A stretch of 38,665 bases of DNA from a virus. Positions 1 through 38,665 of the stretch are shown piece by piece (within the stretch, counting starts at the first letter, position 1; each line of letters opens with the position of its first letter). A program made the translations under genes and the position numbers. Below the pieces are notes generated by a model that worked only from the letters and a program-made list of their open reading frames with translations, did no database searches and was not told the origin of the DNA. The DNA lies in the IMG/VR virus record IMGVR_UViG_3300022752_000177, positions 1 to 38,665 of that record. The stretch is one strand, 5' to 3'.

Positions 1-43
1 GGTTAGGGGGGTTTGGGGGGAAAGGGGGCGGGAAAGGGAGGGG
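1..43 (+). other. G-rich tract with G-quadruplex potential (left edge)
   Basis: The plus strand has G-runs at 6-11, 15-20, 24-28, 30-32, 36-38 and 40-43, separated by one to three non-G bases. This fits the usual four-tract quadruplex pattern. On the minus strand it encodes the Pro/Ser/Thr-rich linker of the initiator-like protein. It directly adjoins the TCACG/CGTGA array. Confidence 0.65.
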
Positions 44-264
44 TCACGTTCGTCACGTTGTGTCACGTGACATTCCGTGACTTCACGTGATTGCCCGTGA
101 TCCGCTTCAGCACCATTGCGGCGGCGGCTCTGCCGCTCCCGATCCTTTGCGCGGCGAGATTCAAGCGCGGCTTCGGCAACCTTCTTTTCAGCGAGCAGCA
201 TGGCGACATCCTCAATAATGTCGCTTGAAACTCCCGCTTCGATAAGGCGCGCGATAAGGCTCAT
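1..264 (-). CDS. Replication-initiator-like protein, N-terminal half (open at the window edge)
   Basis: This is an 88-codon frame that starts at ATG 264 and is still open at position 1. The N-terminal ~50 residues look helical (MSLIARLIEAG...) and end in a basic stretch rich in Arg. A polar linker follows (QSREVTE...), then a low-complexity Pro/Ser/Thr tail (PSLSRPLSPQTPLT). The start overlaps the stop of the preceding gene in an ATGA. In my recollection, phage replication (lambda O-like) proteins of proteobacterial phages have this layout, with a helical N-terminus, a Pro/Ser/Thr/His linker and a C-terminal W..FL..R..K.AP domain. That C-terminal domain is found at the other end of this window, so the gene is probably cut by the linearisation point. 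The function is inferred from family resemblance and from its place before the primase. Confidence 0.7.
   Translation of the reverse strand, partial: MSLIARLIEAGVSSDIIEDVAMLLAEKKVAEAALESRRAKDRERQSRRRNGAEADHGQSREVTECHVTQRDERDPSLSRPLSPQTPLT
44..100. repeat. 10-bp-phased TCACG/CGTGA half-site array (candidate iterons)
   Basis: CGTGA occurs at 66-70, 76-80, 86-90 and 96-100, exactly 10 bp apart. TCACG occurs at 44-48, 53-57, 63-67 and 83-87. Two of these form the perfect palindrome TCACGTGA (63-70 and 83-90), 20 bp apart. The array is inside the initiator-like reading frame, so its 10-bp period is not a codon effect. Helically phased half-sites inside an initiator gene resemble the lambda origin within gene O. 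That role is inference. Confidence 0.6.
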
Positions 265-434
265 TGCGCGACCTTCTCAAAAGCGCTTAGAAAAACTGCC
301 ATGGCAGTCTCACGCAGAGTTACCCATGCCGGGTTATCCTTCAACGAAGGCTGGCGTATCTCTGCCTTGACCATCGCTTGATGGGCCTCCCATGCTTCAT
401 GGGCGCGTGTTTCTTCGGTCTCAGGCTTGGTCAT
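261..434 (-). CDS. Small hypothetical protein (57 aa)
   Basis: The protein is 57 residues, charged and probably all helical, beginning MTKPETEETRAHEAWEAH. I recognise no family. It is held in the operon by 4-base ATGA overlaps on both sides: its start overlaps the stop of the RusA-like gene, and its stop overlaps the start of the initiator-like gene. That tight coupling is the main evidence that it is real. Confidence 0.65.
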   Translation of the reverse strand: MTKPETEETRAHEAWEAHQAMVKAEIRQPSLKDNPAWVTLRETAMAVFLSAFEKVAQ

Positions 435-784
435 TTGGACACCTGTACGTAAATCTCGACACGCCCAGGCGCGTCCGGCTCGCAGAAAATAAACATCGGG
501 TTAAACCGCTTGTCATTGACCTTCAGGCCGTCCGCGATGCCGTCGAAATAGGGCTTCATCCGGTTGGGGTAATTCACCCGGTCCCCGCGATTATTGGCAG
601 GGATGAACCGAACGGTCAGATTGATGTCGCCATCACTTTCCGGCAGACCGGCAATGCCGAACACTTCCATGGTGGCGCACTTGGCCCACCGGCGGTGACG
701 GGCGATCTCGCCTGCCTTGCCCCAGCGGTTGCCGTTGTTGTGGCCGGAAAGCGATGCAGGCGGAAAGGGAAGCTCAATCTTCAT
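431..784 (-). CDS. rusA-like: RusA-like Holliday junction resolvase
   Basis: The protein is 117 residues, the usual RusA size of about 120. RusA enzymes are small dimeric endonucleases that cut Holliday junctions, and phages use them to resolve recombination and replication intermediates. The core signature is visible at residues 66-94: R66-G-D68, then NYPNRMKPYFDGIADGL (71-87), then N90-D91. K77, D81 and D91 align with conserved positions. The canonical D-x-D-N motif reads differently here (NYPN), so the metal site may be a variant. It lies in the replication and recombination block and overlaps both neighbours by four bases. Confidence 0.8.
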   Translation of the reverse strand: MKIELPFPPASLSGHNNGNRWGKAGEIARHRRWAKCATMEVFGIAGLPESDGDINLTVRFIPANNRGDRVNYPNRMKPYFDGIADGLKVNDKRFNPMFIFCEPDAPGRVEIYVQVSK

Positions 785-1044
785 GCCGACACACCCCGGA
801 CCGCGATGTGATCGAGAATGATCCGCTTGGCTTCAGAGCGCTTCATCCCCTGACCCACCCAGCGGCGGTAATCATCGCGCCACTCAGCCGGACACCAAGT
901 CTGCACGTACGGTTCCGGCGGCTTGGCGCGCGTAGAGCGCGGCATAAGACCCCTGCCCTTGATCGTGCGTCGCCCGTTGCAAGAACGGCAAAAACCTGTT
1001 TCGCATCGTGAACTGACTGGTCCGCCACATTCTTTGCAGGTCAT
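781..1044 (-). CDS. Small Cys-rich protein, probable zinc finger
   Basis: The protein is 87 residues. The N-terminus carries C3-x2-C6, C14, and C19-x2-C22, a plausible zinc ribbon. A basic segment follows (GRRTIKGRGLMPRSTRAK), and then an amphipathic C-terminus with a W-x3-WR-x2-Y-x-RW pattern. No named family is recognised. A role in binding nucleic acid is inference from the finger plus the basic stretch. The start overlaps the upstream stop, and the stop overlaps the rusA-like start, both by four bases. Confidence 0.65.
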   Translation of the reverse strand: MTCKECGGPVSSRCETGFCRSCNGRRTIKGRGLMPRSTRAKPPEPYVQTWCPAEWRDDYRRWVGQGMKRSEAKRIILDHIAVRGVSA

Positions 1045-1178
1045 GGCTTCACCATCCCCCGCAGCACATCGAGGTGCGCGCGGCTTTCATGCTTGATGAT
1101 GCAGCCGGTCAGGGCCAAAAACCCGTCCAGCATCTTGATGGCCCATGCGACCGCTGCGCGCTGTTCGGCGGTCATCAT
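1041..1178 (-). CDS. Small hypothetical protein (45 aa)
   Basis: The product is a 45-residue helical protein beginning MMTAEQRAAVAWAIKMLDGF. Two adjacent ATG codons (1178 and 1175) are possible starts; the first overlaps the upstream stop in an ATGA. The stop overlaps the next start. No family is recognised. It is supported by strict translational coupling on both sides. Confidence 0.6.
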   Translation of the reverse strand: MMTAEQRAAVAWAIKMLDGFLALTGCIIKHESRAHLDVLRGMVKP

Positions 1179-1369
1179 CCCAGCCACCCCAGCCCGCGCT
1201 TGATCTCAGCCCAATACGAATAGGCCGTGTTCTCGCCGATCCCCATGATTGCAGCGGCCTTGCGCATGGTGTGCCCCTCGGCGACCAACTCGGCCAGCGT
1301 GTCCACGCGCAGCAAGCGCTGGCGGGTCTGTTCGGCGCGCGCGACGGCGGCAGCTTCTTCTAGTGTCAC
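1175..1369 (-). CDS. Small helix-turn-helix DNA-binding protein
   Basis: The protein is 64 residues with a GTG start that overlaps the upstream TGA (GTGA). Residues 27-58 (ELVAEGHTMRKAAAIMGIGE...) form a good homeodomain-like/resolvase-type helix-turn-helix: A-x-M-G-I-G in the turn, followed by a recognition helix with N-T-A-Y-S-Y-W. It probably binds DNA as a small phage regulator or a terminase/recombination accessory; the target is unknown. Confidence 0.7.
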   Translation of the reverse strand: MTLEEAAAVARAEQTRQRLLRVDTLAELVAEGHTMRKAAAIMGIGENTAYSYWAEIKRGLGWLG

Positions 1370-1512
1370 CGCTGCACCTCCGAATAGGCCATACGGCGCG
1401 ATTTGCGGCGCTTCAGGCGCGAGTTAAGCTCTGCCTCGCCTTGGGGTAGCCATGTGGGGCGGATGCGCTCTCGGGCGCTCTGGGGGAGAATGGCGATGAA
1501 GTCGCGGATCAT
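1366..1512 (-). CDS. Small basic hypothetical protein (48 aa)
   Basis: The protein is 48 residues, starting MIRDFIAILPQSARERI and ending with a strongly basic LKRRKSRR segment, which suggests contact with nucleic acid. No family is recognised. Its start overlaps the methyltransferase stop (ATGA), and its stop overlaps the next gene's GTG start. Confidence 0.6.
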   Translation of the reverse strand: MIRDFIAILPQSARERIRPTWLPQGEAELNSRLKRRKSRRMAYSEVQR

Positions 1513-2456
1513 GCGGCTTCTCCAAACAGTCCCCCAAGCGCGTCTTGAGCGTTTTCAAGGTTGCGCACCGCTTGGCGAAAGTAGGACGGCTTAAGCTCGA
1601 TCCCGATGCCCTTGCGACCCATCTGGACGGCGCAAAACACTTCGCTGCCGATTCCGAGAAACGGTGTCAGTACGGTGTCGCCGGGGTTGCTCCACAAGTC
1701 GATGCATCGCTCGATCACATCAAGCTGCAGCGGGCTAATGTGCTGCTCGTCCTTCTCGTCGCGGCCGCCACGGTATTGCAGGGTGCGGGTCTGATTGATG
1801 TCAGTCCAGACCGGCGAGGCGTACCGCTGCCAGACCTCAATACTGTACCAGTTGCGGCCATCGGTCGGGGTGGTGAACTTGCTTTGGTCGGGTTCATCGG
1901 TGCCGCTGTAGCGGTCAAAACACCCGCTCACCGGCTCGGGGTTGTCTCCCGGCTTGCGAAACGTCACCACGTAATCAGCCAGACCCTGCCCGCTGATGGT
2001 GCTGTCCTTTACAATCTGCTTGTGCAGGAGCCGAATGGACTTTGTGCGCTGCTGGGCAACTACGGGGTCTTTCCAGATGCAAACCTCGCTATGGAAAATC
2101 CAGCCCGCGTCCTCATACGCGCGGATGACCTCGCCGCGAAAGTCTCGCATGCCGATATGGCCGTGCCGGATCTTTGACATGGGAAGCTGCATCACATGGA
2201 CCGAGTGGAGCCTTCCCGGCTTGGTGACGCGCAGAAGCTCTGCAATCAGGAACGCATAATGCTCCCAAAACTGCGGACCATCGTTGTTGGAAATGTCGCG
2301 GTCGAAGTTGCTAAACTTATACAGCCCCTCGAACGGCGGCGAGTGAATGCCAAAACCGATGCTATCGCCGGGGATCGCGCGGATCACTTCGCAGCTATCG
2401 CCCTGATAGATGGCATACTTGTCGTTTACGACTTGATCAACGGCCTTAATGGTCAT
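1509..2456 (-). CDS. DNA methyltransferase, N6-adenine/N4-cytosine (beta-class order)
   Basis: The protein is 315 residues. It transfers methyl from SAM to an exocyclic amino group of A or C in DNA. The catalytic motif IV is H-S39-P-P-F42 near the N-terminus. The SAM-binding motif I is TPFLGIGSE (264-272) near the C-terminus, followed by G-I-G-I-E-L. The order IV then I, with a long middle region as target-recognition segment, is the beta-class arrangement. SPPF rather than DPPY leaves adenine versus cytosine open. It directly follows an SNF2-like helicase gene (ATGA overlap). No cognate endonuclease is visible. It probably protects phage DNA from restriction or marks DNA during replication (inference). 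Confidence 0.85.
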   Translation of the reverse strand: MTIKAVDQVVNDKYAIYQGDSCEVIRAIPGDSIGFGIHSPPFEGLYKFSNFDRDISNNDGPQFWEHYAFLIAELLRVTKPGRLHSVHVMQLPMSKIRHGHIGMRDFRGEVIRAYEDAGWIFHSEVCIWKDPVVAQQRTKSIRLLHKQIVKDSTISGQGLADYVVTFRKPGDNPEPVSGCFDRYSGTDEPDQSKFTTPTDGRNWYSIEVWQRYASPVWTDINQTRTLQYRGGRDEKDEQHISPLQLDVIERCIDLWSNPGDTVLTPFLGIGSEVFCAVQMGRKGIGIELKPSYFRQAVRNLENAQDALGGLFGEAA

Positions 2457-3844
2457 GCGGCTTGCTCCAGAAATGCGGGAAGCTGAACAGGAATAGTGGG
2501 GTTGTAATTGGGCGTGTCGCGCACCGATCCGCGCACGGCTTTGCTCGACAAGTCCGCCATATGCAGGACCATCGCAGCGGCCATGCGGTCGGCGTCGGCT
2601 TCCTTGCGCTTGATGTTGGCAACGGTTGCGCCTTCAAGCTCGCTGGCAATGATATGAGCCGTTACAGTGCGCGTCTGGCCAAACCGCCAGAACCGGCGAA
2701 CAGCCTGATAGAACTGCTCAAAGCTATCGTTCAGACCAACAAAGCCGGTATCGGCGCAGTGCTGCCAATTCATGCCGAAACCAGCCAGAGAAGGCTTGGT
2801 GATCAGGTGCCGAATGTCGCCATCACTGAACGCAATCAGGATGCGCTCTTTCTCACCTTCAGACAGACCGCCATGCAGATTGACCGCGCCAGGGATCAGC
2901 TTTGCAAGCGTCTCGGCTTCGGCGTTGAGGTTGCACCACCAGACAAAGGGCCGATCCTTCGGCGTAATGTCTGCGGCCAGTCTGCACCGTTCTTCTACCG
3001 TGCCCCGGCGCGCGGCGATGCGCTCTTGCAACGTCTCGGCCTGCATCGGGAAAAGCATTCCCGTTTCAACATTTGGGCGATAGTCTGCGGCCACGATGTG
3101 CGACACGAAATTAAGCGGCGGCAGGTCATAGCCATCGTTCGGATAGCCAAGATCGGACGGCTTGCGCAGCATCACCGACCAAGACGCCATCCACTTCCAG
3201 AACTCGTTCTCGGCGTGACCCTTCAATCGCCACTTTTGCGTATCGCCGCCATCATGGGTAAAGAACGTGGCGAGCATGTCGGTATAGGACATGATGCCCA
3301 AGAACTCGGCATGATTGCCAAGCTCCATGAAGTCGTTCGGGGCCGGTGTGGCAGTCGCGGCAAGGCGAAACGGGATCGACTGGCAAGCCGCAATCAGCTT
3401 GCTCCGATAGTGACCTTCTGTGTTCTTAAGGATCGAACTTTCGTCCAGAATGACACCGCCAAACTCGGACAAGTCAAAGTGATCAAGCTTCTGATAGTTG
3501 GTGATATTGATGCCGGGACCGCAATCCTCTTGCCTAGCAACGACGCGCGCGGGAATGCCGAACTTGTCCGCCTCGCGCGCCATCTGATTTGACACGGCAA
3601 GGGGGGCGAGGTGCAACACGTTGCGCCCGGTTTCGTTGTGGACCGCCTGCGCCCATGCAAGTTCCATCAGGCTCTTGCCCAGACCAGTGCCAGCAAGCAG
3701 CGCGGCCCGGCCTCTACGGAGCGCCCATGCGACAATATCGCGCTGATGCGAAAACAGACAGGCAGGAAGCGCCGGAACGTCCTTAAACCCCGTCATAGGG
3801 TCGGTGATTGCCTTGCGGGCAAGAAATGCTGCGTAATGATCCAT
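2453..3844 (-). CDS. SNF2-like superfamily 2 helicase / DNA translocase
   Basis: The protein is 463 residues from ATG 3844 (a GTG one codon earlier is possible). It is an ATP-driven DNA translocase. Motif I/Walker A is AGTGLGKS (51-58). Motif II is D134-E-S-S in place of DEAH. Motif III is TATPAPND (164-171). Motif VI is QAVRRFWRFGQTR (380-392) with the arginine fingers. Motifs IV-V lie around LHGGLSEGEKERIL and TKPSLAGFGMNWQ. There is no nuclease domain, unlike type III Res subunits. The ATG overlaps the stop of an upstream mini-ORF (TGATG), and the stop overlaps the methyltransferase start, so helicase and methylase are probably co-translated. Fork remodelling or recombination is a likely role. 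Confidence 0.85.
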   Translation of the reverse strand: MDHYAAFLARKAITDPMTGFKDVPALPACLFSHQRDIVAWALRRGRAALLAGTGLGKSLMELAWAQAVHNETGRNVLHLAPLAVSNQMAREADKFGIPARVVARQEDCGPGINITNYQKLDHFDLSEFGGVILDESSILKNTEGHYRSKLIAACQSIPFRLAATATPAPNDFMELGNHAEFLGIMSYTDMLATFFTHDGGDTQKWRLKGHAENEFWKWMASWSVMLRKPSDLGYPNDGYDLPPLNFVSHIVAADYRPNVETGMLFPMQAETLQERIAARRGTVEERCRLAADITPKDRPFVWWCNLNAEAETLAKLIPGAVNLHGGLSEGEKERILIAFSDGDIRHLITKPSLAGFGMNWQHCADTGFVGLNDSFEQFYQAVRRFWRFGQTRTVTAHIIASELEGATVANIKRKEADADRMAAAMVLHMADLSSKAVRGSVRDTPNYNPTIPVQLPAFLEQAA

Positions 3845-3921
3845 CACACGCGCCCCATGGTAAACGCATGGTTAGCAGGTATGTTTAACGTCCGTTTACG
3901 GAACAGTGCTAACTTCGGCAT
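3844..3921 (-). CDS. Possible leader mini-ORF (25 aa)
   Basis: This 25-residue basic frame (MPKLALFRKRTLNIPANHAF...) has a GAGG ribosome site about eight bases upstream of its ATG. Its TGA overlaps the helicase ATG as TGATG. It could be a small protein or a translational coupler for the helicase. It lies in the short gap after the C5-methyltransferase-like gene. Evidence is limited to start, stop and spacing. Confidence 0.4.
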   Translation of the reverse strand: MPKLALFRKRTLNIPANHAFTMGRV

Positions 3922-3937
3922 TGCTAGCCTCGCTTAC

Positions 3938-4681
3938 TTACGCGATGTCGCGGATATGGATGGAATCGCAAGAAGTGGGCGGGAAGCTCTGGGGGAACTC
4001 CCCGCCCTCAGTTTCCGCGCGGCGGGAGAGGGTCGCAGGCGCGCGGGTGTTCAAAAGGTAATCGCCCCACTGGTCGGCCATGGCATTTGCCAAACCGGCA
4101 AAGAAACGCGCACGCTCCTTGCCCCGATCTGGCCCAGGGGACATGAAAAACACGCGCTCCCGCTCTTTGCGGGGCAGTGCCATCATTTCAGCGTAAACGT
4201 CATCGGTTGGTGTCAGCCGGGGCAAATCCCACAACGCCAGCCCGGTTTTCTTTTGCTCGGGGTGCCCATGCTGCCACGGCTGAACGTACTGCACATCAGC
4301 GTTGAACCACTGGCGCAGAGCCGGAAAAATCACGCTAGCAGGGTTCTCAAGAGCAACGTGCGGCGCATTGGACAGCGCCAGTTCAACCGTGCCGAGCGTC
4401 CAGCCAATGGCCTCGACGCGCTCAAAATAGAGCGCCTTCCCCATGCCGTAAGTGCGATTCCCACAAACAGCCATTTTGGTGCAAGGCAGGAAAAGAATAA
4501 CCAAATCCCACGTGCCGTTAATGGCCTCGCGGCAATCGCCTTGGATGTGCCAGCGGGGATCGCCCTCGGTCGGCAGCAGGTCGCAGGACCATGCATCGAA
4601 CCCGCGCGCTCGGAAGGCATCCCGAACCGTGGCGGAATACTCGCAAGCCACCAGGACCTTGATTTGCGCCGGATCGCTCAC
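3938..4681 (-). CDS. C5-cytosine DNA methyltransferase-like protein
   Basis: The protein is 247 residues from a GTG whose G-TGA overlaps the upstream stop. An in-frame ATG at 4753 would add 24 residues, but these overlap the upstream gene and fall outside the family-like region. The start of the fold is KVLVACEYSATVRDAF, a SAM-binding motif I variant. It is followed by P66-C67-T (catalytic-loop PC of motif IV) and E112-N-P114 (motif VI ENV-like). The C-terminal half has QPWQHGHPEQKKTGLALW and a late FFAGLANAMADQWG. This matches a widespread family of small phage cytosine-methylase-like proteins. Whether it is active is not shown by sequence. Self-protection or antirestriction is likely. Confidence 0.75.
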   Translation of the reverse strand: MSDPAQIKVLVACEYSATVRDAFRARGFDAWSCDLLPTEGDPRWHIQGDCREAINGTWDLVILFLPCTKMAVCGNRTYGMGKALYFERVEAIGWTLGTVELALSNAPHVALENPASVIFPALRQWFNADVQYVQPWQHGHPEQKKTGLALWDLPRLTPTDDVYAEMMALPRKERERVFFMSPGPDRGKERARFFAGLANAMADQWGDYLLNTRAPATLSRRAETEGGEFPQSFPPTSCDSIHIRDIA

Positions 4682-4782
4682 ATCGGCTCCCCATTGTTCC
4701 GCTTGATCCACTTGCCCACCAAAATGCCCAGCGGGAGGGACAGGATCATCCATGCAGCGAGGGTGAGGAGCGCGGTGGTCAT
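4678..4782 (-). CDS. Tiny single-span membrane protein (34 aa)
   Basis: The product is 34 residues. A hydrophobic segment spans residues 4-23 (ALLTLAAWMILSLPLGILVG) and is followed by a short basic tail KWIKRN, so the C-terminus probably faces the cytoplasm. ATG and TGA each overlap the neighbouring gene by four bases. No family is recognised. Its place between the regulator and a DNA methylase in the early operon suggests an early accessory role rather than lysis. Confidence 0.6.
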   Translation of the reverse strand: MTTALLTLAAWMILSLPLGILVGKWIKRNNGEPM

Positions 4783-4982
4783 GCGGCCTGCACCCAGTCT
4801 ATGGCACAAATGACGCCATTTGTTTCACGCTCGATTGCTGCCGCCAGGTGCAATGTCGGCTTGGCGGTCCCGCGCAAGATGCGGTTGAAATTGCCGCGAT
4901 CATAGCCGCAGCGATCAGCGAGGGCGGATTGGCGAACACCATTAGCGTCAAGCCAATTCTGAAGGCGGATGTAGGTTTCCAT
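4779..4982 (-). CDS. Cro/YdaS-like helix-turn-helix regulator
   Basis: The protein is 67 residues. Residues 7-60 form a Cro-type HTH: LQNWLDANGVRQSALADRCG gives helices 1-2, and YDRGNFNRILRG is the recognition helix region. It is the first gene of the leftward transcript and sits beside the divergent intergenic region with the candidate promoters. It probably controls the early left/right switch, like Cro or YdaS-type repressors. A -10-like TACGAT lies only seven bases from its ATG, so its transcript might be leaderless. No CI-type repressor with a cleavage domain is visible anywhere. Confidence 0.8.
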   Translation of the reverse strand: METYIRLQNWLDANGVRQSALADRCGYDRGNFNRILRGTAKPTLHLAAAIERETNGVICAIDWVQAA

Positions 4983-5135
4983 GGCTGCAATCGTAATCCG
5001 TACAATGGATGTTTGGCAAGCCCATTTGTGGGGCTGTTAAATTATTTTTGTATCAGCCGCAAAAAGGTGTTGACCTGTTGGTGTTGCGAGGAATACAACA
5101 ATCCCACACCGGCATTCCGCCGCAGGGATACGACG
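4983..5135. promoter_or_regulatory. Divergent early promoter/operator region
   Basis: This is the longest gap in the early half and lies between divergent genes. Plus strand: TTGACC (5073-5078) and TACAAC form a sigma-70-like pair with an 18-base spacer. A GTGTTG direct repeat flanks the -35 box. Minus strand: TTGCCA and TACGAT form a pair with an 18-base spacer just before the regulator ATG. The sequence ATCC-N7-GGAT overlaps that spacer and could be an operator. An AT-rich patch (AAATTATTTTTGTAT) lies in the middle. These are pattern matches only. Confidence 0.5.
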
Positions 5136-5387
5136 ATGCAAATCACCCTCCACCAGTTCGAACAGATCGACGGGCTTCTGTCCTCGATCCTGCGCATGGG
5201 TCCGTTTGAGACCTGCGCCGATCCGCGCGGCTATATCCGCACTTCTAACATCCTGTTCGACAAGATCGTTGATGCGATGGGCTTTGCCTACGCCGATGAT
5301 TTTGCCTCGCCGGTCGAGGCTGCTGCTGCGGTCGTCACCGATGCGCTGCTGTGCAAGATCGACGTTGTTGATCGGGAGGATGCATAA
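5136..5387 (+). CDS. Hypothetical early protein (83 aa)
   Basis: This is the first gene of the rightward transcript. It encodes 83 residues (MQITLHQFEQIDGLLSSILR...), acidic and probably helical. Longer in-frame starts upstream would run through the promoter region and into the opposite gene, so the ATG with the AGGGA ribosome site is preferred. The stop TAA shares one base with the next ATG. No family is recognised. First position under the divergent promoter suggests very early expression. Confidence 0.65.
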   Translation: MQITLHQFEQIDGLLSSILRMGPFETCADPRGYIRTSNILFDKIVDAMGFAYADDFASPVEAAAAVVTDALLCKIDVVDREDA

Positions 5388-5560
5388 TGTTCGATACCCG
5401 CACCAATTACGAGATTGCGCGGGACGCCCGCGAATCCACCATGACCACGGCGGATCGCATTGCGCGTCACGAGGCCTTGATCGCCCGCGCCACGGCCAAG
5501 GGCATCAGCCGCCCCGACCTCGAGGCCGAACTGGCCACCCTTCGCCGCAAGCGCAAGTAA
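5387..5560 (+). CDS. Small hypothetical protein (57 aa)
   Basis: The protein is 57 residues, highly charged and probably an all-helical hairpin, ending in a basic LRRKRK. Its start is fused to the previous stop (TAATG). No family is recognised. The basic tail could contact nucleic acid. Confidence 0.6.
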   Translation: MFDTRTNYEIARDARESTMTTADRIARHEALIARATAKGISRPDLEAELATLRRKRK

Positions 5561-5575
5561 CAGGAGCGCAGCGCC

Positions 5576-5851
5576 ATGAACTCGCCGAACACTTTAGGGC
5601 CTTGGCATTTGAAAGAATGGCACGGCGATTTTGAAATTACCGCAAAAGCAAATTCCGTAAACGTCGCGGTAGTTTGGGGCAATGATGAAAGCGATATTGC
5701 TAACGCCCGCCTGATCGCCGCCAGCCCTGACTTGCTGGACCTCGCGTACCAGTACCTTTCCGACCTACGCTATCCTCCAACCAGCGACAGCCGCGAGCGC
5801 CGTATTGAGCGCATTCAGCATGTAATCGCAAAAGCCACAGGTGCAGCATGA
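5576..5851 (+). CDS. Phage hypothetical protein with ANARLIAASPDLL motif
   Basis: The protein is 91 residues. The N-terminal part resembles a small beta-rich domain (GPWHLKEWHGDFEI...VAVVWG). ANARLIAASPDLL at residues 42-54 is a signature of many small accessory phage proteins, including lambda Ea22-type proteins, whose function is unknown. An AGGAG ribosome site precedes the ATG. The stop overlaps the next start by four bases. Confidence 0.65.
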   Translation: MNSPNTLGPWHLKEWHGDFEITAKANSVNVAVVWGNDESDIANARLIAASPDLLDLAYQYLSDLRYPPTSDSRERRIERIQHVIAKATGAA

Positions 5852-6132
5852 CCCGCCCCACCGCCCACCTATCCACCACCCTTACGGTCTACTGGACCGA
5901 CCGCAGCCACGAGCGCGAATGCGAGGTCGAGGTAGACTATACCTATGACGGCGAGACGCTGAAGATCATCAAGTCGCAGGCGCTGGGTAACACCGATAGC
6001 TGCGATGACGATTGGTACGATGAGCAGTTGTGGGAAGGCGTCAGCGAGGTTTGTGACGAAGCCTATGCCGACTGGTGCGCCGACTATGGCGACTACCTGT
6101 ACGAGCAGGCGCGTGATCGGAGGGCAGCATGA
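5848..6132 (+). CDS. Acidic hypothetical protein (94 aa)
   Basis: The protein is 94 residues and strongly acidic (SCDDDWYDEQLWEGVSEVCDE). The N-terminal half looks like beta-strands (LTVYWTDRSHERECEVEVDY). Small, very acidic phage proteins sometimes act as DNA mimics or inhibitors, but nothing here proves that. ATGA overlaps at both ends keep it in the operon. Confidence 0.65.
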   Translation: MTRPTAHLSTTLTVYWTDRSHERECEVEVDYTYDGETLKIIKSQALGNTDSCDDDWYDEQLWEGVSEVCDEAYADWCADYGDYLYEQARDRRAA

Positions 6133-6389
6133 GCCGCACCGCACAGACCGCGCGTATGGCAGAACACATTGCCGACCGGGAATACCGCGCCGAGCTTTCC
6201 CTGCACTACGCCCGCGCATTCGGGATGCTGTCCGGCATTGTCGATAGCATCGCCCTCGCCGCCGCACTTGGCAACGGTGAAGGCGTGGCCCGCAATATCG
6301 AACGCGCCGTGACGTTCCTTGAGGACTGGCGCGCCGATCATGACGAGCGGCCCAGCTTTGCCCGCCAGCACAGCGAGGAGGCATTTTGA
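6129..6389 (+). CDS. Hypothetical protein (86 aa)
   Basis: The 86-residue helical protein begins MSRTAQTARMAEHIADREYR and has a central Ala/Leu-rich helix (MLSGIVDSIALAAALGNG). A GGAGG site precedes the ATG, which overlaps the upstream stop. No family is recognised. Confidence 0.6.
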   Translation: MSRTAQTARMAEHIADREYRAELSLHYARAFGMLSGIVDSIALAAALGNGEGVARNIERAVTFLEDWRADHDERPSFARQHSEEAF

Positions 6390-6390
6390 C

Positions 6391-6672
6391 ATGACCGACT
6401 GGCAAGTAGGCGATCTGGCGCTGTGTGTGAGCGCCAAGTATCGCAAAGAGCTTATTGGAAAAATTGGTCGCGTAAGCAAAGTTGTGGCTGGCCGCAATGT
6501 TGAAACAGGCGAACCTGCGCTAGGATTGATTGTGGACGGTTTTCCAGAACCGCCTCATAAAAATGGCTGGTTGGCAAGTAGTTTCCGCAAAATTACCCCC
6601 GGCGCTGACATTGAAGGCGTAGAGGAACCCACGCGCATTTCGGTGCCGCATCTGTTCCCGGTGCCCGCATGA
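6391..6672 (+). CDS. Hypothetical protein, possible SH3-like fold (93 aa)
   Basis: The protein is 93 residues from the ATG just after the preceding stop. A longer in-frame start would lie inside the previous gene. Its pattern of short beta-strands, WQVGDLALCV...LIGKIGRVSKVV...GLIVDGF, resembles small SH3-like barrel domains in phage accessory proteins. That fold guess is weak and no function is assigned. Confidence 0.6.
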   Translation: MTDWQVGDLALCVSAKYRKELIGKIGRVSKVVAGRNVETGEPALGLIVDGFPEPPHKNGWLASSFRKITPGADIEGVEEPTRISVPHLFPVPA

Positions 6673-6944
6673 CCATGGACAACTACACCACCCTGCAGCG
6701 GAACACGCTTGACGGTTTGTCCGAAACGGCAGGCATTCTCTACCTTCGCTTGTGCGATCAATACCGCGACGAGCGCAAGGCATTCTGGGAAGCTTGCCGT
6801 TACGACGACAGCGTCGGCGCAACCTTCGATTACATCGTGAGGAACAGCCCGGCCCATAACTTGGACGAAAGCACCATCACAAGCCTTTCGCGGTTCATGA
6901 GCGAGCGCTGGCGACACAACTTCATGGGAAAGGACGCCACATGA
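6669..6944 (+). CDS. Hypothetical protein (91 aa)
   Basis: The 91-residue, mainly helical protein starts [19 protein letters not shown]. Both ends overlap neighbours by four bases. No domain is recognised. It is aromatic- and charge-rich with no membrane segment, so it is probably a soluble cytoplasmic early protein. Confidence 0.6.
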
Positions 6945-7039
6945 TCCTCCGCGCCCTTATCGCAGACTGGCGCACTGGTGCCATGATCTGCGGTCCGTTT
7001 CCTTTTCTGTTCACTTTTGTTTGGATTGTGACGCCATGA
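6941..7039 (+). CDS. Tiny membrane protein (32 aa)
   Basis: The product is 32 residues. A hydrophobic run at residues 15-30 ([16 protein letters not shown]) could span the membrane, with a basic N-terminal end. It is coupled by ATGA to the gene before, and its stop overlaps the next start. It is too short for family assignment. Confidence 0.5.
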
Positions 7040-7653
7040 CCACCAAAAAATACGAAGTCCGCAACCGCTGGACCAATGCCATCCAGTTTACCGCCGAGAT
7101 CGAAGTCACGCCGGACATGCCGCCGCGCGTGAAGCTCGGGCTGGCAGTCAGGTGGGGAAGGCGCAACGATGCCGACCTGCGCGGTGCCGTCCTGAGCGGT
7201 GCCGACCTGAGCGATGCCGACCTGCGCGGTGCCGACCTGAGCGATGCCGACCTGAGCGATGCCGACCTGCGCGGTGCCGTCCTGCGCGGTGCCGACCTGA
7301 GCGATGCCGACCTGCGCGGTGCCGTCCTGCGATCTTACAAGGCAGACCTGTGGATGATCCTCACCATGGCTCGCCATGAAGTGCCCGCGCTGGTCAAGGC
7401 CCTCCGTGACGGCAAAGTGGACGGCTCAACCTACACCGGGGAATGCGCCTGCCTTGTCGGTACGCTGGAAAATGCTGGGGCGGTCAATCTGCCGCATTCC
7501 GCAAGCAGTCCCGCAGAACAGTGGTTTGCCATGATCCGCAAGGGCGACAAGCCTGGCGATGATACCGGCGGCGGATTTGCTGCGGCCAAGGCTTTCGAAT
7601 GGGCGACGGAATACTGCGACCTCACCGGGATCGCGCTGCCGGTGGAGGCGTAA
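7036..7653 (+). CDS. Pentapeptide-repeat protein
   Basis: The protein is 205 residues from the ATG that overlaps the preceding stop. Eleven tandem pentapeptides, A(D/V)L(R/S)(G/D), occupy residues 46-100. Such repeats build a right-handed beta-helix; some members (Qnr, MfpA) mimic DNA and inhibit gyrase. The N-terminal ~45 residues and the C-terminal ~105 residues are non-repetitive. The latter has a conserved-looking C-x-C-L-V-G-T block. Eleven repeats give under three helical coils, short for a DNA mimic. Many phages carry comparable proteins of unknown role. Confidence 0.75.
7171..7335 (+). repeat. Eleven tandem 15-bp coding repeats
   Basis: These are the DNA units encoding the pentapeptides. 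They alternate between two main versions, GCCGACCTGCGCGGT and GCCGACCTGAGCGAT, with some GCCGTCCTG variants. The near-identity of synonymous positions implies recent expansion by slippage or unequal recombination. They also keep the two other plus frames and the minus strand free of stops. Confidence 0.85.
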
Positions 7654-7788
7654 ATGCATCACTGCACCCGCATCCCCCACCGCCAGAGCCCCGACCGAGC
7701 ATGGCCTCTACGCCGCGCAGACGGCACCCGCTTCTATGAGCCGCGCCGCATTCCGGAACCTGAATTGCCTTTGGAGAACCGCAAGTGA
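7654..7788 (+). CDS. Small basic hypothetical protein (44 aa)
   Basis: The protein is 44 residues, rich in Arg, His and Pro, starting MHHCTRIPHRQSPDRAWPLR. It begins immediately after the pentapeptide gene stop, and its TGA overlaps the GTG start of the Rad52-like gene. No family is recognised. Confidence 0.5.
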   Translation: MHHCTRIPHRQSPDRAWPLRRADGTRFYEPRRIPEPELPLENRK

Positions 7789-8507
7789 ACGCTCAGACAA
7801 AGATTGAACCGGCAGGACTTGACCTGTTGCGCGTCCCGTTCCCGGCTCACCAAATCAGCAAGCTGCCCAAGGGTGGCGTCATGCTCGATTACGTGGGTCA
7901 CGCGGCGCTCACCGACCGGCTGCTTGATGCCGATCCCAACTGGACATGGGAACCGCTGGCATTCGATCCTAATGGCCTTCCTGCATACGACCAGAACGGC
8001 GGGCTTTGGATCAAGCTCATCGTCTGCGGAATGACCCGCCTTGGCTACGGACACGCGGGCACCAAAAAGGGCGGCGATGCCGTCAAGGAAGTCATCGGGG
8101 ACGCGCTGCGCAATGCAGCCATGAGGTTCGGCGCTGCACTCGACCTTTGGCACAAGGGCGATTTGCACGCTGATGAAGAGCAGGCAGGGGAGACACAGCA
8201 GCAACGCGAGGTTAGCTCCCCGCCTGCCAAACGTGAACCGCAGCACAGCGCCCTGAAGACGGCCTACAGGCAGTTTGTGCACGAGGCCAATGGTTGCGGC
8301 GATGCCGACGAGCTGGCCGCATACCTGGCCACTCCTGACGCGCTCAAGATCGTGCGCGAGATCAAGGCCAAACTGCCCCACATCTGGGATGGCAGCAACT
8401 GGCCTGAAAACACCCCGCGCCCCGATGAATGGGAGCCGCTGGCCGACTTCATCACCCGTCGCCAGCGTGAATGCGCCGAGGCGACTGCCCGCTACATGAC
8501 CGCCTGA
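7785..8507 (+). CDS. Rad52-like single-strand annealing protein
   Basis: The protein is 240 residues with a GTG start and a GGAG site. Residues 12-125 fit the Rad52/DdrA-type annealing fold: an N-terminal LRVPFPAHQISKLPKGG, a beta-sheet segment LDYVGHAALTDRLLDADPNW, WIKLIVCGMTRLGYG, and the diagnostic DAVKEVIGDALRNAAMRFG helix. The rest is a poorly conserved tail that may carry protein contacts. Annealing proteins pair complementary single strands during phage recombination. The next genes (SSB-like tip protein, HNH protein, NinB) make a recombination block. Confidence 0.65.
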   Translation: MNAQTKIEPAGLDLLRVPFPAHQISKLPKGGVMLDYVGHAALTDRLLDADPNWTWEPLAFDPNGLPAYDQNGGLWIKLIVCGMTRLGYGHAGTKKGGDAVKEVIGDALRNAAMRFGAALDLWHKGDLHADEEQAGETQQQREVSSPPAKREPQHSALKTAYRQFVHEANGCGDADELAAYLATPDALKIVREIKAKLPHIWDGSNWPENTPRPDEWEPLADFITRRQRECAEATARYMTA

Positions 8508-8517
8508 AAGGATACCC

Positions 8518-8802
8518 ATGGCAACCCGATATGACATCATGACGCCGCGCAAGGGCCGGGACGACAAGACCCGCTGGACGCGCATTGGCACGGCATTCCA
8601 GAACGACCGTGGCGGCATCCAGCTTGTCTTTGACGCGCTCCCGATCCCTGACAGCGAGGGCCGCGTGGTCGCCAGCCTGTTTGAGCCGCGCGATCGTGAC
8701 GCTGCACCGCGTGGCAATCAGGGCGGCGGCGGATGGCATGGCAAGGCCCCGGCGGATGACGAGGATTCGATCCCCTTTGCGCGCTGCGACACGGTGTGGT
8801 GA
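8518..8802 (+). CDS. Hypothetical protein with SSB-like acidic tip motif
   Basis: The protein is 94 residues with a strong AAGGAT site. The N-terminal ~60 residues look like a compact beta-domain (YDIMTPRKGRDDKTRWTRIG, then IQLVFDALPIPD). A Gly-rich linker follows (NQGGGGWHG). The acidic DDEDSIPF at residues 80-87 resembles the DDDIPF tip of bacterial SSB, although seven residues follow it here. Together with its place directly after the annealing gene, this suggests a single-strand-binding accessory. That is inference; OB-fold residues cannot be confirmed by eye. Confidence 0.6.
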   Translation: MATRYDIMTPRKGRDDKTRWTRIGTAFQNDRGGIQLVFDALPIPDSEGRVVASLFEPRDRDAAPRGNQGGGGWHGKAPADDEDSIPFARCDTVW

Positions 8803-9143
8803 TGCTCCCGCCCCGTCTTCCCAAGAAACCCAAGCGCGAAAGCCGCTGGCGCTCGCAAGCACACTGCAATTTCGTGCGCAGCCATTGCTGTTCGGTATGC
8901 CACAGTGACGCCGGTATCGAGGTGGCGCACGTCCGCCTTGGTTCCGGTGCGGGCGTCGGTCAAAAGCCGAGCGATTGGCGCGCGGTAAGTCTGTGCCGCG
9001 ATTGTCACCGCAAGCAACACGAGATCGGCGAGCGCACGTTTTGGCAGCAGGCCGGTCAAGATGTCGAGGTGCTGATAGACGCATTCTGCCGCACCAGCCC
9101 CAAGGCATCCGAGATACGCCGGATTAGGCAGGAGGCAGCATGA
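8802..9143 (+). CDS. HNH-like nuclease (DUF968-like)
   Basis: The protein is 113 residues from the ATG fused to the preceding stop (TGATG); GTGs just upstream are possible. The zinc-ribbon HNH core is visible as C-S-V-C-H, E-V-A-H-V-R, G-x-G-x-G-Q-K-P-S-D, then L-C-R-D-C-H-R-K-Q-H. This spacing matches the small HNH proteins called DUF968 or NinG-like in lambdoid phages. It probably cleaves DNA in recombination. It neighbours the Rad52-like and NinB genes. Confidence 0.7.
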   Translation: MLPPRLPKKPKRESRWRSQAHCNFVRSHCCSVCHSDAGIEVAHVRLGSGAGVGQKPSDWRAVSLCRDCHRKQHEIGERTFWQQAGQDVEVLIDAFCRTSPKASEIRRIRQEAA

Positions 9144-9319
9144 AAATCACGTTTCGCATCAATGCTGACAGCGAAGCCGAGCTGACACGCAAGTCACGCG
9201 ATGAATTGCTGGCAATGGGCGATGTTGTGGCGCTCGATTGGGTCAAAGACATGCGCCACGAGCTTGATCGGTTCTATGATGAACTGCATGACATCGTGTT
9301 TTCGTGGCCCAAGCCATGA
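9140..9319 (+). CDS. Small hypothetical protein (59 aa)
   Basis: The protein is 59 residues (MKITFRINADSEAELTRKSR...), acidic with a possible beta-alpha start. It is coupled by ATGA to the HNH gene and to ninB. A GGAGG site precedes the start. No family is recognised. Confidence 0.6.
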   Translation: MKITFRINADSEAELTRKSRDELLAMGDVVALDWVKDMRHELDRFYDELHDIVFSWPKP

Positions 9320-9735
9320 CAACCCGCCGCACCATCAAGCTGAACGGCTATCCGGCCAAAGAGCGGGCAAAACGCATGATCGACGAAGCGCCGTTTGGCT
9401 ACTGCATAGCCATTGGCGAGGAAACGCGCTCGCAGGAACAGAACAGGCTGATGTGGCCGCTGATCGCAGACATCCGCGCGCAAGTCCCCGGCATGGAAGC
9501 ATTTGCACCGGACGACATCAAGCTGCGGTTCCTTCACGCGCTAGGCCAGGAACTGCGCTTTCTTCCCGAGCTGGAAGGCGCTGCCATGTTTCCGGTCGGG
9601 CAACGTTCCTCCACGCTATCCAAGACGCAATTCACCGCGCTGATTGAACTGATGTTTGAGTACGGATCGCGCCACGGTGTGCGCTGGTCCGCCAAGTCAG
9701 AAGCAACGCGCAAGGCCGAAGCATTGGCCGCTTAA
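9316..9735 (+). CDS. ninB: NinB-like recombination protein
   Basis: The protein is 139 residues from the ATG overlapping the upstream stop. Lambda NinB (Orf) is 146 residues. NinB binds single-stranded DNA and SSB and can replace RecFOR functions in phage recombination. Family hallmarks are EETRSQEQNRLMWPLIADIR in the first third, the DDIKLRFLHAL segment, the STLSKTQFTALIELMFEYG helix, and the final GVRW. It closes the recombination block. Confidence 0.85.
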   Translation: MTTRRTIKLNGYPAKERAKRMIDEAPFGYCIAIGEETRSQEQNRLMWPLIADIRAQVPGMEAFAPDDIKLRFLHALGQELRFLPELEGAAMFPVGQRSSTLSKTQFTALIELMFEYGSRHGVRWSAKSEATRKAEALAA

Positions 9736-9795
9736 CCAGTTACCCGACGCGCCGGGACAGCGAGGACGCGCGCAACAGTGCCTCGCTTGGAGCAG

Positions 9796-9936
9796 ATGAT
9801 GATAAAGACGCTGACAGATGTGAAAGGCGACATGAGCGACCTTTACGAGCAGGTCAAATCCGGCGCTTGCGACTTGAAGCTTGCCGCCGAACGCGCCCGA
9901 TCCCTCCCACCCCCACCCCAAGGAGACGAGCGGTGA
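9796..9936 (+). CDS. Small hypothetical protein (46 aa)
   Basis: The protein is 46 residues beginning MMIKTLTDVKGDMSDLYEQV and ending in a Pro-rich tail. A GGAG site lies at the right spacing, and a 60-base gap separates it from ninB. The layout, a helix with a D-L-K-L-A-A-E-R-A segment, resembles small phage proteins that count over domains of unknown function. No function can be given. Confidence 0.55.
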   Translation: MMIKTLTDVKGDMSDLYEQVKSGACDLKLAAERARSLPPPPQGDER

Positions 9937-10115
9937 GTGATGAAGTGAAGGCGTGCGGTATGTGCCGGTACAGCTTGATGGGCGTCCAAGGCTCGCCGGA
10001 GCATGGGCTTTGCTTGCGGTATCCTCCGAGCATTGATGGCCTCCGCCCAGATGTCGCGGCTGACGACTGGTGCGGCGAATACACCCCTTCCGATAGCAAT
10101 GGGGGTGGGGCGTGA
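9933..10115 (+). CDS. Cys-rich mini-protein (60 aa)
   Basis: The protein is 60 residues from a GTG overlapping the upstream stop (GTGA). C8-x2-C11, C27 and C47 suggest a zinc site (ACGMCRYSLM...GLCLRYP...DDWCGEY). This looks like one of the short zinc-ribbon proteins common in phages. It is the first of a run of small Cys-containing genes. Confidence 0.6.
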   Translation: MSDEVKACGMCRYSLMGVQGSPEHGLCLRYPPSIDGLRPDVAADDWCGEYTPSDSNGGGA

Positions 10116-10315
10116 GCTACGACGCGGCACCCAGCATAGCTCAACGCAAGATCGCCCGGCTCGATGAACGCATCGCTGAATTGCAGCGGAAGCGCGAGGA
10201 GGCAGTGCGCGAACGAGGGGCAGAGCTTGGCTTTAAGCCATGTGCAGACTGCTTCGATGGCTTTTGCACCATGAACTGTTCCACTGCGCCAATCATCATG
10301 AAGGTACTGCCATGA
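10112..10315 (+). CDS. Small coiled-coil plus Cys-motif protein (67 aa)
   Basis: The product is 67 residues with a GTG start overlapping the preceding TGA. Residues 9-37 (IAQRKIARLDERIAELQRKR...) are a good coiled coil. C44-x2-C47 and C52, C56 follow and could bind zinc. No family is recognised. Confidence 0.6.
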   Translation: MSYDAAPSIAQRKIARLDERIAELQRKREEAVRERGAELGFKPCADCFDGFCTMNCSTAPIIMKVLP

Positions 10316-10497
10316 TCATCGACGTTGAATGCCCGCGTTGCAACGGTTTGGGTGAAGTGATGGGCGGCACTCGCAACATGCGCGCTCGCATGGTCCACCG
10401 CGACGATCTGGACCCCAGCGACTTTGGCGAACCTTGCCCCAAGTGCTTGGGCGCTGGCGTAGTCGATTACGATCTGAATGAGGAGTGCGAGGAATGA
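10312..10497 (+). CDS. DnaJ-type CxxCxG zinc-finger mini-protein (61 aa)
   Basis: The protein is 61 residues. The motifs ECPRCNGLG and EPCPKCLGAG form the two halves of one DnaJ-like CxxCxGxG zinc centre. Free-standing versions are frequent in phages and may act as RNA/DNA or protein-binding modules. The start overlaps the previous stop (ATGA), and the stop overlaps the next start. Confidence 0.7.
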   Translation: MIIDVECPRCNGLGEVMGGTRNMRARMVHRDDLDPSDFGEPCPKCLGAGVVDYDLNEECEE

Positions 10498-10673
10498 TTG
10501 AGAAGCCATTCGCGTATTGCTGTGCAGAAGCAGGCGGAGATCCGGCAATTTGCGATTGCGTAAATAAAGATCATGGAGTTGCGCGCTTTCCTGAGGCGAC
10601 ATGCATCATAACTAATTGCCGCAATCGTGCGCCTGCGCATGAGGCATTTTGCGCAAAGCATCGCCACCCATGA
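10494..10673 (+). CDS. Cys/His-rich mini-protein (59 aa)
   Basis: The product is 59 residues with eight Cys (YCCAEAGGDPAICDCVN..., ATCIITNCRNR..., AFCAKHRHP). The pattern suggests one or two metal sites. No family is recognised. ATGA couples it to both neighbours. Confidence 0.6.
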   Translation: MIEKPFAYCCAEAGGDPAICDCVNKDHGVARFPEATCIITNCRNRAPAHEAFCAKHRHP

Positions 10674-10765
10674 TCCCCGCCCGCCTCCGCGCCTTCTGCA
10701 TCCGCGAGCTAGGCTTTGACTGGTACGAGTGGATGCCTGGGATGTCGAGTTTTAGGAAGGAATGA
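10670..10765 (+). CDS. Tiny hypothetical protein (31 aa)
   Basis: The product is 31 residues (MIPARLRAFCIRELGFDWYE...), helical and aromatic. It is supported by the ATGA overlap with the preceding gene and by a following GTG gene that uses a ribosome site inside its 3' end. Confidence 0.45.
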   Translation: MIPARLRAFCIRELGFDWYEWMPGMSSFRKE

Positions 10766-10768
10766 GAC

Positions 10769-11083
10769 GTGTTCACCATTGAATATCGTTGCTGCACAAT
10801 TGATCCCGCCGAAAGCGATGCGATCATCGCCAGCGGTCAATACCGGGCATGGATGTGTCAGGACTGGCGCTGTCCGAAGCACGGGCATTGCGCCAAGCAT
10901 TTTGGCCTAAGCAAGCGCTATGCGGCGATGGGCGAGCAGCCTGCCGACGAAGCGTTGGTAACGCCGTCACGCACCGAATCTGGATGCCGGTATTACCAGC
11001 GCGCGACCCGCGACTACGTTTCGGAAAGCATGGGCCAGCGTCCGTCCTTCCCCGTCGCTGTTGGAGCAACGAGCCATGACTGA
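10769..11083 (+). CDS. Cys-rich hypothetical protein (104 aa)
   Basis: The protein is 104 residues with a GTG start and an AAGGA site eight bases upstream. C8-C9, C30, C35, C41 and C73 with intervening His (WRCPKHGHCAKH) suggest a zinc-binding fold. No family is recognised. The 3' end overlaps the next gene by eight bases. Confidence 0.6.
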   Translation: MFTIEYRCCTIDPAESDAIIASGQYRAWMCQDWRCPKHGHCAKHFGLSKRYAAMGEQPADEALVTPSRTESGCRYYQRATRDYVSESMGQRPSFPVAVGATSHD

Positions 11084-11348
11084 CCCCCAGATTGCCGAGA
11101 TCGCGGCGAAACGGCCAAAGGTATGGTGCGACTGCCCGCTGCACACGCTCTTTCCGCAGCGCATAGCTGACCTTTTGGAGCCGACGCAACTTGACCTGAA
11201 AGCTGCGTGCGACCTGATCGGGAAGGATACCTACGGCCAGCCCGTTTGGACGCCAGAGACTATCCACCCGCACAACCCGGTCGTTCAAGCGTTCGCTCGT
11301 CACTCGAAGGCCGTCGCCGCCTATCTCAAGGAGCAGAGCAATGGATAG
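11076..11348 (+). CDS. Hypothetical protein (90 aa)
   Basis: The protein is 90 residues (MTDPQIAEIAAKRPKVWCDC...), helical with a middle segment IADLLEPTQLDLKAACDLIG. The ATG with GGAGCAACGAGCC upstream is preferred over a possible start 15 bases earlier. No family is recognised. Its end overlaps the next gene by eight bases. Confidence 0.6.
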   Translation: MTDPQIAEIAAKRPKVWCDCPLHTLFPQRIADLLEPTQLDLKAACDLIGKDTYGQPVWTPETIHPHNPVVQAFARHSKAVAAYLKEQSNG

Positions 11349-11589
11349 CCCGCTGACACCGCTGGAGCGGGAACTGTGCGAGGCGCTGCGAGTGCTGCGG
11401 AACGGGTACGCCGATGCTGTTGCGGGGCTGGCCTATATCCAGACGCATCACGGCAGGCTCTCGGGCGTCGGCTTTGATCGCGTGAACGATCATTTCTTCA
11501 AGTGGGTGGCTATCCCGGAGCGCGAAGGCCTGTTGGCAGGAAGCCACACCCTAAGCGCGGACATCGCAAAGGACCGCACCAATGGATAA
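11341..11589 (+). CDS. Hypothetical protein (82 aa)
   Basis: The protein is 82 residues (MDSPLTPLERELCEALRVLR...). An AAGGAG site lies inside the previous gene. It is mostly helical, with a GLAYIQTHHGRLSGVGFDRV segment. No family is recognised. Confidence 0.6.
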   Translation: MDSPLTPLERELCEALRVLRNGYADAVAGLAYIQTHHGRLSGVGFDRVNDHFFKWVAIPEREGLLAGSHTLSADIAKDRTNG

Positions 11590-11896
11590 GGACCAACTCG
11601 CCGCGCTGGATCGTGCGGCTAGGCAGGGGGTGCCTGTCACGGGCAACGATTGGCTGCGTCAATTCTCCGACGACCGGCAATTGGCAGACGTTTTGCTCGC
11701 GCTCTACCGCGCCAACCAGATCGCAGTGATCGGGCCGGATGCTGTGGAGGCGCTTGCCGAGTTGCAGCTTGCAGCCTTTCTCGCTGGCCGTGGTTCGGTT
11801 GTGACCAAGGTCGAAGGCCGCACCGTATCCGCCAAGCCTGCGCCGACTGTGGACGACTTCCGCCGTATGGCCCTAGCCGCGCTGGGGAGGAAGTGA
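11582..11896 (+). CDS. Hypothetical protein (104 aa)
   Basis: The protein is 104 residues (MDKDQLAALDRAARQGVPVT...). Its first half has the helix-rich DDRQLADVLLALYRANQIAV and its last third a lysine/proline hinge before FRRMALAALGRK. No family is recognised. It overlaps the genes before and after. Confidence 0.6.
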   Translation: MDKDQLAALDRAARQGVPVTGNDWLRQFSDDRQLADVLLALYRANQIAVIGPDAVEALAELQLAAFLAGRGSVVTKVEGRTVSAKPAPTVDDFRRMALAALGRK

Positions 11897-12234
11897 TGGG
11901 CGGCACCTTGACCATAGACACGATCCGACTGGCGAGCGCCAAGATGGGGCCTGTCGTTCCAGCGCTTCGCTTCATTGAAAGCGAGCACCTTACCGTCATG
12001 GTGGAGGATTGGTCCGAAGTGCGCTCACCGTCCCGAGCCGCGCGCCGTCGCAAGCAGGGGCACCCGCAGCGGATCAAGTTCCGCGTCGTGCCCGATCCGA
12101 AGTTCTATCAGGTTGGCGACATGATCACCGCGCACCCGGCAACGATGCGCAAGCTTCGCGACACGATGGCGGCAAGGGTGAACAGCCAGATAGAAAGCAC
12201 AGTGTTCGGCACTTTTTACGGAGACGCACCATGA
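11896..12234 (+). CDS. Basic hypothetical protein (112 aa)
   Basis: The product is 112 residues from the ATG fused to the preceding TGA. An in-frame extension upstream would overlap that gene fully, so it is rejected. Residues 47-60 are very basic (SPSRAARRRKQGHPQR), followed by KFRVVPDPKFYQVGDMITAH. The fold is unknown. The basic patch fits a nucleic-acid or ribosome contact. Confidence 0.6.
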   Translation: MGGTLTIDTIRLASAKMGPVVPALRFIESEHLTVMVEDWSEVRSPSRAARRRKQGHPQRIKFRVVPDPKFYQVGDMITAHPATMRKLRDTMAARVNSQIESTVFGTFYGDAP

Positions 12235-12521
12235 CCCGACCGACCGAGACCGAAACAGACATCCGGGCTGCGTGTGAAGAGGCGGGGGTGGGTGTAGACT
12301 ACCTGAGTATTGTAAAGATTTGGCCTTATCGTCCGATAAGCCGACTGATCGAAGCCCTCGCTCGCCGCATCGCTGCCGAGCGGGAGGCTGTGCCGGTGGG
12401 TATAACGGGCGAAATGCCGGGATCAAACGGCGGGTTCAGCATGGCTGCGTTCAAGGCCGACGATGTTCCTATCGGGGCCAAGCTCTACGCCCACCCACCC
12501 AAGGAGCCGAACAATGCGTGA
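12231..12521 (+). CDS. Phage accessory protein with LYAHP motif (96 aa)
   Basis: The protein is 96 residues. The C-terminal part, from EREAVPVGITGEMPG to FKADDVPIGAKLYAHP, is a mosaic segment seen in many small phage proteins near replication genes (P-x-G-x-x-L-Y-A-x-P). Its function is unknown. ATGA overlap links it to the preceding gene. Confidence 0.6.
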   Translation: MTRPTETETDIRAACEEAGVGVDYLSIVKIWPYRPISRLIEALARRIAAEREAVPVGITGEMPGSNGGFSMAAFKADDVPIGAKLYAHPPKEPNNA

Positions 12522-12774
12522 GAAGCTGGAAGAGGCATGGGACAGCATCGCCAGAGAACGTGGCTTGTCATGGGCAACCGCCAACACATCCCGCTTCACC
12601 CGCCTGCTTGACGCCGAAGCGTGGCTGGATGCGGCGATGATGCTCTGGAATGGACCTGTGACCATCAGCACAAACGAGCCGCCCGCTGCAACCGTCTCTG
12701 GGTCATCGGGCTGGTGCTATGCCCCCACCCCCGCCGAAGCCCTGCTTGCGGCAATCGAGAAAGCGAGGACGTGA
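12514..12774 (+). CDS. Hypothetical protein (86 aa)
   Basis: The protein is 86 residues (MREKLEEAWDSIARERGLSW...) with LLDAEAWLDAAMMLW in the middle and a typical APTPAEALLAAI end. An AAGGAG site precedes the ATG within the upstream gene. No function is known. Confidence 0.6.
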   Translation: MREKLEEAWDSIARERGLSWATANTSRFTRLLDAEAWLDAAMMLWNGPVTISTNEPPAATVSGSSGWCYAPTPAEALLAAIEKART

Positions 12775-13028
12775 TGAGCGAGGACGAACGACTGATCCGC
12801 AACGATCCGGCAATCCGAGAAATTGCTCAAATGGTCACGAACTATTGCGCTTCATGCGTTGAGCTTGAAGCCCGCGCCACAGCAGCCGAGGCCGAGAACG
12901 CGAGGCTTGCGGCTTTGGTAAAAGAGGCGCTGATCAAGCAAGAAAACGACCGCACCATGTGGGTGCCGGAATGGCAAATTTGGGCGGTAGATGCCCGCGC
13001 AGCACTGGAGAGCCGCAATGTCGGATGA
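12774..13028 (+). CDS. Coiled-coil hypothetical protein (84 aa)
   Basis: The protein is 84 residues from the ATG fused to the preceding stop (TGATG). The central part is coiled-coil-like (CVELEARATAAEAENARLAA). The last residues, ESRNVG, are encoded by a sequence repeated exactly further downstream, where it again ends one gene and starts the next. Confidence 0.6.
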   Translation: MSEDERLIRNDPAIREIAQMVTNYCASCVELEARATAAEAENARLAALVKEALIKQENDRTMWVPEWQIWAVDARAALESRNVG

Positions 13029-13030
13029 TC
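13007..13030 (+). repeat. 24-bp start-cassette direct repeat, copy 1
   Basis: The exact 24-base sequence begins GGAGAGCCGCAATG and continues through TCGGATGATC. It contains a ribosome site, the ATG of the downstream gene (MSDD) and the last codons and stop of the upstream gene. An identical copy lies 287 bases downstream. Confidence 0.9.
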
Positions 13031-13221
13031 CCTTTAACAGCCTTGATGGGATGCGCGAACTTGCCGCAACGCTGGTCAAACTTGCTGGCGGCAGGATTGT
13101 ATTGCGCAAAGAAGATGAAATCGGCCCCTATCAGATGCGCCGCACTATCGCAGAAGACAAAACGACCGGCGAGCGCGTCTTGGTGATTGAGGTGCAGGAA
13201 GATGCACATGGCCACGCTTAA
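13018..13221 (+). CDS. Small hypothetical protein (67 aa)
   Basis: The protein is 67 residues beginning MSDDPFNSLDGMRELAATLV, with a beta-rich second half (GRIVLRKEDEIGP, ERVLVIEVQEDAHG). Its ribosome site and first codons lie in the upstream gene and belong to the duplicated start cassette. No family is recognised. Confidence 0.6.
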   Translation: MSDDPFNSLDGMRELAATLVKLAGGRIVLRKEDEIGPYQMRRTIAEDKTTGERVLVIEVQEDAHGHA

Positions 13222-13315
13222 CCCGGCCCTGTTTCTCCAAGGGCGTACAAATCCGCTGGCATACCGGAAGGGTGTGTATGCCACACATATCGAGGAGAGC
13301 CGCAATGTCGGATGA
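13208..13315 (+). CDS. Tiny hypothetical protein (35 aa)
   Basis: The product is 35 residues (MATLNPALFLQGRTNPLAYR...). AGGA lies eight bases upstream of this ATG; an ATG two codons earlier is too close to the ribosome site. It ends in ESRNVG like the 84-residue coiled-coil protein, because the second copy of the repeated start cassette supplies both its end and the next gene's start. Confidence 0.45.
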   Translation: MATLNPALFLQGRTNPLAYRKGVYATHIEESRNVG

Positions 13316-13317
13316 TC
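13294..13317 (+). repeat. 24-bp start-cassette direct repeat, copy 2
   Basis: This is the second exact copy of the 24-base sequence. Flanking bases differ from copy 1 on both sides. The shared junction supplies ribosome site, start codon and upstream stop for an unrelated pair of genes. Confidence 0.9.
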
Positions 13318-13682
13318 TGGTGGGGCTTGCAATGCGCTGGGCGGCTCGGCTGAACGAGTCTGAGGACGAAGAGGATAATCGCATCGGTGCAGTGATCGAC
13401 GCGCTGCTCGACCGTGATGAAGCCCAAGAAGCCGAAATACGCAGCCTCCGCGAGCAGGTGGCGAAGGCCGAAGCCGCCGAACACCGCGCACGGCTTGAAG
13501 GCGCAGAGGTGATGCGGGAGGCGGCGGCGAGGGTGATCAGAAGCGGGATGCACAACGAATACGCAAGGCCGCAACCTGCGCTGACCGCCGCTGTGCTTGC
13601 CCTCGACCCCGCCGCCATCCTGGAGGCACACACCCGCGCGAAGGCCATGGACAAGCAAGCGGGGGATGCTGACACGTTGTAA
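13305..13682 (+). CDS. Coiled-coil phage protein (125 aa)
   Basis: This is the last gene of the rightward transcript. It has 125 residues, with a long acidic coiled coil (residues 20-70: AQEAEIRSLREQVAKAEAAEH). A REAAARVI...AVLALDPAAIL segment follows, common in small phage accessory proteins. It has the same MSDD start as the gene 290 bases upstream, but the rest is unrelated. Confidence 0.6.
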   Translation: MSDDLVGLAMRWAARLNESEDEEDNRIGAVIDALLDRDEAQEAEIRSLREQVAKAEAAEHRARLEGAEVMREAAARVIRSGMHNEYARPQPALTAAVLALDPAAILEAHTRAKAMDKQAGDADTL

Positions 13683-13755
13683 GGGTTACACAGCCCGCGC
13701 ACCGCCCGCCAAGTATAGCGAAAACTTCGGCAGTATAGCGCAGGCAGTCCCCACC
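13683..13755. other. Convergence point of the two transcripts
   Basis: This 73-base gap lies between the ends of the rightward and leftward gene blocks. AGTATAGCG occurs twice, 20 bases apart. No strong stem-loop with a T-run is visible on either strand, so any terminator here would be factor-dependent. Confidence 0.5.
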
Positions 13756-14064
13756 CTACCCCCTGATCGAAAGCGCCCACATATCCGCCGCGTTCGCGCT
13801 GTCTGCTTTCGGCTTCGACGCAAGGTCAAGCAGGATCAGCGCAGCCCAGCCCACAAGGGCGTCAATGTCATCCGGTAACGGCGCGCGGTGCCTCAGGATC
13901 AGGGCTGTCCGCTCCAGCAACGCAATGCCGGTGGTGCGGCCTATACCCTGCAACGGATATGTTCCGTCTATACCGCCAAGGGTATCGGATATGTTACCGA
14001 GCGGGCAGTTTTCGCCCAATGGCTGCCCTTTGGCCGCGCAATCTTCCCGCTCGGGATTATCCAT
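13756..14064 (-). CDS. Hypothetical protein (102 aa)
   Basis: This is the last gene of the leftward transcript. It has 102 residues from the ATG overlapping the previous stop by eight bases; a TTG start further up would overlap that gene more. The N-terminal part has several Gly and Cys (CAAKGQPLGENCPLGNISD). The C-terminal part is helical (DDIDALVGWAALILLDLA). No family is recognised. Confidence 0.55.
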   Translation of the reverse strand: MDNPEREDCAAKGQPLGENCPLGNISDTLGGIDGTYPLQGIGRTTGIALLERTALILRHRAPLPDDIDALVGWAALILLDLASKPKADSANAADMWALSIRG

Positions 14065-14182
14065 CCTCTTGCGTCCCGTCCAGTGCGGGAAGCTCACGCA
14101 CAAGCTGTTCCTGTGCTGCCCACCAGTCCGCTACAGCGCGGGCTTCGGAGCCGAACCAGAAGAGAATGTCACGATAGGTCAT
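14057..14182 (-). CDS. Small hypothetical protein (41 aa)
   Basis: The product is 41 residues (MTYRDILFWFGSEARAVADW...) and aromatic. A GAGGA site lies upstream within the end of the metallophosphoesterase gene. Its TAA lies inside the start of the next gene. No family is recognised. Confidence 0.5.
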   Translation of the reverse strand: MTYRDILFWFGSEARAVADWWAAQEQLVRELPALDGTQEDG

Positions 14183-14186
14183 GCTG

Positions 14187-15392
14187 CTATGTCCTCATAA
14201 CAGGTGGCACGTAGTGATCGGGATGACTGGCGCGCACGATGTCCCGCACGAGGGCAATCGGCATTACCTTGCGCCCGCGTTCGCCGTAGCGCCGGGATCG
14301 AAGGACCAGCGTCATGCACTGCTTGGACCGCCACCCGCCGTCATGGGCGTACTTGTCGCGCGGGGCTAGGTTGTTCCAGCTTTCAAAGACGCAGCCGGGA
14401 AGCTCTTTGCGCTGCGAATGGTGAACGTGTCCGCCGTCGATATAGCGGTACTCCGTTTCGCCCCAGTCAATAGCGTAGTCCTCCGCCATGACCTTAGCCA
14501 CCGCTTCCGGCTTGGCCTTGTCGCCGTGGTGGATCAGCACGAAGGTCTTGCCCATGCGATAGGCGATGTAGGGGCTTTCGTTCCGAAGCACGTTCACGCG
14601 CGGATTGTTCCGGTGCAGCGAGCGCATCAGGACCGCAATCCAGCTATCGTTGGATCGGGAGTGGTTGCCCTGGTTGTAAATCAGATCGACCGTGTTTGCC
14701 TTCGCCAGCGCGCGTTCCGCGATGAACTCGCAAATCTCCACATAAGCGTCGATCATCTTCCAGTAGCGGGTGTCGTAATCCACCGCGTGTCCGCTGGCCT
14801 CTGTCATGGCCTTGAACGTCTCGTAATGGGTTCCATCACCGAGATCGTTGATCACCATGCGTTCGCACGGCGGGGCCTCGTCGATCAGCGCAGCAGCGGC
14901 GGCGCATATTTCGCGCTTGGCAATGGTGATGTCGAAGTTAGCACCCGTCTCTGCCTCGCTCGCCAGCATCCCGATATGGGCGTCCCCGATTTGCAGGAAC
15001 GGCACAATGTCGGATTGCGGTTCTTCCGGTGCGGGGAGAATGGCAGGGTCTATTGGCTTGACCGCCTCGATTGCGGTGCGGATGCCTTCCCAATAGTCCC
15101 GTTCGGCGGCGCGGGTCTTGAGCCAGATCGGCTCGCCAAGTGCGGTCTTGGTGAAGTGCGAATAGCCCCGAAGCTCGAACCCTTCCGCTACGGGATGGTC
15201 AATGCCGGATTCGGGTGCGTATCCCTGTTTTGCCGCCCGCGCCTTCACCCGGCGATAGGCCTTGCTTACCGCATCTTTGCTTAGTCCTAGCGCCTCCGCC
15301 GCCTTCCGGGCGGAGCCGTGGAATATCATGCAGTCTAGGTGCTCTCGCTCAACAGGTGTGGCGAACTCATAGAGCTTGGGATCGACCTGCAC
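14187..15392 (-). CDS. HTH-metallophosphoesterase fusion protein
   Basis: The protein is 401 residues with a GTG start and an AGAGGTG site. Residues 18-50 form a helix-turn-helix (KAAEALGLSKDAVSKAYRRV). The C-terminal calcineurin-like phosphoesterase has all metal motifs: D137-x-H139, G185-D186, N243-H244, H288-H289-G-D and G321-H-V-H324. This architecture recurs in phages, sometimes misnamed oxidoreductase. The substrate is unknown; a DNA-binding nuclease or phosphodiesterase is the natural guess. It is unusual that it lies after the lysis genes, far from the replication genes. Confidence 0.8.
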   Translation of the reverse strand: MQVDPKLYEFATPVEREHLDCMIFHGSARKAAEALGLSKDAVSKAYRRVKARAAKQGYAPESGIDHPVAEGFELRGYSHFTKTALGEPIWLKTRAAERDYWEGIRTAIEAVKPIDPAILPAPEEPQSDIVPFLQIGDAHIGMLASEAETGANFDITIAKREICAAAAALIDEAPPCERMVINDLGDGTHYETFKAMTEASGHAVDYDTRYWKMIDAYVEICEFIAERALAKANTVDLIYNQGNHSRSNDSWIAVLMRSLHRNNPRVNVLRNESPYIAYRMGKTFVLIHHGDKAKPEAVAKVMAEDYAIDWGETEYRYIDGGHVHHSQRKELPGCVFESWNNLAPRDKYAHDGGWRSKQCMTLVLRSRRYGERGRKVMPIALVRDIVRASHPDHYVPPVMRT

Positions 15393-15419
15393 ACGTTCAC
15401 CTCTTGGCCGTTGATCCGG

Positions 15420-15908
15420 TCACTTGGGAAGGGACGCGGCCCAATCGTGCGCCCCGATCCCGTACGTCACTGCGTCGGTGCAGGCTTGCACGTCGCTTTC
15501 GGATACCATGACGGCATCGGCGGGCAGGCTTGCAGGAACGCCGGGACCGCGACCTTCGGCGCTGGCAACGGCTCTGCCGGTCGAACTCGCAAAGGTGCCG
15601 CGCACCCGGTGAGTAAGCACATACTGATCAGCAGAGCGGCGAGCGTCCGCCAGCTTGGATTGAAAGGCTTGGTCGGCATTGTCTGCATTCCTTTTGTAGC
15701 GGGCCTCTGTGGCCTGTAGCGCGGCAACGGCCTTGGATTGGGCGGTGTATTGCATTTGTATATACAAAGCCCGGTCAGCGGCTCTCAGCGCCTTCTCTGC
15801 ATGGTAGGCGTGTCGGTAGTGGTTTGCTGCCAGAGCAAGCCCCAGAAACGCCAGAGCGCCAAACAGGCCGATGCCCCATTTCCAGCGGGTGAGTAGAAGG
15901 CCGATCAT
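15420..15908 (-). CDS. Rz: Rz-like i-spanin
   Basis: The protein is 162 residues. A single N-terminal membrane segment (residues 9-29, KWGIGLFGALAFLGLALAAN) is followed by a periplasmic coiled coil (residues 35-90) and a variable tail. I-spanins join an outer-membrane o-spanin to fuse the two membranes in the last step of Gram-negative lysis. The o-spanin gene is nested in another frame inside it. It is coupled by ATGA to the holin candidate. Confidence 0.8.
   Translation of the reverse strand: MIGLLLTRWKWGIGLFGALAFLGLALAANHYRHAYHAEKALRAADRALYIQMQYTAQSKAVAALQATEARYKRNADNADQAFQSKLADARRSADQYVLTHRVRGTFASSTGRAVASAEGRGPGVPASLPADAVMVSESDVQACTDAVTYGIGAHDWAASLPK
15467..15679 (-). CDS. Rz1: Rz1-like o-spanin lipoprotein (nested in Rz)
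   Basis: The protein is 70 residues from the ATG with AAGGA nine bases upstream; earlier in-frame starts lack that spacing. The signal peptide (WRTLAALLISMCLLTGC) ends in the lipobox LLTGC, so the mature lipoprotein starts at Cys. The short mature part is Pro-rich (RVRPAEPLPAPKVAVPAF), as in Rz1. It lies wholly within the Rz gene in a different frame of the same strand. The overlap itself supports both calls. Confidence 0.8.
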   Translation of the reverse strand: MPTKPFNPSWRTLAALLISMCLLTGCAAPLRVRPAEPLPAPKVAVPAFLQACPPMPSWYPKATCKPAPTQ

Positions 15909-16078
15909 TCCTTCACCTGCTGATGAGGGGCAAGGTAGCCAAGGAACCCGCCAAGGATCAGGCTGGCAATCTTCTCGATTGCGTCTTTGGAATCCGGCAC
16001 CAGAGCAGTGGCCACCAGTGTCATGGCATAGACCACGATAATGGCGAGGATCATGGTTTGCAGGGTCGATAGCTTCAT
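15905..16078 (-). CDS. Two-span membrane protein, holin candidate (57 aa)
   Basis: The product is 57 residues from the ATG with GGGGGA at good spacing. A longer in-frame upstream extension would overlap the endolysin gene. Two hydrophobic segments are visible (residues 7-27, QTMILAIIVVYAMTLVATAL, and 37-50, IASLILGGFLGYLA) with a short polar loop, and the tail is charged. Size and position between endolysin and spanin genes fit a class II holin or pinholin-like protein, but the XhlA-like protein upstream is a rival candidate. Confidence 0.6.
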   Translation of the reverse strand: MKLSTLQTMILAIIVVYAMTLVATALVPDSKDAIEKIASLILGGFLGYLAPHQQVKE

Positions 16079-16173
16079 AGAATCCCCCATGTGATCAGAA
16101 AGAAGCTCATCACGATGATAGCGAGGTAGGTGGCGCATTCGGTGAGAGCGCGCTTGCGTTGCTCGGGGGTCAT
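16075..16173 (-). CDS. Tiny membrane protein of the lysis cassette (32 aa)
   Basis: The product is 32 residues with a charged N-terminus (MTPEQRKRALTE) and one hydrophobic span (residues 15-32, TYLAIIVMSFFLITWGIL). ATGA overlaps couple it to the endolysin upstream and the holin candidate downstream. It might be an antiholin or a holin subunit. Confidence 0.55.
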   Translation of the reverse strand: MTPEQRKRALTECATYLAIIVMSFFLITWGIL

Positions 16174-16640
16174 GCGTCAGGCGTCCCGTAAAGCAGGGCT
16201 TCAGCAACGCGGCGGCGCAGAAGGCCTCGCATCACGCGGCCATCATTCTTCGTCCAAAGCATGAAAGCGTCTTGCGCCCCGGCGTAGTCGCCTTCCTTGT
16301 GCTTCCGAAGAACCGTGGAGGTTTTGAACCCGCCTTCACCAGCGCCGATGTTGTAGGCCAGCGATACCATTGCAGCCATCTGGTGAGCGGTAGTAGGGGC
16401 TTCACCGATCAGCTTTGCGACCTTATCGCCAAATGCCGTAAGGTCGGTAAGAAACCGCTCATCCGCCTGTTCCTGTGTCCAGACAGTGCCAGGGCCAATG
16501 TCAGGGCCGGTCGAGCCCCAACCGATGGTCCACGGCTTGCCGTCCTTGCTGCCGGGATCGGGATAGGCCTTGAGCTTGCAGCCTTCAAACTGGTGCATCA
16601 GCTTCGTGGCGAGCGGTTGCCATGCGGTCACGGTGATCAT
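16170..16640 (-). CDS. Endolysin, GH24 lysozyme (T4 lysozyme-like)
   Basis: The protein is 156 residues. It is a muramidase that cleaves the MurNAc-GlcNAc bond of peptidoglycan at lysis. The catalytic triad pattern E-x8-D...T is visible as E19 (FEGCKLKAYPDP), D28 and T38 (WTIGWGST), with a ten-residue insertion between D28 and T38. AMVSLAYNIGAG in the second half is typical. There is no hydrophobic N-terminal anchor, so it is not a SAR endolysin and should depend on a holin. It lies between the XhlA-like and small membrane genes. Confidence 0.9.
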   Translation of the reverse strand: MITVTAWQPLATKLMHQFEGCKLKAYPDPGSKDGKPWTIGWGSTGPDIGPGTVWTQEQADERFLTDLTAFGDKVAKLIGEAPTTAHQMAAMVSLAYNIGAGEGGFKTSTVLRKHKEGDYAGAQDAFMLWTKNDGRVMRGLLRRRVAEALLYGTPDA

Positions 16641-16894
16641 CAGTGCCCCCCGAAAATCAGCGCGCCGAACTTGACAATCAGCCCGCCGATAAAGCCCGCG
16701 AACACCATCAGGGCACCTAGCGCACCCTTTCGCTTGTTCTCGGCCTGCTTGAGCGCCTCCACGTCCGTTTTTATCGCGCGAAGCTCGTCCTTGATGTCCT
16801 GAAAGCCCTGCGACACAACTTTCTCCAAGGCTTCCAAGCTGGCCTCCACGCGCCCCATGTCGCGGCTCAGGTCTGTGTGGTTGGGCTGGGTCAC
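16640..16894 (-). CDS. XhlA-like membrane protein with coiled coil
   Basis: The product is 84 residues. Residues 13-52 are a coiled coil (VEASLEALEKVVSQGFQDIK), and residues 58-82 a hydrophobic C-terminal span (GALGALMVFAGFIGGLIVKF). This layout matches XhlA-type haemolysin/holin-associated proteins, which act with a holin in lysis. It starts by overlapping the tail spike stop (ATGA) and ends fused to the endolysin start. Confidence 0.7.
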   Translation of the reverse strand: MTQPNHTDLSRDMGRVEASLEALEKVVSQGFQDIKDELRAIKTDVEALKQAENKRKGALGALMVFAGFIGGLIVKFGALIFGGH

Positions 16895-19434
16895 GACACG
16901 CGCACCGAGTTGATCACGCTCGAAAGCGTATTGGTGCCATCCGTCTCTTGGGTCACGCCAACCACGGAAACCTGCAATCGGTCACCAGCGGCGAAGGTCG
17001 TACCCGTTGCAGCAAAAGCATAGTCAGCAGCCGCGCCAGTGACAGTCAAAGCCGCCGTGGTCACAAGGTCTGCGCTCGATGTGCCATCCGATGCGATGCG
17101 ATAGACCCGCGCTACCACCGTGCGGGTTCCCGCTGTGCCCGTCCCGGTCGTATTTGCGTTGATCGTGACGGTAATGTCGCGGCCTGGGATATACGTTGAC
17201 GGTAGGGTAAAGTCGAAAACCGCCGTAGTCGTCTTGGTGTTGGCCTGCGCGTTTTCGCCTTGCAGAGAAATTGAAGTGCCGAGCGTGGCGAAAATCTTGT
17301 ACTTGCCCGCCCCGCCAGTCGTATCAACCGGCGTGAAGTCGCTGTTGCGCGCATAGACCAGATGCCCCCGCAGCGCCGGAATGATGCCCGAATAGACCTC
17401 GGTCACTGTCATGCTGTTGACAGTGAAGTCAGTAACATTCGAGCCACCCGAAAGCATCCACGAATGTGAACTGCTAGTAGCGGTAAATGTCAGAGAGCCG
17501 TTACTGGTAATACCAGATGCCGTCGCAATGACAGTGCCGCCGCCATTCGGACCCCGAGCAAACATAGTGACGCCCGCCGCCCCAGTAACTGTGCGAGTGC
17601 CCCATGCAATGCGATAGGTCCGACCCGGCACCGTGCGCAGATTGCCATAAGCGCGTGCAAGGGTTGCCGTAGCACCCGCGATGCTGACGTTGTTGCCAGT
17701 GACCGTCAGTGTGCCGGTGTAGCCGGTTGGGATGCCCGTATCCCGGCTGTTAAACAGGTCAGTGACAAAACCGCCATTCGTCACCAGCGGGTCCAGTTCC
17801 CCCGGAACGGTGGAGACATGCACAATCTCGCGGTCAACGTAGAACGTCTTGCCGTTGTCAGCCCCCGCAGAATCGCCGCAAAGGAGATTGAGCGTGATGG
17901 TCTGGTCCGTGTCCAGAATCTGGATCATCGCAGTTGACCAGCGCCAGCCATCCCGCGCTGCCGAAGTCAGCCAGGATGTGAACACCCGGTTGCCGCCCGG
18001 ATTGGTAACAGTGATTTGCGCGCGGCCTGTGTTGTTCGCCATGTTGGCCGGAACCCAGACACGCGCCTGATAGATCAGCCACCGCTTTTTGGCGAGCGAG
18101 AGGATGCTGGTGAGGTCAACCGACTTGATGGGGTTGGCACTCGCATTTGGCGTAATCGCCATGCTATAGATGCCAGTTTCAGTATAGCCCACCGACTTGG
18201 CAGGCGTGCAGTTGGTGAAGGAATGCCCGGTCGGTGTACTGCTGGTCCAATCGGTATAAGCGGGATTGGAAAGCAGGTTCTGCGCGATGCGGTTCAGAGG
18301 CCGATTGAGCGCGGGACCGCCTGCAACCTTGCGTTCGGCCAATGCTTCACCAAGCGCCGGGAGGGCGATGTTGACACCATCCGGGACTGCGGGGTGCAAG
18401 CCGCCGTTGCCATCCTGCGTGTAGTAGGCGAGGTCAATTGTACCGCCTTCACCGCCAATCGCGGGAGTATCAAGGTTGCCCAAAGCTTCGAACTTGGCCG
18501 AAACATCGATGATGCCAAGGCCCAATTCAGCCGCGACACGTCGCCAAGTCGCCTGCACCGACCGAGAGAAACCCAGATACCGCAGCCGAGGATTTTGCAG
18601 CGTGATGAATACGTCCGCCTGCGGATTGAGGTGCATCAGATTGCTGACGCTGGTCACCATGTGCGGATAGTAGTCAGCAGGTGTCAGCAGATAGCCAAGG
18701 TTGTGCCCTTGGTTGATAAGCATCAGGTCGTAGGACCGGCCTAGCGAAAGAACGTCCAGTTCCTTGGCACCTTGCGTCGTCGCAAACTCGGAACCGGGGA
18801 TGGCGCAGTTATCGACGTAGATTGTGCGGCTTCCGGTGCCGGTCTGGATCGTGGTAGGCGACTGCCAGCCAGAGCCGTTGATATAGAGCCGATAGATGAT
18901 CGTGTGCGTCGGAGCGGCAGGCGCGAGGTATTCCGAGACCCAGCGGTAAAGCGGCTCGCCGGTATCGTTCCACGTGCTGTCCGAGTTGATGAAGATCGCA
19001 AGGTCTTCTTGCCCTGCGCGGATTTTGCGCCAGAACGCCTGACCATGCGCCGCGTTGCCGTTGCGCGTCTGGGTAATCAGCGTTTGCAGGTTCTCGTTGG
19101 TGGGGGTGTTGATGAGCGCCGCGCCTTTGGTGGCCGTGGTGCTGGCGAGGTCCGCGACAACCTGCCCCATGTTGACCGAGCGATCTACGCGCGATTGCTG
19201 GACGCTGGACGCATTGAAGTAATACAGGTCGTATGTGCCTTCCGATATCCAGAAGTCATAATTCCCGGCGTCGTCAACCTTGGCGCGATTGTTCACGCCC
19301 GAAACACTCTGGATCAGCGTCCCCGCTTCATTGGCATAGATCGGGACAACAGTGCTTCCGGTGCGCGCCTCGACGTACCAACCCGGCAGCGCATCGCCCT
19401 TGGTGTTCGTGGAAAAGCCGAAATAATGATACAT
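16891..19434 (-). CDS. Tail spike with SGNH/GDSL-type hydrolase domain
   Basis: The protein is 847 residues. Residues 1-75 are probably the virion-attachment part. Residues 145-365 look like an SGNH hydrolase: block I is S151-D152-S153 (INSDST, nucleophile S153), block III is G243-H-N245 (INQGHN), and block V is GGLH347P. The usual DxxH aspartate is not in register; the nearest Asp is D341, six residues before the His. The C-terminal half (about 380-847) has two jelly-roll-like carbohydrate-binding segments and beta-sandwich repeats. Such spikes deacetylate surface polysaccharide. It is followed directly by the lysis genes. Confidence 0.75.
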   Translation of the reverse strand: MYHYFGFSTNTKGDALPGWYVEARTGSTVVPIYANEAGTLIQSVSGVNNRAKVDDAGNYDFWISEGTYDLYYFNASSVQQSRVDRSVNMGQVVADLASTTATKGAALINTPTNENLQTLITQTRNGNAAHGQAFWRKIRAGQEDLAIFINSDSTWNDTGEPLYRWVSEYLAPAAPTHTIIYRLYINGSGWQSPTTIQTGTGSRTIYVDNCAIPGSEFATTQGAKELDVLSLGRSYDLMLINQGHNLGYLLTPADYYPHMVTSVSNLMHLNPQADVFITLQNPRLRYLGFSRSVQATWRRVAAELGLGIIDVSAKFEALGNLDTPAIGGEGGTIDLAYYTQDGNGGLHPAVPDGVNIALPALGEALAERKVAGGPALNRPLNRIAQNLLSNPAYTDWTSSTPTGHSFTNCTPAKSVGYTETGIYSMAITPNASANPIKSVDLTSILSLAKKRWLIYQARVWVPANMANNTGRAQITVTNPGGNRVFTSWLTSAARDGWRWSTAMIQILDTDQTITLNLLCGDSAGADNGKTFYVDREIVHVSTVPGELDPLVTNGGFVTDLFNSRDTGIPTGYTGTLTVTGNNVSIAGATATLARAYGNLRTVPGRTYRIAWGTRTVTGAAGVTMFARGPNGGGTVIATASGITSNGSLTFTATSSSHSWMLSGGSNVTDFTVNSMTVTEVYSGIIPALRGHLVYARNSDFTPVDTTGGAGKYKIFATLGTSISLQGENAQANTKTTTAVFDFTLPSTYIPGRDITVTINANTTGTGTAGTRTVVARVYRIASDGTSSADLVTTAALTVTGAAADYAFAATGTTFAAGDRLQVSVVGVTQETDGTNTLSSVINSVRVS

Positions 19435-19445
19435 CGCTAATCCTT

Positions 19446-20114
19446 TCAGACGCCGATAGCGATCCAGGGCACCGTGACCGTGCGGTCATCGGCGTTCCAG
19501 ATTGTGAGGTTGGTGAGGGTGTGGCTGACATAGCCGGTGTTCTGGCTGTTCGTGGTCGAGCCGGAGAGGGCAACCGCCGAGACATTGGGCGTCGCGACAG
19601 TGGTATAGGCTACCGGGAAGGTAACGGTCGCACTGCTATCCGCGCCAACCGAAGCCGAGCCCCACTGAAAGAGCAGGCCGTTGGTGAACTTGATGTAGCC
19701 GGGGGATGCGAACGAGTAGGAGCTTACCCCTAGCCCGCCTAGTGCCGTCAGAGCCGCACTAGCCGTAGTTGCCCCCGTCCCCCCCGAGGCAATGGCAAGT
19801 GCGCTGGAAAGGCCCGAAATGGTGCCGCCAGTGATCGCAACCGCATTCGCATTCTGCGTGGCGATGCTCCCCAAGCCCGCCGCAGAACGAATGCCCGCCG
19901 CCGTAGTCGCGCCGGTTCCGCCATTGACCACAGGGAGAGCGGTCGAACCTGCAAGGAAGGTCTGCAATCCGCTAGCAAACGTGCTGCGGATGATCGCCAT
20001 GGCCGAACGAATGGCGTTATTTATGTTCGCCGGGGGACAGCCTTCGGCAATATTAATTCCATCGACGGTGCCATTAGAGCTGGCGGTCGTGGACCAGTCA
20101 AAAACAGAGGGCAT
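19446..20114 (-). CDS. Tail fibre / tail collar protein
   Basis: The protein is 222 residues. The N-terminus has the NINNAIRSAMA element common at virion-proximal ends. NGGTGATTA occurs at residues 64-72 and GGTGATTAS at 111-119, a repeat typical of trimeric fibres. The C-terminal GYIKFTNGLLFQWG...PVAYTT...VPWIAIGV matches the gp53-like fibre tip domain of many phages. It lies just below a terminator and just upstream of the spike gene, so the two may form one adhesin complex. Confidence 0.8.
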   Translation of the reverse strand: MPSVFDWSTTASSNGTVDGINIAEGCPPANINNAIRSAMAIIRSTFASGLQTFLAGSTALPVVNGGTGATTAAGIRSAAGLGSIATQNANAVAITGGTISGLSSALAIASGGTGATTASAALTALGGLGVSSYSFASPGYIKFTNGLLFQWGSASVGADSSATVTFPVAYTTVATPNVSAVALSGSTTNSQNTGYVSHTLTNLTIWNADDRTVTVPWIAIGV

Positions 20115-20125
20115 GGGCGAGCCTC

Positions 20126-20156
20126 AAAGAAAAAGCCGCCCGGTGAGGAGCGGCTT
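20126..20156 (-). terminator. Rho-independent terminator after the ejection protein gene
   Basis: On the minus strand AAGCCGC pairs with GCGGCTT (20150-20156 with 20133-20139) across a 10-base loop and is followed by TTTCTTTGAG. This is a clear stem plus T-run. It follows the 1137-residue gene and precedes the fibre gene, so it should reduce, not abolish, fibre and lysis expression unless antiterminated. Confidence 0.75.
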
Positions 20157-20189
20157 GGGGAATGGCGTAGTGTGTGGTATTTGGGCGGG

Positions 20190-20297
20190 ATGTTATTTCA
20201 CGCCATCCAAGTCATCATCGTCTCAGCCATGTTCACCGCAGGCCTGACGTTCTCACTGACCAGATTCGAGAAGCGGAACGACCGCCCCCCCGAATAG
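20190..20297 (+). CDS. Possible tiny plus-strand membrane ORF (35 aa)
   Basis: The 35-residue frame on the strand opposite to all neighbours has a hydrophobic N-terminal half (LFHAIQVIIVSAMFTAGLTF) and a charged tail (RFEKRNDRPPE). It sits in the gap after the terminator and runs antisense into the end of the 1137-residue gene. The ribosome site is poor. It could be chance. Confidence 0.25.
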   Translation: MLFHAIQVIIVSAMFTAGLTFSLTRFEKRNDRPPE

Positions 20298-23200
20298 TCC
20301 GCCGCGCATACGGAAGTTTCCTTCCCGCGCCTTCTGTGCGGCTTGGCGCTGCATAAGCTCGCCGATGTAATCCAACAGCCCGGAGGGATTGGGGTTAAGC
20401 AGTTGCGCGGCTACATCGTTTGCACGAGTTTCTACCCCTTTGCGCAAGCCGAGTTTTGCGCGAACTCCCGCGAATTGCTTTGCCAACCTAATCAAGCCTG
20501 TAGGCGAAAGCCCACCACCCGTTGCAAGTTGCCCAGCCATTTCAGCCGCATTGCCTAGGCCGCTATCCATGAACGAAGCGTCGGCCTGCTGACGAGCAGC
20601 CGTGGGCGAACCGCCAAGGACTTCCCCACGCGTTTTCGCCATGTCACCCTCTAGGTTATAGAGGGTGCTGAACTTGTCGGCACCTTCGGGGAACAGCTGC
20701 CCCACACGCTGCTGTTGGTTGGTTGAACCATAAATCGAATTGTAAGGGTTGGTAGAGAGACGAGCCCGCCCAACCCTGTCAGCCATGCTTGTTGCGTATC
20801 CGCGTTGCATTTGTGGAAAAACGGTTTGTTCCGAAAACTGCGGCGGCAAGGCGCTGTCATATGCGCGCGCATTACCAAGGATCGCGTTAAAATCCCCGCT
20901 CGGCAAACGGTCTGAAGGCAGCACTTCGTACCCGGTTTTCAACCCCTCTGCCTGCTTGGCGAACTTGCTATAAGCGCCGCGCGCCTCTCCATAGGCCGGG
21001 TTGAACCGATCAATTTCACCGGCAAAGCGTTCCTGCGCCTGCTTCGCGATACGGCCACTATTGTTGAGCCGCCCCGTCAATTGATTGGTATAAGACGGGT
21101 TTTGCAGAATATCGTTCATCCCTCGATGGGTATAATCTAGCGCTTGCGTGGTGTAGCCAGAAGCATCGGCCACAGTGCCGCTCCGGGGGGCTTGGACCAT
21201 GCCCATTTTGGCAGTGTCCAGATTAGCGCTGGCATCCCTCAGGGCCTGCTCTGCAGCTTGCACTTCCTTGGAAAAAGCACCCGGTGTAAGGCTCGCTGAG
21301 CGGCGAGCGACAGCATTCTGGTAAGCCTGATTTGCTTGGTCCCAAGCATCGCGAGCGACCGTGAGGCTGTCCATTTGCTTGACAGGAACCTTGTTCAGGA
21401 CAGGGTTGCCCATTTCGTCGAGAGCGAAGCCAAGGCCGCGCGTGCTGCTCATGTCGTTTGCAATATCGCGGCTTGCCTTACCGAGTGCCTCGCGTCCGAA
21501 CGGAGAAGACAAAGTGCCTTCAATGATTGGTGAAGTAATCGGCGGTGCCTGATACGCAGCGTGATATAGAGGCTGATAAATGGGTTTTCCGGCATTGATA
21601 AGTGCTGCGGACTCTTGGTCCAAAGAACCCGGAAATACTGGCGCGAGGTATTTGTTAATTCCTTCGCGCGCACGATCTGCCTGCCCCAGCGCGCGGGGTT
21701 CAAGGAACTGCTCTGCACTGGACCGTGCATCGGGGGAAATACGAGATTGCCTGCCCGCAAGATTACGTAGTTTCGGGTGAGCATCCGCTAAGGTGTACGG
21801 AAGGTTCAAGTCCGCAGCGGTCCGAAGCTTATCAGTCAGGCCGGGGAGTTGATCCATCTGCGGCAATACGCGCTCGCCCGGAGTGAACTGCGGCACATTT
21901 CCTGTAGGTTCAACGGTGTCGGGACGAACTTTGTTCAGAAGAGCCCGCGCATTGTTAGATAGCATCTGGCCCGCGTCGGTTTCAAAAAACTTGCGCGCCA
22001 ACGGTGCAGCAATCTTGGCCCCCGCAAAGCCACCACCAGCGCCGAGAACGGCACCACCAATAGCTCCGCCAAGCCGATCTTGATTGTTCTCACCAGCACC
22101 ATACGCCGCTCCATAGCCTGCGCCGGTAGCCATCGCGCCGGGAGTGGTGCGAAGCGCGGGGAGGGCCTTAGCGGCGACGCCGGGAGCCAGACGCCCAAGT
22201 GCTGCGCCGCCCAATAGACCTTGCGTAAGCGCGCCGACCGCCTCGCCGCCAAGATAGGATAGCGGGGCAACATCACTGATAGCGTTCTTGCCAAGATTGG
22301 CATAGTCGCGGCTAGCCTCGTAGCCGCCACCACCCGCCATTGAGTTGACCCGGCCAGTAAGTTCATCAAGCCCGCCGAAGGTCATGGCGTTGCCTGCGCC
22401 AATTCCGGCAGCGGTAACACCACGAGTGATACCGCCGATCGTGCCGGGGTCATCAAGCGACTGACCGAACATCTGGCCCGCTACACTACGTGTTCCGCTT
22501 TTACGGGGTAGCACGCCTGCAGGATTGCCCTTGCTACGGGAGTTGATGGCCTCTTGCCATGCCTTGGCATCCTGTAGGGTCGGCGTGTATCCATTTGCCT
22601 TGGCTGCGTTGAACAGGGCATTCAGGTCACCGCCATTGCGATAGGCGTCGCCTACCGCTTTGGCGAGCGCCATATCCTGCGGCGTGGAGTAGCTTTGTCC
22701 CTGCGCGTTGATCAACGGGGCGTTTGCATCCGAACCGGGAATGCGCCCCCCAGGAGGCGGGGCGTTGCCGCCACCATTGATAATGCCAAGAACCTGCTGG
22801 GCATGAGGATCAAGCACCTGCAAAGGCTGTGCGGTCGTGCCCATGCCTTTGGTGTACTGGTCGTTGATCGCATCGAGGCGTGAACGCAAAAGGTTGGCCA
22901 TGTTCTTGATGGCTTCGCGCTTTTGTTCAAGCGATGCGTTCGGGCTAAGCTCTGTCAAATACCGCTGAATATCCGCTTCTGCGCCGCCAGACTGGCGATA
23001 AACCTGCGTCAACTCACCAGCAAGCGCACCTGCGGTCTGTTCATATTTGGTCGGTCCCGAAGAACCGGAACTGCGAGCAAACGCATTCTGAATTGCATTG
23101 ACTGCGGTAGCGCCGGGGAAACCGCCATGCGAGGCGGTATTGTCGATCTGCCCATAAAGCTCGCCAAGGTGACCAATGGCAGTGTTGAGTGCCTTGATAT

Positions 23201-23666
23201 TGGCGCTGGACTTGCCAGCAGTGAAGTCGCGGCGCGTGGCAGCGCGGGCGTTGTAGTTGATCGCGTCAAACTCGGGATCGTACTGCGACACCTGCGCAAG
23301 GCGCTGCTGCCAGTACGGCGAGGATGCAGCTTTGCCAGCGGGGAAGGCCATACGCCCCTCGGCCAGTGCCTTCACTTGAGCGGCTTCAGACGGCGGAAGC
23401 AACTTCAGAAAGTCAGGCCCCGTCACGTGCATCTGTTCAGGAGGGATACCGACTTGCGCGGCGGGGTCTTTCGGCGAGCCATCAGAGTTGTGGGTGGCGT
23501 TGTATTCAGCCGCTCGGCGCGCCTCTTCCTGCATCGCAATGCGCAAACGGGCATCTTCCCGCGCGCTATTCGCCTGCTTTTCGGGATCAGCGGGAAGCGT
23601 GAACACGCCGCCACGGCTTTGGGCGGGCGTGACGATAGGGTCATTATCCCACGGATTCTGCGGCAT
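20253..23666 (-). CDS. Large internal virion / DNA ejection protein
   Basis: The protein is 1137 residues. The N-terminal ~400 residues are helical and polar (EKQANSAREDARLRIAMQEE; NTAIGHLGELYGQIDN). The middle (about 400-560) is very Gly/Ala-rich with hydrophobic stretches (AGIGAGNAMTFGGLDELTGR; GGAIGGAVLGAGGGFAGAKI) that could insert in membranes. The C-terminal half is again helical. Size, composition and place after a lytic transglycosylase gene fit the large ejection protein of podoviruses, which forms the channel for DNA entry. No enzymatic motif is visible. Confidence 0.7.
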   Translation of the reverse strand: MPQNPWDNDPIVTPAQSRGGVFTLPADPEKQANSAREDARLRIAMQEEARRAAEYNATHNSDGSPKDPAAQVGIPPEQMHVTGPDFLKLLPPSEAAQVKALAEGRMAFPAGKAASSPYWQQRLAQVSQYDPEFDAINYNARAATRRDFTAGKSSANIKALNTAIGHLGELYGQIDNTASHGGFPGATAVNAIQNAFARSSGSSGPTKYEQTAGALAGELTQVYRQSGGAEADIQRYLTELSPNASLEQKREAIKNMANLLRSRLDAINDQYTKGMGTTAQPLQVLDPHAQQVLGIINGGGNAPPPGGRIPGSDANAPLINAQGQSYSTPQDMALAKAVGDAYRNGGDLNALFNAAKANGYTPTLQDAKAWQEAINSRSKGNPAGVLPRKSGTRSVAGQMFGQSLDDPGTIGGITRGVTAAGIGAGNAMTFGGLDELTGRVNSMAGGGGYEASRDYANLGKNAISDVAPLSYLGGEAVGALTQGLLGGAALGRLAPGVAAKALPALRTTPGAMATGAGYGAAYGAGENNQDRLGGAIGGAVLGAGGGFAGAKIAAPLARKFFETDAGQMLSNNARALLNKVRPDTVEPTGNVPQFTPGERVLPQMDQLPGLTDKLRTAADLNLPYTLADAHPKLRNLAGRQSRISPDARSSAEQFLEPRALGQADRAREGINKYLAPVFPGSLDQESAALINAGKPIYQPLYHAAYQAPPITSPIIEGTLSSPFGREALGKASRDIANDMSSTRGLGFALDEMGNPVLNKVPVKQMDSLTVARDAWDQANQAYQNAVARRSASLTPGAFSKEVQAAEQALRDASANLDTAKMGMVQAPRSGTVADASGYTTQALDYTHRGMNDILQNPSYTNQLTGRLNNSGRIAKQAQERFAGEIDRFNPAYGEARGAYSKFAKQAEGLKTGYEVLPSDRLPSGDFNAILGNARAYDSALPPQFSEQTVFPQMQRGYATSMADRVGRARLSTNPYNSIYGSTNQQQRVGQLFPEGADKFSTLYNLEGDMAKTRGEVLGGSPTAARQQADASFMDSGLGNAAEMAGQLATGGGLSPTGLIRLAKQFAGVRAKLGLRKGVETRANDVAAQLLNPNPSGLLDYIGELMQRQAAQKAREGNFRMRGGLFGGAVVPLLESGQ

Positions 23667-24076
23667 TAGCGCCCCCTTGCGGCCCGAAGATTGCGGGCAA
23701 TGTAATTGCGTGTTTCAGCCGATGCTGCATTCAACCAGTTGTCGCCATGTTCAGTCATGGCTCGTTCAAGGTTTCCCGGCCCCCAATTGTAAGCCGCCCA
23801 CATCTTGGCGAGGTCGCCGCCGTAACGGCTCTGCATGGCAGCACGATATTCCTTGCCAACCCGCACATCATCGGCAGGCGAACCGTTTGACGGGCGGATA
23901 CCGAAGCCAGGAGCACGCGCGGTCGAAGGCATGACCTGCATCAACCCGCGTGCGCCAGCACTACTAACCGCGCTAGGATTGCCCGCGCTTTCACTCATCA
24001 TTGTGATGTGGTCGAGATTAGCGAAACCCGCCCCCAGCGTTGCCGCTGGAGCCTCCTTTGGTGCGAATGTGGCCAT
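23666..24076 (-). CDS. Virion lytic transglycosylase (SLT domain)
   Basis: The protein is 136 residues. The SLT signature is E29-SAGNPSAVSSAGARGLMQVMPSTA with E29 as catalytic acid, followed by GKEYRAAMQSRYGGDLAKMWAAYNWGPGN. Virion versions open the cell wall locally during DNA entry. Its start lies 58 bases inside the upstream gene and its ribosome site is weak, so translational coupling is likely. The stop is next to the start of the large ejection protein. Confidence 0.85.
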   Translation of the reverse strand: MATFAPKEAPAATLGAGFANLDHITMMSESAGNPSAVSSAGARGLMQVMPSTARAPGFGIRPSNGSPADDVRVGKEYRAAMQSRYGGDLAKMWAAYNWGPGNLERAMTEHGDNWLNAASAETRNYIARNLRAARGR

Positions 24077-24671
24077 CGGGGCTCATGTACTGCGCGCCGG
24101 GTGGCACTGCGTCGTATGAGGCTTGATCCATTACCTTGGGCACACCAGAAGCTTGACCGCCGCCAGAAAGTGCCGCGCCAAGCCCAGAACGCGGACCGCT
24201 GTATACGCGGTTGGGGCCAAGCGGCACAGTGACAACAGGATCGCCTTGGCTTTTCAGCCACTCATCCGCAGCCGCCTGCCCGAGATGTGAAACACGGAAA
24301 GCATAGTCGTTTGCCGTGTCATTGTTGATCGGCATCGGATTAGCGCGCTTGTAGTCATACAGCGCCATCTGCTGGGCCAGTTCCTGCTGCTGCTGAAGGG
24401 CTTGGCGCTTCAGGGCAGTGTCTTGCTGGCGCTGCTGAAGGACATTAGGTGTGTAGATCGGAGCCTGCCCGCTGGCGCTCAAAAGCGTGTCACCGATCAA
24501 TCCAGCCACATCGGCAAGGCGCACGCCCGATCCAAACAGCCCGCCTTTCTTGACCGGTCCAGTATAGGCAGCAGCCTGCTCAATGCCCTGCGGACGGGTG
24601 CCGAAAAGGCCATCCCGCGCGGTCGGCATGGTCGATGCCTGAAGCGGGTTCATTGAACCAAAAAGCCCCAT
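24018..24671 (-). CDS. Internal virion protein (217 aa)
   Basis: The protein is 217 residues from the ATG two bases after the preceding stop, with GGAGG at good spacing. The N-terminal repeats MGLFGS, DGLFGT and GGLFGSG resemble internal podovirus virion proteins. A Gln-rich helix follows (LQQRQQDTALKRQALQQQQE). The C-terminus is Gly-rich. It probably joins the ejection complex together with the following transglycosylase and large protein. Confidence 0.6.
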   Translation of the reverse strand: MGLFGSMNPLQASTMPTARDGLFGTRPQGIEQAAAYTGPVKKGGLFGSGVRLADVAGLIGDTLLSASGQAPIYTPNVLQQRQQDTALKRQALQQQQELAQQMALYDYKRANPMPINNDTANDYAFRVSHLGQAAADEWLKSQGDPVVTVPLGPNRVYSGPRSGLGAALSGGGQASGVPKVMDQASYDAVPPGAQYMSPDGHIRTKGGSSGNAGGGFR

Positions 24672-24672
24672 A

Positions 24673-25434
24673 TCAGCCGCCTCCGTAGGTATAATTGGGA
24701 TCGAAGAACGCCCCACCACCACCGCCACTCTTGCCGAACACAGAGCCTAGCCCGCCGCCGCCAAACAGAAGCGAGCCAAGCCCAAGGGCTGAGCCGAGGA
24801 TTTGCCCAAGCCCGCCGCTTTGTTCCTGCACGCTCTTTCCGTTGGTGTTCGTGTATTGGCCAAGCAATCCGCCCGTCGCGATAGCCCGCTTCGTCGCGTT
24901 GTCGGTCGAGAGGTTCGCCGCGCGGTCCGAAAGCCCCAGCACTGCCGCAAGGTTGCCGTTTTGCGCCGCCGATAGGCTCGGAGCCATGCCCGCCGCTTGC
25001 GCCTGACGGTTCTGGAAGTTGTTGTAATCCTGATAGCGAAGGCCCGCGTCATTCTTGGCGAGCTGGCCGGAAATGATCTTCGCCGCCACAGAGCCGCCAG
25101 CAAGCCCGCGCGTTCCAAGGGCTGCATTCGTGCCATTGGCCACATCAGCGTTGGAATACTTCAGCACGTTGTCCAAAAGGCCGTTCGGGCTGTATTCGCT
25201 GCCCAAGGTCCGCTGCACATACCCTTGTGCGGCCCCCAGCGTCGGATTGTTGGTGTAGTTCTGAAGCGCGGTCGGCATCAGGCCGGAAAGCTGGGCCTGA
25301 ATGTTGTCAATGTTGCCCTGATTGCGATCAAAAGCACCCTGAAGGCCGCTGTTTGCGCCCAAAATCTGCTGCTCGTAGACCGGCTTCGTCGTCTGCTGTG
25401 ACGTTGTGGTCGTTTTGCTGCCGGAAAGTCCCAT
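24673..25434 (-). CDS. Internal virion / tail protein (253 aa)
   Basis: The protein is 253 residues (MGLSGSKTTTTSQQTTKPVY...), rich in Asn, Gln, Ala and Gly, with a hydrophobic Gly-rich C-terminal stretch (GSALGLGSLLFGGGGLGSVF). This composition recurs in podoviral ejection proteins. No enzymatic motif is visible. ATGA links its start to the GNAT-like gene. Confidence 0.6.
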   Translation of the reverse strand: MGLSGSKTTTTSQQTTKPVYEQQILGANSGLQGAFDRNQGNIDNIQAQLSGLMPTALQNYTNNPTLGAAQGYVQRTLGSEYSPNGLLDNVLKYSNADVANGTNAALGTRGLAGGSVAAKIISGQLAKNDAGLRYQDYNNFQNRQAQAAGMAPSLSAAQNGNLAAVLGLSDRAANLSTDNATKRAIATGGLLGQYTNTNGKSVQEQSGGLGQILGSALGLGSLLFGGGGLGSVFGKSGGGGGAFFDPNYTYGGG

Positions 25435-25787
25435 CAGCCCAATTCCTTCACAATACGCAGCCTGTCAGGCGCGAAACCTCTTGTTTTCAGCACTTTTTGC
25501 CACCCCATGCGGCTCTCAATTGCCGCGACAGTCACGCCCAACTCGGTCCCGAGCGAGCAAACTTGGTCAATCAGGTCCAGAATCCCGTCCAGATCACCAG
25601 CGGCGAACAGCCCATGAAGCTCGGTCGCTCCGCCAGGATACCGCTTGGCCTCAAATCCGATGATCGCCGTCTCATTCATCAGCGTGGCAATGCGGCCTTC
25701 TGCAATCTCGGCCTCTACCCATTCAAACGGGTAAAACCGCTCGTCCAGAAGCCCCCGCACTTGCTGGCGGAAGCTGGCGGGGATCAT
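25434..25787 (-). CDS. GNAT-like protein in the virion gene cluster (117 aa)
   Basis: The protein is 117 residues. The order of strands and helices and the final TVAAIESRMGWQKVLKTRGF resemble a GNAT acetyltransferase C-terminal half, where a Tyr/Arg-rich helix ends the fold. The acetyl-CoA loop (R/Q-x2-G-x-G/A) is not clear, so it may be catalytically dead and structural. Comparable small proteins occur at this position in other podovirus-like genomes, as I recall. Confidence 0.5.
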   Translation of the reverse strand: MIPASFRQQVRGLLDERFYPFEWVEAEIAEGRIATLMNETAIIGFEAKRYPGGATELHGLFAAGDLDGILDLIDQVCSLGTELGVTVAAIESRMGWQKVLKTRGFAPDRLRIVKELG

Positions 25788-26782
25788 GCCGCCGTATAAC
25801 TCGATGACAGGCGGAATGTGCCCTGATTGACGCCGCCGTTGACATAGCGGACCCGATAGAGCGTGGCCGAACCCGCCGCGCCTGTAACCGGAACGGAAAG
25901 CGTGATGCCCACACTCGCCACAACCGCGACGGTTGCGACCTGCTGGTAGGTGCCCCCGGTATCGAGCGACTGGTCGATGTATAGCGTGCCAGCCTGATCT
26001 GCGAAGGCCGTTGCGTTGAACTTCGTGTAATTCGTTGCTGCTGCGCGGCCAGTGCCGGTGAACGTGGACGATGCAGTGAGCGTTGCCGTGCTATCGGTGA
26101 AACCATTCTGGCGAGCGAGATTCCCGATTGTCTGAGACCCGGCACTAATGCTTACGTTGGCGACAGGCGGTGCAAAACGCTTCTGAGTGAGGGCGATTGT
26201 GACTGTGCCGGAGCCGTAAGTCGAAACGCGCGCACGAACATATGCCGCCGCATTTGAGAATGAATAGATGCCGGTCGTGGTTGACGTTGTGGTCGGGTTG
26301 GTGCTGACAAGGGACGAGGGGACAACATTCAGCGGCAACCAGGTGCTGTTGTCGTTCGATTGCTCATAAGTGACTGTGCAGCCAGTGCCCGCGCTGGTGA
26401 CTTGAAACGAACCGCCATTAAACCCGGCGGTTCCGACAGACACCACCGTCGCCGCAGATGAGACGCTGGCGCTGGTAGTCAGGTTATCAAGTACGTTGTC
26501 AGGGCTGACATTCAATGCCGCGCCCAGTTTTGTGTTGACCGCCGCCAGCGTGGTTTCCGTCGCCGCGCCCGTGGGAAGCGGAAGCGAGGCCGCCGAGACG
26601 GCAACCGTTCCCGCGATGGAAACCGGCTGTGTTGCCTGCCAGAACGTCCCGCTTACCGGGATCGTCCCTGAAACACTGACTGTACCGCTTACGGGCACCG
26701 CCGATTGATTGGATGCAAGCACCACAGGCAGCGAAGCCGCCATGGTCGCCTGACCAACAGGGGGGAGCGCCTGATAGCTCAT
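25784..26782 (-). CDS. Beta-rich virion structural protein (332 aa)
   Basis: The protein is 332 residues. The N-terminus has VSGTVSVSGTIPVSGTFW, a short repeat frequent in phage structural proteins. Three beta-sandwich-like stretches follow, the first with TYEQSNDNSTWLPLNVVPSS and the last with FADQAGTLYIDQSLDTGGTY. Thr, Ser, Val and Gly dominate. It is probably a tail or head appendage protein; its place after the nozzle gene supports this. Confidence 0.6.
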   Translation of the reverse strand: MSYQALPPVGQATMAASLPVVLASNQSAVPVSGTVSVSGTIPVSGTFWQATQPVSIAGTVAVSAASLPLPTGAATETTLAAVNTKLGAALNVSPDNVLDNLTTSASVSSAATVVSVGTAGFNGGSFQVTSAGTGCTVTYEQSNDNSTWLPLNVVPSSLVSTNPTTTSTTTGIYSFSNAAAYVRARVSTYGSGTVTIALTQKRFAPPVANVSISAGSQTIGNLARQNGFTDSTATLTASSTFTGTGRAAATNYTKFNATAFADQAGTLYIDQSLDTGGTYQQVATVAVVASVGITLSVPVTGAAGSATLYRVRYVNGGVNQGTFRLSSSYTAA

Positions 26783-27162
26783 ACGATCTGCCAGTTTGTT
26801 CCATCGCTGACGATGGTAAGTGATGTGTACCTAGTCGAAATGGCTGCGGTTGCCCCACCATCAATGGTTTGCCCACCAAGCGCGGTAAGGGTCATCGTGC
26901 CCGCAACAGTCAGTTTGAACGTCATCTTGGCGGTGTTCCCAACCGCCGTTGGCAACGCGACATTCACCGCCGCGCCAGTGACCAGAACCACCAGTTCACC
27001 GCTTGTCGTGGCCTCGGTGTAGGAAGTGCCAGCAGACCTTACCACGACACCGCCGAGCGCCCCGGAAATAAGCGCGCTGGCCTGACGTTGCACCTCGTTA
27101 AGCGCCTGAGCCACCAGACGCGGCCAGTCCTGCCGGTTGGCGGTTTCAGGGATGAACTTCAC
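26779..27162 (-). CDS. Beta-rich virion protein (127 aa)
   Basis: The product is 127 residues. A helical N-terminus (RQDWPRLVAQALNEVQRQA) precedes a beta-helix-like region with TLTALGGQTIDGGATAAI and the ending YTSLTIVSDGTNWQIV. That ending is common in phage fibre-associated or head-fibre proteins. ATGA overlaps tie it to both neighbours. Confidence 0.6.
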   Translation of the reverse strand: MKFIPETANRQDWPRLVAQALNEVQRQASALISGALGGVVVRSAGTSYTEATTSGELVVLVTGAAVNVALPTAVGNTAKMTFKLTVAGTMTLTALGGQTIDGGATAAISTRYTSLTIVSDGTNWQIV

Positions 27163-28574
27163 CGCTCGCCGCCCTGATCGTATTCAAATTCCAGCGCCTG
27201 CGCGAAGGACCAGACCGAACCCGCTGCAATATCCCATGCCGCTTTCGTAAACCGTCCCGAGGCCCGAACCGGCATAATCCCGCTGGTGCGAATATCGCCT
27301 GCGCTGACAGGGACCGGACTATCCCCCATCCGTGCGCGGCAATCGAGCGTCACGGCATTCCCGTCAACGCTATCACCGATAGGGCGAACGGCCCGAAACC
27401 GCGTCACGTAGCCCGGTGTGAACTGATTGAAGGAATACTTGAAAGAAGCCGCCAGACTGTCGCTGGTGAGCGTTCCAACTTGACCGGCCTGCACCACATA
27501 GAAACGCGGCGCACCGCCTGCAAAGCGGCTGTCGTCCAAGGAATAGGGCATGGCATCAAGGTTCGGATAGAGCGCCGAAACCGCTTCCAGCGTGAGCGAG
27601 GACGTGAACCCGGCAAACACCCCATCCAAGGCAAGGTCAATCAGCGACCACCGATCAAGCTCGTAATGGTAGACCAGAATGAACCCGCCAGGACTGCACC
27701 AGAACACCAGCTTCTTCTGCGGATCGACCGCCGAGGATACCTTGTCGTAGTCCTCGCGAACCACTCGGTCCTGAAAGTACCGATCAACCCTTTCGCCGCC
27801 AATCGGGGTCAGTTGCTGGCCGTCCGTCAACCGCATGAATCCACGATCAGACAGGAAGAACACCTCCCGCCCAGCTTGCACCACAGACCCTTTAGACGCG
27901 CATCCCACATTGGGGCTGATCACATCGTAAGAGAACGGAGCCGCAGCATCCCCTGTCCGGTTCATGCGGACCAGGCGCTGCCGCTGAAGGATAACCCCGT
28001 ATTCGCCGCCAGCCAGCCCCATGACTTCCCCGCCGTCCAGCATCGGCTGATATGTGGCGGTCGAGGTGGGGCTGGCGTAATTCCAATCAGTGTGATCGTT
28101 AGTCGCTGACGTATAGATGCCCAGCAAGTCCCCAACGGCTTGCCCGATCACCACGTAGTCACCGATCACCGCAATGCAGACACCGCCCGGTGCCCCGCTG
28201 ATGGCCGTTGTCGTGCCGCCTGAAAGAACCGTTTGCCGTGTCGTTCCGCCAGACACCGACACCACGTAATCACCAAACTGCACAAAGCGCCATTGACCAG
28301 TGATGGCAAGCCCGGTCACAAGGTCCGTCCATGCCCCGCTGTTGTAGGACACCAGTTTGGACGTAGTGCCCACCAGCATCAGCGAGGAGCCGTCTGAGCC
28401 GATAAAGGAACCACCGCCCAGAAACGTCGCGGGCAGGGCGCCACTGACGCTGTTGAAGCCTCCTACGGGTCCATATCCGTCAACACGAGGAATGACGTTC
28501 GTGCAGACGTTCAAACCGCCGCTGTTGGCCGATTGATCCGGCACCCACTGGTTGAGGGTGACAACGGTTTTCAA
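27159..28574 (-). CDS. Tail nozzle / tail tube protein
   Basis: The protein is 471 residues, close to P22 gp10 (472). Repeated W/F-x-G-x-Y/V blades run along the whole length (QWRFVQFGDYVVSVSGG; IAVIGDYVVIGQAVGD; EVFFLSDRGFMRLTDGQQL; LVFWCSPGGFILVYHYELD), indicating a beta-propeller like the T7 gp12 / P22 gp10 nozzles. It would sit below the adaptor at the portal vertex. It directly follows the adaptor gene, as expected. Confidence 0.7.
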   Translation of the reverse strand: MKTVVTLNQWVPDQSANSGGLNVCTNVIPRVDGYGPVGGFNSVSGALPATFLGGGSFIGSDGSSLMLVGTTSKLVSYNSGAWTDLVTGLAITGQWRFVQFGDYVVSVSGGTTRQTVLSGGTTTAISGAPGGVCIAVIGDYVVIGQAVGDLLGIYTSATNDHTDWNYASPTSTATYQPMLDGGEVMGLAGGEYGVILQRQRLVRMNRTGDAAAPFSYDVISPNVGCASKGSVVQAGREVFFLSDRGFMRLTDGQQLTPIGGERVDRYFQDRVVREDYDKVSSAVDPQKKLVFWCSPGGFILVYHYELDRWSLIDLALDGVFAGFTSSLTLEAVSALYPNLDAMPYSLDDSRFAGGAPRFYVVQAGQVGTLTSDSLAASFKYSFNQFTPGYVTRFRAVRPIGDSVDGNAVTLDCRARMGDSPVPVSAGDIRTSGIMPVRASGRFTKAAWDIAAGSVWSFAQALEFEYDQGGER

Positions 28575-29197
28575 AACTCCCTCCGCAGCCTCGGGGCGAG
28601 CGGCCCTGCATACTTCTGCGAAGACATGTAGGTGGCGACATCATCCAAGGCCTCGTCAAACAAGCCCTTGAACAAGCCAGCGCGCGGATCGTTCGCAACG
28701 TACCCTTCCGCGAACATCATCGCGCCGAAGAAATACATATCGGGGTGCTGGTCGAGAAAGGTGTTGGACGGGTTTTCCTCGGTAAGGGCGGGCAGCGTCA
28801 CCTGATAGAGAATGTCCAAGGTCACATCGCAAGCGGGCCAAATGCGGATACCCGCCGCTTCCAGCGAGTAGGCACTGGGCCGTGTGGCGCTGGTGTCGTA
28901 ATCCAGGTCGGAAACGTTCAGGCTAGATTGGCGCGGCAAGGTGTCGTGATCATAAATCACGCGCAGCAACTCGCCGCAGTCCGAAGGCAAAGAACCCAGC
29001 CCGTCTGTCACTGTGACCTGCGCCGAAGCCTCGTTGAAAAACGGCTTCAGCTTCCGCTTGATCCGGCTTTCCGCCAGCGCAATCATCTGCGGCACGGCAC
29101 CAGTCAGATCGCTGCGGTTCATCCAGTCCGAAATGGCATTGATCAGATTGCCGTAGCTATCAAATGCCAGATTGGAGGGAACCGCAAAGATCGTCAT
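28571..29197 (-). CDS. Head-to-tail adaptor (P22 gp4 / T7 gp11-like)
   Basis: The protein is 208 residues. The N-terminus SYGNLINAISDWMNRSDLTG then IALAESRIKRKLK is the hallmark of the podoviral adaptor family (gp11 of T7 is 196 residues). A middle L-P-S-D-C-G-E-L segment and late NTFLDQHPDMYFFGAMMFAE also fit. It forms a ring under the portal. The nozzle gene follows with ATGA overlap. Confidence 0.75.
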   Translation of the reverse strand: MTIFAVPSNLAFDSYGNLINAISDWMNRSDLTGAVPQMIALAESRIKRKLKPFFNEASAQVTVTDGLGSLPSDCGELLRVIYDHDTLPRQSSLNVSDLDYDTSATRPSAYSLEAAGIRIWPACDVTLDILYQVTLPALTEENPSNTFLDQHPDMYFFGAMMFAEGYVANDPRAGLFKGLFDEALDDVATYMSSQKYAGPLAPRLRREF

Positions 29198-29517
29198 GCG
29201 CGGCCCCCTGTGGGTGAGAATTTGCGGTAATCGCTATCAGTGCAAAGTGCGACCAGCTCGTCAGCGTAAGCAGGCGTGCAAAGGTCCCAAGGGTTCGCAA
29301 TCCCCCGCGCTTTTGCGTAGGTTTCCAGAACGCTGAAATGGATGGAACCGATGTGCCAGCCAAGTTCGGACTTGCCGAGCGTCGCTGCGTGCTTCTCCGC
29401 CACGTCATCGGCAACTACCTGAAGGTCTGCCGTGCGCTTGATCGTGAAGCTTTCGTCGCCTTCGTCGTAGTGCAGCGTTTCGGTGATACCGTCGAAGGTA
29501 TCGATCACCCGCTCCAT
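29194..29517 (-). CDS. Hypothetical virion-cluster protein (107 aa)
   Basis: The protein is 107 residues (MERVIDTFDGITETLHYDEG...) with a beta-rich start and helical second half (LGWHIGSIHFSVLETYAKAR). Such genes are frequent between capsid and adaptor genes in related podophages. It might be a head completion factor, but no family is identified. It overlaps the adaptor start. Confidence 0.55.
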   Translation of the reverse strand: MERVIDTFDGITETLHYDEGDESFTIKRTADLQVVADDVAEKHAATLGKSELGWHIGSIHFSVLETYAKARGIANPWDLCTPAYADELVALCTDSDYRKFSPTGGRA

Positions 29518-29518
29518 G

Positions 29519-29818
29519 TCACGATTCCAGAGGCGTGATGTTGAGCTTTGCCGCCGCCGTTTCCTGAAGGTGCGCGATGTGGGTAAAGCCCTGCACCGAC
29601 AAAATCAGGTGGTTGTTTGGCGAAAGCAGAATGTCATTGACGGTGCAGGTCGTGCCCGACGCGCCGGGGCGAACATAGCAGTTGCCGGTTGACTGCAACC
29701 GCACATGCTTGGGAGCGCGGCCCGCTGCGTTGGTCGGGATGGCCGTGGCAACCGAACCTGCGCCGGTTGTAACCTGCGTGCCGCCCGCGTTGACCGAAAA
29801 GGCTTCAAACTGGATCAT
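29519..29818 (-). CDS. Possible head decoration protein (99 aa)
   Basis: The product is 99 residues, mostly beta-strands (SVNAGGTQVTTGAGSVATAI; KHVRLQSTGNCYVRPG; LILSVQGFTHIAHL). It directly follows the capsid gene and a hairpin, a usual place for decoration proteins. Function is inferred from location and fold style. Confidence 0.5.
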   Translation of the reverse strand: MIQFEAFSVNAGGTQVTTGAGSVATAIPTNAAGRAPKHVRLQSTGNCYVRPGASGTTCTVNDILLSPNNHLILSVQGFTHIAHLQETAAAKLNITPLES

Positions 29819-29837
29819 GGGTATTCCCCAAAGGTAA

Positions 29838-29863
29838 GGGGGCCAGCCCGTAAGCCAGCCCCC
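29838..29863 (-). terminator. Hairpin after the capsid gene (weak terminator or attenuator)
   Basis: GGGGGC (29838-29843) and GCCCCC (29858-29863) form a strong stem. On the minus strand it is followed by TTACCTTT, a poor T-run. A partial terminator here would lower downstream gene dosage relative to the capsid gene; an mRNA-stabilising hairpin is the alternative. Confidence 0.5.
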
Positions 29864-29872
29864 TCAATTGGA

Positions 29873-30820
29873 TCAGGTAAGGTCGGCAGCGATGCCGGAG
29901 GCCGCTTCGTTGCGGGCTTCCAGCGTCACTTCGGTCAGGATCATCGCCTTCTCTGCGTCGCCGGTCTTGGCGAGGTCCACGGTCTGCATCGGACGCAGGG
30001 TCGCAAGCGCCCAGTAATCCGTATCCAGAATGTGAACTTCGCGGTCGGTCGCCGAAGCAGCGCCGCGCGTGAAGCGCGAGGGGACAATCTTGATGGTGCC
30101 GAAGTCCGAGACGTAAACATCGACCACCGCGTACAGGGTCTTGTCTTCGGTCTTGTCGAACTTGGTCGCGCCGCCCGTGAAGGCCGAGATAGCGCGCTTC
30201 TGCTTCGGACCACACAGGGCCATAGTGGGGTTGCCACCAGAGACCCAGCAGTTCTGCATCACGTCCTGAATGATGGTTTCCGAAACAGCACGCTGGGTGC
30301 CGTCCGTAGCCGCCGCCGAGGTCGTGCCATCCGCGCCAGAAGCGCCACGGCTGTCATTGGTGGCATACCAACCGCACAGCGGGCGCATCTGCGGTGCCGT
30401 GGTGCTGTTGCCGGTGACAGGGGCCTGGTTGGAGCAAAGCACGAACTCAAGATCGCGCTTCAGTTCCTTCGACCGCTTCTGAAGCTGGTAGACCATTTCA
30501 GACTTGCGGCCAGCCTTGTTAACCGCTTCCTGCGTGCCCGCGATCACAACTTCCTTGCGCAGGGTCTGCGTGCGGTTGTTGATGCGCGAGGTGGCGGTCA
30601 CAGCGGCGAACGAAACATCGTCGCCCTGAAGCTGCGCGTTGGCAGCGGCAGCGGCAAGGCTGTCGGTCTGCCATTCATGCAGGGTTGCAGTCGCCTTCGT
30701 CTTGCCGATCATGGACTGAAACGGCACTTCGATGGGGCTGATGTTGTAGATGGTGTCGGTGAGGTCTTCACGGTTGCCGATGGCCGAGAACGTGAGGAAG
30801 GTATTGGTAACGATTGCCAT
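29873..30820 (-). CDS. Major capsid protein (SU10/DUF5309-like)
   Basis: The protein is 315 residues from the ATG with GGAG eight bases upstream; 12 further in-frame residues upstream lack a ribosome site. The N-terminus EDLTDTIYNISPIEVPFQSM, then IGKTKATATLHEWQTDSL and RTQTLRKEVVIAGTQEAVNK, are diagnostic of the DUF5309/SU10-type HK97-fold capsid family. Late DREVHILDTDYWALATLRPM also fits. It follows the scaffold gene. Confidence 0.85.
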   Translation of the reverse strand: MAIVTNTFLTFSAIGNREDLTDTIYNISPIEVPFQSMIGKTKATATLHEWQTDSLAAAAANAQLQGDDVSFAAVTATSRINNRTQTLRKEVVIAGTQEAVNKAGRKSEMVYQLQKRSKELKRDLEFVLCSNQAPVTGNSTTAPQMRPLCGWYATNDSRGASGADGTTSAAATDGTQRAVSETIIQDVMQNCWVSGGNPTMALCGPKQKRAISAFTGGATKFDKTEDKTLYAVVDVYVSDFGTIKIVPSRFTRGAASATDREVHILDTDYWALATLRPMQTVDLAKTGDAEKAMILTEVTLEARNEAASGIAADLT

Positions 30821-30825
30821 GCTGG

Positions 30826-31749
30826 TTACTCCGCGTCGAGACGCGACAAGACCCAAGCGCGCTTTTCATCGTCGCTTGCATTGGGGCCGGGTCGCTTGGG
30901 GGCGCGCGGACTTTGCTCGGTAGCCTGTGGCTTCAGTGCCGGGCCGGGCTTCGGGGGGGCTTTCTTCTCGCCCACCGTGGCCTTGGCCTTTTGCAGTTCA
31001 TCCCAACGGCGGGCCTTGTCGGCAATCAGCCATGCCCTGTGGTCTGCCGTGTCGCGGATCGTCTCGTCATCAAATCCATTGGACTTGAGATACTCGGCGA
31101 TACCGCGCGCAAACCCTTCAAGCTTGGCCGGTTCCTTCAGTTCAGGCACAGCGGCAAGCAATGCTTCCCGTTCCCGTTGATGATATTCTGCAAGCGCCTC
31201 ATTCTGGCGCTGCTCGTTCTGCTGCCGGATGCCCTGTATCTCTCCCACGGCACTTTGGAGCATTTCGACACGCTGGTCGTACTGCGCCTTCAATGCGACG
31301 AAGGTTGCCGGGTCCTGCTGGGCGAGTGCCGCCCAATCGAGGTTAGCCGTCTGTGAGAGAATGGGATCAAGCCGCGCGAACGCTTCAACCTGCTGTTCGA
31401 GCTTGTCCGCGTATTCAGTCGCCGCCTGCCTGCGCAGTTCGGCAACTTCTGCGGTCTTGGCCTTGTAGTCCTCGGTCCTGCTATAGCCGTTGAGAAGCTC
31501 GTTAAGGGGTACTTCGACTTCTTCGCCGCGTACCTTGACCTTGTAACGGGGTTCTTCAACGGGGAGCGTTTCCTCGGTCTGGCCTTCCGCTGTTTGCGCT
31601 TCCCCCTCGGTTGCGGGTGGCTGTTCGCCGTCGCCTACGCCTTCGGGTTCGCTAGTGCTGGTGTCATCCTCCGCCAGAAATGCCGCGAGTGCGTCGGGCG
31701 GGGTGGCTTCAACGGGTGCCGCTTCGGGCGTCGCCGTATCAAGTTCCAT
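30826..31749 (-). CDS. Scaffolding protein
   Basis: The protein is 307 residues, with a very acidic and Pro/Glu-rich N-terminus (EAAPVEATPPDALAAFLAED). A short VKVRGEEVEVPLNELLNGYS element follows, common in podoviral scaffolds. Next comes a long coiled coil (about residues 95-215), and a basic Pro/Lys-rich C-terminus (KKAPPKPGPALKPQ) likely to bind the capsid. Order portal-scaffold-capsid is as in T7 and P22. AAGGTGA precedes the ATG. Confidence 0.85.
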   Translation of the reverse strand: MELDTATPEAAPVEATPPDALAAFLAEDDTSTSEPEGVGDGEQPPATEGEAQTAEGQTEETLPVEEPRYKVKVRGEEVEVPLNELLNGYSRTEDYKAKTAEVAELRRQAATEYADKLEQQVEAFARLDPILSQTANLDWAALAQQDPATFVALKAQYDQRVEMLQSAVGEIQGIRQQNEQRQNEALAEYHQREREALLAAVPELKEPAKLEGFARGIAEYLKSNGFDDETIRDTADHRAWLIADKARRWDELQKAKATVGEKKAPPKPGPALKPQATEQSPRAPKRPGPNASDDEKRAWVLSRLDAE

Positions 31750-31752
31750 TTG

Positions 31753-31920
31753 TCACCTTGGGTTTGCCGTCTGTCTCACGACGATGGCTTTGGTTCCCGG
31801 TTGCGCCGGGTCGCATTGCTCCTTGCGGATCAATTCCAGTTCGCCACGTTCATTGCGGCGGTAAAATCTGCGTGTCGTATCGTTAGTGCGTGGCAGTTCC
31901 TGCCAGTCAGTCGGGTTCAC
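31753..31920 (-). CDS. Small hypothetical protein (55 aa)
   Basis: The product is 55 residues with a GTG start overlapping the preceding gene by 14 bases; the ribosome site is weak. It is basic with a beta-hairpin-like TRRFYRRNERGELELIRKEQ. It fills the otherwise empty gap before the scaffold gene, and its end carries the scaffold ribosome site. No family is recognised. Confidence 0.5.
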   Translation of the reverse strand: MNPTDWQELPRTNDTTRRFYRRNERGELELIRKEQCDPAQPGTKAIVVRQTANPR

Positions 31921-32152
31921 GGACAATCGCGCGGGCCGAGATAAACTGATCGTCCACGATGGACTGAAGCTTGGTGCCGATACGGTCGATCACGCGCACC
32001 ATCATCCATGCAAATTCGCGCTGGCCCTGCTGCTCGGTTGCTGTCTTGGCCCAGACGTTGATGGCTTCCTCGCGCAGCTCGTCCATGATCTCGCGGAACA
32101 TCGGATCGTCACGAAGCTGCCGCGCATGGTTGGCGCGCTGCTCAGTATCCAA
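31907..32152 (-). CDS. Small helical virion-cluster protein (81 aa)
   Basis: The product is 81 residues (MDTEQRANHARQLRDDPMFR...), helical throughout. The start overlaps the portal gene end by 11 bases. Similar short helical proteins after portal genes occur in P22-like and N4-like phages; their role is unclear. Possible head assembly factor. Confidence 0.6.
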   Translation of the reverse strand: MDTEQRANHARQLRDDPMFREIMDELREEAINVWAKTATEQQGQREFAWMMVRVIDRIGTKLQSIVDDQFISARAIVREPD

Positions 32153-34139
32153 CTGGCTCGCCTTCCATCATCGGCTCCTGCTGCTCAAACTGCGGCATTT
32201 CTGCCTGTTCGTGCATCGGTGTCATGTCGGGGCCGGGGCCGTCCATTTCCGGCATGATATTCGGCGGCGGCGTCATCGAAGCCTTAAGCAACTCCACTTC
32301 GCCATTGATCTTGGCCACCGCAATCTTGGCGTCCGCGTCAATCTGCGCGATTTGAAGCTTGATCTGCCCATCCATCTGCGCCTTGTCAGCTTCGGGATTG
32401 GTCTGCGGCGGCTGCTGGTAGCCATCAGGATCGTTGTAGAACTTCTCGATGCCCTTCAGGCCCATCGCCTCGGTAAGCGCCTTCAGCTTGCCGTAAATCT
32501 TCTCGTAATCGACCAGCGGACCAACGGCGCCACCCTGAAGCTGAAGGATTTGCGCATCGATCTGCAAGAGCTGCTGAATCTCGGCAACCATCTTCTCGCG
32601 CGAGCCAGACCCAAGGCCCACCGTCACGCTCATATCGTATTCGGTGGACCATTCGCGCGGGTCCATCTCCACCCACTCATTGCGAAGGCGGATAACCTCT
32701 TTCTGGTCAGGGTACTTGCAAACCAGTTCCAGCATCTTGAGGAACAGCGGCTTCAGAAACTGCTCAGCGTACTGGCGCGCAAACATCTCCATGCGCTGGC
32801 CCGCTGCCGCCATGATCGACGAAATGCCCGTTGCGGTCTTGTTCAGGCTGTCAGCGTCAAGGCCCTGATTGTACCTGGTGTTGCCCGTCCGCTGCTCGCG
32901 AACCGTGTCGTAATACTCGACAATGCCCATCGAAGCACCGGCGGTGAACGGTGTTACCGCCTCCCGCATCATGCCAGCAGCCTTGACACGGATGACACCA
33001 CCAACGCGCGGGTTCAACACATCGTCAAGATTGACCTGTCCCTCGACCACTTCACGCTGCGGGCGATTGGACAGGTACAGGTTGTTCTGAATCTCCCGCG
33101 CCAGTGCGGTCTTGATAAGCTGAATATCGCGCGTCAGGTCGTGGATCGAAAGCCCCACCAGCTTGTGCGGGATCGGAATGGGCGTCCATGCCACGTAGGG
33201 ATGATCGTCAACCGGATCGTTTGACAAAACCTCGTCATTGCCGCCGCCAAGGAACACCCTGCGCCAGACAAGCTTGCCGTTGCCCTCGTAATCGCAGCGA
33301 ATATAGCACTCAGACACCCGCACCATACGGGCGAGGTCGTTGTCAGTCGTCAGCGGCGTGCTGTTTTCGCCCCAGAACCGCTCCGTCCGCTCAGTGTTGT
33401 AAGCCGTGTCGTTGTCGCTGGTGAGGCCTTCGCATTTCTTCTTGTCCAGCCCCATCGCAATAAGGTCGGACACCGAACGGCGGCTTTCCTGCCCGAGGAA
33501 GTTGGCATCTTCCAAACGGGCAAGATGCCGCTCGAACAGAAACTCGTCAGGCGCGACGCAGTAAACCGCAATCTTGCCCTTCTTGAACTTGCGCTGGCCC
33601 TGTGCGCTTATCCCATCCGGCTCCATCGTGGCGGACAGAACCTCGAAGTTCTCGTCCTGCTCAAGCGCCTGAAACTCGATCTCAGACAGGCAGCGATACG
33701 TCTCTGCCTTGTAGCTCTCGCTTTCCTCGCGCACCACCTTGCCAACGCCCAGACGGAACAGCAGCCCATCTTTCATCGACGTATGGATAATCGAGTATCC
33801 ATCGTTTCTGCGCGTGAAAAGGTAGTTGATGTACTCGCTGGCCTGCTTGCTGCTGTCTTCGTCCTCAGGCCCCTGCGGATCGAAACGAACAACCTCGTCA
33901 CCAGACACAAACGGGCGCATAAGCCCCGGAAGCATGGATTCCACCGCTTCCATCGTGTCGCGGCTGATGACCTTGGACATGCCCGGCTCATCAGGGCCGT
34001 AGCTCGTGTGAGTGTCGCCACGGTAGAACGCTAGCGCCTCACGCCGGTTCTTGCTGTACTCGCTATCAAGCCGGTTGGACGACGCATCGCGCCGCGCCAT
34101 AATCAGCGTGCGCAGCGCATCGTCGCCCATCTTCGGCAT
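32142..34139 (-). CDS. Portal protein (P22 gp1-like)
   Basis: The protein is 665 residues (P22 gp1 is 725). The N-terminus has RREALAFYRGD and DTMEAVESMLPGLMRPFVSG, typical for this portal family. A central DHPYVAWTPIPIPHKLVGLS and then GNTRYNQGLDADSLNKTATG, IMAAAGQRMEMFARQYAEQF also match. The C-terminal part is Gln/Pro/Met-rich. The dodecameric portal is the entry vertex for DNA packaging and binds terminase and adaptor. Confidence 0.9.
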   Translation of the reverse strand: MPKMGDDALRTLIMARRDASSNRLDSEYSKNRREALAFYRGDTHTSYGPDEPGMSKVISRDTMEAVESMLPGLMRPFVSGDEVVRFDPQGPEDEDSSKQASEYINYLFTRRNDGYSIIHTSMKDGLLFRLGVGKVVREESESYKAETYRCLSEIEFQALEQDENFEVLSATMEPDGISAQGQRKFKKGKIAVYCVAPDEFLFERHLARLEDANFLGQESRRSVSDLIAMGLDKKKCEGLTSDNDTAYNTERTERFWGENSTPLTTDNDLARMVRVSECYIRCDYEGNGKLVWRRVFLGGGNDEVLSNDPVDDHPYVAWTPIPIPHKLVGLSIHDLTRDIQLIKTALAREIQNNLYLSNRPQREVVEGQVNLDDVLNPRVGGVIRVKAAGMMREAVTPFTAGASMGIVEYYDTVREQRTGNTRYNQGLDADSLNKTATGISSIMAAAGQRMEMFARQYAEQFLKPLFLKMLELVCKYPDQKEVIRLRNEWVEMDPREWSTEYDMSVTVGLGSGSREKMVAEIQQLLQIDAQILQLQGGAVGPLVDYEKIYGKLKALTEAMGLKGIEKFYNDPDGYQQPPQTNPEADKAQMDGQIKLQIAQIDADAKIAVAKINGEVELLKASMTPPPNIMPEMDGPGPDMTPMHEQAEMPQFEQQEPMMEGEPVGY

Positions 34140-34141
34140 GC

Positions 34142-34327
34142 TCAGTCAGCCGCCACCGGAGGACGGCCACGGCGCTTCGGCTCTTCGCCCTGATCGGCGG
34201 AAGGCGTCACACCGCGAACCGAACAGCCCGGCTTGTAAGCCAGCATCGCCGCCTCATCGCCGCTTTCCGCTTCGACCGTTACCGTTTCAAAACCGCCAGG
34301 ACTGTAGCGGGTTACATCGTACTTCAT
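34142..34327 (-). CDS. Small hypothetical protein between terminase and portal (61 aa)
   Basis: The protein is 61 residues from the ATG with GGAG nine bases upstream; the ATG overlaps the terminase stop (ATGA). A beta-rich N-terminal half (KYDVTRYSPGGFETVTVEAE) is followed by a basic AT-hook-like tail KRRGRPPVAAD. The R-G-R-P-P core is a classical AT-hook, so minor-groove DNA contact is possible. Confidence 0.6.
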   Translation of the reverse strand: MKYDVTRYSPGGFETVTVEAESGDEAAMLAYKPGCSVRGVTPSADQGEEPKRRGRPPVAAD

Positions 34328-35607
34328 ATCGGATTGCTCCTGTATTTGAGAGAGCCTGTCCAACTGGTCGTTGGCTCGCGGTAATCTACCGCCATCAGGC
34401 CAAAAGCGTCAGCACCGTGGCTTGCCCAGTTATGATCAGGCCCGAGGCCGATCCCGCGCTTCTCGTCCCGCTTCTCGGCATAGGCGGTCAACGCATCCAG
34501 ACCGCCCTGGCACGTATCGGCATTGAACCACACGCGCGGCAGCAAGCGACGTACAGCCTCGATCCGCACCGACTTGGCACCAGAGGCCCCGGACCCTGCA
34601 TTGCGCAGCGTAGAGGCACTGAAACCCGCCTCACGAAAGGCGCCTTCCCAGCTTGCCGAACCCGGCCCGCTCTGCGTCAAGCCATCATGCGGCAGGAACA
34701 CTTCCGCGCGGGCAAACCCCCGTTCCCGCAGCCATGCAAAGTGTTCCGCAGCCGGTTGCCCTTGCGCCTCGTAATAGTCGAGGACACGTATTTCCTGCCC
34801 GATGAACTGGCAGACCCACATCGTAAACGCATCGGCCTTCGCGCCGGAACCGCCAAGGTCGCAGTAAACCCGGATCGCCATGTTCGGGTCTTTGGCCACC
34901 CGGCCAATCCGCCCCTGCTTCTTCGCCTCGGCAATCAGGTCCGCAAAGTATGCGCCTTCAATCGCCGCGTCGAAGTCGCATTCCATTTCCCGCGCGTACT
35001 CGTTCGCGCTCATCGTCTGGCGCATCGCTTCCAGCTCGCTTGCCGGAAGCAATCCCGTCTCGCTTGCCTTCATCCGCGCGGCAAACCAGTCAGGCGACGA
35101 TTCCGCCAAAACCTGCATGTCGTAAAAGGCGTTTTTGCCCTTTGACGTGCCAATGAACGTTGCCCAGCCTTGCCGATCCGCAAGAGCCGGTCGCACCACT
35201 TCCCGCCATGCCTGCGGATGATGGTCCGCAAACTCGTCCATGATCACACCGTCGAGATAGATGCCTCGCATGGCGTCATAGTTGTCGCTGCCATACAACC
35301 TGATACGTGAACCAGTCGGCAGCGTTACATGAAGCTCGCTCTCGCTTACCTCAATCCCAGGGATCGGCGCCGTGTAGAACTTGAGGTAAGACCAAGCCAC
35401 GTCTTTGGCCTGCTGGCGAAATGGCGCAATGTAAGCGAACCGGCCATCCTGCCGGGGAAACTCAATCGCCCGCCTGATCTGGTCGTTAATCGTTGCAACC
35501 GTCTTGCCAGCGCGGCGATGGGCGACAATCGAGGCAAACCGCTGCGTTCTGCTATGGTAAGGCTTGAACACCTCGCGCGGGGTGTACGGGATGATTACCC
35601 TTGCCAC
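34324..35607 (-). CDS. terL: Terminase large subunit
   Basis: The protein is 427 residues. It is the ATP-driven packaging motor and headful or site-specific nuclease. Walker A is AHRRAGKT (29-36), Walker B is VIMDE (121-125, with E125 as catalytic carboxylate), and the coupling motif is FIGTSKGKN (151-159). Nuclease acidic residues are D250 (VYCDLGGSGAKADAF), D308 (LPHDG) and D400 (SHGADAFG). The start overlaps the small subunit gene by 13 bases. Confidence 0.9.
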   Translation of the reverse strand: MARVIIPYTPREVFKPYHSRTQRFASIVAHRRAGKTVATINDQIRRAIEFPRQDGRFAYIAPFRQQAKDVAWSYLKFYTAPIPGIEVSESELHVTLPTGSRIRLYGSDNYDAMRGIYLDGVIMDEFADHHPQAWREVVRPALADRQGWATFIGTSKGKNAFYDMQVLAESSPDWFAARMKASETGLLPASELEAMRQTMSANEYAREMECDFDAAIEGAYFADLIAEAKKQGRIGRVAKDPNMAIRVYCDLGGSGAKADAFTMWVCQFIGQEIRVLDYYEAQGQPAAEHFAWLRERGFARAEVFLPHDGLTQSGPGSASWEGAFREAGFSASTLRNAGSGASGAKSVRIEAVRRLLPRVWFNADTCQGGLDALTAYAEKRDEKRGIGLGPDHNWASHGADAFGLMAVDYREPTTSWTGSLKYRSNPI

Positions 35608-35861
35608 GATACCACGAGCTTGTGGGAGCCATCATCACCAGGACCGACCACAGAAACCGCAATCAGCTTGGGATAGATCGAGGTCCAGAACGCGCTTTCG
35701 TTCTTCGGGTCTTCTTTGACCCAATCAACCAGACGGTTGTGCCCACCCAGATTGGCCGCAGCCAACGCAATAGCGTTCTTTGCTTCGGTGCTGACCTTGT
35801 TCGGTGAACCCTTGGGACGGCCCGGCCCCGGTTTTCCGCCCGTTATTTTATTGCCGCTCAT
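35595..35861 (-). CDS. terS: Probable terminase small subunit
   Basis: The protein is 88 residues. The N-terminus KPGPGRPKGSPNKVSTEAKN is the basic G-R-P-K-G-S-P-N-K motif common in phage small terminases and DUF5681-like proteins. A helical part follows (NAIALAAANLGGHNRLVDWV). Its position directly before the large subunit, after a gap that may hold the packaging site, supports the call. It is short for a full TerS, so the assignment is moderate. GAGG precedes the ATG. Confidence 0.65.
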   Translation of the reverse strand: MSGNKITGGKPGPGRPKGSPNKVSTEAKNAIALAAANLGGHNRLVDWVKEDPKNESAFWTSIYPKLIAVSVVGPGDDGSHKLVVSWQG

Positions 35862-36001
35862 GTGACAGCCTCGCTACCAGGTGCCCGAAGGCGTCGCCGG
35901 TTCGCTAGTGATATTCGCCCGTCACGCGCGCCTTTGTGCCCCTCAAGGTGTGGGCGTGCATAGTGCGAAAGCGGGGACGGGCAGGGCCGTAGCCCTAACG
36001 C
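35862..36001. promoter_or_regulatory. Noncoding gap before the terminase genes (candidate late promoter / packaging site)
   Basis: This and the terminator next to it form the largest gap in the late half. A short inverted repeat, AGGGC-CGTA-GCCCT, lies at 35983-35996. No convincing sigma-70 promoter is seen; the only TTGAGG and -10-like sequences are too far apart. Placement immediately before the small terminase fits a pac or cos site, as in many phages. An 18-codon frame inside it is not supported. Confidence 0.4.
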
Positions 36002-36029
36002 AAAAAGGGCCAGCCATTACAGCCGACCC
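36002..36029 (-). terminator. Rho-independent terminator between early/replication and late blocks
   Basis: On the minus strand GGGTCGGC pairs with GCTGGCCC (36022-36029 with 36007-36014; eight pairs including two G-U) around the 7-base loop TGTAATG. TTTTT follows directly. It lies after the 179-residue gene and before the terminase genes, so it should separate replication from morphogenesis transcription. Confidence 0.8.
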
Positions 36030-36084
36030 CTTCAGGCGCATTACGCACCTTTATCAATTTGCATAGGCGATCACGTAAGAAAGG

Positions 36085-36624
36085 TCAAGCCCCTATCGCA
36101 TCGGCCAATCGCTCGCCAGCCATGCGGATTTCCATAAGCGCAATCTCCGCAAACTTGCGGCGAGGTTCAAACCACGTAACCACGGCAGGAACAAGTCCCT
36201 TCGAGCGCATGATGCTGCCACCCTGCTTGATGGCCCATTGCGCTAGGCTAACGTCCTTCACAGCCACAGCGCGGGCAATGTCTGCCAAGCTGCCAAGTTT
36301 ACGTTCGAGATAGCCTAGCTCGATTGCGTTGCGGGTGGTTGAGAGACTTGGCCCGCCGGTGCCGCCACCCATCATGCCGTCGAGCATCTTGCCAATGCTG
36401 TCGCGGATCAGGCTGCGCTCGTCAGCAATGGCGACATCACGATAGCGGGCGAGGCCGTCGAACTGGCGCTGTGAAAGCTTGCCTGTGTCTGCCAGCGTGA
36501 CGATGACCGGAACGCGGCGGTAGGCCATGCCTGCGGTGACAAACTCTCCCTTGGCTTGCTGCTCAGGGGTGGGGCGAACGTAGTTGACCGGATCAACCTT
36601 CTTGCGCTTGCGGTTCGCTTTCAT
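36085..36624 (-). CDS. Conserved-looking phage protein, possible regulator (179 aa)
   Basis: The product is 179 residues. A basic N-terminus (MKANRKRKK) is followed by RPTPEQQAKGEFVTAG. The remainder is helical and has a highly structured FDGLARYRDVAIADERSLIR and YLERKLGSLADIARAVAVKD. The end is FEPRRKFAEIALMEIRMAGE. I recognise no certain family; the layout faintly recalls DUF6456-type proteins of alphaproteobacteria. As the last gene before the terminator and the late genes, it could be a late activator or antiterminator, but this is speculative. GGAG precedes the ATG. Confidence 0.6.
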   Translation of the reverse strand: MKANRKRKKVDPVNYVRPTPEQQAKGEFVTAGMAYRRVPVIVTLADTGKLSQRQFDGLARYRDVAIADERSLIRDSIGKMLDGMMGGGTGGPSLSTTRNAIELGYLERKLGSLADIARAVAVKDVSLAQWAIKQGGSIMRSKGLVPAVVTWFEPRRKFAEIALMEIRMAGERLADAIGA

Positions 36625-36672
36625 GCTCCATCATCTCCATCGCTATCGGCTAGGGTGTCGCGGGGCCAGTTG

Positions 36673-36819
36673 TCATTGGCTGCGGTCACTGGTCTGCTCC
36701 TGCGAATGAAAACCGAATGGCTTTGTCTTTGACTCGTCCTTGCGGTAATCGAACCAGCGCGCGGTTGACTTCGGCGCTTCGTTCGTACGGTCGTTGCGAT
36801 TGCGCGGGCGGTAGGTCAT
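36673..36819 (-). CDS. Small basic hypothetical protein (48 aa)
   Basis: The product is 48 residues (MTYRPRNRNDRTNEAPKSTA...), hydrophilic and basic. Its ATG overlaps the primase-helicase stop (ATGA). No family is recognised. It is probably unstructured or nucleic-acid bound. After its stop there is only a nine-codon frame before the 179-residue gene. Confidence 0.55.
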   Translation of the reverse strand: MTYRPRNRNDRTNEAPKSTARWFDYRKDESKTKPFGFHSQEQTSDRSQ

Positions 36820-38234
36820 GCGTACGGGTCCGCTTCAATCCGGCTCTTGAAAGCGTTCATGCAGGTGTGAACCACGCCGCACTTGCCGGGCAGGCCCATG
36901 CGGACCTTGACCACTGACAAGGTTGCGCTGTTCACCGTTTTGTCGGGGCGATGATAAATCAGGCCGTAGTCAGCCTTGTTCGCCCAGTTGGCCGATCCTG
37001 CAATGTCATACAGTCCTGGGGGCGGGACGGTGCCGTCCTTCATCTTCATCGGCTTGGTGGGGTGCGCCACTACCCACAGTGCAATGTTGTACCGCTTGGC
37101 AAACCGCTTCAGTGCGCGAATTGCCCGCCCGATGTAGTCGGTTTCGGTTTCGTCGTGGTTGCGCTTGTGCTCCAGCTCATTCCACGGATCGAGCACCACC
37201 ACCTTTGCGCCATTCCGCACGACTGCAATGCGCGCCAGTTCAAGGTAGGCTTCAAGCGTGATGTCTTCGTCATCGTCGAGGGCATTGGAAATGACGGTCA
37301 TCATGCTTTCGATCTGGTCGTAAGCAGCGCGGCGCTTCGGATGGTGCGGGAAGTCCTCAAAGCTGCATCCGAGCAGAGCACGGGCGATACCGTCGCGTAA
37401 AATGGGTTTGGGAAGCGTCTCAAAGCTGGCGATGCAGACCGGCACGTTCCGATCAATACAATGCGCAAGGATGGTGTTCATCACCGTGGACTTGCCCATG
37501 TTGGAATAACCGGAAAACACGGTGAACGTGCCGAGGACGATCTGCATGTGTTCGTCAAGGGCTTCGATCCCAGTCGGCATGGCTTGAATGTCCACACCAT
37601 CGGGGAAGTCTGACATGCGGTAGAGGCCCACCACCGGAAAGGGCTTTGCCAGCGTCAGGACTTCGGCGGCGGCGCGCTGGCCGTGCTTTACCAGCACATC
37701 GTTCAAATCCTTGCAGCCCTCAGGGTACTCGACAAACTTGCAACGGTCCTTGCCCAAAATGCAGGCGAGATCGTGAGCAAGGGTCTGGCCGGGTTTGTCA
37801 CCATCGGTTGCGAGGATGATCGAAGGGATGGCCTTCAAGGCATCCTCGTGCATTTCCCACAAAAACGAATACCGCTTGGCGTTCAGCGGGTCGTCCGCCT
37901 TTTCAGCCGGCGCGCCGTTGGGGACACTCACGGCATGGGGGAAGCCACAAGCAATAGCGGCAAGTGCGTCAAACTCGCCCTCAGTGATCACAAGCGTGCG
38001 AGCGCCCTTTAACGCCTCAGCGTTCCAGAAGCAAAGCTTTCCGCCCTTGTCCATTTCGTGCTGCTTCTCGGCGGTGCGCCGATACTTGCGGTTCACGATC
38101 TGCCCGTCGTGCATGTAAGGGATGGACAGCCAGTACGCGTCGTGCCGCCGAACCGTTGTAATCCCGAACTTCTCCGCCAAATCGGATGGGATGCCGCGAG
38201 CCTGAAGCCATTCCCTGTGCGGTCCTGCAATCAT
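36816..38234 (-). CDS. Primase-helicase (TOPRIM plus DnaB-like, T7 gp4-like)
   Basis: The reading frame gives 472 residues from the ATG with AAAGGA upstream. TOPRIM primase residues are E85 (LVITEGEFDA) and D144-G-D146 (LATDGDKPGQ). The RecA-like helicase has Walker A GYSNMGKST (242-250) and Walker B VVVLDPW with D349, then a VVAHPTKP sensor. It makes RNA primers and unwinds the fork, as in T7 gp4 and Twinkle. The zinc-binding domain expected at the N-terminus is encoded immediately upstream in another frame, so the true product may be a fusion made by frameshifting. Confidence 0.85.
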   Translation of the reverse strand: MIAGPHREWLQARGIPSDLAEKFGITTVRRHDAYWLSIPYMHDGQIVNRKYRRTAEKQHEMDKGGKLCFWNAEALKGARTLVITEGEFDALAAIACGFPHAVSVPNGAPAEKADDPLNAKRYSFLWEMHEDALKAIPSIILATDGDKPGQTLAHDLACILGKDRCKFVEYPEGCKDLNDVLVKHGQRAAAEVLTLAKPFPVVGLYRMSDFPDGVDIQAMPTGIEALDEHMQIVLGTFTVFSGYSNMGKSTVMNTILAHCIDRNVPVCIASFETLPKPILRDGIARALLGCSFEDFPHHPKRRAAYDQIESMMTVISNALDDDEDITLEAYLELARIAVVRNGAKVVVLDPWNELEHKRNHDETETDYIGRAIRALKRFAKRYNIALWVVAHPTKPMKMKDGTVPPPGLYDIAGSANWANKADYGLIYHRPDKTVNSATLSVVKVRMGLPGKCGVVHTCMNAFKSRIEADPYA

Positions 38235-38388
38235 CGGTCGTTCCTTTGAAACCACAGTGATGGCAGAACCAAACCATTCCGCCGTTGTCGGTTTTGCTCA
38301 CGTTGAGGCAGGGTTCCTTGCGGTGCCTGCGGTGTTCGGAGCATTGCGGGCAAGTCTGCTTGCCCAGCTTGGCGGGGGCCCAGGTCAT
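38017..38388 (-). CDS. Primase zinc-binding domain in a separate frame
   Basis: The first ~50 residues are a primase zinc ribbon: C13-P-Q-C16, a linker with C27, then W-F-C42-H-H-C45-G-F-K-G, matching the zinc domain of T7-like primases. After about residue 52 the frame (to 123 residues) is only a shadow of the primase gene and looks noncoding. The primase frame takes over at +1 relative to this one, near GGTTTCAAAGGAACG (about 38240-38255). So this may be a separate zinc protein with a read-through tail, the first part of a frameshifted fusion, or evidence of a one-base sequence error. The ATG overlaps the previous stop. Confidence 0.65.
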   Translation of the reverse strand: MTWAPAKLGKQTCPQCSEHRRHRKEPCLNVSKTDNGGMVWFCHHCGFKGTTDDCRTAQGMASGSRHPIRFGGEVRDYNGSAARRVLAVHPLHARRADREPQVSAHRREAARNGQGRKALLLER

Positions 38389-38665
38389 ACGCCCACCGCC
38401 ACGGTGCTACTTCGGGCCGGTGTCACCCACTCAGCCTTGAAACTTTGCCACCCTCGAGTAATTGTTTCGGTAAATGCCTGTTCCAACGGCCAACCAGCTT
38501 TCGCGGCTTCCCGCTCCATGCCAGCAACCACGGTCTCAGTGACGGGAGCACGCTTTTTGCGGCGAACCTCCAGAAAATCCGCCCATGTCTGCGCACTCAC
38601 CCCTTCCGGCTTGGCCGGTGCCCTTACGCGCGCGGGTTTATTATCCGGGTGGGTATGGGTGGGGG
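38385..38665 (-). CDS. Replication-initiator-like protein, C-terminal half (open at the window edge)
   Basis: The frame is open to the right edge. Complete codons begin at 38663, giving 92 residues before the TGA. It starts in a PTHTHPDNKPARVRAPAKPE linker and then has a compact domain with W..FLEVRRKKRAPVT, a central REAAKAGW segment and a final TRGWQSFKAEWV. Phage replication proteins often end this way. A GTG at 38600 could start a 71-residue product, but it has no clear ribosome site and would begin inside the conserved domain. I therefore read this as the distal part of the gene that leaves the window at position 1. Joining the two ends directly is out of frame; one extra base (mod 3) restores the frame. 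Its stop overlaps the primase zinc-domain start in an ATGA. Confidence 0.7.
   Translation of the reverse strand, partial: PTHTHPDNKPARVRAPAKPEGVSAQTWADFLEVRRKKRAPVTETVVAGMEREAAKAGWPLEQAFTETITRGWQSFKAEWVTPARSSTVAVGV
38647..38665 (+). other. G-rich tract with G-quadruplex potential (right edge)
   Basis: G-runs at 38647-38649, 38651-38653, 38657-38659 and 38661-38665 have loops of 1, 3 and 1 bases, a canonical tight quadruplex pattern. If the molecule is circular, this tract is continuous with the G-rich tract at positions 1-43. Together they would form about 60 bp of strongly strand-asymmetric DNA in the middle of the split initiator gene. Confidence 0.65.

Follow-up and report, generated by a model that had tools for sequence, protein, structure and literature searches.

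Replication origins have, to our knowledge, been mapped in few phages. In lambda and the Stx phages, the origin lies inside gene O, and the initiator has several adjacent binding sites within its own gene (PMC7466680, PMC3985674). Gene 18 of the P22-like Salmonella phage L is O-like and harbours six 11-bp repeats that are described as a proposed origin (PMC8022706). Direct repeats in gene 38 of SPP1, at oriL, are reported to be bound by gp38 (PMC6316719), and the replisome organizers of the lactococcal phages TP901-1 and Tuc2009 are likewise reported to bind direct repeats in their own genes (PMC8965321). For SpdA2 of the Streptomyces plasmid pIJ101, gel-shift experiments were reported to show binding to the sequence CGTCACGTGACG in its own gene (the sps/SpdA2 system), and loss of the CGTCACGTGACG site was reported to affect segregational stability with no significant change in copy number (PMC4170104).

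We analysed a viral contig of 38,665 nucleotides (IMG/VR record IMGVR_UViG_3300022752_000177, positions 1 to 38,665, hereafter called the window), one end of which carries a phased array of six degenerate TCACGTGA sites (44..100, no strand assigned), which we consider to be candidate initiator-binding iterons. The sites, of which one or both halves are intact, are located at 44-51, 53-60, 63-70, 73-80, 83-90 and 93-100, with centre-to-centre steps of 9, 10, 10, 10 and 10 bp. The four CGTGA units at exactly 10-bp spacing that had been pointed out in a first-pass annotation of this DNA are indeed present on the plus strand, at 66, 76, 86 and 96, as are the two perfect palindromes 20 bp apart, which correspond to complete TCACGTGA sequences at 63-70 and 83-90. 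Four TCACG units are also found on the plus strand (44, 53, 63 and 83), but their description as mostly 9-10 bp apart was slightly generous, since the spacings are 9, 10 and 20 bp. The units are thus real, but they do not represent two separate repeats as initially described; they belong to a single palindrome, TCACGTGA, set on a 10-bp lattice. As also noted at that stage, all of them lie inside coding sequence, in the 3' part of one ORF on the minus strand (264..1).

This ORF starts with an ATG at 264, is open at the window start and comprises 88 codons, which correspond to the N-terminal part of an initiator gene. The C-terminal part is found at the other end of the contig (38385..38663, minus strand) and codes for an O-like domain that matches phrog_678 (replication initiation O-like; E 3.6e-19, profile positions 214-290 of 346), whereas the 88-residue N-terminal part alone, P0001, gave no match in phage records (E 0.01), Pfam or PHROGs. 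In the full-length relative L136, which also matches phrog_678 (E 2.7e-20), a single gene covers the two halves, identity being 56% over 78 residues for the N-terminal and 59% over 85 residues for the C-terminal part, and L136 shares the linker T-H-T-H-P-D-N-K with which the C-terminal part in the window begins. Judging by sequence, 264..1 and 38663..38385 together encode an O-like initiator, as identified by the C-terminal half and by L136, and the presence of both halves and the linker in a single gene of L136 indicates that the break of the contig very probably falls within the initiator gene. When the two ends are joined directly, the reading frame is not maintained, and a terminal repeat is absent, indicating that a few junction bases are missing or overlapping. 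Both ends harbour G-rich tracts within the initiator gene (1-43 and 38641-38665), which are probably the reason why the assembly broke there.

The order of elements in the gene is a basic segment, the array and the O-like domain. The basic segment, RRAKDRERQSRRRN (residues 37-50; 115..156, minus strand), lies 5' of the array in the gene and is the proposed DNA-reading helix, the presumed roles of the two protein parts being those of reader and recruiter. Next downstream of the initiator is an ORF for a 123-residue protein (38017..38388, minus strand), followed by a gene for a primase/helicase with Toprim and AAA_25 domains (36816..38255, minus strand, phrog_239), whose start is uncertain and which overlaps the preceding ORF; the latter enzyme is a possible partner of the initiator. 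On the other side, genes coding for a RusA-like resolvase (431-784), two DNA methyltransferases (1509-2456 and 3938-4753) and a helicase (2453-3847), all on the minus strand, are found near the initiator gene. The downstream neighbours of ten relatives are mixed, with one clear primase/helicase and five cases without any PHROG match.

We defined equally spaced arrays as those of a 5-mer with at least three different letters and at least four exactly equal spacings of 6-25 bp. None of 200 first-order-Markov versions of the window contained such an array, and the only other one in the real window is a 15-bp, five-codon repeat at 7170. It is part of a tandem repeat of approximately 11 copies (7167-7331) in the plus-strand ORF 7021-7653, reads A-D-L-x-x and represents a contrast case, namely a repeat with a codon period; we presume that this ORF resembles a pentapeptide-repeat protein. 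The phased array at 44..100 stands at the contig edge beside the G-rich stretch where the assembly broke, which might point to chance or an assembly artefact, but the results with the Markov windows and the presence of the same kind of array in complete genes, in L136 and other relatives as well as in genomes of Sphingomonas, make the probability of this explanation negligible. The total number of CGTGA in the whole window is as expected (93 vs 89.9), and TCACGTGA by itself is not rare, with two occurrences in the window and at least two in 13 of 100 shuffles. What is improbable is thus the clustering and phasing of the sites.

An array inside a coding sequence might also be the by-product of selection for a linker peptide, V-T-x-x-H-x-x-S-R, as 30 bp correspond to ten codons, and three 10-bp units therefore make a ten-residue peptide repeat. 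When we kept the protein fixed and redrew synonymous codons 20,000 times, at least eight units were obtained at a frequency of 0.00005, and a 10-bp TCACG chain of at least four at a frequency of 0.0002. Synonymous codon choice thus seldom produces the array. Moreover, 11-bp arrays at the same place in other genes encode the residues in another order, and three relatives with arrays of other sequences (L158, L162 and L189, see below) have different peptides but still display 9-11-bp phasing. We therefore regard the by-product explanation as very improbable, in line with the initial view that protein repeats fail to account for the array.

One property of the array is imposed by the genetic code. 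In long runs the coding strand must carry TCACG, as CGTGA repeated every 10 bp gives an in-frame TGA, and TCACG is indeed on the coding strand in all 80 CGTGA arrays found within basic-region frames. We therefore rejected the orientation of the array relative to the gene as evidence, since it is a mere constraint. Similarly, the 9-bp step at 44-53, which encodes R-D-E-R-D, and that found in L151 arise where CGTGA is read twice running as R-D, which the stop constraint can explain.

To collect relatives, an alignment of the N-terminal module as far as the basic segment (hereafter N-module) was used as the query, in a version with a few residues more (A1) and one without them (A2), and the search patterns were drawn from the first helices, outside the array. 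This yielded 34 loci, 24 of which are distinct after removal of near-identical ones; L179-L188 were left out because they are on the same contigs as loci already in the set. The first-pass annotation had considered that a lack of conservation of the half-sites in relatives would speak against its proposal. Among these N-module relatives the half-sites are conserved, as 20 of the 24 distinct carriers harbour, within 60 bp, at least three CGTGA/TCACG located at the basic segment or immediately behind it, and in a few of them one unit falls within the codons of the basic segment itself. With the synonymous-codon null model, P was below 0.01 in 15 of these 20 and below 0.05 in 19, the last one being L149 (0.13). 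The clusters comprise 2 to 7 sites each. In the 20 carriers and the window, 57 of 68 gaps between site centres are exact multiples of 10, as compared with 4 of 29 background gaps in other parts of the 24 loci.

The same N-module and array precede various types of C-terminal domains, as classified by eye, including W-x-D-[FL] (L136, L150 and L151), D-W-Q-P (L140, L141 and L142) and D-F-L-L (L143, L155 and L157), and a P-x-K-V-G-K type is found in two array-pattern loci with a related arrangement (L045 and L106). The joining of one N-module and array to different C-terminal domains shows that the array goes with the N-terminal side of the protein. Genome searches, in which the query genomes are included in the counts, gave at least 4 of 396 genomes in the order of Sphingomonas sp. 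Leaf32, at least 9 of 397 in the family of a Novosphingobium genome and at least 1 of 385 in its class, and they added at least eight further N-module carriers. A CGTGA lattice is present in three of the latter (L176, L177 and L390), and a weaker lattice, made of three GTCAC units only, in L178. In two genes of bacterial genomes (L387 and L388), both of which look decayed by eye, the N-module is found without a phased array.

Four of the 24 distinct carriers are devoid of a CGTGA cluster (L158, L162, L189 and L148). In L158, the basic segment KREYDREYQRERR comes with a TCGTACGA array; L162, like its relative L163, has a TAACG/CGTTA array with the basic segment RRQREFKARNR, and in L189 a GTGAC/GTCAC array, with nearly no CGTGA, follows the basic segment GALRMRRHRKRH. 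The steps are of 9-11 bp, and P values with the synonymous null model are below 0.001 for each of these three, both strands being taken together; the exact-phase routine flagged a lattice in L189 only, and L158 and L162, with their 9-10-bp steps, were tested separately. L148 contains the N-module without a significant array (P 0.17-0.44), and we withdrew a TCCACGGA array that had been seen there by eye, given these values. L137, which has a related N-terminal part and the segment AERQRRYKARHRN, harbours four TAACG/CGTTA within approximately 26 bp, which are not outstanding in the chain count.

The L189 type is also represented by two of the carriers from the genome searches, L389 and L391, in which both the basic segment and the array are of that type, and the C-terminal domains of the three proteins all differ. 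The segment GALR[TM]RR[WH]R[EK]RH is found in these three carriers only in the 3.24 Mb of fetched DNA, and each of them has 7-10 GTGAC/GTCAC and one CGTGA/TCACG within 200 nt. The 12-mer GTCACNNGTGAC is not exclusive to this type, as it occurs in 13 distinct contexts in the fetched DNA, including L106, L226 and L390. In a few types, the letters of the array and the basic segment thus differ jointly, which supports binding by the product of the gene itself. The differing C-terminal domains suggest that the basic segment and the array move as a unit; common descent of this cassette may also account for the pattern, the numbers per rare type being small. A one-residue code, with Gln in the basic segment for CGTGA and an aromatic residue for CGTTA, was considered and rejected, as Tyr, Trp or Ser is found at this position with 11-bp CGTGA arrays.

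Another protein might bind the array instead, for instance a repressor of the phage or a nucleoid or cell-cycle factor of the host, and the fact that L148 retains the N-module without a significant array would be compatible with such a role. However, in the exceptions tested the array letters change with the basic segment that precedes them, across C-terminal domains and genomes, and we consider a foreign reader to be quite improbable.

We also looked for similar arrays beyond the sphingomonad group. A scan of viral contigs for four CGTGA yielded at least 119 stretches at 10-bp spacing and 68 at 11-bp spacing, and for CGTTA the numbers were 60 and 62, respectively. We therefore rejected pattern counts alone as evidence; it is the location of the arrays that counts. 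In phage initiators, CGTGA arrays with 10- and 11-bp spacing are located between a run like RKREQRERE and a linker that is acidic or rich in proline. The order of residues in the linker peptide differs between the two spacings (VT..H..SR vs SR..H..VT), indicating that the DNA is kept and the peptide is not. We selected 73 array proteins with an upstream basic stretch (80 before clustering) and scanned a systematic sample of 20 of them against PHROGs. Seventeen matched families of replication-initiation, replisome-organizer or DnaD-like annotation, and among the remaining three, L004 and L046 had no PHROG match and L233 is a tail protein.

A crude placement test, which scores an open frame of at least 120 residues with a basic stretch upstream, was applied to the arrays. 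If any frame is accepted, 49 of 95 distinct 10-bp CGTGA arrays among the matches listed and 31 of 64 distinct 11-bp arrays are so placed, compared with 23.8% and 22.8% of random places taken from the loci themselves; with the longest frame only, the numbers are 49 of 95 among the matches listed and 28 of 64, vs 12.3% and 11.6% at random. This test thus leaves about half of the CGTGA arrays outside initiators. For CGTTA arrays, it shows no enrichment (2 of 48 and 3 of 52, vs 6% at random). CGTTA arrays with a spacing of 10 or 11 bp were identified in four initiator-like genes (L310, L315, L321 and L374), in which the array reads CGTTA on the coding strand, avoiding in-frame TAA. Some 10-bp CGTGA arrays, of the CGTGAATATG/CGTGAGGATG type, are not initiator-like (L003, L006, L012, L026, L090, L091 and L104, and also L040, L054, L088, L105, L009, L058 and L082); those in L009, L058 and L082 stand right before an ORF starting with MSAIQRLYE or MTNAITKLYE.

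Relatives of the C-terminal domain were analysed as well. The search matched 33 phage records, and none of the 14 that were fetched harbours a CGTGA array; with two IMG/VR contigs included, a CGTGA chain is absent from all 16 C-domain relatives. Four of the 16 contain another phased 5-mer that was not reached in 200 codon shuffles (e.g. five GAACA in L128 and three GATAT in L125), four have one at a frequency of 0.010-0.025 and eight have nothing, with the proviso that this codon shuffle lets peptide repeats through, as in L134. In the phage records, the O-like C-terminal domains are joined to several different N-terminal parts (L122-L135 and L138), and phased 5-bp words of other sequences are found upstream of the O-like domain in L125, L128, L133 and L138. 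In bacterial genomes, phrog_3729 proteins were found in 7 of 398 (L380-L386), and the ORFs examined in these loci contain no chain of three phased units. A comparison of window positions 40-105 with plasmids gave nothing beyond two short matches at E 5, and the DNA of L011, a Pseudomonas-type locus, had no match in E. coli genomes.

Directly after the array in the gene, the tract 1..43 (minus strand) is pyrimidine-rich on the coding strand (37 of 43) and encodes a Ser/Pro linker. We propose that it represents an asymmetric flank or melting side. Similar tracts are found in part of the relatives. In a set of 97 array genes, at least three of which are in both the pattern and protein sets, the 140 bp that follow the array include a 60-mer composed to at least 75% of purines or of pyrimidines in 28 genes, compared with 1.7% of 1,940 random places, and such a strong strand bias is absent in the other 69. 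The AT content of the flank is not raised in the sphingomonad group (median 0.40 vs 0.39 for the background) and is modestly raised in other initiators (0.47-0.50 vs 0.39), so that an AT-rich melting element is not apparent. In the window, the flank is strand-asymmetric, not AT-rich, and the contig ends there. A GC-skew analysis, as advised in the first-pass annotation, did not support an origin at the array, since the detrended minimum is at 5,910 (P 0.04 for the amplitude).

The structural model of L136 consists of a short helix and a long one (residues 14-53), with the basic segment at the end of the latter, then a low-confidence linker and a helical C-terminal domain. No winged helix is seen in this model, and a fold comparison, with no PDB chain at Z>=5 among 193, was uninformative. 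The model suggests that the basic helix might be the DNA reader in the sphingomonad group. That of L011 shows a folded N-terminal domain (residues ~10-100), a helix with a basic run (116-140), a disordered linker and a helical C-terminal domain. In a second look, the N-terminal domain of L011 was found to align with CRP-type winged helices (best Z 8.8); Foldseek gave no match for the model at E 0.001, and the family profile has a weak match to DnaT in the C-terminal domain (E 0.0025).

From the sequence data, the array most likely represents iterons for the initiator encoded by the same gene and, together with the pyrimidine-rich flank, a replication origin. The initial proposal of a candidate origin inside the gene of its own initiator is supported by the conservation of the lattice at the same place in the gene and by the fact that, in a few types, lattice and basic segment vary jointly, from which we infer origin activity. 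In the mechanism that we envision, protomers or dimers of the initiator would read the DNA with the basic helix (residues ~37-50) and occupy the six sites from the same face of the DNA, with one protomer or dimer for each helical turn. Crowding in this complex would strain the adjoining strand-asymmetric tract until it opens, and the C-terminal domain of the initiator would then deliver the phage primase/helicase.

Alternatively, the initiator might bind the array in its own gene for autoregulation, copy control or segregation, with replication starting elsewhere. The closest precedent for this possibility is sps/SpdA2 of pIJ101, in which CGTCACGTGACG is bound inside the gene of the binder and is reported to have a role in stability (PMC4170104), and the 10-bp core of the SpdA2 site, GTCACGTGAC, is also found in the window at 62-71; the outermost bases, TGTCACGTGACA at 61-72, differ from those of CGTCACGTGACG. 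Nevertheless, the protein of the window is an initiator with an O-like domain, its relatives have O-like or other replication C-terminal domains, the array is longer than the set of SpdA2 sites and is phased, and the same gene-plus-array layout is found in many initiator families. Such a role without origin function is thus unlikely in our view, although less so than a foreign reader.

If the array is indeed the origin, short sites one helical turn apart, located just after a basic segment in an initiator gene, would constitute a signature independent of their letters, which would help read origins from sequence in uncultured phages. A more tentative proposal, which we hold to be possible but somewhat doubtful, is that the basic reading helix and the one-turn lattice form a swappable cassette, moving and changing jointly and independently of the helicase-recruiting C-terminal domain, and that the reader of the sphingomonad group would be devoid of a winged helix and would bind GTCACGTGAC as a helical dimer with a basic end, in the manner of eukaryotic bZIP/bHLH-Zip proteins. 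The same core is also described as a site of the eukaryotic bHLH-Zip factor TFEB (PMC10626434). The linked change of the array and the basic segment, and a reader possibly lacking a winged helix, should surprise specialists. Owing to the former, a code of origin recognition could be tested through swaps. If binding takes place without a winged helix, these short-helix proteins would be very small replication initiators, reading DNA in a manner best known from eukaryotic transcription factors.

The first-pass annotation called the origin lambda-type, which is appropriate for the proposed mode of working but not as a statement of membership. The window resembles the lambda and Stx phages in that the repeats lie inside the initiator gene, here ORF 264..1. 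However, lambda has four 19-bp repeats and the window six 8-bp palindromes at 9-10-bp steps. In addition, lambda O reads DNA with a winged-helix-type domain, and none is predicted in the sphingomonad group, based on the L136 model. The repeat of phage L is TGTCCAACGGA, and the available text of that report mentions neither a palindromic structure nor co-variation with a basic segment (PMC8022706). SPP1 differs in that its melting element is reported to be AT-rich and that a second origin is present (PMC6316719), and the accessible parts of the reports on SPP1, TP901-1 and Tuc2009 do not describe the repeats as a one-turn palindrome lattice (PMC6316719, PMC8965321). Our literature search, which covered mainly openly accessible papers, found no report of a one-turn lattice in phage initiators. 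For SpdA2, a palindrome nearly identical to that of the window, CGTCACGTGACG, lies in the gene of its own binder, with a basic segment before the sites. By sequence search, the SpdA2 sites in pIJ101 (L392) are at 8142 and 8175, 33 bp apart, and the basic segment RQRAYEARRQREA precedes the two TCACGTGA sites (8142-8182), as in the phage initiators. SpdA2 differs in that it is not an initiator, has two sites only and harbours a CxxC motif in its N-terminal part; the 88 residues of P0001 contain no CxxC. Origins inside initiator genes are already known, and the one-turn lattice appears to be the new feature.

Follow-up and report, generated by a model that had tools for sequence, protein, structure and literature searches.

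The locus described here lies at the right end of an IMG/VR virus record of 38,665 bases, on its minus strand; the whole record is referred to as the window. Two genes lie there in different frames (Table 1): a short gene, Z, with a primase-type zinc ribbon, and a longer gene, H, which encodes a primase-helicase and lies in the +1 frame relative to Z. The first-pass annotation had placed the four ribbon cysteines (C13, C16, C42 and C45) in one frame and the TOPRIM-helicase in the +1 frame, with the zinc frame free of stops for about 70 further codons, and the open reading frames and their translations bear out both statements. The first mechanical start of the H frame is GTG 38255 and its probable start is ATG 38234. 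The ATGA overlap at 38385-38388, shared by the stop of the upstream reading frame and the start of Z, suggests that these two genes may be translationally coupled. H was assigned to the DNA primase/helicase family phrog_239 (E 5e-75) and matched T7 gp4 structures, in which gp4 residue 81 lines up with H residue 17 when H is numbered from GTG 38255, and it carries TOPRIM and RecA helicase domains on one chain as a gp4 homologue does. The zinc domain, which T7 gp4-type enzymes hold in the same chain and frame as the helicase, was separated from it by the +1 offset in every relative of this type that was scored. Other genes in the window, all on the minus strand, include those for a terminase large subunit (34324-35607), a portal (32142-34139), a tail fibre (16891-19434), a DNA repair exonuclease (14187-15392) and a DNA helicase (2453-3847); a plus-strand ORF of 491 aa (29705-31180) had no PHROG match.

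Table 1. Features at the right end of the window; coordinates are those of the window.
Feature	Position	Strand	Description
Upstream ORF	38385..38663	-	Truncated at the window end; stop TGA overlapping the Z ATG (ATGA)
Z (zinc gene)	38017..38388	-	123-aa ORF from ATG 38388: primase-type zinc ribbon and out-of-frame tail
Zinc ribbon	38254..38352	-	C13-x2-C16 ... C42-x2-C45; Cys invariant in alignment A1
Z tail past last Cys	38017..38253	-	Rich in Arg and Gly, with disorder predicted in this phage; frame under selection for openness
Z stop	38019-38017	-	TGA
TTTCAAAGGA	38251-38242	-	Includes AAAGGA 38247-38242
Internal Shine-Dalgarno	38242..38247	-	AAAGGA, 7 nt before H ATG 38234, within Z codons
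H (helicase gene)	36816..38234	-	From ATG 38234, 472 aa: N-terminal RPD segment, TOPRIM, RecA/DnaB-like helicase
Anchor R	38196..38198	-	Invariant Arg codon (169/169) within the RGI motif; zero point of all distances
Dual-coding Z/H overlap	38017..38234	-	218 nt
TOPRIM domain of H	37692..37997	-	Pfam Toprim_4 and Toprim_2
RecA/DnaB-like helicase domain of H	36840..37577	-	Pfam AAA_25, KaiC/ATPase; PHROG DnaB-like

A set of 169 distinct helicase N-termini with upstream DNA was assembled from IMG/VR scans and one phage record, and the helicase was read in the zinc frame +1 in all 168 distinct relatives with a scorable ribbon, at helicase identities of approximately 34-70%. The linkers between ribbon and helicase fell into nine length classes of 46-70 nt, all spaced by multiples of three. 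The same offset was present in genomes of isolates, among them Sphingopyxis sp. PET50 and Sphingomonas baiyangensis, in phage BDU-MI-1, and at GTDB prophage-like loci in Sphingomonas, Novosphingobium, Sphingopyxis, Methylobacterium, Nitrobacter, Bradyrhizobium and Rhodobacteraceae. The break between the frames is genuine, and one of the checks proposed in the first-pass annotation, whether relatives keep it, has a clear positive answer. Homologues with both domains fused in one frame and with a longer linker were found in other phages and in bacteria (MinM2, vB_RanS_PJN03 and elemoA; L156, a fused outgroup, and L298). In a tree of 143 helicases, the split and fused types were separated with few changes, at least three label changes being forced by the starred branches, and the deep forks were weakly supported. 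That every clade uses one and the same frame may be due to common ancestry, or to the other frame being usually closed in these GC-rich genes; where the Z tail matters, indels other than multiples of three are barred.

A stop in the zinc frame corresponds to a helicase codon ending in T followed by a codon beginning with AA, AG or GA. Openness was assessed in 150 dereplicated sequences, which were retained on the basis of a recognisable ribbon and frame, with openness past the ribbon playing no part in the choice. T-ending codons preceded AA, AG or GA in 0/1091 cases within overlap codons 0-28, compared with about 12-14% for the same codon pairs over most of the remainder of the helicase gene, and the count stayed at zero in each of six subgroups. 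In the 73 sequences with short tails, the Z stop lay 47-128 nt after the RGI codon. The 77 with long tails, the window among them, contained no zinc-frame stops up to R+171 (0/1320), and all 77 were thus open to that point as against 8 of the 77 in synonymous shuffles. For the window's subgroup the constraint ended at approximately R+177, which is the Z stop of this window, with decay at the neutral rate thereafter; in the other long tails it ended near R+290. In a stringent set, all 36 sequences were open against 15.5 expected and the third frame was open in only 5, although this set only partly offsets shared ancestry, which the P values otherwise ignore. Chance openness of GC-rich DNA was ruled out by the synonymous shuffles, by control windows and by the other frame. 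The second frame is open beyond chance given the first protein, as in overlapping genes, and selection strongly favours an open zinc frame far past the ribbon. This was absent from the first-pass annotation, and the locus is a true overlapping-gene pair with a dual-coding Z tail.

Synonymous constraint within the overlap differed between tail types. Relative to expectation, synonymous codon conservation was 1.33-1.46 across the last 24 Z-tail codons in the short-tail group P0003 and 1.36 where the Z tail ends in the short-tail group P0007, and in both groups it dropped to about 1 shortly past the Z stop. The P0003 tails end in the motif YGxLQRxARxxW, in which Y, G, L, R and W are more than 90% conserved, and the short tail was modelled as a loose linker followed by a short helix of middling confidence. 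Reduced synonymous change, a further mark of overlapping genes, was therefore found in the short-tail groups and was weak (0.95-1.2) in the long-tail type that includes the window, where selection is evident on the openness of the tail and any specific role of its sequence would be hypothetical. As for the ribbon itself, the two Cys pairs of a primase zinc domain are invariant, and the corresponding fold was seen in the Z model of relative L099, whose nearest solved folds were the T4 gp61 and DnaG zinc domains at low Z-scores of 4.1-4.8; matches to that model, including the Twinkle zinc domains, covered a similarly low range of 3.6-4.8. The model of the window's own Z had a ribbon with pLDDT above 90 and a disordered tail, and it gave no significant match to the PDB by Foldseek. 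Searching by sequence with the Z profile yielded no useful match.

The first-pass annotation had also read the overlap as holding a ribosome site for the downstream ATG, and the relatives reinforce this. A start codon was present between the ribbon and the conserved core in 141 of 149 relatives (126 ATG, 14 GTG), a count that is somewhat inflated, as the nearest fitting codon was chosen for each sequence; resampling of Z-synonymous sequences gave 39 start codons. The mean Shine-Dalgarno dG at the H start was -8.05 kcal/mol, compared with about -4 for other ATGs or random positions and with -7.03 under the same resampling (p 7e-8, kinship ignored), so that most of the Shine-Dalgarno strength comes along with the Z residues. 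GGA made up 58% of Gly codons in the linker and 10% in the helicase body. This bias and the Shine-Dalgarno comparison do not depend in that way on the per-sequence choice of start, and together the GGA bias and the excess over resampling indicate that the internal ribosome site is selected. The inner gene thus has translation signals of its own, as expected of an overlapping gene. The possibility that the Shine-Dalgarno is a mere by-product of conserved Gly codons was ruled out by the Z-synonymous resampling. The canonical H start was absent from its expected place in eight of the 149 relatives, and was doubtful in a ninth (L203) and in L060 and L192. Those eight (L006, L012, L248, L206, L226, L195, L193 and L287) have no ATG, GTG or TTG at the usual helicase start, where several carry a near-cognate ACG, CTG or ATT; farther upstream, seven of them offer an ATG or GTG in frame and L193 offers neither.

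Several relatives depart from the common arrangement. In L334 the zinc gene (1178-1486) and the helicase gene (1486-2922) overlap by 1 nt, Z ending at the TGATG of H; this locus sits inside an otherwise nested clade, sister to nested relatives, and appears to be a natural reversion or an alternative arrangement. As the two are ordinary adjacent genes there, fusion of the zinc domain to the helicase is not required. In L198 (1212-1877 (+) and 1501-2955), the one sequence of the 169 outside the ribbon scoring, the ribbon has been swapped, in the same frame, for a DnaG CHC2 zinc domain (PF01807, E 1e-29), a match confined to this locus; its frame still overlaps that of the helicase, and the +1 offset is unchanged. 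Loci that appeared to have no zinc domain proved to carry CxxxC or CxxxxC variants or, in L198, the DnaG-type domain. Relative L145 was considered as an offset-2 exception and rejected, its N-terminus being at +1 with a separate break later on; this extra frame break, near 1708 within the helicase, lies beside a T run and represents an error or a pseudogene. No recognisable zinc ORF was seen upstream in L305 and L310 (Reyranella and Asaia), which belong to the same helicase clade, and their zinc gene may have been lost or may lie elsewhere.

Three options had been offered in the first-pass annotation, namely a programmed frameshift, two separate proteins made by internal initiation and a one-base sequence error, and they fared differently. 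An error of sequencing or assembly in what is truly a single-frame gene can occur in a metagenome-derived record, and the outgroups do carry both domains in one frame; however, the same offset recurs in 168 of 168 relatives at approximately 34-70% identity, from many assemblies that include isolate genomes and phage BDU-MI-1, which refutes this option, and the zinc frame is selected to stay open, so that its probability is negligible. The two-protein option is well supported by the selected Shine-Dalgarno and start codon and by the adjacent genes of L334.

A programmed +1 frameshift in the linker, for example on the AAA_G within TTTCAAAGGA, would yield a fusion resembling gp4A, with unshifted ribosomes producing Z and internal initiation producing a form resembling gp4B. 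The re-pairing codon AAA_G is indeed present in the window, the two domains are fused in outgroups, and eight relatives are without a canonical internal start. The constant +1 offset (168/168), a fixed relation between two ORFs of the kind expected for programmed frameshifting, is also expected under dual coding and is therefore not specific to it. As a general mechanism, however, the reading is not supported: no slip site shared among the 149 relatives was found, the types differing, and the classical +1 re-pairing codon is absent from the usable stretch in 40/149. Further, in 21/149 the stretch from ribbon to start contains an H-frame stop, followed in each case by ATG or GTG, the linker has no strong peak of synonymous conservation, Z is selected open 28-110 codons beyond, L334 offers no overlap in which to shift, and AAAGGA is accounted for by Shine-Dalgarno selection. 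Linker frameshifting is accordingly regarded as improbable, and even a minor +1 product is unlikely on the basis of these sequences. Less probable still is a frameshift at the Z stop, by which ribbon and tail would be joined to the helicase with the RGI segment skipped. In the short-type groups the positions of Z stops are conserved and synonymous constraint peaks just before the stop, but the stop contexts are diverse, the constraint in one group extends over about 24 codons and is more like that of a peptide motif, the long-type stops are spread across 300 nt, and the product would lose the universally conserved RGI motif.

The explanation judged highly probable is that the overlapping genes encode a separate primase zinc protein and a primase-helicase similar to T7 gp4B, with the zinc domain supplied in trans by way of an overprinted tail. 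Under this arrangement, Z would be a small stand-alone primase zinc-binding protein whose frame runs on through the start of the helicase gene, and H would be initiated independently from the Shine-Dalgarno and ATG embedded in Z, roughly where T7 begins gp4B, giving a TOPRIM-helicase without a zinc domain. Both proteins would be made, with the helicase-only product probably predominating, and Z would bind the H ring and serve it with a zinc domain in trans. The Z tail, produced by out-of-frame reading of the helicase N-terminus, would do the binding, tethering or positioning Z; docking of this tail on the helicase is plausible by analogy with the helical motif that follows the ribbon in T4. 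A more tentative proposal, possible but held with less than even confidence, is that this lineage of Alphaproteobacteria phages possesses a previously undescribed primosome, composed of a zinc-less primase-helicase ring and a free zinc-ribbon protein whose docking tail is overprinted on the helicase N-terminus; in that case, many substitutions at the start of the helicase would at the same time alter the tail that binds it.

In T7-type primases, template recognition depends on a tethered zinc domain. Here the tether is cut across a deep clade, with an out-of-frame tail in its place, and the locus therefore offers a natural setting in which to test primase zinc domains that act in trans, as well as a clear example of a domain split with overprinting among tailed phages. 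Tether length has been proposed to affect primer length in T4 (PMC10359460). The arrangement also calls for caution in annotation, as the zinc gene is easily overlooked; the annotation of phage BDU-MI-1 names the helicase alone at this place, as primase/helicase, and assigns no gene to the zinc ORF. Searches of the open-access literature found no primase split or overlapping in this way.

Among known systems, T7 gp4 (63-kDa gp4A and 56-kDa gp4B) is the closest in content, having the zinc ribbon, the RPD with TOPRIM and the RecA helicase, and an internal start at about the same place that gives a helicase form without the zinc domain. The parallel with the short T7 protein drawn in the first-pass annotation holds in position, H residue 17 being aligned to gp4 residue 81 and gp4B starting at codon 64; gp4B is without primer synthesis and retains helicase activity (PMC9198812). 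By this analogy H would correspond to gp4B and Z to the missing zinc domain. However, both T7 forms are read in one frame, whereas the zinc domain here lies in another frame and, judging from the sequences, forms a separate protein with a tail of its own. Fused phage and Twinkle-type primase-helicases (phrog_239, with the examples named above) share the homologous helicase and the same ribbon type, but are encoded in a single frame with a longer linker and no overlap. The T4 gp61/gp41 system and DnaG share the zinc fold, and the T4 zinc domain uses a helical motif immediately following the ribbon to dock on the helicase (PMC10359460); those systems join the zinc domain to the RPD and keep the helicase as a separate protein, whereas here it is the RPD and helicase that share a chain, with the zinc domain apart. 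As in the overprinted viral genes reviewed in PMC8227390, a second frame is held open by selection within an existing gene. The overlap at this locus differs in splitting what is one multidomain enzyme in homologues, the new reading forming the tail of that enzyme's own first domain.
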